Shown: one piece after another, positions 1 through 64,000 of the stretch
Layout of the letters: the number at the start of each line of letters is the position of its first letter
Numbering within the stretch: position 1 is the stretch's first letter
Source: Candidatus Methylacidiphilales bacterium
Lineage (GTDB): Bacteria > Verrucomicrobiota > Verrucomicrobiia > Methylacidiphilales > JAAUTS01
Assembly: GCA_028713655.1 (NCBI GenBank)
Contig: JAQTNW010000013.1
Span: 1 to 64,000 of the forward strand
Length of the DNA stretch: 64,000 nucleotides
Reading direction: 5' to 3'
Notes under the pieces: model-generated
Seen by the model: the letters and a program-made list of their open reading frames with translations, nothing else
What the model was told of the DNA's origin: nothing
Database searches by the model: none
Made by a program: the position numbers and the translations under genes

Positions 1-2
1 TC

Positions 3-458
3 TATGAACAGGGCCGGGAGAGCCTGGTGCAGTGGCGCAGCCGGATGGCGGGATTTATTTTTCAATCGTATCATCTCATGCCTGAGCTCAACATTCTGGA
101 GAACGTGCTGTTGCCGGCCTGGTTTTTAGGAATGGACCAGCGGGGGCGGGCCGAGGAATTGATCGAACTGGTGGGGTTGAAGGAGCGGCTCCTGCACCGT
201 CCGGGCGAGCTTTCGGGCGGGGAACAGCAGCGGGTGGCGATTGCGCGCGCTCTGATCAATGATCCGGCCCTCATCCTGGCGGATGAACCGACGGGCAATC
301 TGGATGCGGAGAACAGCGCCTCCGTTCTGAATTTGCTGCTTGATTTGGCGGCCAAAAAACAGAAGGCTCTTATTCTTGTGACCCACGATGAATCGATTGC
401 GGACCGCATGGCGACGCGCTATCGTCTTACGGAGGGCAAATTGGAATTATTAAGATGA
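3..458 (+). CDS. lolD: LolD-type ABC transporter ATP-binding protein, 5'-truncated by window edge
   Basis: ATPase subunit of an inner-membrane ABC system; it reads most like LolD, which with LolC/E releases lipoproteins from the inner membrane. The frame is open from base 3 and the Walker A region lies off the edge, leaving about 151 residues. Visible are a Q-loop ([10 protein letters not shown]), the ABC signature LSGGEQQR, Walker B ([12 protein letters not shown]) and the H-loop (VTHD). The stop overlaps the next start as ATGA, so translation with ilvE is probably coupled. A MacB-class exporter ATPase is the main alternative, since the permease is not in view. Confidence 0.85.
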
Positions 459-1327
459 AAATCTATATCGACGGCAAATTTTACGGCAAGGAAGACGCCA
501 AGATTTCGGTGTTTGACCACGGGCTGCTCTACGGAGACGGTATTTTTGAGGGCATCCGCGCCTACAACGGGCGTGTCTTCATGCTCGAGGAGCATATCGA
601 CAGGCTTTACGACTCGGCCAAGGCGATTTTGCTGGAGATCCCCATCTCGAAAAAGGAGATGACGGAGGCGCTGCTGGAGACCTGCCGCCAGAACAACCTC
701 AAGGAGTGTTATATCCGCCTTGTGGTAACGCGAGGCACGGGGAACCTTGGCTTGTCGCCAGACCGTTGTGAGCGTCCGACGATCTTCATCATTGCGGCCT
801 CTCTGGAATTGTACCCCGAGAATTTTTACAAGGAAGGGCTTGCGGTCGTGACCGCCTCGACCCAGCGCACCAGCCCGGCTGCGTTGAACCCGGCCGTGAA
901 GTCGCTGAACTATCTGAACAATGTCATGGCAAAGCTCGAAGGCAAACTGGCCGGCGTGCATGAGGTGATCATGCTCAATTCCGAAGGCCTGGTTGCAGAG
1001 TGCTCGGGCGACAATATTTTTGCCATCAAGAATGGACGCATGACAACCCCGCCGATTTACATGGGAGCGCTGGGCGGCATCACGCGCATGGCGCTGTTCA
1101 AGCTGGCGAAGGAATTGGGCGTTGAATTGCATGAAGTTCCCATGACGCGCTACGACCTGTTCGTGGCGGACGAAATTTTCCTGACAGGAACCGGCGCGGA
1201 GGTCATTCCCGTGGTGAAGGTGGATGGCCGCACGATCGGCGAGGGGAGTGTGGGCGCCTGGACCCGGAAATTTATGGGCGCCTACCACGATTTGACCCGG
1301 CGCTCGGGTACGCCTATATTCCCCTAG
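455..1327 (+). CDS. ilvE: Branched-chain amino acid aminotransferase (PLP fold type IV)
   Basis: Transfers amino groups between branched-chain 2-oxo acids and glutamate, the last step of Leu/Ile/Val synthesis. The 290-residue length is normal for fold-type IV transaminases. The N-terminus has the family pattern SVFDHGLLYGDGIFEGIRAY, the PLP lysine is K149 in NPAVKSLNYLNN, and the phosphate-binding region ends in FLTGTGAEVIPV. The start ATG overlaps the stop of the ABC ATPase. D-amino-acid transaminase and aminodeoxychorismate lyase share the fold, but the LNPAVKSLNYLNN stretch favours IlvE. The TAG stop forms the first bases of a long inverted repeat. Confidence 0.9.
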   Translation: MKIYIDGKFYGKEDAKISVFDHGLLYGDGIFEGIRAYNGRVFMLEEHIDRLYDSAKAILLEIPISKKEMTEALLETCRQNNLKECYIRLVVTRGTGNLGLSPDRCERPTIFIIAASLELYPENFYKEGLAVVTASTQRTSPAALNPAVKSLNYLNNVMAKLEGKLAGVHEVIMLNSEGLVAECSGDNIFAIKNGRMTTPPIYMGALGGITRMALFKLAKELGVELHEVPMTRYDLFVADEIFLTGTGAEVIPVVKVDGRTIGEGSVGAWTRKFMGAYHDLTRRSGTPIFP

Positions 1328-1572
1328 CCTGCATGTCTCAGTTTTTTGAGAAACTGCGGTTGGCATTTCTTGTCCGCGGTAACAAGGAAGGCCCCGGGAA
1401 CATGCAGGCTATGGCAAAACCGCCTCAAAATACGGAGTTTATGGTTCAAAAGGAAATTCCTGTTCAGGCGGTTTTGCTTTTAACCCGGATACTGGATTGC
1501 CTTCCTGCTGCCCGGCCTTTCGGCATGGATACTCTGTGGGGCTTTTCAGAAGCGGGTGAGGTATCCGGGTTA
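1326..1572. repeat. Modular inverted-repeat element, copy 1 (modules A+B+C)
   Basis: Three nested-free inverted repeats lie end to end. Module A (1326-1410) has arms AGCCTGCATGT and ACATGCAGGCT. Module B (1414-1476) has arms GCAAAACCGCCT and AGGCGGTTTTGC. Module C (1481-1572) has arms AACCCGGATAC and GTATCCGGGTT. Loops are about 40-70 bases and are not conserved. The element starts inside the ilvE stop codon and ends 14 bases before the mcsA-like start. Related copies lie at 7865 and 31092. An open frame running through it looks like chance. Confidence 0.85.
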
Positions 1573-1586
1573 GGCGGGTAAGTCTC

Positions 1587-2066
1587 ATGATTTGCGAAAA
1601 ATGCCAGACGAGGGAAGCCACTGTTTTTCTGACCCAGTTCATTGATGGGCAGATGCATAAGGTGGATCTATGCGAAAAATGCGCCAAGGAAATGGGCGTG
1701 ACGCATTCAGCGGGCTTTTCACTGGCTGATCTGCTGCTCAAAGACAGTGCCGGGAAAGCCGATGAGCCGGGAGACCTTACCGCCTGTCCGAGTTGCGGGT
1801 TTACCCAGCAGCAACTCGTGAAAACCGGACGCCTCGGCTGCCCGGTCTGTTATGAGACATTCGAGAATGTGGTGCAAAACGCCCTCCGTGACATGCAACG
1901 CAGCACCCGGCATACGGGCAAGGTGCCGCAGCGCCTTGTGGCGGAAATGAACCTGGTCCGGCAGCGCGGCCTGCTGGAAAAAGCGCTGGGCGAGGCGATT
2001 CGTTCCGAGCGCTATGAGGAAGCCTCCAAACTCCGGGACGAACTGAAAGCGCTTGCAAGAAGTTAA
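1587..2066 (+). CDS. mcsA: McsA-like zinc-finger protein with UVR motif
   Basis: In Firmicutes, McsA is a zinc-binding activator of the arginine kinase McsB and a partner of the CtsR/ClpC stress system. This 159-residue protein has four CxxC pairs at residues 3/6, 29/32, 67/70 and 85/88, then a C-terminal UVR-like helix pair (EEASKLRDELKAL). Length and order match McsA. No mcsB, ctsR or clpC lies next to it, so its partner cannot be read from context. The ATG at 1587 comes 14 bases after the upstream repeat element. An unrelated UVR-domain adaptor is the alternative. Confidence 0.75.
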   Translation: MICEKCQTREATVFLTQFIDGQMHKVDLCEKCAKEMGVTHSAGFSLADLLLKDSAGKADEPGDLTACPSCGFTQQQLVKTGRLGCPVCYETFENVVQNALRDMQRSTRHTGKVPQRLVAEMNLVRQRGLLEKALGEAIRSERYEEASKLRDELKALARS

Positions 2067-2094
2067 ATAAATCAACTTTAAAAGTTGATTTATT
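2066..2094. repeat. Perfect 29-bp palindrome between mcsA-like gene and serine hydrolase
   Basis: Arms AATAAATCAACTTT and AAAGTTGATTTATT pair over 14 bases around one central A. The first base is the last base of the mcsA-like stop, and the palindrome ends three bases before the next ATG. It has no T-run on either side, so it is not a classic terminator. Its AT-rich sequence differs from the GC-rich surroundings. It could be an operator or an insertion footprint. Confidence 0.7.
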
Positions 2095-2097
2095 CAT

Positions 2098-3255
2098 ATG
2101 GACATTCAAATCTTAAAACCGGCTAGAAAAGGCATTGGACTACGTGATTCGTCTGCCCGCTTCTCTCTGCTGCCGACTTTCCTTCTAGCTTATCTGCTTT
2201 ATTCTGGCGTTATGACTGTCCACGCAGACGGGGTGGACGATCTGATTGCCAGGCGAATGTGTGAACGGAAAATTACCGGCTTGTCGCTCGCGGTCATCGA
2301 GGATGGAAAGATTTCCAAAGTGCAATGTTATGGCTTTACGGATCAGAGCGGTAAGAGCACGGTGACACCTGCGACGCTCTTTCAAGCAGGTTCAATCAGC
2401 AAGCCTGTAGCTGCCACTGCGGCGCTCCATTTGGTTGAGCAGGGGCGCTTGTCCTTGGATGCAGATGTCAACACACAGTTATGCACCTGGAAAGTTCCGG
2501 AGAATGGTTTCACGAAAGAGAAGCCTGTGACCTTGAGGTGCATTCTTAGCCACAGCGCCGGGCTGACTGTTCACGGTTTCCCTGGTTATGCTGTCGATAG
2601 CATCGTCCCGAGCCTTGTGCAGGTCCTTGATGGTGCAAAGCCCGCAAATTCACCCGCAATTCGTGTGGATATTGTTCCCGGCAGCAAAGAACGATATTCG
2701 GGTGGCGGCTACACCGTGATGCAGCAGATGATGATCGATGTCACGCGGCAACCGTTTCCGAAATTCATGCACGACACTGTGCTGAAACAGTTCGGAATGA
2801 CGAACAGCACTTACGAGCAACCGTTGTCACAGGAGTTGGCATCGAAGACCGCGACTGGCTATTACGACAATGGCAAAGCGGTGCAGGGTCGCTGGCACAT
2901 CTATCCGGAGATGGCTGCGGCCGGCCTGTGGACGACCGCTGCCGATCTGGCGCGTTTTGTGATCGGTATTCAAAAAGCCGCGACAGGGGAATCCAATCCC
3001 GTCATTTCCAAAGACATGGCCCGACAGATGTTGACGAGACAAAAAGATAATGCGGGTCTCGGTGTATTTCTTCGCGGTGAAGGAAAGGGCCTGCTATTTT
3101 TTCACAGCGGTCGAGACGAAGGTTTCGATGCTGCAATAGAGGCGTTTGCCAATACGGGGCAAGGCGCGGTGATCATGATTAATGCGAACGATGACTCGGG
3201 AGTATGCAATGAAATCATCGAGGCTATTGCCAAGGAGTATCATTGGCAGAGATAA
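2098..3255 (+). CDS. Secreted serine hydrolase of the beta-lactamase (class C/PBP) family
   Basis: Member of the serine beta-lactamase/D-peptidase/esterase fold; the substrate cannot be told. A hydrophobic segment at about residues 23-42 ending near VHADG suggests export. The SxxK nucleophile motif is S99-I-S-K102 (QAGSISKPVAAT), a tyrosine motif follows at Y200 (ERYSGGGYTV), and a C-terminal HSGRDEGF is the HxG-like third motif. At 385 residues it has the usual length. The start at 2098 lies right after a perfect palindrome and has no clear ribosome site, so a later start before the signal segment is possible. It could be an esterase rather than a lactamase. Confidence 0.8.
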   Translation: MDIQILKPARKGIGLRDSSARFSLLPTFLLAYLLYSGVMTVHADGVDDLIARRMCERKITGLSLAVIEDGKISKVQCYGFTDQSGKSTVTPATLFQAGSISKPVAATAALHLVEQGRLSLDADVNTQLCTWKVPENGFTKEKPVTLRCILSHSAGLTVHGFPGYAVDSIVPSLVQVLDGAKPANSPAIRVDIVPGSKERYSGGGYTVMQQMMIDVTRQPFPKFMHDTVLKQFGMTNSTYEQPLSQELASKTATGYYDNGKAVQGRWHIYPEMAAAGLWTTAADLARFVIGIQKAATGESNPVISKDMARQMLTRQKDNAGLGVFLRGEGKGLLFFHSGRDEGFDAAIEAFANTGQGAVIMINANDDSGVCNEIIEAIAKEYHWQR

Positions 3256-3403
3256 GCGGGCTCAACCCCCAGCTCTGTGAGGCTTAAAATAAGCGGCATC
3301 TGCGTGATTCTGCCGTCCCTGATATAGTGCGCCGTGATTTTCGCGGTTGAAAATGCATCCTTTGCGTTCCTTTGCGGACTTCTTGTAACAAGGTATTTGG
3401 ACC

Positions 3404-5170
3404 TTACGCCTTTGCTTCACTGAACTGCAGGTTGTGCAGTTCGCTGTAAAGCCCCTTGCGCGCGATCAACTCATCATGCCTGCCCTGCTCGATGATCTTT
3501 CCCGACTTCATGACCAGGATGCGGTCGGCGTTGACAACCGTGGAAAGCCGGTGCGCGATCACGATGGAAGTGCGGTTTTTCATCAGGCGTTCCAACGCTT
3601 CCTGGATCAGCCGCTCCGATTGCGTGTCCAGCGCTGAAGTGGCTTCGTCGAGGATTAAAATTTTCGGATCCTTGAGTATGACCCGCGCGATGGCGATGCG
3701 CTGGCGTTGCCCGCCCGAAAGCTGCACGCCGCGCTCGCCGATTTCGCTGTCATATCCCCGTTGCAGATTTCGGATGAACTCGTGCGCGTTGGCCGCCTCG
3801 GCGGCGCGAAGCATGTCTTCATTGGACGCATCCGGACGCCCGTACTTGATGTTGTCGGCAATGGAGCCTCCGAACAAAATATTGTCCTGCATGACGATCC
3901 CGATCTGACGCCTGAGCGATTGAACGTTGAACTCCTGGATGTTTCTTCCGTCCACGAGGATGCGGCCTGAGCTGGGTTCGTAAAAGCGCGCCAGCAGGGT
4001 AATCACCGTGCTTTTGCCGGCGCCGCTGGGGCCCACCAACGCCACCATTTCCCCGGGATCCACCTTGAAATCGACTTCGTGCAAGGTCGCCTGTCCGGTC
4101 CGGTAGGCAAACGAGACATTTTCAAACCGGACAAATCCTGTCAACGTCGGCAGCGTCGGCAGGGTGTCGTTTTCTGGAACGTGTGGCTGCGTGTCGAGCA
4201 CGGCGAAGATTTTTTCCAAGGCTGTGACGGCGCGCTGGATCATGGCATTGGCATCGACCGTCCGGGTGATGGGGGCATAGAGCATGCCGAGGTAAAAATT
4301 AAAAGCGGCCAGTTGGCCGATGGTGAAACCGTTTTCCTTCGTGAGAATCAGCCAGGCGCCATAACCCAGAACCAGGAGCGAGCCGACGCCGCTGATCACC
4401 TCGGCGCCGACGCTTAACAAGGTATTCCGCCAAACCAGGCGGTTGAAGTTGCTGTAATCGCTTTCAATCCCGCCGCGAAAAGTCTCGGTTTCAATTTCCT
4501 CCGCTGTGAACGCCTTGATCAGCCGCGTGCTGGAAATCCGTTCATGGAGGAAGCCGATTACCCGGTCCCAGTTTCTGCGGTGCATCCGGCTTTCGACGCG
4601 CAGGCGCCGACGATGCCAAAGGTAATTGAATAAAAAGAAGGGTAGTACGGTATAGGTCATGAGGGCCAGCTTCCAATTTGCATACAGAAGCACGACTAAA
4701 ACCCCCAGAACGGTCACCAGATCCCCGATCAAATTGATGGAAGCGCCCGCGACGAGATTGTAAACGGCGCCGGTGTCTTCGCTGATGCGGGAAACGATCC
4801 TGCCGGTTTGGCGGCCTTCATAAAACTTGAGCGAAAGCTTCTGGAGGTGCGCAAAAATGCCGACCCGCATGTCGCAGACCACCCGCATGGCGCTGCTTTG
4901 GAGAAGGTAGTTGCGGGCGAGTAGAATTCCAGCGCGCAGCAGAACGACAAAAAGAAAGAGCCCCAAAAACCAGAGCGAGTGGCGCCAGGCGCCGCCTGTG
5001 GCGGCGGCATCAATGATTTTGCCGATCAACCAGGGTTTGGCCAATTCCAAGGCGGATACCGCGAGGAGCAGGATTAATATAGCCGACAATTTTCCGGCGT
5101 AGGGCCGGAGGTAGGCATAAAAACGAACCAGAGTGCTCCAGGCATCACCGGTCGATCGGCGTTGACTCAT
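3404..5170 (-). CDS. MsbA-like ABC exporter (fused membrane and ATPase domains)
   Basis: Half-size exporter of the ABCB type, probably a homodimer that flips lipids or drugs across the inner membrane. Residues about 1-310 hold six membrane helices in the ABC_membrane pattern. The ATPase follows with Walker A (LVGPSGAGKST), Q-loop (QDNILFGGSI), signature LSGGQRQRIAIAR and Walker B (ILILDEATSALD), with the H-loop in VIAHRLST. The 588-residue length equals MsbA. No lipid A gene is nearby, so lipid flipping remains a family guess. It stands alone, convergent with the serine hydrolase. Confidence 0.88.
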   Translation of the reverse strand: MSQRRSTGDAWSTLVRFYAYLRPYAGKLSAILILLLAVSALELAKPWLIGKIIDAAATGGAWRHSLWFLGLFLFVVLLRAGILLARNYLLQSSAMRVVCDMRVGIFAHLQKLSLKFYEGRQTGRIVSRISEDTGAVYNLVAGASINLIGDLVTVLGVLVVLLYANWKLALMTYTVLPFFLFNYLWHRRRLRVESRMHRRNWDRVIGFLHERISSTRLIKAFTAEEIETETFRGGIESDYSNFNRLVWRNTLLSVGAEVISGVGSLLVLGYGAWLILTKENGFTIGQLAAFNFYLGMLYAPITRTVDANAMIQRAVTALEKIFAVLDTQPHVPENDTLPTLPTLTGFVRFENVSFAYRTGQATLHEVDFKVDPGEMVALVGPSGAGKSTVITLLARFYEPSSGRILVDGRNIQEFNVQSLRRQIGIVMQDNILFGGSIADNIKYGRPDASNEDMLRAAEAANAHEFIRNLQRGYDSEIGERGVQLSGGQRQRIAIARVILKDPKILILDEATSALDTQSERLIQEALERLMKNRTSIVIAHRLSTVVNADRILVMKSGKIIEQGRHDELIARKGLYSELHNLQFSEAKA

Positions 5171-5272
5171 GGGTGTGCGTATCTGAACAGAATATTTCCG
5201 AAACTCAATGGAAATCAGAAATGGGGGATGATTTCACGCCGGGCGCTTATCCCCACATCGGCTGTACACTCG

Positions 5273-5530
5273 TTATTTACGGCGCTTTGCCGGGGAGCTT
5301 TTCTTCTTGTCTGTCGGGGGATTGGCTTTTCTGAGGCCCGCATAGAATTTCTTGGCCGCAACCAGCGCTTTCGCCTTTCCGCCGTGTTTTCTGTCGGAAA
5401 AGAACTTGGAAAAGTGTTTTTTGCGGGCCGTCAGGCGGACATAGAATCCGTGGTTGTGTTTTTCGGGTTGATCAATGCGGCTGACACCGCGGATGCCCAG
5501 TTTGCGACGACGTTTCTTGGTCTTGCTCAT
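5273..5530 (-). CDS. Small basic AP2-like DNA-binding protein
   Basis: An 85-residue, very basic protein. The middle (GIRGVSRIDQPEKHNHGFYV through ALVAAKKFY) follows the AP2/ERF layout: a GVSR strand start, a strand ending in VRL, a K-F-F strand and an AL-AAxxxY helix. AP2-like domains occur in plant transcription factors and, in bacteria, in homing nucleases and small stand-alone proteins. Here only the domain plus lysine-rich tails is present. It probably binds DNA; target and role are unknown. It lies between the exporter and the tRNA repeat cluster and has its own ATG. Confidence 0.6.
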   Translation of the reverse strand: MSKTKKRRRKLGIRGVSRIDQPEKHNHGFYVRLTARKKHFSKFFSDRKHGGKAKALVAAKKFYAGLRKANPPTDKKKSSPAKRRK

Positions 5531-5701
5531 GAGGTGTTATACTGCTCATTTCCGTTATTTGGTCAACGATAGACTTGCGTACTTGCTAACATGCACGAGC
5601 TGCGGAATTTTCAGGATTTTCCAGCCAGTTGGGCACTGGTGTGGCAGTTATGAACAGTGCGCTGCTGAGGGCATTGTTGGTACCGCTGCTCGCGAGACAT
5701 G

Positions 5702-6098
5702 GCGGAAGGATGCTGGCGGATGATAGCATTCGCTGACGCGAACACGGACGAACTTCGTTCGAATCTTTGAGAGACTCGCGCTTTGCGCGGCACCGCTGAC
5801 GCGGTGTGGAGAGGATTGTCCATCCAGGCTTCGCCGGATGTAGCGGAAGGATGCTGGCGGATGATAGCATTCGCTGACGCGAACACGGCCAAACTTCGTT
5901 CGAATCTTTGAGAGACTCGCGCTTCGCGCGGCACCGCTGACGCGGTGTGGAGAGGATTGTCCATCCAGGCTTCGCCGGATGTAGCGGAAGGATGCTGGCG
6001 GATGATAGCATTCGCTGACGCGAACACGGCCAAACTTCGTTCGAATCTTTGAGAGACTCGCGCTTCGCGCGGCACCGCTGACGCGGTGTGGAGAGGAT
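5702..6098. repeat. 141-bp direct tandem repeat (2.8 copies) ending in the tRNA-Ser 3' end
   Basis: Units start at 5702, 5843 and 5984, each with GCGGAAGGATGCTGGCGG. Copies 1 and 2 differ at only about three positions; copy 3 breaks off inside the tRNA gene. Every unit contains GGTGTGGAGAGGATT, the acceptor and T-stem end of the neighbouring tRNA-Ser, so the array looks like repeated duplication of the tRNA 3' end with its flank. Because 141 is a multiple of three, false repetitive reading frames run through it. The rest of the gap (5531-5701) shows nothing recognisable. Confidence 0.9.
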
Positions 6099-6170
6099 TC
6101 GAACCTCCGGTAGGTTTTACCCTACAACGGTTTAGCAAACCGTCGCTTTAGACCACTCAGCCACCACACC
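6084..6170 (-). tRNA. tRNA-Ser (anticodon GCU)
   Basis: Read on the minus strand, the acceptor arms are GGTGTGG and CCACACC with discriminator G. The anticodon arm ACGGTTTGCTAAACCGT holds anticodon GCT, reading AGC/AGU. A variable arm of the class II type (GTAGGGTAAAACCTAC) and a T-arm GGAGGTTCGAATCCTCT complete the 87-base gene. No CCA is encoded. Its 3' part is repeated in the adjacent tandem array. Confidence 0.95.
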
Positions 6171-6242
6171 TAAAAAGTTGAGAGGAGAACAATAACGCCA
6201 GCCCCGGCATGGCAACAACAAGAAAATTGAACCCACCACCCC

Positions 6243-7775
6243 TTATTTCCGACGCATCAAGGCCACGTAGCGCGCTTGATCGCCTGAGGCCAGGCGCAGG
6301 ATCAATGTGGGCGCAGTTTCCGTGCGGCTTGTCAGGTCGTCATAGGCCTTGCGTGAAGGAACCGCTTCCCCGTTGATCTCCAAAATGAATTCCCCCGGAT
6401 TGATGGGCGAGGAAGGCAAAAAGCGGGAGGAATCGACGGCTGTGATAATCAATCTGCCTTGCTGCGGGTTATCCGCGGATGCCTTGGGAATTTCCATGAC
6501 GGTCAGCGCCTTCAACAGGCTTCCGCTTTCCACCTTTTGGGTCGATTGATGGTAATTGTTTATCCACTCTTCAACCAGATTGTTCAGGCTGCCGGGATGT
6601 TCGACCAGCACGGCTGAAAGCTTTATTTGGGCGCTTTTGCGCATCACTTCGACCGGCACCCGCGCCCCGATCGCCATGTGCGAGGCGAGCCGTCTCAGTT
6701 CGAGATGGCTGGAAACCGGGTTGTCGCCGAACCGGGTGATCAGATCCCCGGCTTGAATGCCTGCCTGTTGTGCCGGACTGTCCGGAAGTACGCCGGCAAC
6801 CAGAACGCCTTGCCCCGCCTTTATGCCAAGGGCGGAGGCCAGCAGGGGAGTGAGTTCCTGTCCTGTGACGCCCAAATAAGCGCGGCGCAATATGGGATTC
6901 CGTTTGAGTTGTTCCGAGACTGGACGCAGGATTTCTGCGGGTAGAACCGCGCATTTGGTTGAATAAAATCCGCCAAGATGATCCGTTTCGGCCACCATCC
7001 CCACCACGCCCGATTCAAGGCTCAACACCGGCCAGCCCGGCTCCACATCCGCACGGTTGCGGTCGAGAAAATAATATTCACCGTAAAAGCAGCCCTGCGC
7101 TCCCGGTTCGGTTTGCAGGCCTGTGCCGACCAGGGCGCCGAGCACGCGCGGGCCCTCGCGCAGGTCCATTCCGACGGGGAAAACAGGCTGCCCGAAATTG
7201 AGCGTGCTGTCGTAAGCCCAGCGGACGGGGCGGGTTTGTTTGCATGGGATCCGGATCAGGGCGATGTCTGTGGAGGCATCGACCCCCTCCAGTTCGGCGG
7301 GATAAATGCCGCCGTCCGCGGTTTCGACTATCCATGTATTAGAACCAATCAAGGTTTGAAAGCTGGTCAAAATCCCGCCGTTCTCGTCGATGAAAAATCC
7401 GCCGCCGGTAAAGCCGGGCTCAATCCCGTAGGCGGCGAATTTATCCAGCAGGACGCGGTTTGGATCGGGGTCTTTGCCGCTTTGATCCGGATAGGCCTGG
7501 ATCATGACAATGGATGGGAGAACCTCGGCCACCAGCGACTGGTAGCGCTGCGAGATCAGCCGCAGTGGATCATTCACACCGCCGAGCAGAAGAGGGTTGA
7601 GGCTGGGCTTGGGCGCCTCGCGCTCGGAGAGGAGGGTCCCGGGCTTGTGCTTTCTGCCGCTTAGGAGAACGCTTGAAGCCTTGAAATTCCCGGCCATATC
7701 CTCAAGGCCGGTGAGCCAGAAAAATCCGACTCCCGCGAGCAGCAGGAACACGCTTAAAAAAACCAGGCGCCTCAT
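6243..7775 (-). CDS. HtrA/DegP-like PDZ protein with degenerate protease active site
   Basis: Membrane-anchored periplasmic protein of the HtrA plan: N-terminal membrane segment (residues 4-22), trypsin-like domain (about 75-265), PDZ domain (about 293-390) and a second PDZ-like segment to residue 510. The catalytic histidine of TNxHV is Q140 in ILTSFQTLIG, and the PGNSGGPL serine loop has shrunk to EPGWPVL (residues 245-251), with no serine. Only the aspartate (D170 in STDIALIRI) remains. It is therefore probably not a protease; scaffold or peptide-sensing roles are possible. The frame is intact over 1.5 kb, which argues against a decaying gene. Confidence 0.8.
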   Translation of the reverse strand: MRRLVFLSVFLLLAGVGFFWLTGLEDMAGNFKASSVLLSGRKHKPGTLLSEREAPKPSLNPLLLGGVNDPLRLISQRYQSLVAEVLPSIVMIQAYPDQSGKDPDPNRVLLDKFAAYGIEPGFTGGGFFIDENGGILTSFQTLIGSNTWIVETADGGIYPAELEGVDASTDIALIRIPCKQTRPVRWAYDSTLNFGQPVFPVGMDLREGPRVLGALVGTGLQTEPGAQGCFYGEYYFLDRNRADVEPGWPVLSLESGVVGMVAETDHLGGFYSTKCAVLPAEILRPVSEQLKRNPILRRAYLGVTGQELTPLLASALGIKAGQGVLVAGVLPDSPAQQAGIQAGDLITRFGDNPVSSHLELRRLASHMAIGARVPVEVMRKSAQIKLSAVLVEHPGSLNNLVEEWINNYHQSTQKVESGSLLKALTVMEIPKASADNPQQGRLIITAVDSSRFLPSSPINPGEFILEINGEAVPSRKAYDDLTSRTETAPTLILRLASGDQARYVALMRRK

Positions 7776-7864
7776 GGTTTACAGGTCTAGGCCATGCGCA
7801 GCCGGGCCGCAAGCGGATAGAAACGCAGGGGGAACTCGTTCTTAGTTTCACATTCTTGGTTCTT

Positions 7865-8123
7865 AGCCTGCATATTTCATGCTCATTTTAATGTTCAACC
7901 TGTTAGCGCTGTGCTATTATTGTGGAAAGACACATGCCTAGCCTATGCAGGCTCTTGCAAAACCGCCTCAAAATAAGGCAGTTCCAATTCAAAAACCAAA
8001 AGCAAAATGTCAATTCAGGCGGTTTTGCTTATAACCCGGATGTCGCCGCACCCCTGTTTCCGCCACACTTTTGAGCAGGACAGTTTGCAGGGGTTTACAG
8101 AAGCGGGTGAAACATCCGGGTTA
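7865..8123. repeat. Modular inverted-repeat element, copy 2 (modules A+B+C)
   Basis: Module A (7865-7953) has arms AGCCTGCATA and TATGCAGGCT. Module B (7957-8028) has arms GCAAAACCGCCT and AGGCGGTTTTGC. Module C (8032-8123) has arms AACCCGGATGT and ACATCCGGGTT. It fills most of the 405-base gap between the divergent HtrA-like and lipoate-ligase genes, so unlike the other copies it does not follow a stop codon. Module A and C arms differ from copy 1 but remain paired. The bases before it (7776-7864) show no other feature. Confidence 0.85.
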
Positions 8124-8180
8124 GTGCTTCTCAAATTTCTTCGTGCCCTCCGGATTTATCATAGTTAGTATGATGATTTT

Positions 8181-8849
8181 ATGCCCGAGAATGTGCGTAT
8201 CCTGATTCATTCCGCCCAGAACCGCTTTCTGAATATGGCCATTGACGAGGCCCTGCTTCGGCTCTGTCGCCAACCTGTACTTCGTTTCTATCGCTGGTCG
8301 GAGCCCGACGCCATTTCGATCGGCTACTTCCAGCCCAGCTCGGATGTGCCTGCGCGGCGGCCCTTTGTGCGGCGCTATACGGGCGGGGGATTGGTCGATC
8401 ACGCGGCCGATTTCACATATTCGGTGATTTTGCCGAAGCGGCATGCCCTTAGTCTCGCGGGTACGGCCAAAAGTTATGAAAGTATTCATGCCCCGCTTTC
8501 CGATGCGTTAAAGAAGGAAGGGTTTGATGTCCGGCTTGCCCCTTCCGCCGATCCGGTGGAAAGCAGCGCCTGCTTCCAAAAGGCCGTCCGCTTTGATGTG
8601 GTGGCCCGCGAGGGCAAGGTGGCGGGCGCGGCCCAGCGCCGCACGCGCGAAGGCTGCCTTCATCAAGGCAGCGTGCTGGTTTCCGGCTTTGATTTCAGGT
8701 CGCTGTGTTATTCCGTCGCCGAATATTTGATTCCCGTGTTAGGGCCGGGCGGTACCGAAAGCGCTTTGACGGAAGAGGAAACGGTCCGCGCAGCCACGCT
8801 CGAAACAGAGCGCTACGCCACCGAGCTTTGGAATCATTCCAAGAAATAA
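8181..8849 (+). CDS. Lipoate-protein ligase A / octanoyltransferase (LplA/LipM family)
   Basis: Attaches lipoyl or octanoyl groups to the lipoyl domains of 2-oxoacid dehydrogenases and GcvH. It has the family core RRYTGGGLVDHAADFTYSV (residues 64-82, matching the RRxTGGGAV pattern), the acyl-binding lysine K146 in EGKVAGAAQRR, and the closing HQGSVLV. At 222 residues it lacks the C-terminal domain of E. coli LplA, as do LipM-type transferases and short ligases. The sequence alone does not decide between lipoate ligase and octanoyl transferase. No lipA or dehydrogenase gene is adjacent. Confidence 0.8.
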   Translation: MPENVRILIHSAQNRFLNMAIDEALLRLCRQPVLRFYRWSEPDAISIGYFQPSSDVPARRPFVRRYTGGGLVDHAADFTYSVILPKRHALSLAGTAKSYESIHAPLSDALKKEGFDVRLAPSADPVESSACFQKAVRFDVVAREGKVAGAAQRRTREGCLHQGSVLVSGFDFRSLCYSVAEYLIPVLGPGGTESALTEEETVRAATLETERYATELWNHSKK

Positions 8850-8896
8850 TCCAGATAATCAGGAGCACAGAGCAATTTACCCGCCTACGCAGAAGG

Positions 8897-8916
8897 CCAC
8901 GGGCGTAAGCCCGTGG
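8897..8916. repeat. Perfect hairpin, 8-bp stem
   Basis: CCACGGGC and GCCCGTGG flank GTAA. It lies in the gap between the convergent lipoate-ligase-like and helicase genes and could end either transcript, but there is no T-run. The same CGGGC core appears in palindromes near 20948. Confidence 0.7.
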
Positions 8917-9041
8917 TTGAATGCGAGGCAAGGGTATCCCGCCATAGTCCGCAGGGTTTTAGCCGCGAGAGAACGCAAGGAGCACAAATGGAGGGACGAG
9001 TGCCGCCGTTATCGGGGCTGCCTTGTCTTTTTTACCCGTGG

Positions 9042-10880
9042 TTAGCTTAACAAAGCAGACTGTTCCGCCAGCCTCCGTTGGATTGGACCATTCGAGGATG
9101 AGGTTAGAAGCAGGCTTTCCCGGGCTCGAGTCATGGCAACATAGACCAGACGGGCATTTTGTTCGGGGTCCTTTTCCGTCCAATCACCGACTCCCAGCAC
9201 AAGAACGGCATCGAACTCCAAGCCTTTGCTGCTGGGTACCGGTATGATGGATATTTTGGATTCGCGAGGATCGTAGGCATTTTTCTGGGACGCAGTATCC
9301 ATCATCATAGCCGGAATTCCTTCCGTGTCCAACCGGGCCAGTAGATTGCGAGCTTGGTTAGGGTTAAAGTAGAGAACAGCAATTTCACCGAGAGATTTTC
9401 CCTCCTTTTGCCAGAAACGGATGCACTCCATTGCATAGTCGGTTTCTTCTATTTGCTTACTAAACTGATGGAAGCGTGGGCTTGGGCCGGAAATTCCAGC
9501 AGCCTCAGGTCCGACTGTTGGAATGTGGTCTTCGTCTGCGTCGATGTTCTTGAGGAAGCCGGAGGCAAAGTCGCAGGCAAATTTCAATATCTCTCGGGTA
9601 TTTCGGTAGTTCAACCGGAGAATCGTGGTCCGGCCTTGGGCTTTAATACCCACGCTCGACAAAGTGAATTTGATACTGGATTTTTTGCGATAGATGGACT
9701 GGGCATCATCGTAAAGCAGCAGCAGGGAATCGGTTTCTGGATCGACCATCTGTGTGATGAGCTTCAGCCATTCTGGATAAAAGTCGTGGCCTTCATCGAT
9801 CATGATTGCTCCATATTGGGCGCGGGGAATAAACCCTTTTTCCACGCCCATAATGACGGACTCCACATAACGATCGTAAGCGGGTTTGTCGGACTCAATC
9901 ATCTGGGCGTGATAAGTTTTTAACTGCACTTTGCACCATTCATGAAAATGGAGAACGGAAACCTTGGACTGAAGATTACGTTCCGCGATAAATGAGCGTA
10001 GTCGCGCAGCCAGGGTAATGTTGTAGCAAAGAATCAGGATGGGCTTATGAAGGTGTTGGGCAAGATGCAAGCAGCGATAGCCGAGTATGAGCGTCTTTCC
10101 AGATCCTGCCACGCCATGAATGACACGGTGGCCATCGCCGAGATTGCGGGCCAGTTGCTCCTGAACAAGATCCATAGTCCGTATGAATTGAGGCCCGGAC
10201 TCGTCGGCAGAGGCTTCTGAAAAAAAGTCCTGCTGTACGGAGGTGATGCGGATTTCAGGAAACAAATGCCAGCGGACCCTATCAATCTGGGGAAGGGTGA
10301 GCGGAGTACTGAAGCGATGGTGGAACATGCCCCAAAGCCGTTCTTGAAAAGTGTCAGCCGCAGTATTTACCGTCATTTCATCTTTGCAAATGACCAATCT
10401 GGAAGGCAAAACAAGATCCTGTTCTTCTTCGCTCAGGACTGCATTCAACTGATTCCGGGTGATCTGAGTAAAAACTGCGGCGTAGGCATAGGGGAAACAG
10501 GGCTTGCCTTGATGAAGGCCCGAAGGCTGTTGAAGTTGTGGATCAGAACTCAGTTTATTGACAACAGTCATACAATACTGATGGGCTTGCTCCAAGGGAT
10601 TGGCCACGGTTTTGAGTGTGCCCTCAGACGTCAAGATTCTGGCTTTCAGTTTATCGATGGAACGAATCGTATCGATTTTCCAGTCCTTGATTTCAAAGAC
10701 CCAGAGGCCATGGGAAGGATGAAGAAGAACAAAATCTGGATATTGGTGAAGGGGGCCGATCGGAACATTGAACCAACAGAGGTAATCGTCCTCCAGAAGA
10801 CCATCGAGTCTTTCCGCGAAGCGGCGCTCGCCAGCAGTTGCCTGGGAGCCGCTGCCAACTGGAGTAAGGAAATGTGCCAT
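9042..10880 (-). CDS. NERD-domain protein fused to a superfamily 1 helicase
   Basis: 612 residues. The N-terminal NERD domain (about 12-125) has a PD-(D/E)xK nuclease-like pattern: D49 in YPDF, then E63 and K65 in FEIKDW. A UvrD/DUF2075-type helicase follows with Walker A GVAGSGKT (256-263), Walker B IMIDEGHDF, a NYRNTREIL motif, SSKGLEFDAVLVLG and the final VYVAMTRARESL. It probably processes DNA ends or acts in repair or defence; the substrate is unknown. I start at 10880 because the open frame further upstream reads through repeat-filled spacer with no similarity. No partner gene flanks it. Confidence 0.82.
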   Translation of the reverse strand: MAHFLTPVGSGSQATAGERRFAERLDGLLEDDYLCWFNVPIGPLHQYPDFVLLHPSHGLWVFEIKDWKIDTIRSIDKLKARILTSEGTLKTVANPLEQAHQYCMTVVNKLSSDPQLQQPSGLHQGKPCFPYAYAAVFTQITRNQLNAVLSEEEQDLVLPSRLVICKDEMTVNTAADTFQERLWGMFHHRFSTPLTLPQIDRVRWHLFPEIRITSVQQDFFSEASADESGPQFIRTMDLVQEQLARNLGDGHRVIHGVAGSGKTLILGYRCLHLAQHLHKPILILCYNITLAARLRSFIAERNLQSKVSVLHFHEWCKVQLKTYHAQMIESDKPAYDRYVESVIMGVEKGFIPRAQYGAIMIDEGHDFYPEWLKLITQMVDPETDSLLLLYDDAQSIYRKKSSIKFTLSSVGIKAQGRTTILRLNYRNTREILKFACDFASGFLKNIDADEDHIPTVGPEAAGISGPSPRFHQFSKQIEETDYAMECIRFWQKEGKSLGEIAVLYFNPNQARNLLARLDTEGIPAMMMDTASQKNAYDPRESKISIIPVPSSKGLEFDAVLVLGVGDWTEKDPEQNARLVYVAMTRARESLLLTSSSNGPIQRRLAEQSALLS

Positions 10881-11321
10881 GCGTCCTGATGTTATCTGGA
10901 ACTTGGAAATTAAGTGATTCGATTGATAAGAAGTTGCTTTTGGCACATCAAGGTGTTGGTCCGGAGTTTTAAGCCGGAAGCGGCAATTCCCATTCGTCCA
11001 GTCTGGCAAAAGTGGGAAGGAAAGACAAGCACGAGCGTTTTTGGGTTTGTGGGCCGAGTCGCGCCCGAAAACTCTGACATGCGTCGTGAGCAGGAATACG
11101 TCCGCCAAAGAACGGATTCGTCTGGTGCGCGAATAAAAAACGCAAGAGAGAAGAGAGTTTCCACCACGAAACACACGAAACCCACGAAAGGAAGGCGGAG
11201 AACTTGAAACTGAACACTGAAAATCCGCCACAGGACGGATTCGCCGTGGCGAACCTGAAACTCGGATAGTTAATCCCGAACGCAGGCTTTACCTGGCCGC
11301 CGATGCAGTTAAGCTGCCCGG
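10881..11321. other. Repeat-rich spacer between divergent helicase and ymdB
   Basis: No gene seen. It holds one copy of the 20-bp motif found five times in the window (11071-11090, ACTCTGACATGCGTCGTGAG here), two copies of the TCCGCC..GGACGGATTCG hairpin-like repeat (11101-11132 and 11224-11253; a third at 24419), and a low-complexity stretch of the CCACGAAACACACGAAACCC type (11161-11190). Promoters for both genes must lie here, but none is clear. Confidence 0.6.
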
Positions 11322-12128
11322 ATGCGTGTCATCTTTTTGGGCGATGTGGTCGGCGAGCCGGGCCGGGATGCAGTCAAGGCGGCTTTGCCCGGACTGCGGG
11401 AAAAATTTTCACCCGATTTCATTGTGGTGAACGGCGAGAACTCCGCAGGAGGGCATGGTATCACGCCGCGCCTGGTGTATGAACTGCTCCGCTGCAAGAT
11501 CGATGTGGTGACTTTGGGCGATCATACCTGGGACCAACGCGAGATTTTACCCTTTTTCGACGAGGAACCGCGCTTGATCCGTCCTTTTAATTTCCCGGCG
11601 GGTTGCCCGGGCCTGGGCTGGGTCGTGGTGTCGGGGAATGGAAAAAAGCTGGGTGTGGTGAATGCCATGGGGCGGACTTTCATGGCCGCCCCGGTTGATA
11701 ACCCGATGACAGGCCTGCCGACGATCCTTGAGTTGGTTCGGCAGGAGGCGCACTGCATCCTGGTTGATTTTCACGCCGAAACCACATCCGAAAAGATCGC
11801 CTTTGGCCACGCCTTCGACGGGCAGGTGTCGGCCGTGGTGGGGACCCACACCCATGTGCAGACGGCGGATGAAAAAATTCTTCCCGGTGGGACGGCTTAT
11901 ATTACAGACACCGGGTTTTGCGGCGGCCATGACGGCGTGATCGGGCGCGACAAGGAACCGATCCTTGAGCGTTACCGCACGCTCATGCCGGTGCGGATGA
12001 CGGTCACAGGCAAGCAGCCCCAGGTGGATGGGGTGTTTATTGAGATTGATGAAAGCACGGGAAAAGCAATCAGGATTGAGCGAATCCAGGAAGCGGTTGC
12101 CCCGAATCCACCGCAGGGCGGCCAATAA
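11322..12128 (+). CDS. ymdB: YmdB-family metallophosphoesterase (TIGR00282)
   Basis: Dinuclear-metal phosphodiesterase of the YmdB family; the B. subtilis enzyme cleaves 2',3'-cyclic nucleotides. 268 residues is typical. Metal ligands are visible as D8 (FLGDVVGEPGR), E39-N40 (NGENSAGGHG), the LGDHTWD loop, DFHAET and the GTHTHVQTADE histidines. In the third motif the usual asparagine of GNHTWD is D67, a conservative change that could alter metal affinity. xseA starts seven bases downstream, so the two are very likely one transcript. Confidence 0.88.
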   Translation: MRVIFLGDVVGEPGRDAVKAALPGLREKFSPDFIVVNGENSAGGHGITPRLVYELLRCKIDVVTLGDHTWDQREILPFFDEEPRLIRPFNFPAGCPGLGWVVVSGNGKKLGVVNAMGRTFMAAPVDNPMTGLPTILELVRQEAHCILVDFHAETTSEKIAFGHAFDGQVSAVVGTHTHVQTADEKILPGGTAYITDTGFCGGHDGVIGRDKEPILERYRTLMPVRMTVTGKQPQVDGVFIEIDESTGKAIRIERIQEAVAPNPPQGGQ

Positions 12129-12135
12129 AAAAAGC

Positions 12136-13413
12136 ATGAGCCCGGAGCTTGAAATTCTGTCGGTCTCGCAGTTGAACGCCGAGATTCGCTCCTTGCTGGA
12201 GGGGCAGATCGGCGAGGTGAGTGTGCGGGGCGAAATTTCAAACCTGCGCCGCCAGAGTTCCGGCCATGTGTATTTCACACTCAAGGACGAGGGCGGCCAA
12301 ATCCGGGCGGTGCTGTTTCGGGGCGACGCCGCGCGGTTGAAGTTTGCTCCTGCGGACGGACAGGGTGTGATTGTACACGGGGAGCTGACGGTCTATGAAC
12401 CGCGCGGTGAATATCAAATCCGGGTGTCCCGCATGGAAGCGCAGGGGAAAGGCACCCTGCAGGAACGTTTTGAGGCGTTGAAACGCAAATTGCAGGCCGA
12501 AGGGTTGTTTGAACAAGCCCGGAAAAGGCCGATCCCTCAATTTCCCGAAACGGTGGCGGTGGTGACATCTCCCACCGGCGCGGCGTTGCGCGACTTCCTT
12601 AACATTATCCGGCGGCGCTGTCCCCGGTTGAAGGTCCAGGTTTTTGGGGTGCAGGTGCAGGGCGAGGGGGCTGCGGAACAGGTGGCACAGGCGCTGGCTG
12701 AACTGAACCGCTTGGGTGAGGCGGACTTGATCGTGGTGGCGCGCGGGGGCGGCAGCCTCGAAGACCTTTGGGCGTTCAACGAGGAAATCGTGGCGCGGGC
12801 TGTGGCCGCGTCGATGATTCCCGTTATTTCAGGCGTGGGGCATGAGATTGATTTCACCATCTGCGATTTTGCCGCGGATTTGCGCGCGCCGACGCCATCG
12901 GCTGCGGCGGAACTGGCGAGCGCGGCGGATGAGGATTGGCGCAACCGATTAGTTGTTCTGTTCGACGGTTTGCGGCAGAACGCGGCGGGCCTGTTGCAGG
13001 ATCGCCGCTGGAAATTGGCGGCGTGCCGGGACCATTACGTTTTTCGCGAGCCGATCCGGATTGTGCGGCAGATGTCGCAGCGGCTGGACGAGTTGGAGAA
13101 CGGCCTGGTACGGAATCTGCAAGTGGCCCGCAATACGACGCGGGAGAGGCTTTCGTTTATCAACCAGCGCTGGCAGTCGGCGCATCCGCAGCGCAGGCTG
13201 GCGGAATGGCGCAACCTGCTCCAGGCCCGGAAGGTCCAGTTGCGATTGCTCTCGCCGCAACAGACCTTGAACCGGGGCTATTCGATCGTTTTTGACCGGA
13301 AGGGGCGGATATTGAAGGAAGTGGAGCAGGCGCTTGCGGCCGGGGATGTGAAGATCCGCTTTTCGGACGGGGATATGGACGCGAAGGTTATGAAGAAATC
13401 CGACAATTCCTAA
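12136..13413 (+). CDS. xseA: Exodeoxyribonuclease VII large subunit
   Basis: Large subunit of ExoVII, which degrades single-stranded DNA in mismatch repair and recombination. The OB-fold lies at the N-terminus (SVSQLNAEIRSLLEG, then GEISNLRRQSSGHVYFTLKD) and the catalytic domain carries VVTSPTGAALRDFLNI, VVARGGGSLEDLWAFN and SGVGHEIDFTI, followed by a coiled coil. 425 residues from the ATG at 12136 match the family; a longer frame overlapping ymdB is not needed. The small subunit gene xseB, often just downstream, is absent from the 230-base gap that follows. Confidence 0.93.
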   Translation: MSPELEILSVSQLNAEIRSLLEGQIGEVSVRGEISNLRRQSSGHVYFTLKDEGGQIRAVLFRGDAARLKFAPADGQGVIVHGELTVYEPRGEYQIRVSRMEAQGKGTLQERFEALKRKLQAEGLFEQARKRPIPQFPETVAVVTSPTGAALRDFLNIIRRRCPRLKVQVFGVQVQGEGAAEQVAQALAELNRLGEADLIVVARGGGSLEDLWAFNEEIVARAVAASMIPVISGVGHEIDFTICDFAADLRAPTPSAAAELASAADEDWRNRLVVLFDGLRQNAAGLLQDRRWKLAACRDHYVFREPIRIVRQMSQRLDELENGLVRNLQVARNTTRERLSFINQRWQSAHPQRRLAEWRNLLQARKVQLRLLSPQQTLNRGYSIVFDRKGRILKEVEQALAAGDVKIRFSDGDMDAKVMKKSDNS

Positions 13414-13499
13414 AACTGGAATACGATTGGCCGCGAAAAAACGCAAAAGTCGCAAAAAATCGGACAGAAGATTTAAATGCGGATAGACGGGATTTCCGG

Positions 13500-13528
13500 A
13501 TTGCCGCGTCGCTACGCTCCTCGCAATG
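13500..13528. repeat. Imperfect palindromic repeat (ATTGC...GCAAT type)
   Basis: Begins ATTGCCGCGTCGC and ends CTCCTCGCAAT. Similar ATTGC/GCAAT intergenic elements are common in unrelated bacterial genomes. Part of the same wording (CGCGGCAATCC) recurs near 48097. It lies in the xseA to brnT spacer. Confidence 0.55.
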
Positions 13529-13643
13529 ACGCTTTCGTGCCCTTCCATTTACCATTACTTTACCGTTTGTGATCTTTTGCGGCACCACACGGCGCATCAG
13601 AAAAAGAATTTGACTCCGCAAGATACATACTTACATTGTAAAT

Positions 13644-13979
13644 ATGGATGGCATTGAGTTTCAGTGGAACCATCAAAAGAGTAAGGAAAACCTCAAGAAA
13701 CACGGGGTGTCATTTGAGGAGGCGCAGACAAAAGGGAATCCAATAATTACTGGAGATAATGTCATGAGAGAATCCTACGATTTTTCAAAGATGAAGGGCA
13801 TAAGAAACCCATATATCGGGCGTCTCAAGCAGCCGATCACTATTCGACTGGATAAAGGGACTGTATCCTACTTCAAGACCCTTGGGACCGAGATGGGAAT
13901 GCCCTATCAAAATCTCATCAATTTATACCTTAGGGAGTGTGCTTTGCAGCGCAAGAAGCTCAATTTGAAATGGGCATAG
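13644..13979 (+). CDS. Fused remnant of BrnT-like toxin and BrnA-like antitoxin
   Basis: The first 27 residues (MDGIEFQWNHQKSKENLKKH, then GVSFEEA) match the N-terminus of BrnT toxins, which are normally about 90 residues. The frame then runs straight into an antitoxin-like part, residues 41-111 (MRESYDFSKMKG and QPITIRLDKGTVSYFKTLG), with a ribbon-helix-helix layout as in BrnA. An internal ATG at 13764, with GGAG eight bases upstream, is a likely separate antitoxin start. An internal deletion has probably removed the toxin core, leaving an orphan antitoxin able to bind DNA. Recognition is by motif only. Confidence 0.65.
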   Translation: MDGIEFQWNHQKSKENLKKHGVSFEEAQTKGNPIITGDNVMRESYDFSKMKGIRNPYIGRLKQPITIRLDKGTVSYFKTLGTEMGMPYQNLINLYLRECALQRKKLNLKWA

Positions 13980-14024
13980 TGCTTCAGCTCGAAGCATGTG
14001 AAGACACCCAGCCGTAAGGGAGCT

Positions 14025-15275
14025 TCACCGCCGGCTGCGGAAACCCCGGTTGAAACGGCGGAAGGGCTTGTTTCCGGACAGTGTGACGTCCTTGATTTCC
14101 TGTGTTTCAGCCGCCCTTTCAACATGGAACGGATGGTCTGTCAGTATCGGAAGTGTCAGGCGGATGAGACGCTGGATATCGCGCAAAAAGGATCGTTCCT
14201 CGTGCGAGCAAAGCGAGATGGCCATGCCTTCGGCGCCTGCGCGTGCGGTGCGTCCGATGCGATGCACATAGGACTCCGGCTCATTCGGGATGTCGAAATT
14301 CACAACCAGGGTGATGCCTTTGATGTCGATCCCGCGTGCCGCGATGTCGGTGGCGACCAGGACCTTGACCTGCCCGCTGCGGAACGATTCGAGGGCGCGT
14401 TGGCGCGCGTTCTGGGATTTGTTGCTGTGAATGGCTTCCGCCGGGATGCGGCTGCGATTGAGCGCTTCCGCAAGATGGTTCGCGCCGTGCTTGGTCCGGC
14501 TGAAAACCAGCGCGAGGCCGCCGTTGTTTTTCCCGAGCAAATGAATCAACAGTTCGCGCTTTTTGGATTTGTCCACGAAACAGACTTTTTGCTCGATGCG
14601 GTCGGCGGTGGTCGAAGCGGGGGCGACATCGACCCTGACAGGGTTGTGCAGCAATCCCTCGGCGAGGCCGACAATTTCCTGCGGCAGGGTGGCGGAAAAG
14701 AGCAGGGACTGGCGCCGGGCAGGCAACTGTTTCATGATTTTCCTGACATCATGGATGAAGCCCATGTCCAGCATGCGGTCGGCTTCGTCCAACACGAAGA
14801 CCTCGACGTGGCCGAGCTTGAGATAGCCTTGCCCCTGAAGGTCGAGCAGGCGTCCTGGTGTGGCGACGAGTATATCGATGCCGCGCTGGAGGGCTTTGAC
14901 CTGGGGATTCTGGCCGACTCCGCCAAAAATGACCGCGTGGTTTAATTTGAGGTGCTTCCCGTATGTCGCAAAACTCGCGCCGATCTGGGCGGCCAGTTCG
15001 CGGGTGGGGGTCAGAATCAGGGCCCGGGGAGAATTCGGAATCCGCGGCTTGGGATTCTGGTCGAAGCGGTGCAGGATGGGCAGGGCGAAGGCCGCTGTTT
15101 TTCCAGTGCCGGTTTGGGCGCAGCCCAGGAGATCTTTTCCTTCGAGCAGGTGGGGGATGCACTGGTGTTGGATGGGGGACGGTGTCGTGTACCCTTTTTC
15201 ACGCAGTGCGCGTTGAATCTCCTCGCTGAGCGCCAGGGATTCAAATGTCGGTTCTTGTGTCTGTGTCATGATCAT
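14025..15275 (-). CDS. DEAD-box RNA helicase (RhlE/DeaD type)
   Basis: ATP-dependent RNA helicase for RNA unwinding in decay or ribosome assembly. Motifs in order: Q (SPIQHQCIP), I ([11 protein letters not shown]), Ia (PTRELAAQ), II ([10 protein letters not shown]), III (SAT), IV/V ([11 protein letters not shown]) and VI ([12 protein letters not shown]). The 416 residues include a short basic tail ([12 protein letters not shown]), as in RhlE-type enzymes. The second methionine, two codons on, is an equally good start. It is flanked by divergent or unrelated genes, so it is probably monocistronic. Confidence 0.92.
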
Positions 15276-15571
15276 AATCTGTCATTTCCGGTACGGCATG
15301 AGCATGGCTCAGGCCGGGCCTGTTTCCGCGGGCTTAAGCCTGCGGTTTATAAAATCCGTTTGGGAAGTTCGATGAGTTACTTGTTCCCTGGCAAATCTCT
15401 CATCGATAAGACAGAAAGGGGTCTCAATTAGAAGCGGACCCGTGCCCGCAAGACTTGGGGAGATTATGGCAGGCGGATGCGCATGGCAAGCTTTATTTTT
15501 GAGAAGCCTTTGTTCACTGCCTTGGAAGGGTTTGGGATTGACTTGTCCTTGGGCTGATTTGTACTTGGATC

Positions 15572-16165
15572 ATGGCTGAGAATGAGATTATTGCGGATCT
15601 GAGCCCTGTTGGAATCCTCGCCCATATCAGCCCCGAGGACTTGGAGACGCTTAAATTCCACGGAACTTTTGGCGAATACGGGGTCGGCGAGGTGATAGTC
15701 CGCCAAGGCGAGTCACAGACCTGCCTTTATTTCATCATTTCGGGGTTGCTGGAGGTGGTGATTTCCAGCGGACAGAATGACGTGAAGTTGGGCGAGGTGG
15801 GCCCGGGAGATTGCATCGGCGAAGTGAGTGTGTTTGAGCCGGGCGAGGCATCCGCCACGGTGAAGGTTATCGAGACAAGCGTGCTTTGGAGCCTGGACGT
15901 CGGATCACTCCAGAATTATTTTGAACAATTGCCTGTTGCGGGCGGGCAATTGATGCTCGGGATCGCGCAATTGCTGACCAAGCGGCTCCGGCATGCGAAT
16001 AACACGATTCTGGCGAATCGGATATTGCCCCAGCACCTGAGTGTGAGATCGGGACAGGGCAAGGAGCCCCTCAAGGCCGAAAACCTGGCGCAGCCAAAGG
16101 GCGTCCTGGGCGGATTATTCGGAAAAAAATCCTCGTCGAAATTTGTTCCCAAGATCAAGAAGTGA
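15572..16165 (+). CDS. Cyclic nucleotide-binding (CNB/CAP_ED) domain protein
   Basis: 197 residues with one CNB domain at about 18-140: the GEVIVRQGESQTCLYFIISG opening, the glycine turns of the beta-roll, and a phosphate-binding-cassette region GPGDCIGEVSVFEPGEASA. The usual arginine of RTA is replaced (EASATVK), so binding of cAMP or cGMP is uncertain. There is no helix-turn-helix; the C-terminus is a basic, low-complexity tail (GGLFGKKSSSKF). It may be a soluble sensor or adaptor. The convergent FHA gene downstream suggests a signalling neighbourhood. The 296-base gap upstream holds an imperfect CCGCGGGCTTAAGCCTGCGG hairpin. Confidence 0.78.
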   Translation: MAENEIIADLSPVGILAHISPEDLETLKFHGTFGEYGVGEVIVRQGESQTCLYFIISGLLEVVISSGQNDVKLGEVGPGDCIGEVSVFEPGEASATVKVIETSVLWSLDVGSLQNYFEQLPVAGGQLMLGIAQLLTKRLRHANNTILANRILPQHLSVRSGQGKEPLKAENLAQPKGVLGGLFGKKSSSKFVPKIKK

Positions 16166-16310
16166 AATCTTTTCCGCAGTGCGGGAAAAAATTTGTTGGG
16201 GATGGCATAGGGAGCGGAAACAACGCATGGCTCATGACACACACAGAATGTCTTCCCGGCAAATGACCGGGCGGGAAAGAAGGTAAGCCATCTCAACGGT
16301 GAACTGACTG

Positions 16311-17171
16311 TTACGCTGCGCCAAGGCCCATGGGCCGGGTCTTTTTCTGCTTCGCCGGACCCGGTTGATGCCCGTTTTCAGATGTCGCGGGTGTGGGCGT
16401 GGCGGCGTGCGCCAGAATCGGCTGCGCAAGACTTTGGGGCGGCCGCAGGCTTTGGCGGATCTCGCGGGGGATAACGGTGGTTTTTCCATTACGAAAGTCT
16501 TCCTTGCGTTCTTCCGCCGTGCGGAACGGGAGAATTTTAAATGTGCAGGTCACATTTCCGAAGCGCAACTTTTGACCCTCTTCGGCCACTCCAAAATACG
16601 TCGGATGATCGTCGATAAAAGTTCCGTTGGCTGAATTCAAATCATGTACAAACAAACGCTTTTCCTGGGCGCTGATGAAACAGTGCTGGCGCGAGAGGGA
16701 GTGGTCATCGATGGCGAGTTCATTGCCTTCGGCCCGTCCGACGAGGAAGAATTCGCGGCTCACGTCATAGGTGAACTGGCCGAGCTGCGGGCTGTCAACG
16801 AGGAAGGAAATGGTATAACGGTTATGCAGGACGAGTTCGCGGCGCAGCACTTGTTCCGCGAGAGTGCCGTCCTGGGTTTCGCGGGCCGAGGCAAAGCGGG
16901 AAAGCAGGGTCATGCCTGAAAAATGATCCAGCCAAAGTGATTGGAAGCGGGGCAAGGTCTGCCCTTCCCATGCCATTAATTTGGGCTCGGGCCAATCCAA
17001 CAGCATCGCCAGGTAGGCCTGCAAACCAAACTGATCGCCGGCCTGCGCATGCACCGCACAGCCTTCCATGAGGAAAACGTCGCCATCCTGCTCTCCTGTG
17101 GAGACATAGAGCCGACCGGTCTTGGCCGCGGACTGGTACCAGAGCAAAAACTCAATAAAGGTATTGTTCAT
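16311..17171 (-). CDS. FHA-domain protein with N-terminal DUF4388-like region
   Basis: About 286 residues from the ATG at 17171, which has GGAAG upstream; a GTG at 17204 is an alternative start. The N-terminal part (TGRLYVSTGEQDGDVFLMEG) resembles DUF4388/PATAN-type domains. An FHA phosphothreonine-binding domain follows at about 135-225: FFLVGRAEGNELAIDD, SLSRQHCFIS, LNSANGTFIDD. FHA domains dock proteins phosphorylated by Ser/Thr kinases such as the one at 36942. The tail is proline-rich and basic. Its end faces the CNB gene. Confidence 0.82.
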   Translation of the reverse strand: MNNTFIEFLLWYQSAAKTGRLYVSTGEQDGDVFLMEGCAVHAQAGDQFGLQAYLAMLLDWPEPKLMAWEGQTLPRFQSLWLDHFSGMTLLSRFASARETQDGTLAEQVLRRELVLHNRYTISFLVDSPQLGQFTYDVSREFFLVGRAEGNELAIDDHSLSRQHCFISAQEKRLFVHDLNSANGTFIDDHPTYFGVAEEGQKLRFGNVTCTFKILPFRTAEERKEDFRNGKTTVIPREIRQSLRPPQSLAQPILAHAATPTPATSENGHQPGPAKQKKTRPMGLGAA

Positions 17172-17337
17172 TCCGTAAGACTTCCGTTCGTGCCCCATTT
17201 TCACATGGTTTCAGGACCTCCATGTGAAACATGGCATTTAAAGTGTGCCCAGACTCCAGTGCGATGACAAGGCCAGAAGCAGCGCTCGTGTAGATAACTT
17301 TCGCGGAGTTTTCCGGAGAGCGGGAGTAAAAGTTTTT

Positions 17338-17976
17338 TTAGACTGCCCTGAATATGCACTTATAAAGGCCGGAAACCCGTTCTTCTTCACGGAGAATCGG
17401 GCAGTTCAGGATGTCTTCAAACAGTTGCTTTTCCAAATCCCGCAGAATGCGGAAGCGGTCCATACACATCAGAATCGGTGAATTGTATTCGATGACCTGA
17501 TGCTTGCCTTTGTCGCGATCGAAATAATATTCGCTCATGTACCCGCGTTCATCGCGCAGGGCCGCGAGCTGGCGCATTTTTTCCTCGGTGGTAGTCCCGC
17601 GGACATGGGCTTGCAATTTGGCCGTTTCATTTTTGAAAATGTTAAACAAAATTTTATCCGCCGCGTTGGGGCCGTAAACTTCCTGGATCGAATCGAGCAC
17701 CTCGGTGGTGAAGTTGCTGTATTCGGTCGGAAAAAATTCCTGGGCGACTTCGGTCAGGCGATAGGCTTTTTCCGGCCGTCCCATTCCTTTGGGGCGGCGC
17801 CAGGTGTCGAGGTAGCCATCGCGTTCGAGCGCGATGCAGTGCTGCTTTACACCCATGTAGGACAGGCCTACACGATTGCAGAGCTCGGAGACGGACAAAC
17901 CCTGGCTTCGTTTGATTTCGGTTAAAATCAGAAGCTTGGGATTCTTCGAAACTTTTTTTAGAAATTTTCCTTTCAT
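17338..17976 (-). CDS. Winged-helix transcriptional regulator (SufR/ArsR-like)
   Basis: 212 residues. The N-terminal winged helix is clear: LTEIKRSQGLSVSELCNRVG, SYMGVKQHCIALERDGYL, then a GRPEKAYRLTEVA wing. The C-terminal half carries cysteines (MCMDRF, NCPIL, YKCIF) like those of SufR-type regulators that hold an iron-sulfur cluster, but the spacing is not exact and ligand sensing is a guess. It is transcribed divergently from serA across a 201-base AT-rich gap and may control either gene. Confidence 0.7.
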   Translation of the reverse strand: MKGKFLKKVSKNPKLLILTEIKRSQGLSVSELCNRVGLSYMGVKQHCIALERDGYLDTWRRPKGMGRPEKAYRLTEVAQEFFPTEYSNFTTEVLDSIQEVYGPNAADKILFNIFKNETAKLQAHVRGTTTEEKMRQLAALRDERGYMSEYYFDRDKGKHQVIEYNSPILMCMDRFRILRDLEKQLFEDILNCPILREEERVSGLYKCIFRAV

Positions 17977-18140
17977 ACATTCAAATCAGACAAGGCAATT
18001 TACTTACCCAAATTATTTACTGGGATGGTTAAAGCAAGACTTTTTACGTTGGAAACGTGTAAAGATTTTTACCTATTTTAATACATGGCATTAACAAATC
18101 TGTTGATTGTTGCGATTTGCACCCCTGAAGGAAAGCTACG

Positions 18141-18168
18141 TTGACACTCTGGTTTCTGCTGGTACATT
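18141..18168 (+). promoter_or_regulatory. Possible sigma70-type promoter for serA
   Basis: TTGACA (18141-18146), 16 bases, then TACATT (18163-18168), a perfect -35 and a 4/6 -10. The serA ATG at 18178 lies only about ten bases past the -10 and the intervening bases contain no ribosome site, so a transcript from here would be leaderless or nearly so. The AT-rich bases before it (17977-18140) may hold further signals. Confidence 0.4.
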
Positions 18169-18177
18169 CCTCCTCTT

Positions 18178-19773
18178 ATGTCTCAATATCGAGTCTTGGT
18201 GTTGGACGGGGTTTCCCCCCGTGGCGTTGAAGTTTTGGCAGGAGTTCAAGGGGTGGAGGTTATTCAATCCAAGAGTCTTTCTGAAGACGAACTGGTTCAA
18301 AAAATACCCGATTTCGACGCTTTGGTGGTGCGCAGCCAGACCAAGGTCACAAAAAAGGCCCTGGAAGCGGCCAAAAAGCTGAAGGTTGTCGGTCGGGCTG
18401 GCGTGGGTGTCGATAACGTGGATGTGCCCACAGCCACGCAAAAGGGCATCGTCGTGATGAACACGCCGGGCGGCAACACCATCTCCACGGCCGAACATGC
18501 CTTTTCGCTGCTCCTGTCGATGGCCCGCAGCATCCCCCAGGCCCATGCCACGATGAAAGCCGGCAAATGGGACCGGAAAAGTTTTGAAGGTGTTGAGATC
18601 AATAACAAGGTGCTCGGGATTATCGGCATGGGCCGGATCGGCACTGAAGTCTGCCGCCGCGCCATGGCTTTCGGGATGAAGGTTCTGGCGTATGATCCGT
18701 ATCTCTCTCTGGGCAAGGCGCGCAGCCTGCAGGTGGAGCTTTACGAAAAACTGGATGAAATGCTGCCGCATTGTGATTTCATCACGCTGCACATTCCCAT
18801 GAGCGCGGAGACCAAGGGGATTTTGAACGAGCGCACCCTGAAGCTTTGCAAGAAAGGCGTTAGGATTGTGAATTGCGCCCGGGGCGGGCTGGTTGAGGAA
18901 AAGGCCCTGCACGAAGCCCTGTTGAGCGGGCAGGTTGCAGGCGCCGCGCTGGATGTGTACGAGAAAGAGCCCCCGGCGGCGGAATTTCCCTTGCGCGATG
19001 TTCCGACGCTGGTGATGACGCCTCATCTTGGGGCTTCGACGGCTGAAGCCCAGGAGAGCGTGGGGATCGAAGTGGCGGAAGCCATTCGCGACCTGCTCTT
19101 GACGGGCACGATCCGCAATGCGGTCAACATGCCGAATGTGGATTCGAAGACTTTGGAACTGCTGCGGCCCTATCTTGAACTGGGCGAAAAGCTCGGTCGC
19201 ATCCTCGCCCAGTTGGCGCCCACGCGTTGTGAGATGCTGACGGTGAACTACTCCGGAAAAATCACCGAATTCGACACCACGGCCATCAGCCGCGCGGTTG
19301 TGAAAGGTTTTCTGAAGCTGGCCATCGGCCCGGATGTCAACGATGTGAACGCCCCGTTTTACGCCGAGAATCTCGGGTTGAAATATTCCGAGACACGGTT
19401 GAGCCAGGCGGGTGAATATTCCGAAATGCTGACGGCGCAGGTTTCAACCGGCAGCGGGGAGGTTTTTGAGGTTTCCGGGACGATTTTCGGTGTCGCTCCG
19501 CGCCTGGTCAGCATCAACAAACATTATCTGGAAGCCCGTCCCGAAGGCGTGCTGCTGGTGATGGAAAACACGGACCGTCCCGGTATTGTCGGCTGGGTGG
19601 GAACTTTGCTTGGCAAACACAAGGTGAACATCGCGAGCATGTCGCTCAGCCGTTCCGCGCCGGGTTCCAAGGCGTTGAGCGTGTTGAACCTCGATTCCAT
19701 GCCCAGCCCGGCGGTGATTCAGGAACTGACCAAAGACCCTGACATTACTTCCGTAAAATTCATCCAGGTCTGA
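18178..19773 (+). CDS. serA: D-3-phosphoglycerate dehydrogenase (long, ACT-containing form)
   Basis: First step of serine synthesis, oxidising 3-phosphoglycerate with NAD. The substrate domain (1-100 and about 285-315) surrounds the Rossmann domain (GIIGMGRIGTEVCRRA). Catalytic residues sit in NCARGGLVEEKAL (Arg), the Glu region VYEKEPP and His in TPHLGASTAEAQ. An intervening ASB domain (about 320-450) and a C-terminal ACT domain (LVMENTDRPGIVGWVGTLLG) complete the 531-residue long form, which is typically inhibited by serine. The divergent regulator upstream may control it. Confidence 0.95.
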   Translation: MSQYRVLVLDGVSPRGVEVLAGVQGVEVIQSKSLSEDELVQKIPDFDALVVRSQTKVTKKALEAAKKLKVVGRAGVGVDNVDVPTATQKGIVVMNTPGGNTISTAEHAFSLLLSMARSIPQAHATMKAGKWDRKSFEGVEINNKVLGIIGMGRIGTEVCRRAMAFGMKVLAYDPYLSLGKARSLQVELYEKLDEMLPHCDFITLHIPMSAETKGILNERTLKLCKKGVRIVNCARGGLVEEKALHEALLSGQVAGAALDVYEKEPPAAEFPLRDVPTLVMTPHLGASTAEAQESVGIEVAEAIRDLLLTGTIRNAVNMPNVDSKTLELLRPYLELGEKLGRILAQLAPTRCEMLTVNYSGKITEFDTTAISRAVVKGFLKLAIGPDVNDVNAPFYAENLGLKYSETRLSQAGEYSEMLTAQVSTGSGEVFEVSGTIFGVAPRLVSINKHYLEARPEGVLLVMENTDRPGIVGWVGTLLGKHKVNIASMSLSRSAPGSKALSVLNLDSMPSPAVIQELTKDPDITSVKFIQV

Positions 19774-19796
19774 TTCCCGCAGCCTCTCTATCATTA

Positions 19797-19910
19797 TCCC
19801 CCTGACAATGGGGAAGCCGCGCAAGGTCGCGTTCCGCGTCCAACGCGGTTACGTGACGAAGGGGGGGGGTGAGTTTGCCCGCGAAACACGCGAAATTATA
19901 ACCACGGATG
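19797..19910. repeat. Spacer repeat shared with 24354-24412
   Basis: Begins ATCCCCCTGACAATGGGG and, after a variable middle, reaches GTTTGCCCGCGAAACACGCG. The region at 24354 has the same two blocks in the same order with a shorter middle. Both sit in gene-free spacer. No coding capacity is evident. Confidence 0.6.
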
Positions 19911-20015
19911 AAGCTGTGCTGCTTGTTGGTTTCCTTGGTGCCTTTGTGTCTTGGTGGTTCAAACCAACCTGTTTTTTCTCTGCGCCCTCGGCGACTCTGC
20001 GGCGAAAAATTTTAT

Positions 20016-20882
20016 TCAAATGTAAGCCGCCAGGATGGGCCGGAGATCTTCAACCCGCTGTTGCGGCCAGTGTTCCTTGGGCGTGATGATCGCATGGGCC
20101 AGGGCGGAATGGCAGGACGTTTTCTCGTCCACAGGAATCCGTCTCACGGCTTGTTCCACGGCTCTCACCGCGAGCTCGGCGTTTTGCTTCAAAATCTTGA
20201 TGACTTCCTGCACGGAAACTTCCTGCTCGGTTTGATGCCAGCAGTCGTAGTCGGTCACCATCGCAACGGTGGCATAGCTGATCTCGGCCTCGCGCGCCAG
20301 TTTGGCTTCGGCCAGATTGGTCATGCCAACCACATCAAAACCCTGCGTGCGGTGAAACTCGGATTCCGCAAGCGTCGAAAATGCGGGGCCCTCCATGTTC
20401 ACATAAGTCCCGCTCCAGTGGCAGACGGCACCTGCCGCCTTGGCCGATTCCTGAAGGATGCGTGCCAGTCTTTCGCAGACCGGTTGCCCAAAGCTGATGT
20501 GCGCCACGATTCCCTGTCCGAAAAAAGTGTGTTCCTCCCGCAGCTTGGTGCGGTCGAAAAACTGCAGGGGAATGACGAATTCTCCGGGGCGCAATTTCCC
20601 CTTCAAGGAACCGACGGCGCTGAGGCTGATCAGCCAGCGGACGCCGAGTTTTTTTAGTGCCCAAATGTTGGCCCGGTGGGGGATTTCCGACGGGAGCAGG
20701 GTATGGTGGCGTCCATGCCGGGCCAGGAAGGCGACTTTACGGCCATGCAGGTTGCCCACATGAATGGCATCCGAGGTTTTTCCGAGGGGAGTTGGGATTT
20801 GAAATTCCTCAACATCCGACAGGGCGCCCATTTTATACACACCACTGCCGCCTATAATGCCGATCAAGGGTTGATTTTCCAT
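20016..20882 (-). CDS. mtnP: S-methyl-5'-thioadenosine phosphorylase
   Basis: Phosphorolysis of methylthioadenosine to adenine and methylthioribose-1-phosphate, for methionine salvage. 288 residues from the ATG at 20882: the N-terminal IGIIGGSGVYKM, the phosphate and base sites ARHGRHHTLLPSEIPHRANI, LISLSAVGSLKG, and the MEGPAFSTLAES and VVGMTNLAEAKLAREAEI blocks typical of MTAP rather than of PNP. A longer upstream extension lacks similarity and enters a repeat. No other salvage gene is adjacent. Inosine phosphorylase activity cannot be excluded. Confidence 0.9.
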   Translation of the reverse strand: MENQPLIGIIGGSGVYKMGALSDVEEFQIPTPLGKTSDAIHVGNLHGRKVAFLARHGRHHTLLPSEIPHRANIWALKKLGVRWLISLSAVGSLKGKLRPGEFVIPLQFFDRTKLREEHTFFGQGIVAHISFGQPVCERLARILQESAKAAGAVCHWSGTYVNMEGPAFSTLAESEFHRTQGFDVVGMTNLAEAKLAREAEISYATVAMVTDYDCWHQTEQEVSVQEVIKILKQNAELAVRAVEQAVRRIPVDEKTSCHSALAHAIITPKEHWPQQRVEDLRPILAAYI

Positions 20883-20913
20883 GTGATTTTTCGGGGTTTG
20901 GCACCGTTGCAAA

Positions 20914-20992
20914 TTTGGAGTGCGGTGGCATGACACCGCTTTTCACCACGGGCGACATGTCGCCCGTTTCCAAAGCGCAGACATGTCTGCGC
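20914..20992. repeat. Partial GGAGTGCGG repeat plus two perfect palindromes
   Basis: 20914-20941 reads like one end of the repeat family at 33168 and 47880 (TTTGGAGTGCGGTGGCA). It is followed by a perfect 20-bp palindrome at 20948-20967 (ACGGGCGACA and its complement) and a perfect 18-bp one at 20975-20992 (GCGCAGACA and its complement). Both palindromes centre on GACATGTC. They lie just upstream of mtnP. Confidence 0.75.
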
Positions 20993-21064
20993 ATTCCAAA
21001 ATCCAAGCTTGGTTGTCATCCTTTAAAAATTCAAATGCAGTGCGACACGCACAGCTCGGGCAGT

Positions 21065-21937
21065 TCAGTGGAGGCTCGCGCTTGACCAATCCGTTGCGCC
21101 GATTTTTTGCAAGGTCCAGTTTTCGACGTGCTCGGCGACCTGCCCCTTTTTCAGCAGGCCCAGCGGGGCGAGGCTTTCGACTTCCAGCATTTCCTCGTTG
21201 CTGAAGAGCTCCAGGTTGACGCCGAAGTCCGGATATTCCGCTCCGCTCTGGAAGGGGATGGTCTTGGTAAAGAGAAGACCGTCGAGCGCGTATCCCACCT
21301 TGCCTTGTTGGTGCAAAAGGCCGATTTTGGTCGGGCCTTTTTGAGCGTCCTGCCGCAGGAGCATATTTTTTGTGTTCCATGTGTAGCGGGGGTCGGCCAC
21401 TTCCGTGTAAGGCCAGAGGACAACCCGGCGATTGGGCAGGAGATCCTTCGGATGGCTGCCCAGAGGAGGCTGGGGGATGATGGCCGTACCGCCCGGAGCC
21501 ATGACGCTCAACGCCCAGAGGGCCACGGGCGCAGGCTGATCCTTCAGGCTTTTGAGGCGGTGCACAACCTGCGCCTCGCTTTTGTCAGGCGACAGGGTGA
21601 TGTCGATTTCCTTGGCCCAGCCATTGGACGTTTCGGGTTCGGGCTGGAGGCGGACTGAGAGCTCCGAGAGCTTGGTCCAGGCGACTTTGTGATTATCGAG
21701 GTGATAGGTGGAGTCCAGCTCGGGCGCAACCCAGAGGCGATGCCCGCCGCGGATCATCCAGGTTTTTTCCCCGGATTTGCCGAGTTGTTCGGTGTATTCC
21801 TTGAAAATATTGCGGCCATCCTTGAGCGCAAAGCGCAGGATGCGGGGCCCCGCCTCGAGGGTAATAAAAAGTTCAACTGCGGGGTTGCCCAGGACAAGAA
21901 CTTCATTCCAGCCTGCGTAGGGTTTGATGGTGATCAT
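21065..21937 (-). CDS. DUF4380-like protein (galactose mutarotase-like fold)
   Basis: 290 residues with the pattern of DUF4380: LEAGPRILRFALKDGRNIFK, then MIRGGHRLWVAPE, with a later GGTAIIPQPPLGSHP and a C-terminal VNLELFSNEEMLEVESLAPL. The fold is expected to be the beta-sandwich of aldose epimerases, but catalytic residues are not assignable. No signal peptide is seen. It starts 21 bases after the stop of the upstream glycosyltransferase on the same strand, so they are likely co-transcribed and may share a sugar-related role. Confidence 0.7.
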   Translation of the reverse strand: MITIKPYAGWNEVLVLGNPAVELFITLEAGPRILRFALKDGRNIFKEYTEQLGKSGEKTWMIRGGHRLWVAPELDSTYHLDNHKVAWTKLSELSVRLQPEPETSNGWAKEIDITLSPDKSEAQVVHRLKSLKDQPAPVALWALSVMAPGGTAIIPQPPLGSHPKDLLPNRRVVLWPYTEVADPRYTWNTKNMLLRQDAQKGPTKIGLLHQQGKVGYALDGLLFTKTIPFQSGAEYPDFGVNLELFSNEEMLEVESLAPLGLLKKGQVAEHVENWTLQKIGATDWSSASLH

Positions 21938-21958
21938 AAAAGTGAAGAGGTGTCTTTT

Positions 21959-23158
21959 TCAGCCAAGCAGCGATTGAAGCAAAGGCCAGATTTTTTTATC
22001 GTAAAGGTAGTTCCAATTGTGTTCCTGCCAGATTCGTTTCCGCGCCTGGAACACGGGGTTTGACACCAGCTCCTGCGCCGCTCCTGCCGCCTCCTCCGGA
22101 GTTTTCACAAAGGTCATGGCCGGGGCAAGCCAGTCGGGGATGGTGCCGAGGGGCTGGCACCAGCAGGGGATGCGGGTGGCGACGGCTTCCAGCGGCGGGA
22201 TGCCGAACCCCTCGTAACCGGAGGAGAAGAGCAGGACATCGCTGATGCGGAATGCCTGCTGCCAGACCGGTCCTATTTCATCATTGTAGTCGTTGAGATA
22301 AAACACCTCATTTTCAAGGCCAAGTTGTTTGGGAAAATATTTCAAGTAGTCCTCGTAGCTGGCCCCGGCGGTTCCATAAACATCCTGGCTGCCGCTGATG
22401 AGCAGGAGCGGATTCAGGCCCGCCTTTTTGATCGCATCGGCCCAGAGGATGGCCTGGTCGATGTTTTTCCGCTGAAGCAGCTTGGTTGGATAGAAAAAAA
22501 TGATGTCGCGCGCGAGAAAATCAATCCGTTCCAGCCAGCTTTTGAAGGCGGGTTCGATTCCCAGCAACTCATTGAAGTCAATTCCGTTTTCGATGACGGG
22601 GACCTGGCTTTCCTCGAGTCCGAGGGTTTGGGTGATTTCCTGCTGGCGCTGTCCGGAAACGGCGACGTATTTGATTTGCGGGTGGGCCTGGCTCATGAGG
22701 GCCCAGGGCATGTGCCCCGGATTGGGCAGGGCGTAGTTTTTGTTGGCGGGCGTGAAATCGTGGACCCAGGCGATGGTCGGTTTGGAACCGGCGAGCTTCC
22801 AGACAGCCTGGGTTAGCGCCAGATTAAAGTGAGTTGTGACCGCGCCGTGGGTGATGACGACATCGGCCTGGTCGTAATAGGGTTTCAGCGTCTCGGTGAG
22901 CAGGTGGGTGAAGGTGTTCAGGTGCTGGTCGGTCTGCCCGTGGTCGAGCGCGCGTTTGGCCTGGAGGTTGAGGGGAAATCCCGGAGAGAGCTCCTTGAGG
23001 ACTTCCACATGGTATTGGTCGTTGCTGGGCTGGCCGTGTCCGGTGACAACACGCACGTCGTGCCCGTGTTCGGCCAGCATTTCGGCGTGCTGGCGCATGA
23101 TGCTTTCGGTTCCGCCGATCAGCGGCCAAAATGTGCTGTGTAAGAGGAGAATTTTCAT
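21959..23158 (-). CDS. Glycosyltransferase family 4 (GT-B fold)
   Basis: 399 residues from the ATG at 23158. The opening ILLLHSTFWPLIGGTESIMR is the GT4 N-terminal GGxE motif for acceptor binding; FFYPTKLLQRKNIDQAI and SGYEGFGIPPLEAVATRIP contain the EX7E donor-binding motif. It probably transfers a sugar from a nucleotide donor to a glycan or lipid; the substrate is unknown. It overlaps nothing upstream and faces the secretin-like gene divergently across 89 bases. Confidence 0.88.
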   Translation of the reverse strand: MKILLLHSTFWPLIGGTESIMRQHAEMLAEHGHDVRVVTGHGQPSNDQYHVEVLKELSPGFPLNLQAKRALDHGQTDQHLNTFTHLLTETLKPYYDQADVVITHGAVTTHFNLALTQAVWKLAGSKPTIAWVHDFTPANKNYALPNPGHMPWALMSQAHPQIKYVAVSGQRQQEITQTLGLEESQVPVIENGIDFNELLGIEPAFKSWLERIDFLARDIIFFYPTKLLQRKNIDQAILWADAIKKAGLNPLLLISGSQDVYGTAGASYEDYLKYFPKQLGLENEVFYLNDYNDEIGPVWQQAFRISDVLLFSSGYEGFGIPPLEAVATRIPCWCQPLGTIPDWLAPAMTFVKTPEEAAGAAQELVSNPVFQARKRIWQEHNWNYLYDKKIWPLLQSLLG

Positions 23159-23247
23159 CCCGGGTGGACAGGCAAAGTTCCTTTTTTTTCGCGCCACTGG
23201 CAATGTTAAAATCTTGTGATGTCGCGGGATGCTGGCAGCATGATTAT

Positions 23248-24096
23248 ATGAAGCGGGTTCTGTGGCTTCTTCTGTTTTCCTTGTTTCTCCCTCTCAGCCT
23301 GCGGGCCGAAGTGGTGTCCAAGGTTTTCAACTACGGCAACGCCGATCCCGCCGAGGTGGAGCAAGGCTTGAAACAGGTTTTGTCTCCCACCGGAAAAATG
23401 GTCATCCTCAAGCCCGAACGCAAAGTGCTGGTGCAGGATGAGACCGCCTATGTCGAGACGGCCGAGGCGATTATCAAGCAACTGGCCGCGCCGCGGCCTA
23501 ACGTTAAAGTCGAAGTTTTGTTCGATGAAGACAGTTCCCAAACGGACCGTTCCGCCGGTGTTCAATGGCGCACAGGTGGTGGCGGCATTCATGCGGGAAA
23601 CCGGCCGGGGCCCGGGAATTCCGTCGATATCAACCTGATGGACAGGAGTACGACCCAAAGCAGCCGTTCCGGACAGTTTCTGGTGGTGCAAAGCGGAAAA
23701 TCCGCGAGCATCCGCGTGGTGCAGGAAGTGCCGTTTTTGAATTACTTTTATCAATACGCGCTGGATCACGCCTATGTGACGCCGGAGGTGCATTGGCGTT
23801 CCATCGGCTCGCAACTTTCCGTCACCCCGCGGGTTGTGGGGGACAGGATCGAGGTGGAGCTCATGCCGCAGATCAGCGCGCTGGTGGACGCGAAATGCGA
23901 GATTATCGATTACCGTGACTTGGCGACGGTGGTGACGGTGGCCAACGGGAGCGAGGTGGCCATCGGCGGGTTCAAGGGTGCGTCGGATGAATTCAACCGG
24001 AGCTTTTTTTCCGGAGGCGGACGGAACGGGCGCACTCAAAGCTCGGGGTTCCGGGTGCGGGCTTCGATTTTGCAGGAAATTCCGGCGGAACCCTAG
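23248..24096 (+). CDS. Short secretin-like protein (GspD/PilQ C-terminal region)
   Basis: 282 residues with a signal peptide (MKRVLWLLLFSLFLPLSLRA). Residues about 30-90 look like a secretin N-domain (VEQGLKQVLSPTGKMVILKP) and the rest resembles the secretin core (VKVEVLFDEDSS, LSVTPRVVGDRIEVELMPQI, VVTVANGSEVAIGGF). At 282 residues it is much shorter than pore-forming secretins (600 or more) and no pilus or secretion genes are adjacent. It may be a pilotin-like or stand-alone outer-membrane factor; pore formation is doubtful. Confidence 0.65.
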   Translation: MKRVLWLLLFSLFLPLSLRAEVVSKVFNYGNADPAEVEQGLKQVLSPTGKMVILKPERKVLVQDETAYVETAEAIIKQLAAPRPNVKVEVLFDEDSSQTDRSAGVQWRTGGGGIHAGNRPGPGNSVDINLMDRSTTQSSRSGQFLVVQSGKSASIRVVQEVPFLNYFYQYALDHAYVTPEVHWRSIGSQLSVTPRVVGDRIEVELMPQISALVDAKCEIIDYRDLATVVTVANGSEVAIGGFKGASDEFNRSFFSGGGRNGRTQSSGFRVRASILQEIPAEP

Positions 24097-24561
24097 GCGA
24101 TTTTCCGGGGCTGATTTTAACCGCAGATGGCGCAGAGTCATGCAGATGAAACTGGAATACGAACCACGAAGACACCAAGGTACGAAAAAGACAAAAATAT
24201 TTTTTACAGGAAGATCGCAAAGGACGAGAAGGTTTAGGCAAAGGCATTTTCTCTCACAGAGACGCAGAGGCGCGGAGGAAAATCAGATGGAAATGAAGAA
24301 TTCTGAATGTTTCATAATTCTTAATTTAAACTTTTGAATTTCATCGTGCACCCATCCCCCTGAAAAGGGGGAAGACAAGGGGGTTTGTGTTTGCCCGCGA
24401 AACGACGCGAAAGGAAGATCCGCCAGAGGACGGATTCGTCCCGTGTGCGAACAAAAGACATTTTTGAACCACGGATGGACACAGATAAACGCAGATGGGA
24501 AAGAGAAAGTTATTCAAAAGTCTAACGCCTTTTGATCTGTGCAAATCTGCATAATCTGTTG
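24097..24561. other. Spacer built of low-complexity repeats
   Basis: No gene seen. It contains phrases such as AACCACGAAGACACCAAGG (24163), CAGAGACGCAGAGGCGCGGA (24257), the block shared with 19797 (24354-24412), the TCCGCCAGAGGACGGATTCG repeat (24419-24451) and AACCACGGATGGACACAGAT (24466), which recurs at 42667. The last repeat runs right up to the coaE start, so any promoter is either inside the repeats or absent. Confidence 0.65.
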
Positions 24562-25179
24562 ATGAATAAAAAGCCAATGAACAAATTTTGCATCACAGGC
24601 GGGATCGCGTGCGGGAAAAGCGCGGTGTCGGATTTTCTCCAGAAGAAGGGTTGGGAGGTCATCGATACCGACCGGATTGCGCGGGAGCAACTGGAGCCCG
24701 GCACGGAGGGGCATAAAAAAACAGTTGACGCTTTTGGGGTAAACATCCTAAATAGGTCGCATCTGGTTGACCGGACTCTCCTCGGTCGGATGGTTTTATC
24801 TGATCCTGAGAAGAGAAAGTTGTTAAATTCGATCCTTCATCCGCTGATCCGTTCTGTTTGGAATAATCGCCTGCAGCAACATTTGCGGAATTCCCCGGGG
24901 GTTCCCGTGGTGGTGGTGATTCCACTGCTGTTCGAGACGGGGGGCGAAGATCGGTTTGACTCCGTGGCATGCGTGGCCTCTCCCTTTGAATTTCAATTGG
25001 AACGGTTGCAGCAGCGAGGCATGAACGAAACGGAAGCGCGTCAGTGGATTCGGGCACAGGAGCCTGTGGAGGAAAAAATCAGAAAAAGCCACGTGGTTCT
25101 ATGGAACAACGGAAGCTTGGAATTATTAAACCACCAGACCGAACTGCTTGAACAGGTTTGGCTCGCACAAAACGAATAG
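24562..25179 (+). CDS. coaE: Dephospho-CoA kinase
   Basis: Last step of coenzyme A synthesis, phosphorylating the ribose 3'-OH of dephospho-CoA. Walker A is GGIACGKSAVSDFL, followed by VIDTDRIAREQL (substrate base), ILHPLIRSVWN and the VVVIPLLFETGGEDRFD block. About 205 residues is normal. Starts at 24562 and 24577 are both possible; neither has a good ribosome site and a spacer repeat abuts them. rho follows ten bases after the stop, so they are likely co-transcribed. Confidence 0.92.
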   Translation: MNKKPMNKFCITGGIACGKSAVSDFLQKKGWEVIDTDRIAREQLEPGTEGHKKTVDAFGVNILNRSHLVDRTLLGRMVLSDPEKRKLLNSILHPLIRSVWNNRLQQHLRNSPGVPVVVVIPLLFETGGEDRFDSVACVASPFEFQLERLQQRGMNETEARQWIRAQEPVEEKIRKSHVVLWNNGSLELLNHQTELLEQVWLAQNE

Positions 25180-25188
25180 GATATTTTT

Positions 25189-26778
25189 ATGGCAAACGAA
25201 GATGAAATCAAGGGTTCGGCCCAGGCTGAACCGACCGGCAATCGCGAACCGCTGGATGTCGCGCAACCCTACAGCTCTGAAAACAGGGGAGGGCGGGGCG
25301 GTCCACGCGGCCAGGGAGGCCAGGGCGGGCCTCGCGGACGTGGCAGGGGATTCCACCATCGTGGACGCCGGCGCCAGTACGACGACCAGCCAGATCCCGG
25401 TTTCCAGCCCGAAAGTTCCTCGGAACAGGGTCGCGAGCCTTACGGCCAGCCTTTGCCTGAGGTCTCCAATGGCGAACCGCTTGCGCCTGGCGAAGAATTG
25501 CCGCCCGGTGTGGAGCTGCATCTCGGCGACCTGCAAAAGCTGTCGATCATCGAGCTCAGCGCCATGGCCACCGGATTCAAGATCGACAACATCGGCACGC
25601 TGCGCAAACACGAATTGATTTTTGAGATCCTGCGCCGGAACGCCTACCGCAAGGGCCGGATGTTTGGCGAAGGTGTGCTGGAAATCCTGCCGGACGCCTA
25701 CGGGTTTTTGCGCTGGCCGATCCATAACTATACGCCCTGTCCCGAGGACATTTATGTTTCCCCGTCCCAGATCCGGCGTTATGGCCTCAAGAAAGGCGAT
25801 TTGATCTCCGGCGAACTGCGTCCGCCACGCGACAAGGAGCGCTATTTTGCGTTGTTATCGGTCGATAAGTTGGAGGGCGAGGTTCCTGAAAAGGCCAAGA
25901 GTGTCATTCACTTCGACAACCTGACACCACTGTTCCCGAACCGGCGCATCATGCTGGAAACTTCCGGCCCCAAGGCGGACATGGCGATGCGGGCCATGGA
26001 CCTCATCACGCCGATTGGGTTTGGACAGCGCGGTTTGATTGTGGCGCCGCCGCGGACCGGCAAGACCGTTCTGATGCAGAAGGTGGCCAATACCATCACG
26101 ACCAACCATCCGAACGCCTATCTGATTGTGCTCTTGATTGACGAACGCCCGGAAGAAGTGACGGACATGAAACGTTCCGTCAAGGGCGAGGTGATCAGTT
26201 CCACGTTTGACGAACCGCCGGAGCGCCATGTGCAGGTGGCGGAAATGGTCATCGAGCGCGCCAAGCGCCTGGCTGAGCGCAAAGTGGATGTCATCATCCT
26301 GCTGGACAGCCTGACCCGGCTGGCCCGGGCGTACAACACGTTGCAGCCGCACAGCGGCAAGATTTTGTCGGGTGGTGTGGACGCCAACGCGCTGCACAAA
26401 CCCCGGCGTTTCTTCGCTGCGGCCCGTAATCTCGAAGAAGGAGGCAGCCTGACAATCATCGCCACGGCGCTGGTCGATACCGGCAGCAAGATGGATGAAG
26501 TCATTTTCGAGGAGTTCAAGGGCACCGGCAACATGGAAATCAATCTGGACCGCGCTTTGGTGGACAAACGCGTGTATCCGGCCGTCAACATTCCCAAGTC
26601 GGGGACCCGCAAGGAGGAATTGCTCTATCATCCGGACGAAACTCCCAGGATACATGCCTTGCGCAGGGCGCTCAGTTCGCTGCCGCCGGTGGAAGCCATG
26701 GAAATCCTGCTCGACCGCCTGAAAAAGACCAAGAGCAACGCCGAATTCCTCATGGCGATGAATTTGAAGGACGCCTAG
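25189..26778 (+). CDS. rho: Transcription termination factor Rho
   Basis: Hexameric RNA-dependent ATPase that ends transcription. An N-terminal extension of about 115 residues is rich in Gly, Arg and Gln ([20 protein letters not shown]), as in Rho of several non-enterobacterial phyla. The RNA-binding domain follows with [12 protein letters not shown], then Walker A APPRTGKT, Walker [17 protein letters not shown], the Q-loop [15 protein letters not shown] and the R-loop [20 protein letters not shown]. At 529 residues it exceeds E. coli Rho (419) because of the extension. A weak AGGA precedes the start. Confidence 0.96.
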
Positions 26779-26779
26779 T

Positions 26780-26788
26780 AGCCTGCAT
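26780..26788. repeat. Half-copy of module A arm after rho stop
   Basis: AGCCTGCAT follows the rho stop codon at once (TAG then TAGCCTGCAT). The matching right arm is missing, so no module A hairpin can form. It appears to be a remnant of the element seen at 1326, 7865 and 31092. Confidence 0.45.
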
Positions 26789-26833
26789 TTTCTCGTGACT
26801 TCCGCCTGACACGGCCTAATTATTTTTCCACTT

Positions 26834-27814
26834 ATGCGTGTTTTTGTTACAGGCGGGGCCGGGTACATCGGCAGTGTGTGTGTGGAGGAACTCATCAAAA
26901 CCGGACATGAAGTCCTGGTATTTGACAATCTGGAGGAAGGCCACACGGACGCGGTCCATCCCAAGGCGGAGTTTTGCAAGGGGGACATCAACCACTTTGA
27001 ACAGGTGAACCGGGCCGTGGCCGGGTTCAAACCCGATGCCGCCATTCACTTTGCGGGCAAGGCGCTGGTCGGGGAGTCGATGACCAATCCCTACCTTTAT
27101 TACCAGACCAATGTTTCCGGCGGGGTCAACCTGTTGGAATCCCTGGCGCGGAGCGGCTGCAAGAAGATCGTTTTTTCCTCATCCTGCGCCACCTATGGGT
27201 TGCCGGAAAAAATGCCGATTGACGAGCGCTGCCCCCAGAAGCCGATCAATCCTTACGGCCATTCCAAGCTGGTTTTCGAGCAGATACTCAAGTGGTACGA
27301 GCAGGTGCATGGGATTGTTTTCACAGCGCTGCGCTATTTCAACGCCGCGGGGGCGACGGAAATGAACGGCGAGGACCGGAAGATCGAGACCCACCTGATC
27401 CCGAATGTTTTGGATGTGGCGCTGGGCAAGAAGGAATCCATCTCGATTTTTGGCAGCGATTACAACACGCCGGACGGCACCTGCATCCGCGACTACATCC
27501 ATGTGGTGGACCTGGCGGACGCTCATATCAAATCATTAGAGAGAACGTCCGGAGGTTTTTACAACCTGGGCACCGGGGAGGGATATTCCGTCCTGCAAGT
27601 GGTGGAAGTGGCGCGCAAGGTGACGGCGCATCCCATCCCGGCGGAGATGATGGACCCGCGCCCCGGAGATCCGCCGCGCCTGGTGGCCAGTTCCAACCGC
27701 ATCAAGATGGATCTGGGTTGGAAACCGCGTTTCAACAAGATTCAACAGATTGTGGAAAGCGCATGGGCCTGGCGGGTCAGGCATCCGTCCGGTTACAACA
27801 GCGCGCATAAATGA
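26834..27814 (+). CDS. galE: UDP-glucose 4-epimerase
   Basis: Interconverts UDP-glucose and UDP-galactose with bound NAD. An extended SDR of 326 residues: GGAGYIGSVCVEELI (NAD site), HFAGKALVGESM, the Ser in FSSSCATYG, YxxxK in INPYGHSKLVFEQ, the NAAGATEMNGED block and C-terminal RPGDPPRLVASS. All residues expected of GalE are present. Its stop overlaps the hprK start (ATGA), placing it at the head of a galE-hprK-ptsH operon. Confidence 0.93.
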   Translation: MRVFVTGGAGYIGSVCVEELIKTGHEVLVFDNLEEGHTDAVHPKAEFCKGDINHFEQVNRAVAGFKPDAAIHFAGKALVGESMTNPYLYYQTNVSGGVNLLESLARSGCKKIVFSSSCATYGLPEKMPIDERCPQKPINPYGHSKLVFEQILKWYEQVHGIVFTALRYFNAAGATEMNGEDRKIETHLIPNVLDVALGKKESISIFGSDYNTPDGTCIRDYIHVVDLADAHIKSLERTSGGFYNLGTGEGYSVLQVVEVARKVTAHPIPAEMMDPRPGDPPRLVASSNRIKMDLGWKPRFNKIQQIVESAWAWRVRHPSGYNSAHK

Positions 27815-28773
27815 AGCCCCAAAAAAAGCAGGAAAATCCCCAGGTGACGGTCGGGCAATTTTACGCCCGCCACTCCAGCGCCTTGCAGCTCAAGCTGATC
27901 GCAGGCGCCCAGGGGATGAACCGGAGGATCACCGAGGGTTCGGTGAACCGCCTGGGCCTTGCTTTGACCGGCTTTTATAAATATTTCGCCAACCGCCGTG
28001 TGCAGATGATCGGCAAGAGCGAAATGGCCTTTTTAAGCTCACTGCCGCAGAATTTGCGCCGCACCCGCATCCGGGAAATCCTGGACCGCAAAATCCCGTG
28101 CCTGATCATTGCGCGGAACATCAGCCCGCCGGCTTTTCTTTTGGAGGAGGCGGAAAATCACAGCGTCCCGGTATTTTGCTCGCCGGTCATCACCATGCGC
28201 CTGGTCAATCGGGTCACCATCCTGCTTGAGGAGGATTTTGCCCCTGTGACGACCCTGCACAGCAGCATGGTCGATATCCAGGGGATCGGGGTTTTGATCC
28301 GCGGAGAAAGCGGGATCGGGAAAAGCGAATGCGTACTGGGTTTGATTGAGCGCGGGTATTCGCTGGTTTCGGACGACATTACCAAGATCAAATGCATTGA
28401 GGGCCGGGAATTGACCGGGACATCAAACGACCTGACCCGGCACTATATCGAGGTGCGCGGAATCGGTATCCTGAATGTGGCCAGCATTTTTGGGGCCAGC
28501 AGCATTCGTTATCAAAAACGCGTTGATATGGTGGTTTCCCTGGTCGAGTGGTCCAAGGTGGAAAATGTGGACCGGATCGGTTTGGACCAGGATTTTTTTG
28601 AGATATTGCAAATTAAAGTTCCCCATGTAACAATTCCAGTGCGGTCAGGACGAGACTTGGCCGGGTTGGTGGAAGTGGCCGCCTTGGACCAGAAACTCAA
28701 GAGTATAGGCCATCATTCCGCCTTTGAATTTAACGAGCGTTTGCTCAACAAGATGCAACAACGAGAATCCTGA
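27811..28773 (+). CDS. hprK: HPr kinase/phosphorylase
   Basis: Phosphorylates and dephosphorylates HPr on its regulatory serine in response to ATP and sugar phosphates. The N-terminal domain (1-125) is followed by HSSMVDIQGIGVLIRG, the Walker A loop GESGIGKSECVLGL, the catalytic acids in YSLVSDDIT, and the family signature EVRGIGILNVASIFG. Its 320 residues match the family. It overlaps galE by four bases and ends three bases before ptsH, so kinase and target are made together. Confidence 0.95.
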   Translation: MKPQKKQENPQVTVGQFYARHSSALQLKLIAGAQGMNRRITEGSVNRLGLALTGFYKYFANRRVQMIGKSEMAFLSSLPQNLRRTRIREILDRKIPCLIIARNISPPAFLLEEAENHSVPVFCSPVITMRLVNRVTILLEEDFAPVTTLHSSMVDIQGIGVLIRGESGIGKSECVLGLIERGYSLVSDDITKIKCIEGRELTGTSNDLTRHYIEVRGIGILNVASIFGASSIRYQKRVDMVVSLVEWSKVENVDRIGLDQDFFEILQIKVPHVTIPVRSGRDLAGLVEVAALDQKLKSIGHHSAFEFNERLLNKMQQRES

Positions 28774-28776
28774 AAA

Positions 28777-29082
28777 ATGGGCGTGATGAATAAAAAAGTT
28801 GGAGTTGGCGGCAACGCCAGTGAAAAAATCATGGTAATCCTGAACAAACTGGGCTTGCATGCCCGTCCGGCCGCCATGTTTGTCCGTGTCGCGAACCGTT
28901 TTCCCTGTGAAATCACCGTTGAAAAAGACGGCGAAGAAGTCAATGGCAAGAGCATCATGGGCCTGATGATGCTGGCAGCCGGTTGCGGCTCCCGTCTCAA
29001 AGTCATCGCTGCGGGCGATGAAGCCCCCCAGGCCCTCAAGGAACTGGAAGAACTCATCCAGCGCAAGTTCGACGAGGAATAA
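28777..29082 (+). CDS. ptsH: Phosphocarrier protein HPr
   Basis: Small PTS carrier. The active histidine is in NKLGLHARPAAMFV and the regulatory serine targeted by HPr kinase is in NGKSIMGLMMLAAG. It has about 101 residues from the first ATG or 98 from the ATG at 28786, slightly longer than usual through a short N-terminal extension. It follows hprK by three bases. Enzyme I lies 244 bases downstream, past a repeat-rich spacer that contains the 20-bp motif at 29209-29228. Confidence 0.94.
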   Translation: MGVMNKKVGVGGNASEKIMVILNKLGLHARPAAMFVRVANRFPCEITVEKDGEEVNGKSIMGLMMLAAGCGSRLKVIAAGDEAPQALKELEELIQRKFDEE

Positions 29083-29326
29083 GCGTCCATCCCGCTAATC
29101 TTCGGATAAACCTGCTTCTCCTTCGCGTCCTTCCCGTAAAAAATGTCTTTTGCCTTTCTTCGTGGCTTCGTGTGAGACCCTGTGCTGGTTTTTATCCGCG
29201 TGCATCTGCTCGCGACGCATGTCGGAGTCCGTGGTTCAATTCCGGTCTTTGGTTTTGACTTGTTGTAAATTCTTTTTTCGCACCGCTTGCCATTTGCCAT
29301 GCTTCTTATAGCATAGCCTCCAGAAA

Positions 29327-31093
29327 ATGGCGTTGCATCAATCAGGCACTGATCTCAAAATCAAGGGCATCCCGGTTTCACCCGGAGTTGTCCACGGTAC
29401 TTTGGCCATTTTAACACGCGAGGAACTCTCGATCCCGCGTCGCCAGATCAAGCCTCAGGAAGTTCCCGGCGAAATCGCCCGCTTTGAATCCGCGCTTGTC
29501 AAAACACGCCAGCAGATCCTTGAAATCAAGGAACATCTCTCCGCCTCCATCGGAGAGAAGGACGCCAGTATTTTCGACGCACATCTGCTCGTAGTCGAGG
29601 ACGGCAGTTTGCTGGAAGCGGTGCGGAAACAGGTGGAATCCCGGTTGTTGTGCGTCGAGCATGTCTTCCATCATCTGATTCAAAACTATGCGCAGACCAT
29701 GCGCGACATGGACGACGTGTACCTGCAAGAGCGGGCGGCGGATATTTTGGATGTCGGGCGGCGAATCCTCAGCAATCTCATGGGGACGGCAATGTCGGAT
29801 CGTTATGACCTGGAAAAGCCGTGCATTATTCTTGCGCACGATCTTTCGCCTTCCGATACCGCGGTTTTGGACCGCAGCAAGGTTCTTGGATTTGCCACCG
29901 ACATCGGCAGTCGTACTTCGCACACAGCCATCATGGCGCGGTCTCTCAACATCCCGGCCGTGGTCGGGTTGAAGGAAGCCTCCCAGACCCTCGATAACGA
30001 GGTGGAAGTGATCCTCGACGGTTATCAGGGCCTCCTGATCATCAATCCCAGCGAGCAAACCAAGTTTGAATACGGCAAGATTGGCGAGAAACGCCACCTG
30101 GTGGAGGAGAAGCTGGGACAATTGCGGGGCACTGAGGCCGTCACCCGTGACGGCCACAAGGTGATTGTTTCAGCCAATGTCGAGTTGCCGGAGGATTTTC
30201 ACCTGATCCAGGCCGCCGGTGCGGAAGGTGTCGGGCTTTATCGCACTGAATTTTTATTTCTCAATAGACTGGAACTACCAACGGAGATGGAGCAGTTGGA
30301 AATGTATCGCAAGGTGATTGAGGCAGCGCGGCCGTATCCGGTGATCTTCCGAACCCTTGATGTCGGGGGAGACAAGATGCTCGACCATCTTGGAATGTCT
30401 GAGGAATTGAACCCGTTCCTGGGCTGGCGCGCGATACGCTACTGCCTGGAACGCAGGGATGTGTTCCGGACCCAGTTGAGGGCGATATGCCGTGCGGGTG
30501 CGGGAACGAAGATACGCATCATGTTTCCCATGGTCTCCACGTTCGAGGAACTTCTGCAGGCAAAGGAATTGCTTCGGGATGTGCTGATCGAGCTTGGGCG
30601 GGAAAATGAAGGGTTTAGCAAGGAAATCGAAATCGGAACGATGATCGAGACCCCGGCAGCCGCCATGATTATGAACCATCTGGCCCGCGAAGTTGATTTT
30701 GTCAGCATCGGCACGAATGACCTGATCCAGTACACGCTGGCGGTTGACCGCAACAATGAAAAGGTGGCGTACCTTTACCAGCCGACGCACCCTGGAATTA
30801 TCTCGTTGATCCGGCATATTGTGACCCAGGCGCATGAGGCGAAAATATGGGTCGGCGTTTGCGGTGAGATGGCGGGTGAAGTCATTCTGACGCCGCTGCT
30901 TCTGGGGCTGGGGGTTGACGAACTCAGCACCGGATCGGTTTATATCTCACGCATCAAAAGCGCCATTCAAAACCTGAACTATGAGGAAATGCGCAAAATG
31001 GCGGATGAAGTCTCCATGCTCAATACTGCTGCGCAGGTCATGGATCGGCTCAAGCAGGTTGCCGTTGCCAACTTTGCCGAATTGTTGGATTAG
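29327..31093 (+). CDS. ptsI: PTS enzyme I (phosphoenolpyruvate-protein phosphotransferase)
   Basis: Takes phosphate from PEP to HPr. 588 residues. Active histidine in GSRTSHTAIMARSLNIP; PEP-binding segments GVGLYRTEFLF, PVIFRTLDVGGDKM, RIMFPMVSTFEELL and DFVSIGTNDLIQYTLAVDR; the final catalytic cysteine in WVGVCGEMAG. All key residues are intact. No sugar-specific EII gene appears in the window, which fits a regulatory PTS. The TAG stop is part of a modular inverted-repeat element. Confidence 0.95.
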   Translation: MALHQSGTDLKIKGIPVSPGVVHGTLAILTREELSIPRRQIKPQEVPGEIARFESALVKTRQQILEIKEHLSASIGEKDASIFDAHLLVVEDGSLLEAVRKQVESRLLCVEHVFHHLIQNYAQTMRDMDDVYLQERAADILDVGRRILSNLMGTAMSDRYDLEKPCIILAHDLSPSDTAVLDRSKVLGFATDIGSRTSHTAIMARSLNIPAVVGLKEASQTLDNEVEVILDGYQGLLIINPSEQTKFEYGKIGEKRHLVEEKLGQLRGTEAVTRDGHKVIVSANVELPEDFHLIQAAGAEGVGLYRTEFLFLNRLELPTEMEQLEMYRKVIEAARPYPVIFRTLDVGGDKMLDHLGMSEELNPFLGWRAIRYCLERRDVFRTQLRAICRAGAGTKIRIMFPMVSTFEELLQAKELLRDVLIELGRENEGFSKEIEIGTMIETPAAAMIMNHLAREVDFVSIGTNDLIQYTLAVDRNNEKVAYLYQPTHPGIISLIRHIVTQAHEAKIWVGVCGEMAGEVILTPLLLGLGVDELSTGSVYISRIKSAIQNLNYEEMRKMADEVSMLNTAAQVMDRLKQVAVANFAELLD

Positions 31094-31275
31094 CCTGCAT
31101 ATTTCATACTCATTTCAATGGTCAACCTGTTAGCGCCGGGACGTAATAGCGGAAAGACACGAGCTGGGCATATGCAGGCTATGTAACCCGGATGTTCCTG
31201 CACCCCAGTTCCCGCCATACTTTGGAGCAGGGCACTTTGAAGCGGCTTTCTGAAGCGTGTGAAACATCCGGGTTA
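31092..31275. repeat. Modular inverted-repeat element, copy 3 (modules A+C, B absent)
   Basis: Module A (31092-31180) has arms AGCCTGCATAT and ATATGCAGGCT; module C (31184-31275) has arms AACCCGGATGTT and AACATCCGGGTT. Module B is missing, with only three bases between A and C. The element begins inside the ptsI stop codon. The module A loop shares TCAACCTGTTAGCG with copy 2. Confidence 0.85.
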
Positions 31276-31359
31276 GGATTGGATCCTCACGGTTTTTTAA
31301 CGCAAGGCGCCTGCGACGCTCTCAAGGGTGCGATGGAAATCTTGAAACTGGGACTGGTT

Positions 31360-32766
31360 TCAGATCGCGGCCGCTTTTTTGTTGTAACCCGAGGTGATGG
31401 CGGCTTTGACGAGGCCTGAGCCGAATTCCCAGAACGGTCCGGGGAAGCTGGCAATATTCCCGACCACATCATCCAGCGCGTTGACAAAACGTTCGATTTC
31501 CTCGTCGCCGATAATCAGCGGCGGCAGGATTTTTAACACATCCATGTGATGTCCGGCCACCTGCGTCAAAATGCGATGCTTCGAGAGCAGTTGAGTGACG
31601 ACCATTTGCGGGAAAAGCCCCTTGTCCACGGCGTGGACCGCTTTCCAGGCCACTTTCAACTTGAGGGAAGAGGGTTCCTTGAACTCGATTGCAATCATGA
31701 GCCCCTTGCCGCGTATTTCCTTGATGATGTCGTGCTTTTCCTGAAGGCTGCGCAGGCGCCGTATGAGTTGCTCGCCGCGTTTTGCCGCGTTTTCCACGAT
31801 TTTTTCATCGTCCAAAATTTCCAATGTCGCAAGGCCGCAGGCCATCGCCAGGTTGTTCCGCCCGAATGTGGTGGAATGGACCACGCAACGGTCGAGGCTG
31901 GAAAAAACTTTTTGATAGATTTCGCGGCGTGTGACAAACGCGGCGGCAGGAACATAGCCGCCGCTGAGCGCCTTAGCGATGGTGAGAATGTCAGGCTCCA
32001 GGTTCCAATGCTGGAAGGCGAAGAACTTGCCCGTTCTGCCAAGCCCGGTTTGCACTTCATCGGCGATAAACAACGCCCCGTATTTGCGGCACAGCGCCTG
32101 GGCTTTCGGGAAATAATCGTCGTCGGGGATATAAACGCCCTTGCCCTGCACCAGTTCGGCGATGAAGCAGGCGACATCGCCCGCGCGCAGCTTGCTTTCG
32201 AGGTCTTCGAGATCGTTGTTTTTGACCTGTTCGGCGCCAGGCAGGAAGGGACCGAAACCGTTCTGGAAATTTTTATTGCCGGTGATCGAAAGGGAACCGT
32301 AACTCAGCCCGTGATACGAATTTTGCAATGAGAGAATGCGGGTGCGGCCGGTTGCGCAGCGCGCGAACTTGATGGCGCCTTCGACGGATTCGGTTCCGGA
32401 ATTGCAAAAGAAGACCGCATCGAGACCCGGCCCTGTGCGTTTGGTGAGAGCTTCAGCCAGGAGCCCGCTGAGCAGCGCGCAATCCATTTGCACCATGTTG
32501 GGCAGGTCCATATCGAGGACGTCCCGGATGACTTTTTGGACCCCGGGATGGTTCCGCCCGATATTGAAGACACCGTAACCGCTGAGGAAATCGAGGTAGT
32601 CCCGCCCGTCCATGTCATACAGATAAGCTCCCTGGGCGCGGGCATAGACCTTGTCGAACCCGATTGTCCTGAGCACCTTGACGAGTGTACGGTTGACGTG
32701 TTGATCGTGCAGATCGTAATTTTCCCCGAGTCGGGAAGTAACCAATTCCTTGATATCGAGAGGCAT
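31360..32766 (-). CDS. Class-III PLP aminotransferase (acetylornithine/HpnO-like)
   Basis: PLP enzyme of the ornithine/acetylornithine family, 468 residues. Clear motifs: FFCNSGTESVEGAIKFAR (phosphate binding), GALFIADEVQTGLGRTG (aspartate to the PLP nitrogen), the lysine in TIAKALSGGYVPA and the STTFGRNNLAMA block. Substrate is not set by sequence; arginine synthesis genes are not nearby, and homologues also serve in hopanoid modification or polyamine use. It is the last gene of a run of minus-strand genes that includes floA and nfeD, but a 73-base gap separates it from the gene before. Confidence 0.85.
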   Translation of the reverse strand: MPLDIKELVTSRLGENYDLHDQHVNRTLVKVLRTIGFDKVYARAQGAYLYDMDGRDYLDFLSGYGVFNIGRNHPGVQKVIRDVLDMDLPNMVQMDCALLSGLLAEALTKRTGPGLDAVFFCNSGTESVEGAIKFARCATGRTRILSLQNSYHGLSYGSLSITGNKNFQNGFGPFLPGAEQVKNNDLEDLESKLRAGDVACFIAELVQGKGVYIPDDDYFPKAQALCRKYGALFIADEVQTGLGRTGKFFAFQHWNLEPDILTIAKALSGGYVPAAAFVTRREIYQKVFSSLDRCVVHSTTFGRNNLAMACGLATLEILDDEKIVENAAKRGEQLIRRLRSLQEKHDIIKEIRGKGLMIAIEFKEPSSLKLKVAWKAVHAVDKGLFPQMVVTQLLSKHRILTQVAGHHMDVLKILPPLIIGDEEIERFVNALDDVVGNIASFPGPFWEFGSGLVKAAITSGYNKKAAAI

Positions 32767-32839
32767 GGGGTGATGAATATGAGTTGTATTGGCCTATGAT
32801 GCAAGCCGGGATTGATTCGGGGGTTTTGCTGCTCTGCGT

Positions 32840-33040
32840 CTATTCCTTGAATTCGTTGACCTTCGTCGCTTCGACTTCGATGATTTCGCCCTTTTTGGCG
32901 CGCTTGAACCGTTCCTCCGGCCCGATGCTCTGACCGCCGTGTTTCAGGTCATGGATGGCGCGTAAAAAGCGGGTCAATTTACCCAGGGCAATCGACACAA
33001 CCACCAGCAGGACAACCAAAGAAATGATCAATCTGAACAT
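32840..33040 (-). CDS. Small single-pass membrane protein
   Basis: 66 residues from the ATG at 33040 (a GTG at 33055 adds five). One N-terminal membrane helix (MFRLIISLVVLLVVVSIALG) is followed by a short charged cytoplasmic part (GPEERFKRAKKGEIIEVEA). No family recognised. Upstream a 319-base gap with a mobile-looking repeat separates it from the proline-rich membrane protein, so co-transcription with floA is uncertain. Confidence 0.55.
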   Translation of the reverse strand: MFRLIISLVVLLVVVSIALGKLTRFLRAIHDLKHGGQSIGPEERFKRAKKGEIIEVEATKVNEFKE

Positions 33041-33167
33041 GGGAATATAAGCCACAAGCTATCAGCCGGCGCCGGATTTAAAAGAAAAAATCATATTGCT
33101 TCATGCGGCATCATCGCGAGAAACCAAACCTTTCAAAAAGGTGTTTTGAGCGGGAATGAACGTGAAA

Positions 33168-33282
33168 TTTTGGAGTGCGCCCGCCACGGCGGACGCTTTT
33201 TACTCACGACGCATGTCGGAGTTGCACTTTTGCGGAAAATCCAAAGCGGTGTCGCGCCTTCGGCTTGCCACCGCACTCCAAA
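33168..33282. repeat. MITE-like element, copy 1 (TTTGGAGTGCG ends)
   Basis: Ends TTTTGGAGTGCGC and CCGCACTCCAAATT form terminal inverted repeats around about 115 bases that include the 20-bp motif (33203-33222). The second copy at 47880 is in reverse orientation and also shares about 45 bases of flank beyond one end (GAACG..TTTTGAGCGGG). No target-site duplication is evident and no coding capacity is seen. It lies in the 319-base gap between two minus-strand genes. Confidence 0.75.
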
Positions 33283-33359
33283 TTGGCAGATGCAGATCCG
33301 CATTGAGCGAGGTTTTAGTCCGAAACATGTGAATTTTTCCATCCGTAGGCTGGAAAAAT

Positions 33360-33896
33360 TCACCCTCTCAGGCCAACGGGCGTGGAGAGAATTTCCTTCA
33401 ACACAACCGCATCGCGCAGGGAAGGCTTGTCGCGTAGAAACAACCGGAGTTTTCCCGGTGGCTTGGCCGTTTCCACAGACTGCAAGGGACCGGCATTTCC
33501 GCCCGTTTTCAGGTGGCGCCGGTCGCCGGGCTGCCCGCCCGCCCGCGTTTCGAGATTCGTTTCAGGAGGAATGATTTCGTCAAATTTTGACATGGGCCGG
33601 TCGGGCATGGGCACTCGCGTGGGAGTTTTGACCGGACGGTGCGTTTGCGCTTTTTTAACGGGCGGCAACGGAGGTGGAGGCGTCACCTGAGTCTGGGCCG
33701 GGGGAATTGCGGGCTTTTGGCCGAGCGCCTCCATCAGATCATTCCACTCCGTGCGCGGCGCCGGCGCATGATCCGAATTTGGATGTGCAGGTGGAGTGTT
33801 AGGATGATCGTGCTCTTTTAATTTGTTCCTGGCCATCCACTGAACCACGGCGCCGCCAATGACGAGCACCGGTATGATGAGGTCGCCGAGGTTCAT
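33360..33896 (-). CDS. Proline-rich protein with N-terminal membrane helix
   Basis: 178 residues. Residues 4-22 (GDLIIPVLVIGGAVVQWMA) look like one membrane helix; the rest is a disordered, proline- and lysine-rich cytoplasmic tail (TQVTPPPPLPPVKKAQTHRP). No family recognised. It begins 28 bases after floA on the same strand, so it is probably made with the flotillin. Such tails often act as flexible linkers or binding sites. Confidence 0.6.
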   Translation of the reverse strand: MNLGDLIIPVLVIGGAVVQWMARNKLKEHDHPNTPPAHPNSDHAPAPRTEWNDLMEALGQKPAIPPAQTQVTPPPPLPPVKKAQTHRPVKTPTRVPMPDRPMSKFDEIIPPETNLETRAGGQPGDRRHLKTGGNAGPLQSVETAKPPGKLRLFLRDKPSLRDAVVLKEILSTPVGLRG

Positions 33897-33924
33897 GGTT
33901 CAGCCTTCAGTTTGTGTTCCGATC

Positions 33925-34932
33925 TCAGCTCTGCTTCGGAGTTCCCGGCGCCGAGTCGGTGGCGATGGCGGAACGCATGGCGGTGTCGGCCTGGATATTT
34001 TTATATTTCATGTAATCCAAAATTCCGAGATTTCCGCTGCGGAATGCCTCGGCCATCGCCATTGGAATCTGGGCTTCCGCCTCGACGACTTTGGCGCGCA
34101 TTTCCTCAACGCGGGCTTTCATTTCCTGTTCTGTCGCGACAGCAGCCGCACGGCGGACTTCCGCACGGGCCTGGGCGACGCGCTTGTCGGCTTCAGCCTG
34201 GTCCGCCTGCAACCGGGCGCCGATGTTTTCGCCGACATCCAGGTCCGCGATGTCGATGGAAAGAATTTCAAAGGCGGTTCCGGAATCCAGGCCGCGCTGA
34301 AGAACCGTTTTGGAGATTTTATCGGGAGCTTCGAGCACGTCCTTGTAGGTGTCGGAGGAACCGATGGTCGTGACAATGCCTTCGCCGACGCGGGCAATGA
34401 TGGTCTCCTCCGTGGCGCCGCCGACAAAGCGGCCCAGGTTGGTTCGCACGGTCACACGGGCGCGGGCGCGCAGGCCGATGCCGTCCTTGGCGACTGCTTC
34501 GATTGTGGTTTTGCCGGAGGCGGGATTCGGGCAGTCGATGACACGCGGGTTCACCGAGGTACGCACGGCCTCGAAAACCGATTTACCGGAACCGGAGGTG
34601 GCGAGGTCGATGGCGCAGGCGCTGTTGAAGTCGAGGTTCAGCTTGGCTTTGTCGGCCGCAATCAAGGCCCTGACTACTTCGTTCACGTTGCCACCCGCGA
34701 GAAAGTGGGTTTCCAATTGGCGGCTTTCGACATTGATGCCGGCGCGCACGGCGGTGATGCGGGCATTTACGATGAGGGAACTGGGGATGTTCCGGAAGCG
34801 CATCGCGATGAGGGTCATGATGCTGACGGGCGCTCCGGAGGTCCATGCCCGGATCCAGAGCCCGAAAAAGTTGAAGATGATGACCAGCGCAACGAGGACG
34901 ACGACGCCTATAATGATCCCGATGAATGACAT
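33925..34932 (-). CDS. floA: Flotillin-like protein FloA
   Basis: Bacterial flotillin that oligomerises under the membrane in lipid microdomains and influences membrane fluidity and protease stability. 335 residues: N-terminal membrane hairpin (about 3-28), then the SPFH/YqfA core ([51 protein letters not shown]), a coiled-coil stretch rich in Ala/Glu ([20 protein letters not shown]) and a tail. This is the FloA/YqfA type rather than the eukaryotic type. The two upstream NfeD genes are its usual partners. Confidence 0.92.
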
Positions 34933-34989
34933 AATAATTTTTCCTTGGGTTGTTTGAGATTAAGATTAAAAAATCCGATCAGAGAGCTT

Positions 34990-35445
34990 CTATAGTTTGC
35001 GAACCATGATACGCGCGCCGTCCACTTTCACAACCTTTATGTCCGTGTCGGGAGGAATGGGCTGCCCTTCGGTGATCACATCCACCCGCCGCCCCTGGAT
35101 TCGTGCCGTGCCGGAAGGACGCAGCAGGCTCACGGTTTTTCCGGTGCTGCCCAGCAGGCCCGCATTTTCATCCGCCCTGGGAGCGGAGGTGTTGTCCAGG
35201 CTCAAGACTTTGCCGAGCGCCGAACGCGGAAAATATTTCATCCAAAGCAGAAACAGGATGATGCCGAGGGAGAACTCCGCTCCAAGCACCGAAAGGCCCG
35301 CATTGGCGCCATAAATCGACCAGGCCCTGGCGGCCGCGCCCAACAGGCAGACGATACCCAGAATCCCGGCGATCAGGCCCGGAAGAAAAATTTCCGCCGC
35401 CAGCAACAGGATTCCGGCGAGGATGAGGCTGACAATTCCGATCAT
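34990..35445 (-). CDS. Short NfeD-like membrane protein
   Basis: 151 residues with about three membrane helices (IVSLILAGILLLAAEIFLPG, GILGIVCLLGAAA, LGIILFLLWM) and a C-terminal OB-like NfeD domain (GSTGKTVSLLRPSGTARIQG and VVKVDGARIMVRKL). This is the short NfeD form, without the protease domain. Its start overlaps the stop of the long NfeD gene by four bases, and floA follows 57 bases on, the classic nfeD-flotillin arrangement. Confidence 0.85.
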   Translation of the reverse strand: MIGIVSLILAGILLLAAEIFLPGLIAGILGIVCLLGAAARAWSIYGANAGLSVLGAEFSLGIILFLLWMKYFPRSALGKVLSLDNTSAPRADENAGLLGSTGKTVSLLRPSGTARIQGRRVDVITEGQPIPPDTDIKVVKVDGARIMVRKL

Positions 35446-36866
35446 GCCGCCTCCACGATGATATGGCCGCCTTCCGTCTGGATCACGCGGATACGCTGTC
35501 CGGATTGGATGAAATCACCGAGCGTGATGACATCGACCGGTCCGTGCCCGAAGTCGGCTGTTCCACTGGGGCGCAAAAGGGTCAGACTCATGCCGGTATC
35601 GCCAACTCCGATGCCGCTGGGTTCCTCGGCGGTCGTCGTGGGGTTGACCGTTTGCAGCACCAGCCTGTGATAGAGCGGTGTCTTGGGTAAAACTTTTGCC
35701 AGCACCCACATGCCGGCCAGTGTGATCGCAAATGAGATCCCCAGCTTGGTCATGGGAATCTCCAGTTGCGGCATGGTGGGCATCACGGGATCCGTGGGAT
35801 ATTTGTCCACCATGGCTTTTAAAATGGAAATCAGAATCAGCGCCGCGCCGGCCAGACCGGGAAGGATGTGGCCGGGCAATACGAACAATTCAATGGCCAG
35901 CAACAATACGCCAAAAAAGAACATCATGACGTATTCGTAGCCCGACAATCCGGCGATGTATTGGCCGAAAAAGAAGACCAGGGCCAGAGCCACCGCGCTG
36001 ATTCCAAAAACTCCGAAGCCGCCGGTTTTGAATTCGATGTACCCGCAGAGCAAAGCTCCGGCGAGCAGAAAAGGCGAGATCATGACAATAAAGCGGCCGA
36101 GTTGTTCAAAGCCCGTGGGTTCGATTTTCAGCACCTTGGCCTGCCCGCCGCCAATTTCTGTGATGAATGCGTCGAGGCTGGATACAGTCCCGGCGCTTAA
36201 AAGAGGCTGGGGCGGATTGCCATACCGGGCTTCGGCTTCCTTGCTCGTGAGAGTCAGCAGTTTGCCTTTGGGGAGAAGTTCCTTACCGTCGATGAGCAGC
36301 CCCTGCTCGCGGTCCACCATGGCGTCGAAGACGGCGGGATTGTGGCCCTGCCGTTCGGCATTCGCCCGGACCAGGCCGCGGACGGCTGAAGTCATTTTTT
36401 CCTCGACGCTTTTGGATACGGTTTCCACGCCGCCGCCGCCGGACGACATGATGATGGGCGTGGCCGCGCCTATCACGGCACTGGGTGCCATATAGATTTT
36501 ATGGGTCGCAGAGGCGATGAAGGCACCGGCGGAAAAGGCCTTGGTGTCGATGTAGGTGTAAAGCTGGTCCTGATGCTGGAAATGGTTCAGAATGGCAATA
36601 ATTTCCTCCGTATTATCGATCCGCCCGCCGTTGGTGTCCATGTGCAGGATGACGGCGTCCGCCTGCTTGTCGATGGCCTCCTTGATTCCGCGCCGGACAA
36701 TGAAGACCATGGAAGTGTCGATATCATCGCGGATGGGGATGACATAAATGAGGGAAGGCTTGGCGGGGGTGGGGGCTGGCAGTGGTGACTGGGCGGTAAT
36801 GGCAGCGGGTTCAGACCAGCAGACCGGGCTGATACAGACGAGGATGAGGCAAAGGATGCGTTTCAT
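35442..36866 (-). CDS. Long NfeD protein: ClpP-class membrane serine protease
   Basis: 474 residues from the ATG at 36866. Signal peptide (MKRILCLILVCISPVCWSEP), a ClpP/SppA-like protease domain (about 30-240) with the nucleophile in FSAGAFIASATHKIYM and a VILHMDTNGG motif, four to five membrane helices (about 255-390), then an OB domain (SLTLLRPSGTADFGHG). In archaeal homologues a Ser-Lys pair cleaves stomatin; here the lysine partner is probably in EEKMTSAVRG. Overlap with the short NfeD gene supports one transcript. Confidence 0.88.
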   Translation of the reverse strand: MKRILCLILVCISPVCWSEPAAITAQSPLPAPTPAKPSLIYVIPIRDDIDTSMVFIVRRGIKEAIDKQADAVILHMDTNGGRIDNTEEIIAILNHFQHQDQLYTYIDTKAFSAGAFIASATHKIYMAPSAVIGAATPIIMSSGGGGVETVSKSVEEKMTSAVRGLVRANAERQGHNPAVFDAMVDREQGLLIDGKELLPKGKLLTLTSKEAEARYGNPPQPLLSAGTVSSLDAFITEIGGGQAKVLKIEPTGFEQLGRFIVMISPFLLAGALLCGYIEFKTGGFGVFGISAVALALVFFFGQYIAGLSGYEYVMMFFFGVLLLAIELFVLPGHILPGLAGAALILISILKAMVDKYPTDPVMPTMPQLEIPMTKLGISFAITLAGMWVLAKVLPKTPLYHRLVLQTVNPTTTAEEPSGIGVGDTGMSLTLLRPSGTADFGHGPVDVITLGDFIQSGQRIRVIQTEGGHIIVEAA

Positions 36867-36941
36867 AAGTGGAGGACGGGCGCGGGGCGCATCATCCATA
36901 AGGTACATCAATAGACAACGGCAGGCGTCTTGCAAGATTTG

Positions 36942-37910
36942 TTAGCGATTAAAGAGCCGTCCGAGAAAACTTTTCTCGGCAGGTTTGTCTGGGACCACAG
37001 ACGCCGACTCCATCTCCACTTCCGGTTCGGGGATGGCGAATTCCTCGGGCCGGGCTTCCTTGCTCAGGCGCAGGCGGATTTTTGTGAGTTCAAAAAGCGC
37101 AGCCTGGTCGGAGGCGGGCCGGTCTTCCGGTTTTTTCGCCAGCAGCCAATAGACCCATTGGCACAGGGTTTCATCCAGATCTGGTTTGTAGTCGTGAAGC
37201 GAGGCCGGGGTTTGGTGAAGATGTGCTTTCGCGAGCGCCATCATTTCATCCACTCCCGGGAAGGCGATGGCGCCGGAAAGGGATTGGTAAAAGACATGGC
37301 CGAGGGAATAAAGGTCGGAGCGCGCATCAAGGGGCTTTTGGGTCAACTGTTCCGGTGAAATGTAATAAATGGAACCGTAAAGCTCCTCGTTTTCTCCCAC
37401 ATGTGCGGTTTCCTCCACAAGCCTGGCAACTCCGAAGTCGAGGATTTTGACGGTGAAATTGGGGTTCGGATAGTTGTGCAACATCAGGTTCGCCGGCTTG
37501 ATGTCGAGATGCAGCAGGTGCCTGCGGTGGGCGGCGCCCAGGCCCTCCAGGCATTGCGTGGCAAAATGCAGAAAGGTGTTTTGGTCAAAAGGCGTGTTGC
37601 GGATGATTTCCGACAGACACGGCCCGTCCACAAATTCCAGCACGAAAAAATAGCCCCGGCTGTCCATGGAAAAATCCAGGATGCGGATGATGTTGCGATG
37701 CCGCAGCTCGGAGAGCACTTTGGCTTCACGCTGCGTTTGCTCAATGACGGAAGCCGGGATTTGCTTGTCGTCTTTCAGGCGCTTGACCGCGACCCGGGTC
37801 TGGCTTTCCCTGTCCAGGCAGAGATAGACTTCGCCCAACCCGCCGACTCCGAGCAGGGAAAGGACCTCGTAACGGCCCGCGATGACATCTCCTGGTTCTT
37901 GCAAGCCCAT
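36942..37910 (-). CDS. Ser/Thr protein kinase (Hanks type), soluble
   Basis: 322 residues. Kinase domain at 12-275: glycine loop LLGVGGLGEVYL, lysine in RVAVKRLK, catalytic loop HLDIKPANLM, DFG in ILDFGVARL and SPEQ in the activation segment. The catalytic loop has Leu where most kinases have Arg (HRD to HLD), a non-RD kinase. No membrane helix or PASTA domain is present; the tail is acidic and proline-containing. It lies 75 bases upstream of the nfeD genes and could regulate the floA cluster or the FHA protein at 16311. Confidence 0.88.
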   Translation of the reverse strand: MGLQEPGDVIAGRYEVLSLLGVGGLGEVYLCLDRESQTRVAVKRLKDDKQIPASVIEQTQREAKVLSELRHRNIIRILDFSMDSRGYFFVLEFVDGPCLSEIIRNTPFDQNTFLHFATQCLEGLGAAHRRHLLHLDIKPANLMLHNYPNPNFTVKILDFGVARLVEETAHVGENEELYGSIYYISPEQLTQKPLDARSDLYSLGHVFYQSLSGAIAFPGVDEMMALAKAHLHQTPASLHDYKPDLDETLCQWVYWLLAKKPEDRPASDQAALFELTKIRLRLSKEARPEEFAIPEPEVEMESASVVPDKPAEKSFLGRLFNR

Positions 37911-38050
37911 GTTGTTAATGCCGAGCAGTGTAGGGTTGGGTTCGATTCCGGCCTTGTACTTATTGGGAAATGGCGTATCCTTTTTTGCTGATGCGCCGAA
38001 TCAGGTTAAGGGTGGAGTAAAACCGGGTTCTGGAAAGTCATTTTTTTTAC

Positions 38051-39151
38051 ATGGATTTTATGATAGCACCGTTGGTTCAACAGAAAACAGTCGAAAAGGT
38101 ACTGATGGGCGGGCGGGTCACTCGTGACGAAGCCCGGGAGTTGTATGATCTGCCTCTGCCCGAGCTTGGGCGGCTGGCGGACGAGCGCCGCAAACAGATC
38201 AAAAAAGGCTCCTATGGCGGGCGCGGGAACGAGATTGTCACTTACATCATCGACCGCAACATCAACTACACCAATGTCTGCAATGTGTATTGCAAGTTCT
38301 GCAATTTTTATAGAACGGAAAAGGATGAAGACGCCTACATTTTGACCCACGGGCAGATCGACGAAAAAATCGACGAGCTGGTGGCATTGGGCGGAACGCA
38401 AATTCTCATGCAGGGCGGGCATCATCCCGATTTGGGAATCGATTTTTATCTGGATCTGTTGGGCCATATCAAAGCCCGCTACCCGCAGGTGAACATTCAC
38501 GGATTTTCACCGCCGGAATTCAATCATTTCGCCTCCGTTTTTAACATGCCAATGGAGGAAGTGATCCGGAGGTTCAAGGAAGCGGGTTTGGGCAGCATTC
38601 CCGGCGGCGGCGGAGAAATTCTGGTCAACCGGATACGGGAACGGATTTCGCCCTTGAAATGCGACGCGGACCAGTGGCTTCGCGTGATGGAACTGGCGCA
38701 CGCGCAGGGTTTGAATTCCAGCGCCACAATGATGTTCGGCCATGTGGAAACGGTCGATGACCGGCTGGAGCATTTGCAGCGCTTGCGCGACCTGCAGGAT
38801 CGCACGCACGGCTTCACCGCTTTTATCTGCTGGACCTTTCAGGCGGAGGGCACTGTCTTGAAGGCGGAGACGGTGGGTTCGCACGAGTATCTGCGCATGC
38901 AGGCGCTGGCGCGCATCTTTTTGGACAATTTTGATAACGTTCAGGCTTCCTGGGTGACGCAGGGGCCGCAGATCGGACAGGTGGCGCTCAAATTTGGCGC
39001 CAACGACTATGGCAGCCTGATGATGGAGGAAAATGTGGTCTCGCAGGCGGGGGCGAGCTTCCGTCTGACCTTGGATGACATCAAACGCCATATCACGGCA
39101 GCCGGCTACGAACCCCACCAGCGCAACAACTGGTATCAGTTGTTGAATTAG
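38051..39151 (+). CDS. mqnC: Cyclic dehypoxanthinyl futalosine synthase (radical SAM)
   Basis: Radical SAM enzyme that cyclises dehypoxanthine futalosine in the futalosine route to menaquinone. 366 residues. The cluster cysteines are C77, C81 and C84 in YTNVCNVYCKFCNFYR, followed by EDAYILTHGQI, GGTQILMQGGHHPDLGID, HGFSPPEFNHF and SIPGGGGEILVNRIR, a string specific to MqnC rather than CofH or MqnE. No other mqn gene is in the window. Menaquinone by this route implies respiratory metabolism. Confidence 0.92.
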   Translation: MDFMIAPLVQQKTVEKVLMGGRVTRDEARELYDLPLPELGRLADERRKQIKKGSYGGRGNEIVTYIIDRNINYTNVCNVYCKFCNFYRTEKDEDAYILTHGQIDEKIDELVALGGTQILMQGGHHPDLGIDFYLDLLGHIKARYPQVNIHGFSPPEFNHFASVFNMPMEEVIRRFKEAGLGSIPGGGGEILVNRIRERISPLKCDADQWLRVMELAHAQGLNSSATMMFGHVETVDDRLEHLQRLRDLQDRTHGFTAFICWTFQAEGTVLKAETVGSHEYLRMQALARIFLDNFDNVQASWVTQGPQIGQVALKFGANDYGSLMMEENVVSQAGASFRLTLDDIKRHITAAGYEPHQRNNWYQLLN

Positions 39152-39228
39152 CCGGTTGCACCACGAGCAGGGTGTTTGTTGGCCGAAAAAAGTTGGCGCT
39201 CACTCCATTTTTCGACTAGTTTTTCTGC

Positions 39229-39672
39229 ATGTCAAAAATCATTCCTCTTATCAGTTCAGGCGTCGCGGGGCCGTTGGGTGTGTTGCATCTGCCCCGTCTC
39301 TGGTTGAAAGTCTCACTCGAAGCGCGTGGCAAGCTGGCCGACGGATATCCCGGCATCGGCGCCGGCTACGACTCGATGGTCATCAAAGGCCTCGGCCTTA
39401 CGCCCGAAGCGGTGAAGGATTTTATCAGCACGAAACGTCCGAGCTATCCCGAGTTCGAGGCTTGGATTGCCAAACAGCCGGGCGTGAAGCTCGACAAAGC
39501 GAATGTTCACAAACTGAATCTTTCCATCGCGGGCTACATCCACGATGACGCCACGCGCAAGCAGATCCTCTCCGAGAACGGGTTGAAGGACGATGGGACG
39601 GTGCTGTCGGATGCCATTGATCTCAACAATCTGGACGACTGGTGTCTTTTCCATCAGGCCGAGTTGAAGTAA
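39229..39672 (+). CDS. DUF5069 family protein
   Basis: 147 residues matching DUF5069 by eye: LPRLWLKVSLEARGKLADGY, the GYDSMVIKGLGL stretch and a conserved DDWCLFHQAE end. The function is unknown. It is soluble with no obvious catalytic motif. It lies between mqnC and a toxin-antitoxin pair with no overlap. Confidence 0.75.
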   Translation: MSKIIPLISSGVAGPLGVLHLPRLWLKVSLEARGKLADGYPGIGAGYDSMVIKGLGLTPEAVKDFISTKRPSYPEFEAWIAKQPGVKLDKANVHKLNLSIAGYIHDDATRKQILSENGLKDDGTVLSDAIDLNNLDDWCLFHQAELK

Positions 39673-39782
39673 CAGCCGCGAGTAAAAGCTGTTTACCGCA
39701 GAGTCGCCGAGTCCGCTGAGAAGACAGCGGAAGCATGGTGCGCATCTTGACATTTTTCCAATCCGGTAATACCGTAATACCC

Positions 39783-40025
39783 ATGACCACGCTCACATTC
39801 AAGGTGGATGAAGACGAGGCGCGGAGCCTGCACATGGCCGCCCGTCGCGCGAAGTTGACGCTCTCGGAGTATTTGCGCAGGCAGATTCGTGTGAATACCG
39901 CCAAAGCGAAGCCGGTGGGGCAGATTAAATGCCGCCACACCGGGGCCATGATTTTCGCCCCGGCTCCGCAGCATCCGCCGCTGACCACGAAGGCGGTGAG
40001 GAAAATGCTGGCTGACTTTCCATGA
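39783..40025 (+). CDS. VapB-like antitoxin (ribbon-helix-helix)
   Basis: 80 residues from the ATG at 39783. TLTFKVDEDEARSLHMAARR then LTLSEYLRRQIRVNT fits a ribbon-helix-helix DNA-binding fold, with a flexible tail (AVRKMLADFP) expected to wrap the toxin. It overlaps the PIN gene by four bases (ATGA), the usual layout for type II toxin-antitoxin pairs. It probably represses its own promoter. Confidence 0.75.
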   Translation: MTTLTFKVDEDEARSLHMAARRAKLTLSEYLRRQIRVNTAKAKPVGQIKCRHTGAMIFAPAPQHPPLTTKAVRKMLADFP

Positions 40026-40426
40026 AATACCTGCTGGATGTGAATGTGCTGGTGGCCTGGGGCTGGGCCGACCATGCGGATCATGACCGCGTGGCACGCT
40101 GGGTAAGCAAGGTGAGGAAAAAGGGTGGAGATGGCCTGCTGACTTCGGCCATTCCGCAGTTGGGGTTTGTGCGGGTTTCGGTGCAGCGCACGGGCGGACA
40201 GGTTTCACCCGAGGCAGCGGGCCGGGTGCTGTCGGGCATGTTGCAGTCGCTGGGCGCCAGGCATGAGTTTATCGCCGATGACCAGGAAGCGTCCCAACAA
40301 TGGCCGTCGTGGTGTCATGGCGCATCCAGAACCACGGATGCTCATCTGCTTGCGCTTGCCAAGTCGCACGGGGCGGAGTTGGCGACGCTGGATCTGGAAA
40401 TTCCGGGCGCCGCAGTCATTGGTTGA
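40022..40426 (+). CDS. PIN-domain toxin (VapC-like)
   Basis: 134-residue PIN ribonuclease. Acidic metal residues are visible as D6 (MKYLLDVNVLVAW), D106 (ASRTTDAHLLALA) and D124 (LATLDLEI). The fourth, normally Glu before GFVRV, appears to be Q46 (TSAIPQLGFVRV), which could weaken metal binding. Known VapC toxins cleave tRNA or rRNA. It is coupled to the antitoxin through an ATGA overlap. Confidence 0.8.
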   Translation: MKYLLDVNVLVAWGWADHADHDRVARWVSKVRKKGGDGLLTSAIPQLGFVRVSVQRTGGQVSPEAAGRVLSGMLQSLGARHEFIADDQEASQQWPSWCHGASRTTDAHLLALAKSHGAELATLDLEIPGAAVIG

Positions 40427-40747
40427 AATGAGGCGCAGCGCAGAGCGCAAGGAACAAAGCGAAGGCTTGTCCGCAAAAAGGCGCAAAATACGCAAAAGGG
40501 GAAACGCGAAATCAAATCTGTGATGCGCTTGCTTCGTCAATGTCAAGCGTTGACTCCCTTTCCTTGGTTCAGATGCGCAGCGGTGCAGGCAGGATGCGGT
40601 AGTGTTATTGGTTCGCCAGGAGCGCGGGCATCCTGCCCGCAGTCGAAGGCGTCCCGCCTGCGACACTGCCTTCCGTTCGGCAACTCCGACATGCGTCGCG
40701 AGTGTTCCAGATGCCGAACGGTGCGACCGGGCCGGTCGCGCTCCTTA
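40427..40747. repeat. Hairpin cluster in vapC-leuA spacer
   Basis: No gene seen. Inverted repeats: GCGGGCA/TGCCCGC at 40624-40640; CCGTTCGGCA (40673-40682) and TGCCGAACGG (40712-40721) enclosing the 20-bp motif (40683-40702); and GCGACCG/CGGTCGC at 40723-40739, eight bases past the leuA stop. The first 80 bases are low-complexity GCGCAAAATACGCAAAAGG. The last hairpin may end leuA transcription but has no T-run. Confidence 0.65.
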
Positions 40748-42421
40748 TCAAGAAAGAATGGAATCAGCCAGCCGGTTCACGGCGCTGAGCACGGCTTTGA
40801 TTGACGCCAGTTCGATGCTGGTATCCACCCCGGCGCCGAAGGCGGTCTTGCCGTTTTTGTCCCGGACCTGGATGTACGCAATGGCGCTGGCTTCAGCCCC
40901 GGAACCCAGTGAGTGCTCGGAGTAAAAAACCACCTCGAACGGTTTTGCGCCCGCAGTTGTCAGGCCATGCACAAAGGCCGCTATCGGCCCGTTGCCTTCG
41001 CCGGTGACATCGATCCGCTTGCCGTCCTTCAAAACCGTCGCGCGGCAGCGCAGCAGTCCCTTGGTTCCGTCGGCATGGAAATGCTCCAGCACATAAGGAG
41101 CACGGCGCTCGATGTATTCCTTCCAGAAAAAGGCGCGCAGTTCCGAGGCATCGACTTCGCGCCCCAGCCGATCCACTTCCTCATTGGCCAGCTTGCCAAA
41201 CTCAATCTGCAGCGGTTTGGGCAGATAAATGCCGTATTCGCTTTCCAGCAGATACGTGATGCCGCCCTTGCCGGACTGGCTGTTGACGCGGATGACCTCG
41301 CTGTATTCGCGAGTGATGTCGGACGGATCGATGATGAGATAGGGCACGTCCCAAAGGCCGTCCCTGGATTTTTTCATCGCGGAAAAACCCTTCTTGATCG
41401 CGTCCTGGTGTGAGCCGGAGAAAGCCGTAAAGACCAACTCGCCGCCATAGGGCTGGCGGGCCGGAACTTCCATTCCCGTGCAGTGCTCGTACACCTCGCG
41501 CAGGCGGGGGAGATCCTTCAGCTTCAATCCGGGTGAAATACCCTGCGTGTACAAATTCAACGCGACGGTGACGATGTCCAGGTTGCCGGTGCGCTCGCCG
41601 TTGCCGAACAAGGTGCCCTCGACCCGTTCCGCGCCCGCGAGCAAGGCCAGCTCGGTCGCCGCCACGCCGGTGCCGCGGTCGTTGTGCGTATGCACGCTGA
41701 TGATGACCGATTCCCGGTTTTTCAAATGGCTGATGAACCATTCGATCTGGTCGGCATAGACGTTGGGCATGGCCACTTCAACCGTGTCTGGCAGGTTCAG
41801 GATCATTTTTTTGTCAGGAGTCGGCTGCCAGACGTTCATGACAGCCTGGCAGACTTCCAGGGAGAATTCGACTTCGGTGGCGGAAAAGCTTTCTGGTGAA
41901 TATTGAAAAACCACATCCGTCCCTATCAGGCGTGGCACGCGGTCCTTGATCCATTGCGTACCGCGGACGGCCACCTGCACGATGTCAGGCTTTTCCATGC
42001 CGAACACGATGCGGCGTTGGGCGGGCGATGTGGAGTTGTAGAGATGAATGATGGCCTTTTTGGCGCCGGTCAGCGATTGTACCGTGCGTTCGATCAATTC
42101 CTCACGCGCCTGCACCAACACTTGGATCGTGACGTCGTCCGGGATGCGGTTTTCCTCAATCAAGCGGCGCATGAATTCAAATTCGGTGTTGGAAGCGGCG
42201 GGGAATCCCACTTCGATCTCCTTGAAGCCGGTTTTGACCAGGGCATCGAAGAACTCCAGTTTCTGCGCGACATTCATGGGAATGGGCAGGGCCTGGTTGC
42301 CGTCGCGGAGATCGACGCTGCACCAGATGGGGGCGCGTGAAAGCGTGCGTGTGGGCCATTGGCGGCCGGGCAGGACGACCGGCGGGAAAGGCCGATATTT
42401 TTTGCTGGGGTCTGTTATCAT
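40748..42421 (-). CDS. leuA: 2-isopropylmalate synthase (long form)
   Basis: Condenses 2-oxoisovalerate and acetyl-CoA, the first committed step to leucine. 557 residues, the long form also found in fungi and some bacteria. Catalytic opening SVDLRDGNQALPIPMN, metal/substrate segments GFKEIEVGFP and ISVHTHNDRGTGVAA, GTLFGNGERTGNLDIV, and a C-terminal regulatory domain of about 110 residues (VTGEGNGPIAAFVHGL) for leucine feedback. A leucine-rich leader ORF lies about 110 bases upstream. The start ATG (42421) follows a run of T residues. Confidence 0.94.
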   Translation of the reverse strand: MITDPSKKYRPFPPVVLPGRQWPTRTLSRAPIWCSVDLRDGNQALPIPMNVAQKLEFFDALVKTGFKEIEVGFPAASNTEFEFMRRLIEENRIPDDVTIQVLVQAREELIERTVQSLTGAKKAIIHLYNSTSPAQRRIVFGMEKPDIVQVAVRGTQWIKDRVPRLIGTDVVFQYSPESFSATEVEFSLEVCQAVMNVWQPTPDKKMILNLPDTVEVAMPNVYADQIEWFISHLKNRESVIISVHTHNDRGTGVAATELALLAGAERVEGTLFGNGERTGNLDIVTVALNLYTQGISPGLKLKDLPRLREVYEHCTGMEVPARQPYGGELVFTAFSGSHQDAIKKGFSAMKKSRDGLWDVPYLIIDPSDITREYSEVIRVNSQSGKGGITYLLESEYGIYLPKPLQIEFGKLANEEVDRLGREVDASELRAFFWKEYIERRAPYVLEHFHADGTKGLLRCRATVLKDGKRIDVTGEGNGPIAAFVHGLTTAGAKPFEVVFYSEHSLGSGAEASAIAYIQVRDKNGKTAFGAGVDTSIELASIKAVLSAVNRLADSILS

Positions 42422-42496
42422 AAAAAAACCATTAAAATGTTAAGTTAGTAAATTAAGCAAGTCATTAAGTCAGGCTATGCGAAAAACCGTCGGGAG

Positions 42497-42523
42497 AAAA
42501 GCCTGGAGCTCGAGGAGCTGGGC
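42497..42523 (-). terminator. Putative attenuator hairpin in the leuA leader
   Basis: On the transcribed strand GCCCAGCTC, CTC, GAGCTCCAGGC folds with GCC/GGC and AGCTC/GAGCT pairs, then TTTT. It begins seven bases past the leader-peptide stop. The 3' arm (GAGCTCCAGGC) can also pair with GCCCTGGACTC inside the leader ORF, giving the alternative fold needed for attenuation. No terminator strength can be computed here. Confidence 0.45.
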
Positions 42524-42529
42524 GGCGCG

Positions 42530-42604
42530 TTATAAAAGCAGACCGTACCGGCTCTGGAGTCCAGGGCGGCTAAGTCGTGCGAGAGCGGTATAACGCGTGT
42601 GCAT
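42530..42604 (-). CDS. Leucine-rich leader peptide upstream of leuA
   Basis: A 24-codon ORF too short for ordinary prediction. It starts MHTRYTALARLSR and ends GLLL directly before TAA; six of 24 residues are Leu, with codons CTC, CTT, CTC, CTG, CTT, TTA. Runs of the end-product amino acid before the stop are the hallmark of leu/ilv leader peptides, where ribosome stalling sets downstream RNA folding. A hairpin followed by TTTT comes next (42497-42523). The ribosome site is weak (AAAGAATAAATC before ATG). Confidence 0.6.
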   Translation of the reverse strand: MHTRYTALARLSRPGLQSRYGLLL

Positions 42605-42739
42605 GATTTATTCTTTATTAACGCGGCAAATCGGGTATGTCAAGGAGCAGATGACCAACGTCTTTTGAACCACGGATGGACGCAGATAAACGCGGATATG
42701 AAAGGCTAGGCCTGAGATTTGAAACTGAAAACTTGCAAC

Positions 42740-43498
42740 TTGAAACTTCACCCTTCCAGGTTTTGTACATTCCTGAATTATGCCGCACTTGTGCTGCTGC
42801 TTTCCGCATCCATGGCGGGAGTGCAGGCAGCGCCACCCACGGTGGAGCAGGTGAAGGAATTGCGCCAGAGGTATGAGCAGGCAATCCGACTCTACCAGGA
42901 AGGAGAGTATAGCAAATCTATAGAGCTTTTCGAGCACAATCTCGCCGTAGATTCCGCGTCGAAGGGTTCGCTGCTTTTTTCCGGGCTGGCTTATCTGCAA
43001 CTGGGCCAGTTTGAAAAGGCTGATGAACGATTCGTCCGATTTCTCAAATTGGAGCCTCTGAATGAAGTCGGCTTGATCGGCGCGATCAAAGCCAGGCAGA
43101 CGCTCGGCCAAGCCGCTGAGGTGGAACGCCTGCGGAAAATTTTGCAGGACGAACGCGATTCCGGAAAAAATCCCAGGTTGAATGCCCTCCTCAGCTATGA
43201 GCGCCAGACGATTCGGCTTCCCGATGGCTCGCAAATTTCCATCCTGGAAAATCTGGATAAAAACGGGACGTATGTGTGGGCGTATTTACTGGTGGCTTCG
43301 GACAAAAAAGTGGTCAAGAGAAGGCTGGAGCTGGCGCCAGCCCCGCCGGAAACCGCCGGAGTGAAGTTTTTGCTTGGGGAAGTGCAAAGCGAAGGCGGGA
43401 AAACGACGGGCTACAAGATCCACCGTTTTTACACGGCGCTGCCATCGTTTGAGAAGGCGCGCGAAGAAGCGGTGAAGCTGTTGGAAAGTAAGCAGTAA
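42740..43498 (+). CDS. Exported TPR-like protein
   Basis: About 252 residues. The hydrophobic LNYAALVLLLSASMAGVQA is a signal peptide. A tetratricopeptide-like pair follows (AIRLYQEGEYSKSIELFEHN and FSGLAYLQLGQFEKADERFV), then an unassigned C-terminal part. No ATG precedes the signal sequence; starts are TTG at 42740 or 42719, or the ATG at 42812 without a signal. The upstream bases belong to a spacer repeat (TTGAAACTGAAAACTTGC), so the start is unsure. Confidence 0.65.
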   Translation: MKLHPSRFCTFLNYAALVLLLSASMAGVQAAPPTVEQVKELRQRYEQAIRLYQEGEYSKSIELFEHNLAVDSASKGSLLFSGLAYLQLGQFEKADERFVRFLKLEPLNEVGLIGAIKARQTLGQAAEVERLRKILQDERDSGKNPRLNALLSYERQTIRLPDGSQISILENLDKNGTYVWAYLLVASDKKVVKRRLELAPAPPETAGVKFLLGEVQSEGGKTTGYKIHRFYTALPSFEKAREEAVKLLESKQ

Positions 43499-43525
43499 AA
43501 GCCTTGGGCGGGACGCCCAAGCCAC

Positions 43526-43559
43526 AAAAAAACCCGCCCTGTTTCCAAGGCGGGTTTTT
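43526..43559. terminator. Bidirectional intrinsic terminator
   Basis: AAACCCGCC and GGCGGGTTT arms around CTGTTTCCAA, with an A-run on one side and a T-run on the other. It separates the convergent TPR-like and RNA-binding protein genes. A second hairpin, CTTGGGCG/CGCCCAAG (43503-43521), lies just upstream. Confidence 0.85.
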
Positions 43560-43583
43560 GCTTTCTCCGGTTTGACCCGAAAA

Positions 43584-44099
43584 TTATTTCTTTGAGCCGG
43601 CCACTACAATCTGGCGGCCCATGAAATCGGTCCGATGATATTTTTCGGAGGCTTCCTTTGCTGTTTCCAGGGAGCCCATTTCGACAAAGCCGAATCCCTT
43701 CGAGTTGGAACGGGCGTCGCGTACGATTTCGACATTGATCACCTGGCCAACCTTGGAGAAGTGATCGAACAGATCGCTTTCCGAAGTTTCATAGGGCAGG
43801 TTGCCGATGTACAGGCGCGGGGTCAGCACCTCGGGCTTTTCGTTGGACTCGGGCCGGGGCTGGCGTTCGCTCCGTGCCGCGAAATCCGGACGTCCATTCG
43901 CCCTGTTTCTATTCGGGGCCTGTGCATTGTCCTTTTTGCCCAATCCCAGCAGCTTGCTGAAGAAGGCGATCACAGGGTTGGTTTTGGTTTGGGGCTTTTG
44001 GCCCGGGTTGCGATTGCGGTCTCCGGGGTGGGGGCGCATTCCGCCGCGACGGCGGCGTCCGCCGCCGGATCTGGGGCGGCCCGATCTTTGCATGTTCAT
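43584..44099 (-). CDS. RRM-domain RNA-binding protein
   Basis: 171 residues. The N-terminal half is basic and disordered with Arg/Gly repeats (GRPRSGGGRRRRGGMRP). The C-terminal RRM (about 93-168) has RNP2 LYIGNLP and RNP1 KGFGFVEM with the usual spacing. Similar small glycine-rich RRM proteins occur in cyanobacteria and other phyla and bind RNA, often in the cold. It shares a bidirectional terminator with the gene at 42740. Confidence 0.88.
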   Translation of the reverse strand: MNMQRSGRPRSGGGRRRRGGMRPHPGDRNRNPGQKPQTKTNPVIAFFSKLLGLGKKDNAQAPNRNRANGRPDFAARSERQPRPESNEKPEVLTPRLYIGNLPYETSESDLFDHFSKVGQVINVEIVRDARSNSKGFGFVEMGSLETAKEASEKYHRTDFMGRQIVVAGSKK

Positions 44100-44679
44100 G
44101 TTACAAGTTTGCCCAAGGAAGGATCTGCGAATCCGAATTCGGATTTAAAAGCCTGCGGCGCAGGTCAGGCACTCTGATGGGAAGGGTGGATCAAAACGCA
44201 AACCCTTGGAGCCAGTCCAACTCGGAACATGAGGACTTTCTCCATTTCTGGCGCAGATCCCGGTGAGGGGACCGGCAAAATTTCCGATAATTCAGCCAAG
44301 GTCATAACGTTTCCGGTCGATTCATATCTAAAGACCGAATATTTCCCAAAAGAGTATCGCCAGCAGCTTTCGAACCGGGCGTTCAGTGCGCCATGTGCAA
44401 GCGGTTCATTCGCAAGTATCCAAGCCGGTCATTTTGAAATGGTTCAGGTCAGGTGCTGCAATTTTATCCCGGCAATCCACAATTCAGATTGCTTCGGCAG
44501 CTCCTCCAGTTGACCCGGCTAAATCCCTGAGCGTAACTCCTTTCTCAGCATTTGATCTTATTTGAATAAGCAGGCGCGGCAATACAAAACATAAAAAACA
44601 GGATATTAAATCCTGTAAATCATTCAAAGCAAGTAGGTTAGGATGTGGATCGGGCCTGCTTGGCAGGATCTGTCCGTTT
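44100..44679. other. Gene-poor spacer of 580 bases
   Basis: Apart from a terminator at 44592-44616, I see nothing I can support. An open frame on the plus strand (44229-44513) has unremarkable composition, no ribosome site and no recognisable motif. The 3' part is AT-richer than the flanks. Confidence 0.4.
44592..44616 (-). terminator. Intrinsic terminator downstream of the M48 peptidase
   Basis: On the minus strand ACAGGAT, TTAAT, ATCCTGT form a 7-bp stem followed by a T-run. It lies about 65 bases past the M48 stop and would end the lemA-peptidase transcript. Confidence 0.7.
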
Positions 44680-46668
44680 TCACAGCTTCTCAGAAGCAAA
44701 CGGCGGGATGGGGCAGCCCAGACTGGCCGAGATGGCGCGCAGCAATTCCCCTTCTTCCAGATTGATCTGTTGATCCGTCATAACCGTGCTGGCGCAGGCG
44801 TAAAGGATGTTTCTTCGGATGAGCGGCGCAGCCAGGACGATTTGATTCAAAGCCGCGTCCACTGCGGACAAGGCGCATGATTCAGGCGGCGGCAGGGTAA
44901 AATTCTGTCCGGTGACATTGAGCTGGCTCGTTCCCTTGTTGAAAGCGGCGAGCATTTCATCTTCGCCGCCATCTTTGACGCGGGCCAGGGCTCCAAGCAA
45001 CGTAACTGCAGCGTCCAGGACCGGCAGGAGGGACTGGTAGCGGATCTTGGGCGGCGGCGAGGGATGGAAGTGCGCATCGAGATGGTAGCGCAGCATTTTT
45101 TGCAGGGTGTATTCAAAAAGGGAAATCTGGCCGTCGGCCTCGGCGAGGCGCGTGAGCATGCCGGTGAAGGAATCGTATTGGCCTGCGGACATCTGGCGCA
45201 GGGCGGGGGTGGCGAGGTCAACAAGTGAAAGCTGATGGTTAGTCTGCAGGGAGGCCAGGCTTTTCTCCAAGCGGCTGATTTCCAGGCAGACGGGCGCTTC
45301 CGGGCTGTTTTGCAGCAAAGCCATCTGGCTTTCCGCCGATGCGGCGTTATCGGAAAGCAAAAGGCTGAAAATAACGGCTTTGGCTTCCAAGGGATCACGG
45401 CAGGCCTGCTGAAGCTCTGCCGGGATTGAATCCAGAATGCCGCGCGCCAGTTCAAGATGGCCCGGGTCTGGAGCTCCGGCGTATTGGATGAAACCCGAGG
45501 CTGGTGTGTTGCTCAGGGCTGAGAGACCCAGCGCGGCGTTTAATCCAAGATCGGATATTGCGGGTTGAATTGCGGCGCTTTCTTCCGATGGCAAGGGGGC
45601 GAGGGAGTCGGGTGAAAAATCGGGTTCAATGGCGCGGATGCGTTCCACAACCGGCGGGTGTGTTGCGAAAATGTTGTCCCAAAAACTGTTGTGCGCGTTG
45701 CCGAAGAAAAAGTGGCTGGCCTTGGATGCCTGGGGCGATTTGATGGAGGAACCTTCAGCCAACCCTGCGATTTTTTTCAGCGCGTTGGCAATGCCGTCCG
45801 GGTTGCGGGTGAACTGGACGGCGGCGGCATCGGCGAGAAATTCGCGCTGGCGGCAGACTGCGGCCTGGATCAGCCGTGTGAAAAAATAGCCGATGGAGCC
45901 AATGATGCAAAGGGCGAGTCCTGAGGCGAGAAGGACCAGGATCACGGGGCCTGCGCCTCCTCTGCCTCTCGAGGAACCGCTGAACCGGACCCTGAACGGA
46001 AGCTGGATAATTTGTTTGCCGGTCAACGCGATGAAAAGGATGCCGAAGGTCAGGCAGGACAGGCGCATGTTCATGCGCATATCGCCGTTTAAAATGTGGC
46101 TGAATTCATGGGCGATGGTTCCCTGCAACTCGTCGCGGCTCAAGCGGCGGATGCAGCCGCGGGTGACTCCGATGGCCGTGTCGGCGCTTTTATAGCCGGC
46201 GGCGAAGGCATTGATGCCGGGCTCCTCGTCGAGCACATACGTTTCCGGCATGGGAGTGCCGGAGGCTATGGACATTTCCTCAACCACATTGAGCAGTTTT
46301 TTTTCGTCCGGGTCCGAGGTCTGGCGGTTGACCGGACGGCCGCCGAGTTCGGAGGCGACCGATCCGCCGCCACGGGCCAATTGATAAATCCGGACGGAGC
46401 TTCCCGTGAAAACAACCAAACCAACTCCGAAAAAAACGATCAGGGCCAGTTGAGGGTCCCACCAGGCCGATGGGTTGCTGAACAGCGTGGAAAGGGGGTC
46501 CGGAGTGCTTTCAAATCTTCCATAAGTCCCGGCTTGATTAAAATAAAGTGTGCCGACGAGAGCGACGGCATAGACAGCAAGCATTGTCAGGATGACAGCC
46601 AGGGAAAAATACAGCACCAAGACCCGCGTTTTTTTTCGCGCCAACTCCTGCTGTTCAAAAAAATCCAT
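44680..46668 (-). CDS. M48 family membrane metallopeptidase (HtpX-like)
   Basis: 662 residues, about twice HtpX. Two N-terminal membrane helices (18-42, 75-97), then the M48 catalytic part with zinc site H187-E188-x-x-H191 (TIAHEFSHILNGDM) and a second ligand in REFLADAAAVQF; another helix pair near 205-265. The extra C-terminal half (about 370-662) is soluble and helical with a closing part that may be TerB-like (MTDQQINLEEGELLRAISAS). It follows lemA, its frequent partner, and probably handles membrane protein quality. Confidence 0.88.
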   Translation of the reverse strand: MDFFEQQELARKKTRVLVLYFSLAVILTMLAVYAVALVGTLYFNQAGTYGRFESTPDPLSTLFSNPSAWWDPQLALIVFFGVGLVVFTGSSVRIYQLARGGGSVASELGGRPVNRQTSDPDEKKLLNVVEEMSIASGTPMPETYVLDEEPGINAFAAGYKSADTAIGVTRGCIRRLSRDELQGTIAHEFSHILNGDMRMNMRLSCLTFGILFIALTGKQIIQLPFRVRFSGSSRGRGGAGPVILVLLASGLALCIIGSIGYFFTRLIQAAVCRQREFLADAAAVQFTRNPDGIANALKKIAGLAEGSSIKSPQASKASHFFFGNAHNSFWDNIFATHPPVVERIRAIEPDFSPDSLAPLPSEESAAIQPAISDLGLNAALGLSALSNTPASGFIQYAGAPDPGHLELARGILDSIPAELQQACRDPLEAKAVIFSLLLSDNAASAESQMALLQNSPEAPVCLEISRLEKSLASLQTNHQLSLVDLATPALRQMSAGQYDSFTGMLTRLAEADGQISLFEYTLQKMLRYHLDAHFHPSPPPKIRYQSLLPVLDAAVTLLGALARVKDGGEDEMLAAFNKGTSQLNVTGQNFTLPPPESCALSAVDAALNQIVLAAPLIRRNILYACASTVMTDQQINLEEGELLRAISASLGCPIPPFASEKL

Positions 46669-46748
46669 GGTTCAAGACCTGGCAGATGCTCGAATACACC
46701 AGGGTAAGGCAATGTCGGAGGTTGGAATTTGAATACGAGAGCTCCGTT

Positions 46749-47360
46749 TTATGAAAATGAAACCTTGGGGGCCGCGCGCTCGGCGTCGTTCGTGATCTGG
46801 AAAAGTTCCGCCGCCTGGAAGTTGAGGATACCCGCAACCAGATTATCCGGGAACGTTTCGCGGGCCGTGTTGTAGGACATGACGGAGTCATTGTAAGCCT
46901 GGCGGGCGAAGGACACCTTGTTTTCCGTCGAGGTGAGTTCCTCTGAAAGTTGCGCCATTGTTTGGTTGGCCTTGAGGTCTGGATAGGCTTCCACCACGGC
47001 CATCAACCGTCCGAGAGCCCCGGTCAGGGTGGATTCGGCGCCGGACAGGCCCTGCATGGCTGCGGTTTCACCGGGATTTGACGCCGCTTTTTGCGCGGCG
47101 GAGGACGCCTGGTTGCGGGCGGCAATCACTTCCTCCAGAGTCTGGCGCTCATGGGCCAGATAGCCCTTTGCGGTCTCGACCAGATTGGGTATGAGGTCGT
47201 AGCGCCGCTTCAATTGCACGTCGATTTGCGAAAATGCGTTTTTGTAGCGGTTGCGCAGTACAACGAGTTTATTGAAAATTGCGGTGGCCAATATGCCGAC
47301 AAACAGAACCAGCAACAGCAAGGCGAGCAACAGGGCAATCAGTACAAATAGAGCGGACAC
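46749..47360 (-). CDS. lemA: LemA family protein
   Basis: 203 residues. N-terminal membrane helix (LFVLIALLLALLLLVLFVGI), then the LemA core (VVLRNRYKNAFSQIDVQLKR and RYDLIPNLVETAKGYLAHE), NQASSAAQKAASNP, LKANQTMAQLSEELTSTEN and RQAYNDSVMSYNTARETFP. It starts with GTG preceded by a strong GGAGG six bases away. The M48 peptidase follows 80 bases downstream. The family's biochemical function is unknown. Confidence 0.92.
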   Translation of the reverse strand: MSALFVLIALLLALLLLVLFVGILATAIFNKLVVLRNRYKNAFSQIDVQLKRRYDLIPNLVETAKGYLAHERQTLEEVIAARNQASSAAQKAASNPGETAAMQGLSGAESTLTGALGRLMAVVEAYPDLKANQTMAQLSEELTSTENKVSFARQAYNDSVMSYNTARETFPDNLVAGILNFQAAELFQITNDAERAAPKVSFS

Positions 47361-47387
47361 AGGGAACCTCCTTTTGATAACTTCACT

Positions 47388-47792
47388 TTACGGTGATAAA
47401 ATACCGGCAGCATGGCAAGCAGATTTGCCCGCCCCGGCGGTTTCGCGCGCAATAACCCCGTTCCAGCGATCCGCCGGGGCAGGGGAATTCCGCCGGACTG
47501 GCTGGATGGATGGCATTGCCCGGTGCCGGAGCAGTTCGCGGTTGAGCGAGGCCGCGGCCAGGGCCGGTTCGCGCCACCAGGACTCCAGGCACGAGGACAG
47601 GGTTTCGAGTTGTTCCGCGCTGAGCGCTGACAAATCTTCATTCGGCAAAAAAAAACCGAGTTCCGCAGAAGTTGCGAGGTTGAGGAATTGAAGCCGTGTC
47701 TGAAGGGCGTAGAGATCCCGGCAGGAATCGGCCAGGCGTACGAGCTTCGCGAGAAGCTCCTCAATCCGCTTGTGCCTGTCCGTCGGTTTCAT
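47388..47792 (-). CDS. Hypothetical helical protein upstream of lemA
   Basis: 134 residues from the ATG at 47792. The N-terminal 90 residues look like amphipathic helices (HKRIEELLAKLVRLADSCRD); the rest is Arg/Ala-rich without a motif. No family recognised. It ends 27 bases before lemA on the same strand, which supports a shared transcript, but the start lacks a ribosome site and the gene could be a chance frame. Treat as tentative. Confidence 0.4.
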   Translation of the reverse strand: MKPTDRHKRIEELLAKLVRLADSCRDLYALQTRLQFLNLATSAELGFFLPNEDLSALSAEQLETLSSCLESWWREPALAAASLNRELLRHRAMPSIQPVRRNSPAPADRWNGVIARETAGAGKSACHAAGILSP

Positions 47793-47879
47793 GCGGGTAA
47801 ATTGCCGAAAACTCTGCGTGATGTCGAGCACGGTGCTTGCCCGGGTTCCTAATGAACACTTGTGGCAGCTTGGAGGCGA

Positions 47880-48004
47880 TATGGAGTGCGGTGGCAAGCC
47901 CGGTAGCCGCCGGACGCGACACCGCTTTGGATTTTCTGCAACTCCGACATCCGCCGCGAGTAAAAAGCGCCGTCGCCGCTACGCTCTGCCGGCGCACTCC
48001 AAAA
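47880..48004. repeat. MITE-like element, copy 2 (reverse orientation to 33168)
   Basis: Starts ATATGGAGTGCGGTGGC and ends GGCGCACTCCAAAAT. It contains a variant of the 20-bp motif (47941-47960, ACTCCGACATCCGCCGCGAG) and TTTGGATTTTCTGCAACTCC. The similarity to copy 1 continues past the end to about 48055 (GACTTTTTGAAAGGTTTGG). It fills much of the 351-base gap upstream of the tentative gene at 47388. Confidence 0.75.
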
Positions 48005-48143
48005 TTTCGCGTTCATCCCCGCTCAAAACGACTTTTTGAAAGGTTTGGATTCTCGCGATGACGAAGCGCACAACAGCGTTCCGCCGCGACGTACGACGCG
48101 GCAATCCATGTTCCGGCGAAATAATAATACGTTGCGGCCCCGC

Positions 48144-49187
48144 TTACCTTTTTACGGGAGGGGGCGGGGGAGTTGGGGCGGACGCTGCAGGCGCAGGCGC
48201 CTGATTCAAACCGCTCGAAGGATTTGGTATGCGAATCTCGACTTTTGCGTCCTGCCGGTATTTTTCAATCAGCTTGCGTGCTTCATCGACGCGGCGTCTT
48301 GATTGCAGGGAATTCGCGATCTTGTCCTTGACTTCAGCAAAGGGAACCACGCGTGCTGCGATGCGTTGCACCACTTGGATGATATGATAGCCATCCGCCG
48401 ATTGGAAAACCGGGCTGATGCCACCGGGCTTGAGGTTCAGTACAGCTTTTTGAAATTCGGGCGGCAGTTGGCTTGGGCCCATTTCCGGCAATTGGCCCCC
48501 GCGTGCGCCGCTGGCTTTTTCGTCCGAGACAGCCGCAGCGACCTTGCCAAAATCCTCCCCGCCTGCCACACGTTTGCGAGCCGCTTCCGCTGCCGCTTTC
48601 TTCTGGTTTTTGACATCTTCAGTGGCATTCTTGGGGATGGAGATAAGAATGTAGCGCATCTGGAGGCGCTCATCCTGATTCCAGTATTGGGGATTCTGCT
48701 CGTAAAACTTTTTAACTTCCGCGTCATCCACAGGCTGGACAGTCGGGTTTTCCTTGGCCACGAGATATTCCAGAGCCACCCGGCGGGCTATGTCATACCG
48801 AAGATCTTCTTCGTTGAGGCCGGATTGTGTGAGGTTGGCTTTATACTGGGCTTCGTCCGGGAAGCGTTTTTTCAGGGCGTCAATTTGCTGGTCCACCTTG
48901 GGTTTGATTTCCTTGCCAAACACCGGATCGACTTTTTTCAGAATGATCTTTTCGTTGACCATCTCATTGAGTACCTGCCATTCGAGCATGCTGGCTTGCG
49001 TGGGATTCAAATCTTCAATACGGCTGCCGAATCGCTTGACGATGCTGGATGCCTTTTTTGTCAGATCGGCGCGGACAATCTTGCCGCCCTTAAAGGAGGC
49101 GACAACATAACCCGGATCTTTTGGATTTTTCGGGGAACAGGCGACAACGGCAAGCAGGCACAGCACGGCAATCTGTTTAATTTTCAT
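48144..49187 (-). CDS. Parvulin-type peptidyl-prolyl isomerase lipoprotein
   Basis: 347 residues. Lipoprotein signal MKIKQIAVLCLLAVVAC with the lipidated cysteine at 17. An N-terminal SurA-like helical region (about 40-165) is followed by a rotamase domain (about 170-275: LQMRYILISIP, ARGGQLPEMGPSQLPPEFQK, ISPVFQSADGYHIIQVVQR). The tail is proline- and alanine-rich. It probably acts as a periplasmic folding factor like PrsA or SurA. Confidence 0.87.
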   Translation of the reverse strand: MKIKQIAVLCLLAVVACSPKNPKDPGYVVASFKGGKIVRADLTKKASSIVKRFGSRIEDLNPTQASMLEWQVLNEMVNEKIILKKVDPVFGKEIKPKVDQQIDALKKRFPDEAQYKANLTQSGLNEEDLRYDIARRVALEYLVAKENPTVQPVDDAEVKKFYEQNPQYWNQDERLQMRYILISIPKNATEDVKNQKKAAAEAARKRVAGGEDFGKVAAAVSDEKASGARGGQLPEMGPSQLPPEFQKAVLNLKPGGISPVFQSADGYHIIQVVQRIAARVVPFAEVKDKIANSLQSRRRVDEARKLIEKYRQDAKVEIRIPNPSSGLNQAPAPAASAPTPPPPPVKR

Positions 49188-49241
49188 TCGTGCCGAGATT
49201 GAGTGGGAGCGGGGAAATTGGCAAGCACGATTCGCGCATAT

Positions 49242-50057
49242 TCAGCCCAGACGCCGCCATTGGCTGGGGGTCATGCCCCTTTGTCGGCGGAACCAGCGGG
49301 CGAAATAATTCTGTTCTGAAAAACCAAGCCGCTCTGCGACTTCAGCCACAGACAGGTTTTGCTTCAGGAGGCGGCCGGAACGGGCCGACAGTTCCTGGTC
49401 CCGGATTTGTCCCAGCGTGAGGCCGCATTGCTGTTTCAGCACCCGGTTCAGATAATCCGGTTGATAGCCGATCTTGGCGGCAATCAGATGCAGCTTGAGG
49501 CCGGTATTTGTGGGATCCAGAAAGGCCCGGCGAACCCGCTTGAGCAGCGGAGATTCGAAACTTGTTCTGCTCATGGGCAGCCAGCCGACAGTTTTCAAGG
49601 CTACATCGAGTATTTCCAAAACCAGACCTGCCACCCGAAACTGGTTCGACGCCAAATCTGACTTCGAACAAGACATTAAATTGGAAAGATGCTGGCGTAG
49701 CATGGATAATTGGATCTGGGTCAATTGGCCTGCCAAAGACCGTATGCCGGAATTGGAGCCGCTGAGTTTCAAGTCGATTACCAGGCACAGCGGGCGCTGT
49801 CCTTTTGTTTCGCGGAAGGCGTGGGGCAGTCCGGCTCCGGCCATGACAACTGTACCGGTCCGGATGGGAATTTGGCGGGAGTCAATCTCTTGGATACCGC
49901 GGCCAATGAAATAGAGCAGGATCTGGTCGAACTCATGGTGGTGGGGTGCGATGGCGTCCAATTCGCGGAGGTGGCGGTTTAATTGGAGGCGCAAAACCCG
50001 GGTTCCGGCCAGGTTGAGATCCAGGTTTTGGAGGTAGAGGGGTTTGAAGTCTTTCAA
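49242..50057 (-). CDS. AraC-family transcriptional regulator
   Basis: 271 residues. The N-terminal cupin (HHHEFDQILLYFIGRGIQEI, then GAGLPHAFRE) should bind a sugar ligand; the C-terminal double helix-turn-helix (about 170-270) includes IAAKIGYQPDYLNRVLKQQ and LSVAEVAERLGFSEQNYFAR. It is transcribed divergently from the SDR-GH88-OYE genes across about 100 bases, so it is the natural candidate for their control. The inducer is unknown. Confidence 0.88.
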   Translation of the reverse strand: MKDFKPLYLQNLDLNLAGTRVLRLQLNRHLRELDAIAPHHHEFDQILLYFIGRGIQEIDSRQIPIRTGTVVMAGAGLPHAFRETKGQRPLCLVIDLKLSGSNSGIRSLAGQLTQIQLSMLRQHLSNLMSCSKSDLASNQFRVAGLVLEILDVALKTVGWLPMSRTSFESPLLKRVRRAFLDPTNTGLKLHLIAAKIGYQPDYLNRVLKQQCGLTLGQIRDQELSARSGRLLKQNLSVAEVAERLGFSEQNYFARWFRRQRGMTPSQWRRLG

Positions 50058-50161
50058 CAGAAGGAGAATATCCGTATTAATACAAAAATAAAGTCGGTTT
50101 TATGCTAATTTTTGCTTTCTTTTTCTAACAGTACGCCTCCGTTTTTGATACGCTCCGACCC

Positions 50162-50953
50162 ATGCCGCAACCACCCGTAATCCTCATCACCGGCGCCAGC
50201 CGGGGCCTTGGCCGTGGGATTGCCCTCCACGCCGCCCGCGATGGTTATTCCATCGTGATCAATTATGCCGGCAATGCCCAAGCCGCCGCCGAGACAGCCG
50301 CCCGCTGCAAAGCCGAGGCCAAATCCAGCGCCCAACAATTTATTACCGTTCAGGCGGATATTGGAAAGGCCGCGGACCGCAAACGGTTGTTGGAGGAAAG
50401 CCTGGCACAATTGGGGCGCATTGATGCGCTGGTGAACAATGCGGGAATCGCACCGCGAGTCCGCGCGGATCTGACCGAGGCCGGTGAAAACTCATTTGAC
50501 GAGGTTCTGGGTACCAACTTGAAAGGCCCCTTTTTTCTGACCCAAGCAGTGGCCAATTGGTGGTTGCAGAAAAAATCGGAGCCTTTGCTTTCCGGTGGTT
50601 TTAAAATCCTTTTCATTACCTCCATCTCCGCCGACACCGCGTCCATCAACCGCGGCGAATATTGCATTTCCAAAGCCGGGCTTGCGATGGTGAATCAGCT
50701 CTGGGCCGTGCGCCTCGCAGGCGAGGGAATCCAATCGTTTGAAATCCGTCCGGGCATCATGGAGACCGACATGACAGCGGGGGTCAAAGAAAAATACGAC
50801 AAATTGCTGGAGGAGGGCCTGGTTCCGCAAAAACGCTGGGGTTTCCCCGAGGATGTGGGCCGCGCGGTTTGCGCGGTTCTCGGCGGGTCATTTCCGTTTT
50901 CGACCGGCGAAGTCATTCATGTGGACGGTGGATTTCATTTGCGACGGTTGTAG
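50162..50953 (+). CDS. Short-chain dehydrogenase/reductase
   Basis: 263 residues. NAD(P) site TGASRGLGRGIAL, NNAG in LVNNAGIAP, catalytic Ser in FITSISA and YxxxK in GEYCISKAG. The ending RPGIMETDMT and GEVIHVDGGFHL match the FabG/KduD-type SDRs. It opens a three-gene run with the hydrolase (50 bases on) and the OYE homologue. In this setting a role on a keto-sugar acid, as in KduD, is more likely than fatty-acid synthesis; this is inference. Confidence 0.85.
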   Translation: MPQPPVILITGASRGLGRGIALHAARDGYSIVINYAGNAQAAAETAARCKAEAKSSAQQFITVQADIGKAADRKRLLEESLAQLGRIDALVNNAGIAPRVRADLTEAGENSFDEVLGTNLKGPFFLTQAVANWWLQKKSEPLLSGGFKILFITSISADTASINRGEYCISKAGLAMVNQLWAVRLAGEGIQSFEIRPGIMETDMTAGVKEKYDKLLEEGLVPQKRWGFPEDVGRAVCAVLGGSFPFSTGEVIHVDGGFHLRRL

Positions 50954-51002
50954 CCAATTCATACAAACAGGATTCTGATTCACACCAGACAGAGAAGCGA
51001 AC

Positions 51003-52385
51003 ATGATCAAAATCAACACCCAACTTCAAGCGGAGGATTTATTACCCATCGTCGAGCGATTTTTTTCGACTTCTGCTTCAAAGATAGAGAATCTGGAGAA
51101 ACGATGGAATCCGGCTAATGGGACGCCTGTCTTTACCGTTAAAGGCAAGTACACCTCACGAGGCTGGACGGAATGGACCCAGGGATTCCAGTTCGGTTCG
51201 GCCCTGTTGCAATTTGACGTGACGGGTGATGAGAAATTCCTTGAACTGGGCCGCCGCGCCACGGTGAGTGTGATGGCACCGCATCTCAGCCACATCGGCG
51301 TCCACGATCACGGATTTAACAATGTCAGCACCTACGGCAACCTGCTGCGCTTGATGAAGGAAGGCCGGATCGCCGAAAACGCCTGGGAAAAGAATTTTTA
51401 CGAGCTGGCGCTCAAGGTCTCCGGTGCGGTTCAGGCTGCGCGTTGGACATGTCTAGGTGACGACGCAGGCTATGTCTATTCCTTCAATGGCCCGCATTCG
51501 CTGTTTGCCGACACCATCCGCTCCATGCGCGTATTGGCTGTGAGCCACCTTCTCGGTCACAGGCTCATGGGGGAAATGGACAAGCCTGTCAATCTTCTGG
51601 AGCGAGTTCTCCGGCATGCCGAAACTACCGCCCGTTATAATGTGTATTTCGGCAAGGGCCGGGATTCGTACGACATCCGTGGACGCGTCGCGCATGAGTC
51701 CATCTTCAATTTGAATGACGGCCAGTACCGTTGCCCGAGCAGCCAGCAGGGCTACTCACCCTTCTCGACCTGGACGCGGGGCCTGTCGTGGATATTGTTA
51801 GGCTATGCGGAGCAGTTGGAGTTCCTCGATACCCTTCCGTCCGGCGCTTTTTCCGCATCCGGCGGCAAATCCAGGGTTTTGGAGCGGTTTTTGGAAGTCG
51901 CCGAGGCCGTGGCGGATTTTTATCTGGAGTACACACCCACCGATGGGATTCCCTATTGGGACACGGGTGCTCCCGGCTTGGCGCAGATGGGGGATTATCT
52001 CGAAAAGCCGTCAGATCCGTTCAATCTTCATGAGCCTGTGGACAGTTCAGCCGCCGCTATTTCCGCCCAAGGCCTGCTGCGCCTCGGATCTTATCTGCAA
52101 AAGCGGAATTCCCGCGCCAAGGGCAGGCTTTATTTCCAGGCCGGGTTGACTGTCGCTCAGTCCTTGTTCAGCGATCCGTATCTTTCTGAAGACCCCGCGC
52201 ATGAGGGGCTTCTGCTTCACTCGGTGTACCATCGCCCGAACGGCTGGGACTACATTCCGCCCAAACAGAAAGTGCCATCCGGCGAGTCCTCGATGTGGGG
52301 GGATTACCATGGCCGTGAACTCGCTCTGTTGCTGTGGCGCCTGGGCCAAAAGCAGACCTACCCCGCTTTCTTTAAAATTAAATAA
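51003..52385 (+). CDS. GH88/GH105-like unsaturated glycuronyl hydrolase
   Basis: 460 residues with an (alpha/alpha)6 barrel layout. Visible are VHDHGFNNVSTYGNLLRL, SFNGPHSLFADTIRSMRVLA (a likely catalytic Asp), SPFSTWTRGLSWILLGYAEQ and EPVDSSAAAISAQGLLRLGS, all typical of GH88 and related families. These enzymes hydrate the double bond of unsaturated uronic acids left by polysaccharide lyases. There is no signal peptide, so the substrate would be cytoplasmic. GH105 or DUF1680-like relatives are alternatives. Confidence 0.78.
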   Translation: MIKINTQLQAEDLLPIVERFFSTSASKIENLEKRWNPANGTPVFTVKGKYTSRGWTEWTQGFQFGSALLQFDVTGDEKFLELGRRATVSVMAPHLSHIGVHDHGFNNVSTYGNLLRLMKEGRIAENAWEKNFYELALKVSGAVQAARWTCLGDDAGYVYSFNGPHSLFADTIRSMRVLAVSHLLGHRLMGEMDKPVNLLERVLRHAETTARYNVYFGKGRDSYDIRGRVAHESIFNLNDGQYRCPSSQQGYSPFSTWTRGLSWILLGYAEQLEFLDTLPSGAFSASGGKSRVLERFLEVAEAVADFYLEYTPTDGIPYWDTGAPGLAQMGDYLEKPSDPFNLHEPVDSSAAAISAQGLLRLGSYLQKRNSRAKGRLYFQAGLTVAQSLFSDPYLSEDPAHEGLLLHSVYHRPNGWDYIPPKQKVPSGESSMWGDYHGRELALLLWRLGQKQTYPAFFKIK

Positions 52386-52405
52386 CGGAACACTGGAGTC
52401 TATTT

Positions 52406-53878
52406 ATGGAAAAAATCAAGATCACGCGCATTCCTTCACTCAAAACGGTTGACGCCTTCAGGCAGTTGGTTTCCTCCCTGCAGATTGATTTGCAGGCCGA
52501 TGACACCATCAAGCAGGGCGCCGAATCGCCGCTTTCAAAATCCATCCAATGGGGAAAACGCAAGATCGGCAACCGGATCGCCATCCATCCGATGGAAGGC
52601 TGGGATGGAACAACAACCGGCGGCGTCACGGAACCCATGCTCCGGCGCTGGCAGCGTTTTGGCGAAAGCGGCGCGAAGCTCATCAGCGGCGGCGAGGCCA
52701 TGGCGGTGCGCCCCGATGGACGGGCCAATCCGAACCAGATCATCATTCAGGAGCAGAATAAGGACGGCATTGCCCAATTGCGGCAAACCCTGGTTGACGC
52801 CCATAAGGAACGTTACGGGAATACAGACGATCTGGTGATAGGCTTTCAATTGACGCACTCGGGCCGTTTTTGCCGCCCGAATGACAAGTCGCGTTGGGAG
52901 TCGCGCATTGCCTATCGCCACCCGATTCTCGACAAAAAATTCAATGTCACCAGCGACGAACAAATTCTGAGCGATGACGATCTCAAGCGCCTGATTGAGG
53001 ACTACGTCAAGGCGGCCAAAGTGGCCCATGATGCGGGGGCCGATTTCGTGGATGTTAAACATTGCCACGGCTATCTTTTGCACGAGTTCCTGGGCGCACA
53101 TACGCGTCCGGGCGAGTTCGGCGGGTCGTTTGAAAATCGCACCCGCATGGTCCGCGACATCGTGGCGGGGATACGGGACGCAGTGCCGGGGCTGGGAATC
53201 GCAGTTCGACTGAGCGCGTTTGATTTTGTGCCGTTCAAACCCAATCCGGCGCTTGCCGAGCCCGGGAAAATCGGCCCCGGCATGCCTGAAGATTATTCGC
53301 ATTGCCTGCCCTACAAGTATGGGTTTGGCGTGAATCAGAATAATCCTGTTGAATGCGATCTCACGGAAACATTCAAGTTACTGGAACTACTGCGCAGTCT
53401 GGACGTGCGTCTTGTCAACTTGAGCGCAGGCAGCCCGTATTACAATCCGCACATCCAACGCCCGGCGGCGTATCCGCCCTCGGACGGCTACCAACCGCCG
53501 GAAGACCCGCTGGTCGGCGTTGCGCGCCAGATCAATGTGGTCCGGCAGCTCAAAGCCAAATTTCCCGACATGATCCTCGTCGGCACCGGTTATTCCTACC
53601 TGCAGGAATTCCTCCCGCATGTCGCCCAGTATTATCTGGCGAACGGGCATGTCGATATCGTGGGCATCGGGCGCGCGGTGTTGTCGTATCCGACCATCCT
53701 GAATGACGCGCTGGCGCAGGGGAAATTGCAGCCCCGGTACATTTGCAGGACTTTCAGCGATTGCACCACGGCGCCGCGAAACGGGCTCAGATCGGGTTGT
53801 TATCCGCTCGACGACTACTACAAGGTGTTTGAGGATGCTCCCAAGCTGAAAGAGATCAAGAAGAAGCAGGGGGTATAA
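52406..53878 (+). CDS. Old yellow enzyme family FMN oxidoreductase
   Basis: 490 residues, longer than the usual 360-370. FMN barrel motifs: HPMEGWDGTTTGGVTEPM, GAKLISGGEAMAV, GFQLTHSGRF, then DVKHCHGYLLHEFLG with the active His, and GIGRAVLSYP near the end. An N-terminal extension of about 50 residues precedes the barrel. There is no Fe-S cluster domain. It starts 21 bases after the hydrolase and likely reduces an activated C=C bond in the same pathway. The stop codon is part of a short hairpin of the module C family. Confidence 0.85.
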   Translation: MEKIKITRIPSLKTVDAFRQLVSSLQIDLQADDTIKQGAESPLSKSIQWGKRKIGNRIAIHPMEGWDGTTTGGVTEPMLRRWQRFGESGAKLISGGEAMAVRPDGRANPNQIIIQEQNKDGIAQLRQTLVDAHKERYGNTDDLVIGFQLTHSGRFCRPNDKSRWESRIAYRHPILDKKFNVTSDEQILSDDDLKRLIEDYVKAAKVAHDAGADFVDVKHCHGYLLHEFLGAHTRPGEFGGSFENRTRMVRDIVAGIRDAVPGLGIAVRLSAFDFVPFKPNPALAEPGKIGPGMPEDYSHCLPYKYGFGVNQNNPVECDLTETFKLLELLRSLDVRLVNLSAGSPYYNPHIQRPAAYPPSDGYQPPEDPLVGVARQINVVRQLKAKFPDMILVGTGYSYLQEFLPHVAQYYLANGHVDIVGIGRAVLSYPTILNDALAQGKLQPRYICRTFSDCTTAPRNGLRSGCYPLDDYYKVFEDAPKLKEIKKKQGV

Positions 53879-53903
53879 CCCGGCTGTCTCGGCATCCGGG
53901 TTA
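53876..53903. repeat. Short module C copy at the OYE gene stop
   Basis: AACCCGG and CCGGGTTA enclose CTGTCTCGGCAT, a reduced version of module C. The TAA stop of the upstream gene supplies its first bases. It lies in the gap between two convergent genes, where it could act as a terminator, though no T-run follows. Confidence 0.6.
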
Positions 53904-53953
53904 ATTACCGTGATGTTCCTAAGCGGACGGGAGTCTTGCGGGAACTTCCCTGC

Positions 53954-56900
53954 TTATTCTCCGAGGATCAAGTCGCCCACGATATCGATCAACTTGTTCG
54001 ATACGTCGCCGAACCAGCCAATATAACCGCAGCGGCCGGTTCCGTCGTCCTCGTTGACAATCATGGCGGCGCCAAGATCGGCGCCGACGTGCGGTTCAAA
54101 TGGCGCAAGTTTGGCCCATGGAATTGCTATCTCATACGTGGCGTTGCCATTGGCTCCGCGCTTCATCGTCACGATGACGTCTTTTTGTATTCCACTCGGC
54201 ACCGAGGAGCTTCCCGTCAAAGAGTACCAAGCCTCGGGCCCTTTGGTTCCGACAGCGAAGACTGCATCATACTTGCCGGGTTTCTCCTCCTGATCGCGCT
54301 TGGGGTCGAACAGAAACTGCACCCCATCGCCGGCATAGAGATCACCATCTGCGCCGACATTGCGAAACACGTCATCTGTTACCTCGACTCCGATGTAGAG
54401 GTACTTGTTGTCCCACAGACAGCGCTGGGTAGCGGAGAGGTCGTCAGGGCCTTTCCAAGCTTTGCCTTCGCCAAAAGCGAAATATTGGCTGGCTTTATTG
54501 AGCAGGCACGGGGTTGCCCGTTTCCATGCTGGCTCGTCAAGAACGCCGTCAAGCTTCACTGCAGCAGCCCGCGGCACGGAGGCAAAGCCGCCGAGCGCGC
54601 GGGCGCAGGTAATGGTGCCGCCGTCGGCATCCGTAATGCTCGCTTTCGCGTGATAAAGTTTGAGCGGATCAATCCCAGACAACGGTATTGTCACCATTTG
54701 CAGGGAGTTGGCCGCCACGGTGGCCTTGCCGGAACCGGCATCGGCAAGAAAGGCGTTTGTCGGCTGCAACGGGGAAAAATAGCCGCCATGTGTCATCAAC
54801 TGCTCCCCTGTGAGGGAAAACGTCCAATTCACGGTCTGCGGTTGTGCGGCGAGATTGTTGATCTCAATCTGTACAGACGGCTGGCCGTCAAGAGTGGCTG
54901 CGGGCTTGGGCCAAATCGCAACTCCGAGGCGGCCGGCAATGGTCGGACGGGTGGCAAGTTCTGCAATGACCCTTCCCCTGGCGTTGGCGAGGTGGACCAG
55001 AAGGTCGCCGGCCTTGGCCATGCTGGCTTCCGGCGAGGCGATTGTAAAGCTTAGAGGATTGCTAGGGTTGCGCTCAACTTTCCATCCCGGAGGGGTAAGC
55101 AGTGAAACCAGCTTGGGATCCGCTTTGGTTCCCAGTGTAATGGTCGCAGGCATACCACGAATCAACCGCTCTGGAGCAGAGCTAATCCGGATCTCCGGCT
55201 CCGCCAGGCTTTCAGGCAAAGTGGCCGGGCCTTTATAAGAAAGCAGCAGTGGATCCTCGCCGATACTCAACCCGATGCCTGTACCGTTGGCATCAAGCAT
55301 GGTGCGGCGTCCGTCGATGTGCACGCAGCTTACATCTTTGACCCCGACCAGGGGCAGTACTACATCGGATCTGCCTTTGTCCTTCCACAGGATTGCAAAA
55401 CACCAGCCGTCGCCATCGCGGAACAGGCAACCGTTGATTCCGTCCTTCCAGGTGCGTTCATTGGCGAACTTCTTGATCAAGATGCCGTTGATCAGGTTAT
55501 AGTACATTATCGCATCAAGGCGTGGGCTGTTTATATTGTAGCGGCCGTCAAACATGTTGAAGGCGTCGCCGCTCGACCCAACGCCTTTGGCGTCGGTGTC
55601 AGGATAAACAGTGTCGAACCATGACATCCAAGCGCCGCCAGCGGCAAAAAAAGTGGCGACCTTTCGTGCCATGTCACTTGCCACATATTGCCGGGTCATG
55701 CCTTGGGCATTGAGGCCGGTTTCGGTCACCCAGACTGGCTTTACACAGTGGTACTTCTTCATCAACGCCCCGTAGGCCTCCATGCCAGCCCGCAAGCCTT
55801 GCGGCGACTCATAGACATGGTAATTGAAGGCATCGCAGGCATCCTGGAAGCCGAGTTTGAAGTATTCCTCGTCCGCGCTCACCGAGGTGGCAATGACGAT
55901 GGTCTCCGGGGCGACCTTCTTGATCTCGTCATAGGCGATCTTGTAGCAACGCACAGCTTCCTTTAAACGCTCTCCGGAGTTGCCTGGCTCGTTGCCGAGA
56001 ACCATCACAACCGGACTCGGTGGTTGCTTGCCGTTTTCGGCGAGCCATTTGCGGATGGCCTCGCGCTGCGTTGCTTCGGTCATCTTTTCGTAATCCCGGG
56101 TGTGGTGCTCGATTTCATAGACCCCCGGGGTGCCTGACATGATGCCCATATCAAGCTGGGCGCAAAGGGCTGCCTGGGGGCGATTGCCGATGCGACACCC
56201 GAGCCGGTCGGAGAGTTGGGTGCAGACGGCAATTCGTCCATCCCAGGCGCCTGCCCCGAAGGGTATCTGTGTCGGCTTGTAAGCCTTGGCCGGAGCAACG
56301 GGCAGAATGGCAAAGCTCGACCAGTTGCGATAGGGATCGCTGTCAGTCAAAGGTATCTGGCCGTGAATCTCATAGTAGCGGCCGACCTCCAACGGCATCT
56401 TCGCAAGGTCAATGCTGCCTGTGTAGCTGAAGCGATCTTTGTTCTTGCCGTTGGCCGTCACGGTGACGGTCTCCGGCGGCGCCTGCTCCGCACTCCAGTA
56501 ATCGCGTACGGTCCAAGTGAGAACTCGCTCGGTATCCGTTAATTCTCGGATTGATTCCACGGTGACGGTAAGGATGCGGGGGTCCTCCAGCCTGAACATG
56601 TTGCCAAGTTGCGATGAAGAAAAAACAATGCGGTTGATGGCCGCAACCTTGTCCTCGTCGGCAACGGGTTTGGCTGCCAGTTCATCAACGCGGAAGGTTC
56701 CTATGGTTTTGTTGAGCTGGATGACAAAGCGCGCCGACACGGCCCGGGCGGGAATGCTGAGGCGTTGGCGGGTCAACTGCCAGGGACGCTTGCCATAGAC
56801 ATCGGCAATGACAATTTGATCTATTATCTTTCCCTTGGCATTGAGAATTTCCACCGTAATGACGCCGTCATAGGAGGAGTCGGGCGATTCGAGGTCCGAG

Positions 56901-57196
56901 GCTGTGGCGCAGGAAAATTCCCAGCTACCGGCAGTGATGGGAAAGGCTGCTGTTGTTGCAGAACAGGGTTTTTCACGATTGGCCGCCGCGCGGTTGAGAA
57001 CCAAGGCGTTGGAGCCTTTGAATGTATTCTCGGCCGTGATAGATATAAGGCCTTCATAGCTCCAGCCGTTGGGCAGGGTAGTCATCTCCTCAAAACCGCA
57101 ACTCCAGCCGGGTGTGTTGCTTTGGGGGTTGAGATTTTCAGCGAAAGCGGACGTTAGAGGAAGCAGAAGCAACAGGATTAATGCGCAGGTTTTCAT
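53954..57196 (-). CDS. Large secreted glycosidase-like protein with C-terminal CBM9
   Basis: 1080 residues with signal peptide MKTCALILLLLLPLTSAFA. The N-terminal 200 residues look like a carbohydrate-binding jelly roll (SWEFSCATASDLESPDSSYD). The middle is clan GH-A-like: acid/base Glu in MVLGNEPGNSGER and nucleophile Glu in PVWVTETGLNAQG, as in GH39/GH5 relatives. Beta-sandwich segments follow, and a CBM9 domain ends the protein (VKLDGVLDEPAWKRATPC to MIVNEDDGTGRCG). It is convergent with the OYE gene and probably attacks a complex glycan; the family number is unsure. Confidence 0.75.
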   Translation of the reverse strand: MKTCALILLLLLPLTSAFAENLNPQSNTPGWSCGFEEMTTLPNGWSYEGLISITAENTFKGSNALVLNRAAANREKPCSATTAAFPITAGSWEFSCATASDLESPDSSYDGVITVEILNAKGKIIDQIVIADVYGKRPWQLTRQRLSIPARAVSARFVIQLNKTIGTFRVDELAAKPVADEDKVAAINRIVFSSSQLGNMFRLEDPRILTVTVESIRELTDTERVLTWTVRDYWSAEQAPPETVTVTANGKNKDRFSYTGSIDLAKMPLEVGRYYEIHGQIPLTDSDPYRNWSSFAILPVAPAKAYKPTQIPFGAGAWDGRIAVCTQLSDRLGCRIGNRPQAALCAQLDMGIMSGTPGVYEIEHHTRDYEKMTEATQREAIRKWLAENGKQPPSPVVMVLGNEPGNSGERLKEAVRCYKIAYDEIKKVAPETIVIATSVSADEEYFKLGFQDACDAFNYHVYESPQGLRAGMEAYGALMKKYHCVKPVWVTETGLNAQGMTRQYVASDMARKVATFFAAGGAWMSWFDTVYPDTDAKGVGSSGDAFNMFDGRYNINSPRLDAIMYYNLINGILIKKFANERTWKDGINGCLFRDGDGWCFAILWKDKGRSDVVLPLVGVKDVSCVHIDGRRTMLDANGTGIGLSIGEDPLLLSYKGPATLPESLAEPEIRISSAPERLIRGMPATITLGTKADPKLVSLLTPPGWKVERNPSNPLSFTIASPEASMAKAGDLLVHLANARGRVIAELATRPTIAGRLGVAIWPKPAATLDGQPSVQIEINNLAAQPQTVNWTFSLTGEQLMTHGGYFSPLQPTNAFLADAGSGKATVAANSLQMVTIPLSGIDPLKLYHAKASITDADGGTITCARALGGFASVPRAAAVKLDGVLDEPAWKRATPCLLNKASQYFAFGEGKAWKGPDDLSATQRCLWDNKYLYIGVEVTDDVFRNVGADGDLYAGDGVQFLFDPKRDQEEKPGKYDAVFAVGTKGPEAWYSLTGSSSVPSGIQKDVIVTMKRGANGNATYEIAIPWAKLAPFEPHVGADLGAAMIVNEDDGTGRCGYIGWFGDVSNKLIDIVGDLILGE

Positions 57197-57376
57197 GTTT
57201 TGTCTGATTTCTGGAGGCAGGCTTGTCTCGATACTGGTTTATAAAAAGCGGTTGAGTTCATAGTTATTTAGGCTTTTTTCCCGGATCTTCAAGCAAATGG
57301 TAACGCAACACGTTGGAAAAGAGGAAGATGGGTGTGAATAGACCGGTCTGGTCATGGCGGGCCCGGAAATTGAAAA

Positions 57377-57451
57377 TGGCTGCCCGACTAGGACTCGAAC
57401 CTAGAACACCCAGATCCAGAATCTGGTGTGCTACCATTGCACCATCGGGCA
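57377..57451 (-). tRNA. tRNA-Gln (anticodon CUG)
   Basis: On the minus strand: acceptor TGCCCGA/TCGGGCA, D-arm GGTGCAATGGTAGCACC-like, anticodon arm CCAGATTCTGGATCTGG with anticodon CTG, T-arm CTAGGTTCGAGTCCTAG, and an encoded CCA end. The 75 bases fold as a class I tRNA. Confidence 0.95.
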
Positions 57452-57530
57452 GTAGTGGAGTGAACTGAAAATTTATCAAATCGATTCCGGCGGGTCAACA
57501 GGACATTTTGCCGCTGCGTCCGCGCGGATG

Positions 57531-57902
57531 CTAGGACGCCAAGGATTCAATGCAGCTGATCAACTGTTCCATCGTAAAAGGTTTTTGCAAAACTTCGGCA
57601 AACGCCTGCCGCAGGACTCTTGGATCAGTGCCTTCGGTCAGGTGGCCTGAGATCAAAATCGCTTTGCCCGTGTACCCGAGGGCCCTGGCTTGGTTGATGA
57701 GTTCAAGTCCATTTGCACCAGGCATTTTGAAATCGGTCAGAATGAGCTGGCAACAGGCAGTACCGGCCTGTTTGAGATGCGCGAGGGCGGACAGTCCGTC
57801 TGGCAGGGTTGTGATTTTGTACCCTTTACTGCACAGGACAAACTCCAGAACTTTAGCCAATTCTTTGTTATCCTCCACCAATAAGATTTCCTTAATCATC
57901 AT
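57531..57902 (-). CDS. Single-domain response regulator (CheY-like receiver)
   Basis: 123 residues, a receiver domain only. Acidic pocket in ILLVEDNKE, phospho-acceptor Asp in LILTDFKMPG, the Ser/Thr switch in AILISGHL and Lys in VLQKPFTMEQL. There is no output domain and no histidine kinase beside it, so it acts on a partner elsewhere. The first two codons are both Met. It lies between tRNA-Gln and a divergent glycosylase-like gene. Confidence 0.9.
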   Translation of the reverse strand: MMIKEILLVEDNKELAKVLEFVLCSKGYKITTLPDGLSALAHLKQAGTACCQLILTDFKMPGANGLELINQARALGYTGKAILISGHLTEGTDPRVLRQAFAEVLQKPFTMEQLISCIESLAS

Positions 57903-58049
57903 CCAAAACCCGCGCTTAATTTTCAGGGCCTTTGGCCTCTAGTAAAAGGGGTATTTGGATTATATCAAGACTAAGCGTACATACTTAATTATTAATAGAT
58001 TGATTGCAGAGTGGAAAATAATTCTTTACGAGGTTATGTATCTGTCTCT

Positions 58050-58736
58050 ATGAACCTGTGCTTGTGTTTCTTCAGCGGTGCTTCTACATCCTTGCTCTTG
58101 AATACGACAATCCAACAACACCTGTCCCGGCTCCGTGCCTGCTCCCGTTGCCCGCAAATGGCAAAGCCTGTGGTGGTTGGTGAGGCGGTGTCGGGCAAAA
58201 TCCTTCTGGTCGGCCAGGCGCCGGGCGTGAAGGAGCCAACCTTCGGGAAACCCTTTGCCTGGACCGCGGGGAAAACCATGTTCCGCTGGTTTGAATCGGC
58301 ATGGGGCGTGGATGAGAAAACATTCCGCAGCTCGGTTTACATGGCCGCCGTCTGCCGTTGTTATCCCGGAAAAAATCCAAAAGGCGGGGACCGGGTTCCG
58401 GACGACCTCGAGATCAGCAACTGCATGCTCTGGCTCAAGGCCGAAATTGAAATCCTGCGGCCCGAACTGGTTTTGGCCATTGGAAAGCTGGCCATACGGC
58501 AGTTTGCCGAATGTGAAAAACTGGACGCCGTTGTGGGCCGTATCATTCCGGTCGAAAAATTCGGACATAAGCTGGACTTGGCACCGTTTCCGCATCCGTC
58601 CGGGGCCTCGACCTGGCATCGGATGGAGCCTGGGAAAACACTTTTGCAAAAAACACTGAAACAGGTGAGGGAACATCCAGCGTTCCAGGAGACATTTCCG
58701 GCGCACAAGGCCGCCCGCAATGCCAAAAGCCTGTAA
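58050..58736 (+). CDS. Uracil-DNA glycosylase-like protein (family 4/5 type)
   Basis: About 228 residues from the ATG at 58050; a GTG at 58011 adds 13. Motif 1 is ILLVGQAPGVKEPTFGKPFA with the GxAPG water-activating loop and motif 2 is LAPFPHPSGAS. A preceding CSRCPQ pair and the CRCYPGKN cysteines resemble the Fe-S ligands of family 4/5 enzymes. It should excise uracil or deaminated bases; the exact family is not certain. Confidence 0.8.
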   Translation: MNLCLCFFSGASTSLLLNTTIQQHLSRLRACSRCPQMAKPVVVGEAVSGKILLVGQAPGVKEPTFGKPFAWTAGKTMFRWFESAWGVDEKTFRSSVYMAAVCRCYPGKNPKGGDRVPDDLEISNCMLWLKAEIEILRPELVLAIGKLAIRQFAECEKLDAVVGRIIPVEKFGHKLDLAPFPHPSGASTWHRMEPGKTLLQKTLKQVREHPAFQETFPAHKAARNAKSL

Positions 58737-58786
58737 TTATTCGAAGATCACAGGCTTCGTATATCCCATGAGGGCCGTGGTCCGTC

Positions 58787-60982
58787 CTACCTTAAAAAGG
58801 CCTCGTGCAAGCCGCCGTCAACGGTGATGACTTGTCCCGTAGTCTTTGACAGGCGCTGCGAGACCAAAAGAAAATAAGCTTCCGCCTGGTCCGCCGGTGT
58901 GATCGGAGATTTGGTCAGCGTCCGATCCGCGTAAAATTGCGCAAGCTTTTTGACAAGCGATTCGGTCGCCTCGCTGTCATCGTAGGGGATTTTATATTTT
59001 GCCAGCGAGCCGATGACACGGTCGCGCGGGAACATTGCGCTGCCCTGCACGACCGTTGCGGGCGCGACGCCGTTGACGCGCACAAGCGGCGCCAGTTCAA
59101 CAGCCAGTTCGCGGACCAGATGGTTTGCGGCGGCCTTGGAGGCATCGTAGGCAAGCGACCCCTTTTTGGAGACAACAGCGTTTGCGCTCGTGGTCAAAAC
59201 GAGGTTGCCTCTTAGATCCTGTTCCTTCCAGATTTTTGCAGCTTCGTCCGCGACCAGGTAACTGCCCGTGACATTAATGTTGAACGTGAGCGCCCACTTG
59301 TCGTCGGGGATATGGCCAGTTGTATCGCTTGGCACAAAAATCCCGGCTGTCACGCAGATCGAATCGAAACCGCCGTAGGCGAGCGCGACCTGGTCCAGCA
59401 TCTTGCGGATGCTTGAGCGGCTTGTGATGTCGCAGCCGAGCCCGATTGCCGGGCCGCAGTTTGAAATCCCCGTGCCGGCGACGCCGATCCCGACTCCGAA
59501 CTTGTCCGTGATTTCCCTGGCGGTCGCTTGGGCGGCGCTTTCGTTCAAATCAACGCAAACGATATGTGCGCCCTCCCGCACAAGCCGGTGTGCGGTTTCC
59601 TTTCCGATGCCGGAGCCCGCGCCGATCACGACAATGATTTGACGGGCGAGTTCTTTCTCAGCCGGCATCCGTTTCAATTTGGCCTCTTCGAGCAGCCAAT
59701 ATTCGATGTCAAACGCCTCCTGCAGGGGCAGGGAAACGTATTTGTCAACCGCCTCGGCGCCGCGCATGACTTCCACTGCGCAATTGTAGAATTCCGCCGT
59801 GACGCGGGATTCGCTTTTGTCCTTGCCCCAGGCAATCATGCCAAGGCCGGGAACCAAAATCACCGTTGGGTTCGGGTCGCGCATCGCGGGCGAATTCGCA
59901 TGTTTGCATTTTTCGTAGTAGGCCGCGTAATCCTTGCGGTATTGGGCGAGGCCATCGGCGAGTTTTTTCTTCAATGCGGAGGCATCCTCGGTTTGCGCAT
60001 CCCATGCGACGTAGAGCGGTTTGATTTTTGTGCGCAGGAAATGGTCGGGGCAGCTTGTGCCGAGCCCGGCCAGGCGGGGCGCATCATTGGAATTCACAAA
60101 GCGCAGGATCTTTTCATCGTCCTGGATTGTTGCGATGAAACGTTTCTGCTGCGAAACCTGCCCGCGCAGCCACGGCAAAATGGCGGAAAAGACCTCGTTT
60201 CGTTTTTCGGGCGCGAGTGTCTGGAATTTTTGTCCGCCAAACGCGGCTTTATCGCCGCCTTTGTCCGCGTATTTCCTTTCAATGAACAGAGCCGCGCGCT
60301 CGATGAAGTCCTGGGTGCGCAGGTAGCATTCCGCGTCATCGTCCGACCAGGAAATGAAGCCGTGCTGGCCCATCATGATCGCCTTTGCCTTTGGATTGCG
60401 TTTGCAGATTTCCTGCATTGCCAGGCCCAGTTCGAATCCCGGGCGCATCCACGGGACGTATTCCATCTCGCCGCCGAAAATTTCGCGGGTCAATTTTTCG
60501 CAATTTGCGGACGCCGCAATGGCAATGACTGCATTCGGGTGCATGTGATCGACAAATTTGGCGGGAATAAAACTGTGCAACGGCGTGTCGATGGAGCTGG
60601 CGCGCGGGTTTAAATTGAAAGTCGCATGGTTGTAGGCCGCGACCATGTCGTCTTCGGCCTGGGATTTGAGGCCCTTGTCCGAGCGTGCCGCATAGGATTT
60701 TTGAAGCCCGATCAATTTGGATTGGTACAATGAGGAAAAATTTTCGCGTTTGCTGGTCCGCAGGTCCCCGCCGGAGCCTTTGACCCAGAGCACCTCAACC
60801 TGATCTCCGGTGAGGGGATCTGTTTCCATGAACTTTGACGAGGTGTTGCCGCCGCCGGTGTTGGTGATGCGCTGGTCGGCTCCCAGTATGTTTGAGCGGT
60901 AAACAAGACGGCCAAGCGGATCCAGCTTCGATGCTGTGGTATCATCCCAGGTATAGTTCACATGTTTGAATTTTGTTGTCAT
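58787..60982 (-). CDS. rhaD: Bifunctional rhamnulose-1-phosphate aldolase/short-chain dehydrogenase
   Basis: 731 residues from the ATG at 60982. The N-terminal class-II aldolase part (about 1-420) carries NTGGGNTSSKF, the zinc-type loop HSFIPAKFVDHMHPNAV and MMGQHGFISW; it splits rhamnulose-1-phosphate to DHAP and lactaldehyde. The C-terminal SDR (about 465-731) has IVVIGAGSGIGKETAHRL, catalytic Ser and YDASKAAANH and would oxidise lactaldehyde. This fused form is known in several phyla. A DeoR-type gene and an operator lie just upstream. Confidence 0.93.
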   Translation of the reverse strand: MTTKFKHVNYTWDDTTASKLDPLGRLVYRSNILGADQRITNTGGGNTSSKFMETDPLTGDQVEVLWVKGSGGDLRTSKRENFSSLYQSKLIGLQKSYAARSDKGLKSQAEDDMVAAYNHATFNLNPRASSIDTPLHSFIPAKFVDHMHPNAVIAIAASANCEKLTREIFGGEMEYVPWMRPGFELGLAMQEICKRNPKAKAIMMGQHGFISWSDDDAECYLRTQDFIERAALFIERKYADKGGDKAAFGGQKFQTLAPEKRNEVFSAILPWLRGQVSQQKRFIATIQDDEKILRFVNSNDAPRLAGLGTSCPDHFLRTKIKPLYVAWDAQTEDASALKKKLADGLAQYRKDYAAYYEKCKHANSPAMRDPNPTVILVPGLGMIAWGKDKSESRVTAEFYNCAVEVMRGAEAVDKYVSLPLQEAFDIEYWLLEEAKLKRMPAEKELARQIIVVIGAGSGIGKETAHRLVREGAHIVCVDLNESAAQATAREITDKFGVGIGVAGTGISNCGPAIGLGCDITSRSSIRKMLDQVALAYGGFDSICVTAGIFVPSDTTGHIPDDKWALTFNINVTGSYLVADEAAKIWKEQDLRGNLVLTTSANAVVSKKGSLAYDASKAAANHLVRELAVELAPLVRVNGVAPATVVQGSAMFPRDRVIGSLAKYKIPYDDSEATESLVKKLAQFYADRTLTKSPITPADQAEAYFLLVSQRLSKTTGQVITVDGGLHEAFLR

Positions 60983-61036
60983 GGTCTTTTTGCCGGTTGA
61001 GCGAGTTGTGAGCGGTGATTCTTTGCAACAATTTAT

Positions 61037-61064
61037 TATATGACCGATCTCGATCATATAAACG
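61037..61064 (-). promoter_or_regulatory. rhaD promoter with overlapping DeoR-type operator
   Basis: On the minus strand a -10 TATAAT (61037-61042) lies 16 bases from a -35-like TTTATA (61059-61064). The palindrome TTATATGA/TCATATAA (61038-61063, core TATGA-N10-TCATA) covers the whole promoter, so a bound regulator would block polymerase. The same core stands before the regulator gene at 61978. Confidence 0.7.
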
Positions 61065-61136
61065 CAGCCGAGGCCGTCAACAATAAATTGCAAGAGATTG
61101 AAAACGAAGCGGCAAAAACTCAGCAAGGGGGGAATT

Positions 61137-61958
61137 TCACCGCTTGGCGGGCGGCTGGCGGTTGGCCGCTTTACGCTTGTCCAAAGCGGAAGAGTACCGC
61201 GCCTCAACGATCCGGATGCCCGCCTGCAGGAGCTCCCGGCGGGGAACTTCGGTCAGCAAAACATCAACCTTGTTCCAGGGCAGAAGAAAGTGCGGCGCGT
61301 TTCGTCTGAGTTTGCGGCCATCCAGGCAGAAGATCGCGAGCCTGGTTCTGCGAATGACGGCTTGTTGCTGCTCAACGATTGCAGCCTGCGAGTTCCAAAT
61401 ACCGTTCGGATTCATGGCCTCCGCCGACAGAAAGGCTGAGTCAAACCGCCAAAACTTCAGGCTTTTCCGGGCTATTTCTCCCAGCAAAACGGATTGGCGT
61501 GAAAGAAGCCGCCCGGCAACCAGAAAGACTTCCACGCCGGGAATTCCGGCCAGCAGTTCGCCGATGGGAATATTCGAGGTGACGATTTTGAGCGGCACGA
61601 TTGGATGCTCGCGAAAGGCCTCGGCGATGGCGTAAATGGTGGTCCCGGCGTCAAAAAAGCAGGTGCTTCCTGGCAAAATATAGGAAAGTGAGGCCTTTGC
61701 AATTTTTCTCTTCGCCGACTTTGATTGATCGCGGCGCTCGGAAAAGGATGGGAAGCGGCTGTCGTATTCCGATATGGCGCCGCCATAGGTGCGCCGGACT
61801 TTTTTTTCTTTTTCCAAGCCTGACAAATCACGCCGCGCGGTCGCCTCGGAAATGCCCAGGCGCCGGCAAAGTTCCTGCACCGGCAGGTACCCATATTGGG
61901 CAATCATCGTCACCAGCCGCTCGCGGCGCGCCTCCACGAGGTGGCGTGAAACCCTCAT
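61137..61958 (-). CDS. DeoR-family transcriptional regulator of rhamnose use
   Basis: 273 residues. N-terminal helix-turn-helix (RRERLVTMIAQYGYLPVQEL, RRLGISEATARRDLSGLE, VRRTYGGA) and a sugar-phosphate-isomerase-like sensor domain (FFDAGTTIYAIAEAF, IVTSNIPIGELLAG, VLLGEIARKSL). It sits directly upstream of rhaD on the same strand, with operators at both promoters, so rhamnulose-1-phosphate or DHAP is a reasonable inducer. The C-terminal tail is basic. Confidence 0.88.
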   Translation of the reverse strand: MRVSRHLVEARRERLVTMIAQYGYLPVQELCRRLGISEATARRDLSGLEKEKKVRRTYGGAISEYDSRFPSFSERRDQSKSAKRKIAKASLSYILPGSTCFFDAGTTIYAIAEAFREHPIVPLKIVTSNIPIGELLAGIPGVEVFLVAGRLLSRQSVLLGEIARKSLKFWRFDSAFLSAEAMNPNGIWNSQAAIVEQQQAVIRRTRLAIFCLDGRKLRRNAPHFLLPWNKVDVLLTEVPRRELLQAGIRIVEARYSSALDKRKAANRQPPAKR

Positions 61959-62010
61959 CCGGATACGCTAGGATTTTTATGATCGTAGTCAATCATACAA
62001 CATTCAGGCA
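61936..62010. repeat. 75-bp direct repeat, copy 1 (regulator 5' end plus promoter)
   Basis: Covers the first eight codons of the DeoR-type gene and its upstream region, including the operator. The second copy (63708-63782) is about 90 percent identical by eye and in the same orientation. Confidence 0.8.
61978..61997. promoter_or_regulatory. Operator-like palindrome before the DeoR-type gene
   Basis: TATGATCGTAGTCAATCATA, that is TATGA, ten bases, TCATA, the same spacing as at rhaD. It begins 20 bases upstream of the regulator start and suggests autoregulation. It could also affect the divergent GH37-like gene. Confidence 0.6.
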
Positions 62011-62256
62011 AACGCGCTTGCCTTTTCAAGGGCTGCATGGAATTTCACGGTTCGAATGAAAAATGTTGCAAAGCCGCTGCCGGAGGAGAATATCGTAAAA
62101 ACCACCCTGGTTCACCATGAACATGAACCTAAATGGAAAATCCCGGCTAAAACGAGAGAATGGAAAAGACATGAGTAATGCCTTATCCCTTGCCAGCGCA
62201 AAATATGATTGAAAATAAATACAAGGATGACAAGTGGACAGGTAGGATGGCAAACG

Positions 62257-62275
62257 CCGCCGACACGGCGGTTTT
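62257..62275 (+). terminator. Terminator-like hairpin just before the GH37-like gene
   Basis: CCGCCG, ACA, CGGCGG then TTTT, ending ten bases before the ATG at 62285. In a leader transcript it would either stop transcription or cover the ribosome site. The 326-base gap also holds the operator repeat at 61936 and a 41-codon frame at 62056 with no support. Confidence 0.5.
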
Positions 62276-62284
62276 CAATCATCG

Positions 62285-63577
62285 ATGCGGCGGCAATTCC
62301 ATCTCCCATATTGTGACCCACCTATGACGTCTGAAAGCATTGACAGTACGCAAGTAAACAGCGTTATCGATTACATCCGTGCCAACTGGCCCCGCTCGAT
62401 CTACCGCGACTCCAATGGCTCCGGTTACAACGGCGAGGATCTGCCGTTCCCGTACAGTTCCCCCTGCATCAAAGGGGAAGGCCATTATTCCTATTTCTTC
62501 TACTGGGACACCTACTTCACCAACCTGGGTCTCCTCCGCCACGGATATATCGAGACCGCGAGGGATAACATCAGGAATATGCTCTGGCTCATCCAACGCC
62601 AAGGCTACATGCCCAACCACGTTGCACTCTATAACCGCTCGCAGTCCCCCTATTTCTGCCGTATCGTGCAGGATTACTTCGCCGCGGGCGGAAACGATGC
62701 ATTGCTTCCGGAATGCGCCAATGGCATCCGCCAGGAATACAATTTCTGGACTACCGCCAGGAATACCCCCATCGGACTCACCCAACACCGCCATCACGAA
62801 ACAGCGGACGGCTGCGCGGAGTTCTATGACAGCATAACCAATCGCCTCCATTTCCTGGCCAAGGATGCCTCCACCTCCGACAAAGTCCGCATCGGTGGCC
62901 ACTATATGGCCGAAGCAGAGGCCACGTGCGACTTCACTCCACGTTTCAGCCGTCGCTGCCTCGATTTCTGCCAGGTGGATCTGAACGCCCTACTTTTCGA
63001 ATACGAACTCGTCCTCGCCGACTACAGCCAGCGCCTTGGCTGGGGCGACCACAAACTCTGGCTGGGGCGTAATGCCGCCAGGCGTGAACGCATGAACCGC
63101 TACCTTTGGAATGAGGAACAAGGTCTTTTTCTTGATTACGATTTCATCAACCAGCGTCCAAGTGACGTTCCCGCGCAGACCGGTTATCAGACGCTCTTCT
63201 GTGGTTTGGCCACGCCGCAGCAAGCCGCACGCATGGTCGCCAACCTCCCGCTCTTCGAGCGCGACCATGGCATGGCTTACACTCCTGAAATGCCCGGTTG
63301 CCGGGACTACCAATGGGCATTCCCCAATGTCTGGCCACCCATGGTGTGGATGATGGTGGAAGGCCTGCGCCGGTACGGCTACGAGCCGGAGGCCCTCCGC
63401 CTCGCCCGAAAGTACGTTGCCACCACCATCCGCCTCTTCGAAAAGACCGGGCAGCTCTGGGAGAAAACCGATGCCGCGACCGGCGAAGTCGCCGGCGGCG
63501 AATACACCGCAGCTCCGATGCTGGGCTGGACTGCGGGCGTGTTCGTCGCGCTTATCGACTACATTCGTCAGAAATAG
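62285..63577 (+). CDS. Trehalase-family (GH37-like) protein
   Basis: 430 residues, or 417 if started at 62324. (alpha/alpha)6-barrel signatures: GHYSYFFYWDTYFTNLGLLR (the YYWDSY motif of GH37), QRQGYMPNHVALYNRSQSPY, and the C-terminal DYQWAFPNVWPPMVWMMVE matching the QWDYPNGWAP motif. There is no signal peptide. It is shorter than classical trehalases (about 540), so it may act on another glucoside or rhamnoside. Divergent from deoR; probably part of the same carbohydrate locus. Confidence 0.78.
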   Translation: MRRQFHLPYCDPPMTSESIDSTQVNSVIDYIRANWPRSIYRDSNGSGYNGEDLPFPYSSPCIKGEGHYSYFFYWDTYFTNLGLLRHGYIETARDNIRNMLWLIQRQGYMPNHVALYNRSQSPYFCRIVQDYFAAGGNDALLPECANGIRQEYNFWTTARNTPIGLTQHRHHETADGCAEFYDSITNRLHFLAKDASTSDKVRIGGHYMAEAEATCDFTPRFSRRCLDFCQVDLNALLFEYELVLADYSQRLGWGDHKLWLGRNAARRERMNRYLWNEEQGLFLDYDFINQRPSDVPAQTGYQTLFCGLATPQQAARMVANLPLFERDHGMAYTPEMPGCRDYQWAFPNVWPPMVWMMVEGLRRYGYEPEALRLARKYVATTIRLFEKTGQLWEKTDAATGEVAGGEYTAAPMLGWTAGVFVALIDYIRQK

Positions 63578-63707
63578 ACAATTTAGAGCGGTTTGGATGT
63601 TCAGTCCCAGAGAGGGATGGCGCATGGCGCGAAAACGCGCCATCACCCAAAAGACTTATGGGACGACAACTACACAACTGCGCCAGCACAACGGCGGCGC
63701 AGCGTTT

Positions 63708-63782
63708 ACGAGGTGGCGTGAAACCCTTATCCAGATACGCTAGGATTTTTATGATCGAAGTCAAAAATACAACATTCTGGAA
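63708..63782. repeat. 75-bp direct repeat, copy 2 (decayed regulator 5' end and operator)
   Basis: Second copy of 61936-62010. The regulator start codon has become ATA and translation breaks after RVSRHLV into an unrelated frame, and the operator right half is AAATA instead of TCATA. It looks like a dead duplicate of the DeoR-type gene's promoter and first codons. Confidence 0.7.
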
Positions 63783-63820
63783 GTTTTGACAGGTATAAGG
63801 GTCGGCGCGTTGGCTGCAAT

Positions 63821-64000
63821 TCATGCGACAAATTTAATCATCTTTGAAAAGAGCACATGCCGCCGGTCCTTCATGGCTTCATCATCCGACAGATAGATAA
63901 TGTCATTGAATGGCTGCAACTGGGCCGATTCTTCCGCAGTAACAGGCTTCCCCGTTGAATCCACTCGCTGGCGTTCCGCCAAAACGAGTGGTCCCCGGCG
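63821..64000 (-). CDS. C-terminal end of an unidentified gene, cut by window edge
   Basis: An open frame enters from the right edge and ends at TGA (63821-63823), giving 59 residues that close with NDIIYLSDDEAMKDRRHVLF and SKMIKFVA. The composition looks like real protein and the frame has no stop, but no family is recognised from this piece. Confidence 0.45.
   Translation of the reverse strand, partial: RRGPLVLAERQRVDSTGKPVTAEESAQLQPFNDIIYLSDDEAMKDRRHVLFSKMIKFVA

Follow-up and report, generated by a model that had tools for sequence, protein, structure and literature searches.

Does a short, leucine-rich open reading frame (ORF) in front of a verrucomicrobial leuA belong to a leucine attenuator and, if so, which of its codons would sense leucine and which RNA helix would end transcription? 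The ORF lies on the minus strand of the 64,000-nt stretch of DNA analysed here (the window), 183 nt upstream of a long-form leuA and between this gene and a divergently oriented gene on the plus strand. The relevant features, by position in the window, are:

40748-42421, minus strand: leuA, long-form 2-isopropylmalate synthase (TIGR00970), the presumed regulated gene
42492-42500, minus strand: T-tract TTTTCTCCC after the 3' arm, read from the sequence
42501-42511, minus strand: 3' arm of the proposed terminator, GAGCTCCAGGC, assigned by its pairing with the arm in the ORF
42501-42523, minus strand: competing local hairpin GCCcAGCTC-CTC-GAGCTccaGGC, -8.3 kcal/mol alone, the terminator of the original prediction
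42526-42534, minus strand: 3' arm, including the leader stop codon, of a 9-bp alternative helix that crosses the ORF helix
42530-42604, minus strand: leader ORF MHTRYTALARLSRPGLQSRYGLLL, predicted, 24 codons, ATG at 42604 and TAA at 42532-42530
42557-42567, minus strand: 5' arm of the proposed terminator, GCCCTGGACTC, inside the ORF, pairing with 42511-42501; the same helix is found in the relatives L005, L006 and L007
42571-42577, minus strand: in-frame heptamer CGA CTT A, identified by conservation; CTT is codon 11, the proposed control codon
42589-42597, minus strand: 5' arm of the 9-bp alternative helix (CGCGTTATA/TATAACGCG), crossing the ORF helix
42615-42620, minus strand: candidate -10 element TAATAA, 17-nt spacer, 3/6 match to TATAAT
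42638-42643, minus strand: predicted -35 element TTGACA of the leader promoter, from sequence and conserved spacing
42719-43498, plus strand: gene for a TPR-like protein, divergent from leuA

The leader ORF carries six Leu codons among its 24 (CTC8, CTT11, CTC16, CTG22, CTT23 and TTA24) and ends Leu-Leu-Leu-stop, running from ATG 42604 to TAA 42530 just as the original prediction had it. Its other readings of the sequence were accurate as well: a hairpin (42523-42501, -8.3 kcal/mol) followed by the T-run TTTTCTCCC is present after the ORF, GCCCTGGACTC in the ORF (42567-42557) is an alternative pairing partner for the 3' arm of this hairpin, GAGCTCCAGGC (42511-42501), and the downstream gene is a long-form leuA, with its product scoring 718.6-718.9 bits against TIGR00970 (cut-off 697.4). 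A purine-rich Shine-Dalgarno site was sought before the leuA ATG at 42421, and none is visible in the sequence. Five tRNA-Leu genes were read in the genome, one each of TAA, CAA, TAG, GAG and CAG, and the leader CTT codon would be decoded by the single tRNA-Leu(GAG). The 400 nt before ilvB and before leuC in the same genome contained neither CGACTT nor a comparable leader. Elsewhere in the window, a VapC-family PIN-domain ribonuclease gene (TIGR00028; 40022-40426, plus strand) is convergent with leuA, and mqnC (TIGR03699) of the futalosine route to menaquinone lies at 38051-39151 on the plus strand.

Taken alone, the window is weak evidence for regulation, because the stability of the whole leader region is unremarkable (folding z = -1.25) and a simple, strict terminator scan of the window gave no match. 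The pattern TTGAC-ATG-CGACTTA was found at only two places in the window's genome including this leader, and a reversed-pattern control also gave two matches. Unremarkable folding and pattern scans are what one would see if the ORF were accidental and the 5' leader unregulated, and the counts in relatives contradict that explanation. Regions upstream of leuA were gathered within the family, order and phylum of the genome, as well as from named genomes, and 99 unique verrucomicrobial regions were counted; leaders were sought by promoter spacing only, as a TTGAC 34-45 nt before the ATG of an ORF of 7-45 codons. An ATG-led short ORF anchored in this way was present in 53 of the 99 regions, whereas 60 sets of dinucleotide shuffles gave 2.6 on average and never more than 8. 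This comparison overstates independence since the regions are related, although their peptides and flanks are diverse. Leu made up 25% of the codons in these leaders and 9.5% in shuffles. With ORF, promoter spacing and the heptamer described below all conserved far above shuffles, I consider a chance ORF extremely improbable. On this comparative evidence, which is strong, the predicted leucine leader ORF before leuA is real and conserved, and putative leucine leaders of this kind are common before leuA in Verrucomicrobiota.

The promoter spacing also indicates where the transcript would begin. The TTGACA starts (42643) 39 nt upstream of the leader ATG, and the distance from TTGAC to the leader ATG was 35-44 nt in 40 of 46 leuA leaders. 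Because this conserved distance places the start within a few nucleotides of the ATG, the leader ORF is probably leaderless, with a transcript start expected 0-5 nt before the ATG. A strict promoter scan of the window picked up neither the leader promoter nor the candidate -10 element.

Comparison of the leaders brought out a heptamer as the conserved part of the ORF. CGACTTA occurred in 49 of the 99 verrucomicrobial regions (shuffles: mean 1.7, maximum 5), and among the 82 upstream regions outside the window's order it was the commonest 7-mer of all (33, shuffles 1.6). When ORFs were picked by promoter spacing without any search for the heptamer, 38 of their 49 Arg-Leu pairs were written CGA-CTT and followed by A; in the window's genes, CTT accounts for 15% of Leu codons and CGA for 6% of Arg codons. 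The residue after the Arg-Leu of the heptamer is variable (Thr, Ser, Ile, Lys or Arg), so that selection appears to act at the level of codons or RNA. The leader peptides of relatives from the same family (MIARILPTARLSRPDLRGRPAL, MIARILPTARLSRPDLQGRRAG and MITRTLMLTRLSRPDLLGRPAL) end in PAL-stop, RAG-stop and PAL-stop; the terminal Leu-Leu-Leu run is missing from them, and their conserved Leu is the CTT of codon 11. A check of conservation upstream of leuA in relatives, as had been suggested, thus gave a split answer: the ORF is kept (53 of 99 regions) and CTT11 is conserved, while the terminal Leu run is not kept.

Beyond the phylum, an in-frame CGACTTA also precedes leuA in Sphingomonas and other Alphaproteobacteria (CTTCGACTTATCCGCCCTTAG, peptide end RLIRP) and in two Nitrospirae. 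The CGACTTA of Ktedonobacter (L053) is out of frame and was treated as chance. Some verrucomicrobial lineages lack the heptamer, and seven of these have leaders ending LLP-stop. This second leader type, without CGACTTA and with a Leu-Leu-Pro-stop end, was seen in L163, L168, L174, L180, L181, L182 and L185 (e.g. MNVAAFRHLLGSVLLP).

The RNA helices were compared at the level of the family, where the structure is defined by four sequences, those of the window and of L005, L006 and L007. In each of the three relatives, the ORF segment (C)CCTGAC after CGACTTAGC pairs with GTCAGGG, which is followed by ATTTCTTTT, TTGCCGCTTTTT and CGTTCTTTT, respectively. The window counterpart of this helix is CCTGGA/TCCAGG, with two pairs differing on both sides. 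Because the helix between ORF and 3' arm abuts or nearly abuts the U-tract in L005-L007, and no local hairpin of comparable strength is found there, it looks most simply like the terminator itself and not like an antiterminator. The window's ORF helix has two bulges, and it competes with the local hairpin and with the 9-bp alternative helix, which joins codons 3-6 to the stop region and has analogous, shorter or shifted equivalents in L005 and L006. The window's putative intrinsic terminator, a hairpin plus TTTTCTCCC that a strict scan did not report, is clearer in L005 and L007. Both helices are possible in the window, so the hairpin assignment made originally may hold there.

Such an assignment amounts to classical two-hairpin attenuation, with the local hairpin (42523-42501) as terminator and the ORF:3'-arm helix as antiterminator, set by stalling at Leu codon 8 or codons 22-24. 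Without a ribosome the local hairpin is indeed favoured in the window (0.99), and the ORF helix is favoured (0.86-1.00) for A-site positions from codon 6 to codon 10, among them Leu CTC8. However, the ORF helix is just as favoured at the stop codon (0.93), which would leave leucine-rich cells ON unless release is fast; in addition, no comparable local hairpin exists in the close relatives, where the U-tract comes after the ORF helix, and neither CTC8 nor the terminal Leu run is conserved. I therefore regard the two-hairpin arrangement as rather unlikely.

Ribosome positions were modelled with a mask that extended from the first base of the P site 12 nt upstream and 14 nt downstream, which is an approximation, and with pairing of the 3' arm as readout. 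Modelled pairing was high as long as the A site lay at early codons. Once CTT occupied the A site, this pairing went from 0.99 to 0.43, from 0.72 to 0.36 and from 0.99 to 0.39 in the three relatives and from 0.72 to 0.60 in the window, and at the stop codon it stood at 0.99, 0.72 and 0.98 in the relatives and 0.84 in the window. When the sequence downstream of the heptamer was shuffled, a switch as large as the real one arose in 4, 7 and 1 of 300 shuffles for L005-L007 and in 28 of 300 for the window. The switch in this genome, from 0.84 at the stop codon to 0.60 at CTT in the model, is thus predicted to be weaker than in its relatives. Stalling modelled at codons 22-24 gave terminator-arm pairing of 0.84, 0.73 and 0.83, similar to the stop codon (0.84), so the terminal Leu run can hardly discriminate; control by this run is supported neither by these values nor by the peptide ends of the relatives.

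The reading I favour, and hold to be somewhat probable, is that of a ribosome-mediated leucine attenuator of leuA that works by direct ribosome occlusion of the terminator. Transcription would start no more than a few nucleotides from the leader ATG, and the 24-codon leader would be translated without a Shine-Dalgarno site. The ribosome would then read CGA CTT A, with CTT11 decoded by tRNA-Leu(GAG). If charged tRNA-Leu were scarce, it would wait at CTT, where its leading edge would cover the 5' arm of the terminator just downstream; the terminator could not close, and RNA polymerase would read on into leuA. With leucine plentiful, the ribosome would be at the stop codon or gone, leaving the 5' arm free to pair with 42511-42501, and the closed terminator would end transcription at about 42500-42497. 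No separate antiterminator would be required. The leader ORF, promoter spacing, heptamer and the predicted ORF:3'-arm helix of the relatives come from sequence comparison, and from them I infer stalling at CTT, termination of transcription at this site and leucine as the signal. One conserved Leu codon is a small number by the standards of classical attenuation, which counts against the mechanism; it also raises a testable question, namely how one Leu codon in a fixed context could suffice. As for the layout of classical amino-acid attenuation that had been claimed, a conserved leucine leader with, probably, an attenuator and a plausible promoter remains, while the roles of the hairpins are probably reversed, given the position of the ORF helix at the U-tract in L005-L007.

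In the literature, which was covered incompletely, no paper was found that joins Verrucomicrobiota and leuA leader-peptide attenuation, in line with the original prediction, which knew of no described example. The classical proteobacterial leucine attenuator (leuA of E. coli and Shewanella; RF00512; PMC2659441) has in common with the window family a Leu-codon leader ORF, alternative helices, a U-tract and leuA as the target. The principle is shared but the sequence is not, and an Rfam search of the window, at the gathering threshold and at E<=5, returned neither Leu_leader RF00512 nor any other match to the leader. The window family differs by its one conserved, proposed control codon in a fixed heptamer, by a putative terminator whose 5' arm lies inside the ORF, and by a mechanism that would need no separate antiterminator. 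A leaderless leader ORF at the 5' end of the transcript that is part of an attenuator is also a property of Sinorhizobium meliloti peTrpL (PMC10117765), although that system concerns tryptophan and trpE and is unrelated in sequence.

Closest in layout is the actinobacterial LEU element (Seliverstov et al. 2005, PMC1262725; Streptomyces lividans LeuL1, PMC8079986), where leuA is likewise preceded by a short leader ORF with Leu codons. The S. lividans LeuL1 leader is leaderless and without a typical Rho-independent terminator, and in the published pseudoknot of the LEU element, Leu codons are paired with the Shine-Dalgarno site of leuA (PMC1262725, PMC8079986). LEU-type leaders were seen in Nonomuraea (MLRGLLLSCRGGGL) and Microbacterium (MQFGLLLLSCRDESSD), which have runs of at least three Leu codons and CTTAGCTGCCGCG in place of CGACTTA; the heptamer was not present in the three actinobacterial examples read. 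Whereas a conserved Leu run is the control site of the LEU element, the window family lacks such a run and conserves a single CTT. Unlike the LEU element, the window has no Shine-Dalgarno site before the leuA ATG (42421) with which Leu codons could pair, and the window family has a predicted intrinsic terminator that the LEU element lacks. The present leader would extend leucine attenuation to Verrucomicrobiota, and its informative feature is the fixed in-frame heptamer beside a hairpin, not a Leu run; TTGAC, ~39 nt, ATG and CGACTTA make a simple pattern for annotating such leaders.

Across lineages, CGACTTA usually has a hairpin within ~5 nt downstream. Among 62 leaders, 77% had their strongest stem starting 7-16 nt from the first base of the heptamer, most often at 10-12 nt, compared to 33% in shuffles; this spacing result rests on the whole set, as the window's own stem was no better than shuffles (0.57). 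In Opitutaceae, the stem GCGCACGATC/GATCGTGCGT together with an inner helix has 8 pairs changed on both sides and 96.4% of cells paired, and 0 of 500 shuffles were as good. No U-tract follows this heptamer-adjacent stem, and a second, downstream hairpin has T-runs in some members. Sphingomonas leaders also combine the heptamer with a hairpin that is not followed by a U-tract; direct terminator occlusion therefore cannot be the general mechanism. Antiterminator logic gave mixed results in other clades, with L048, L067 and L208 losing a local terminator near the heptamer or its Leu codons and L018, L020, L023, L077, L131 and L134 showing no such loss, and for this reason no single mechanism is claimed for all of them.

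The many hairpins without a U-tract, and the crossing helices of the window, L005 and L006 that could form a pseudoknot, would suit translational or protein-mediated control as proposed for the LEU element, in which a hairpin or pseudoknot gates access to leuA or serves as a protein-binding site, and the T-tract would play no part. I rate this very unlikely here: no Shine-Dalgarno sequence that could be sequestered is visible at the leuA start of the window, and in the nearest relatives the helix is followed by U-tracts. Alternatively, the in-frame CGACUUA (Arg-Leu) might itself halt the ribosome, possibly with the hairpin ~5 nt downstream, so that arrest and not mere shortage of charged tRNA-Leu is regulated. 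The heptamer is kept across phyla even at its synonymous positions and at the base that opens the following codon, and its hairpin is tightly spaced, which speaks for such a signal; the varying residue after Arg-Leu argues against a strict peptide motif, however, and the 25% Leu of the leaders fits plain leucine sensing, which makes arrest distinctly unlikely. Classical attenuation alone does not explain the heptamer-plus-hairpin found across phyla, which is the more interesting part. Tentatively, and with some doubt, CGACUUA and a hairpin ~5 nt later might be a cross-phylum signal of long-form leuA that the ribosome reads at the level of codons and RNA, not as a Leu run, with lineage-specific outputs (an intrinsic terminator, or a hairpin without U-tract). 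If true, this would be a distinct class of leader-peptide element.

Several individual leaders were also recorded. In those of Opitutaceae leuA (L130-L160), CGACTTA-NNNNN-GCGCACGATC...GATCGTGCGT is a structured RNA of high conservation and strong covariation, and a scan of L151, L153, L154 and L160 against Rfam gave no match to it. In Sphingomonas and relatives (L075, L101, L102, L103, L108 and L113), an in-frame CGACTTATCCGCCCTTAG precedes leuA, and the leader stop codon lies inside a stem of up to 16 bp without a U-tract. A Pelagibius-like MAG (L092) carries CGACTTA twice before one leuA, in frame within each of two tandem short ORFs that lie 346 and 183 nt upstream of the gene.
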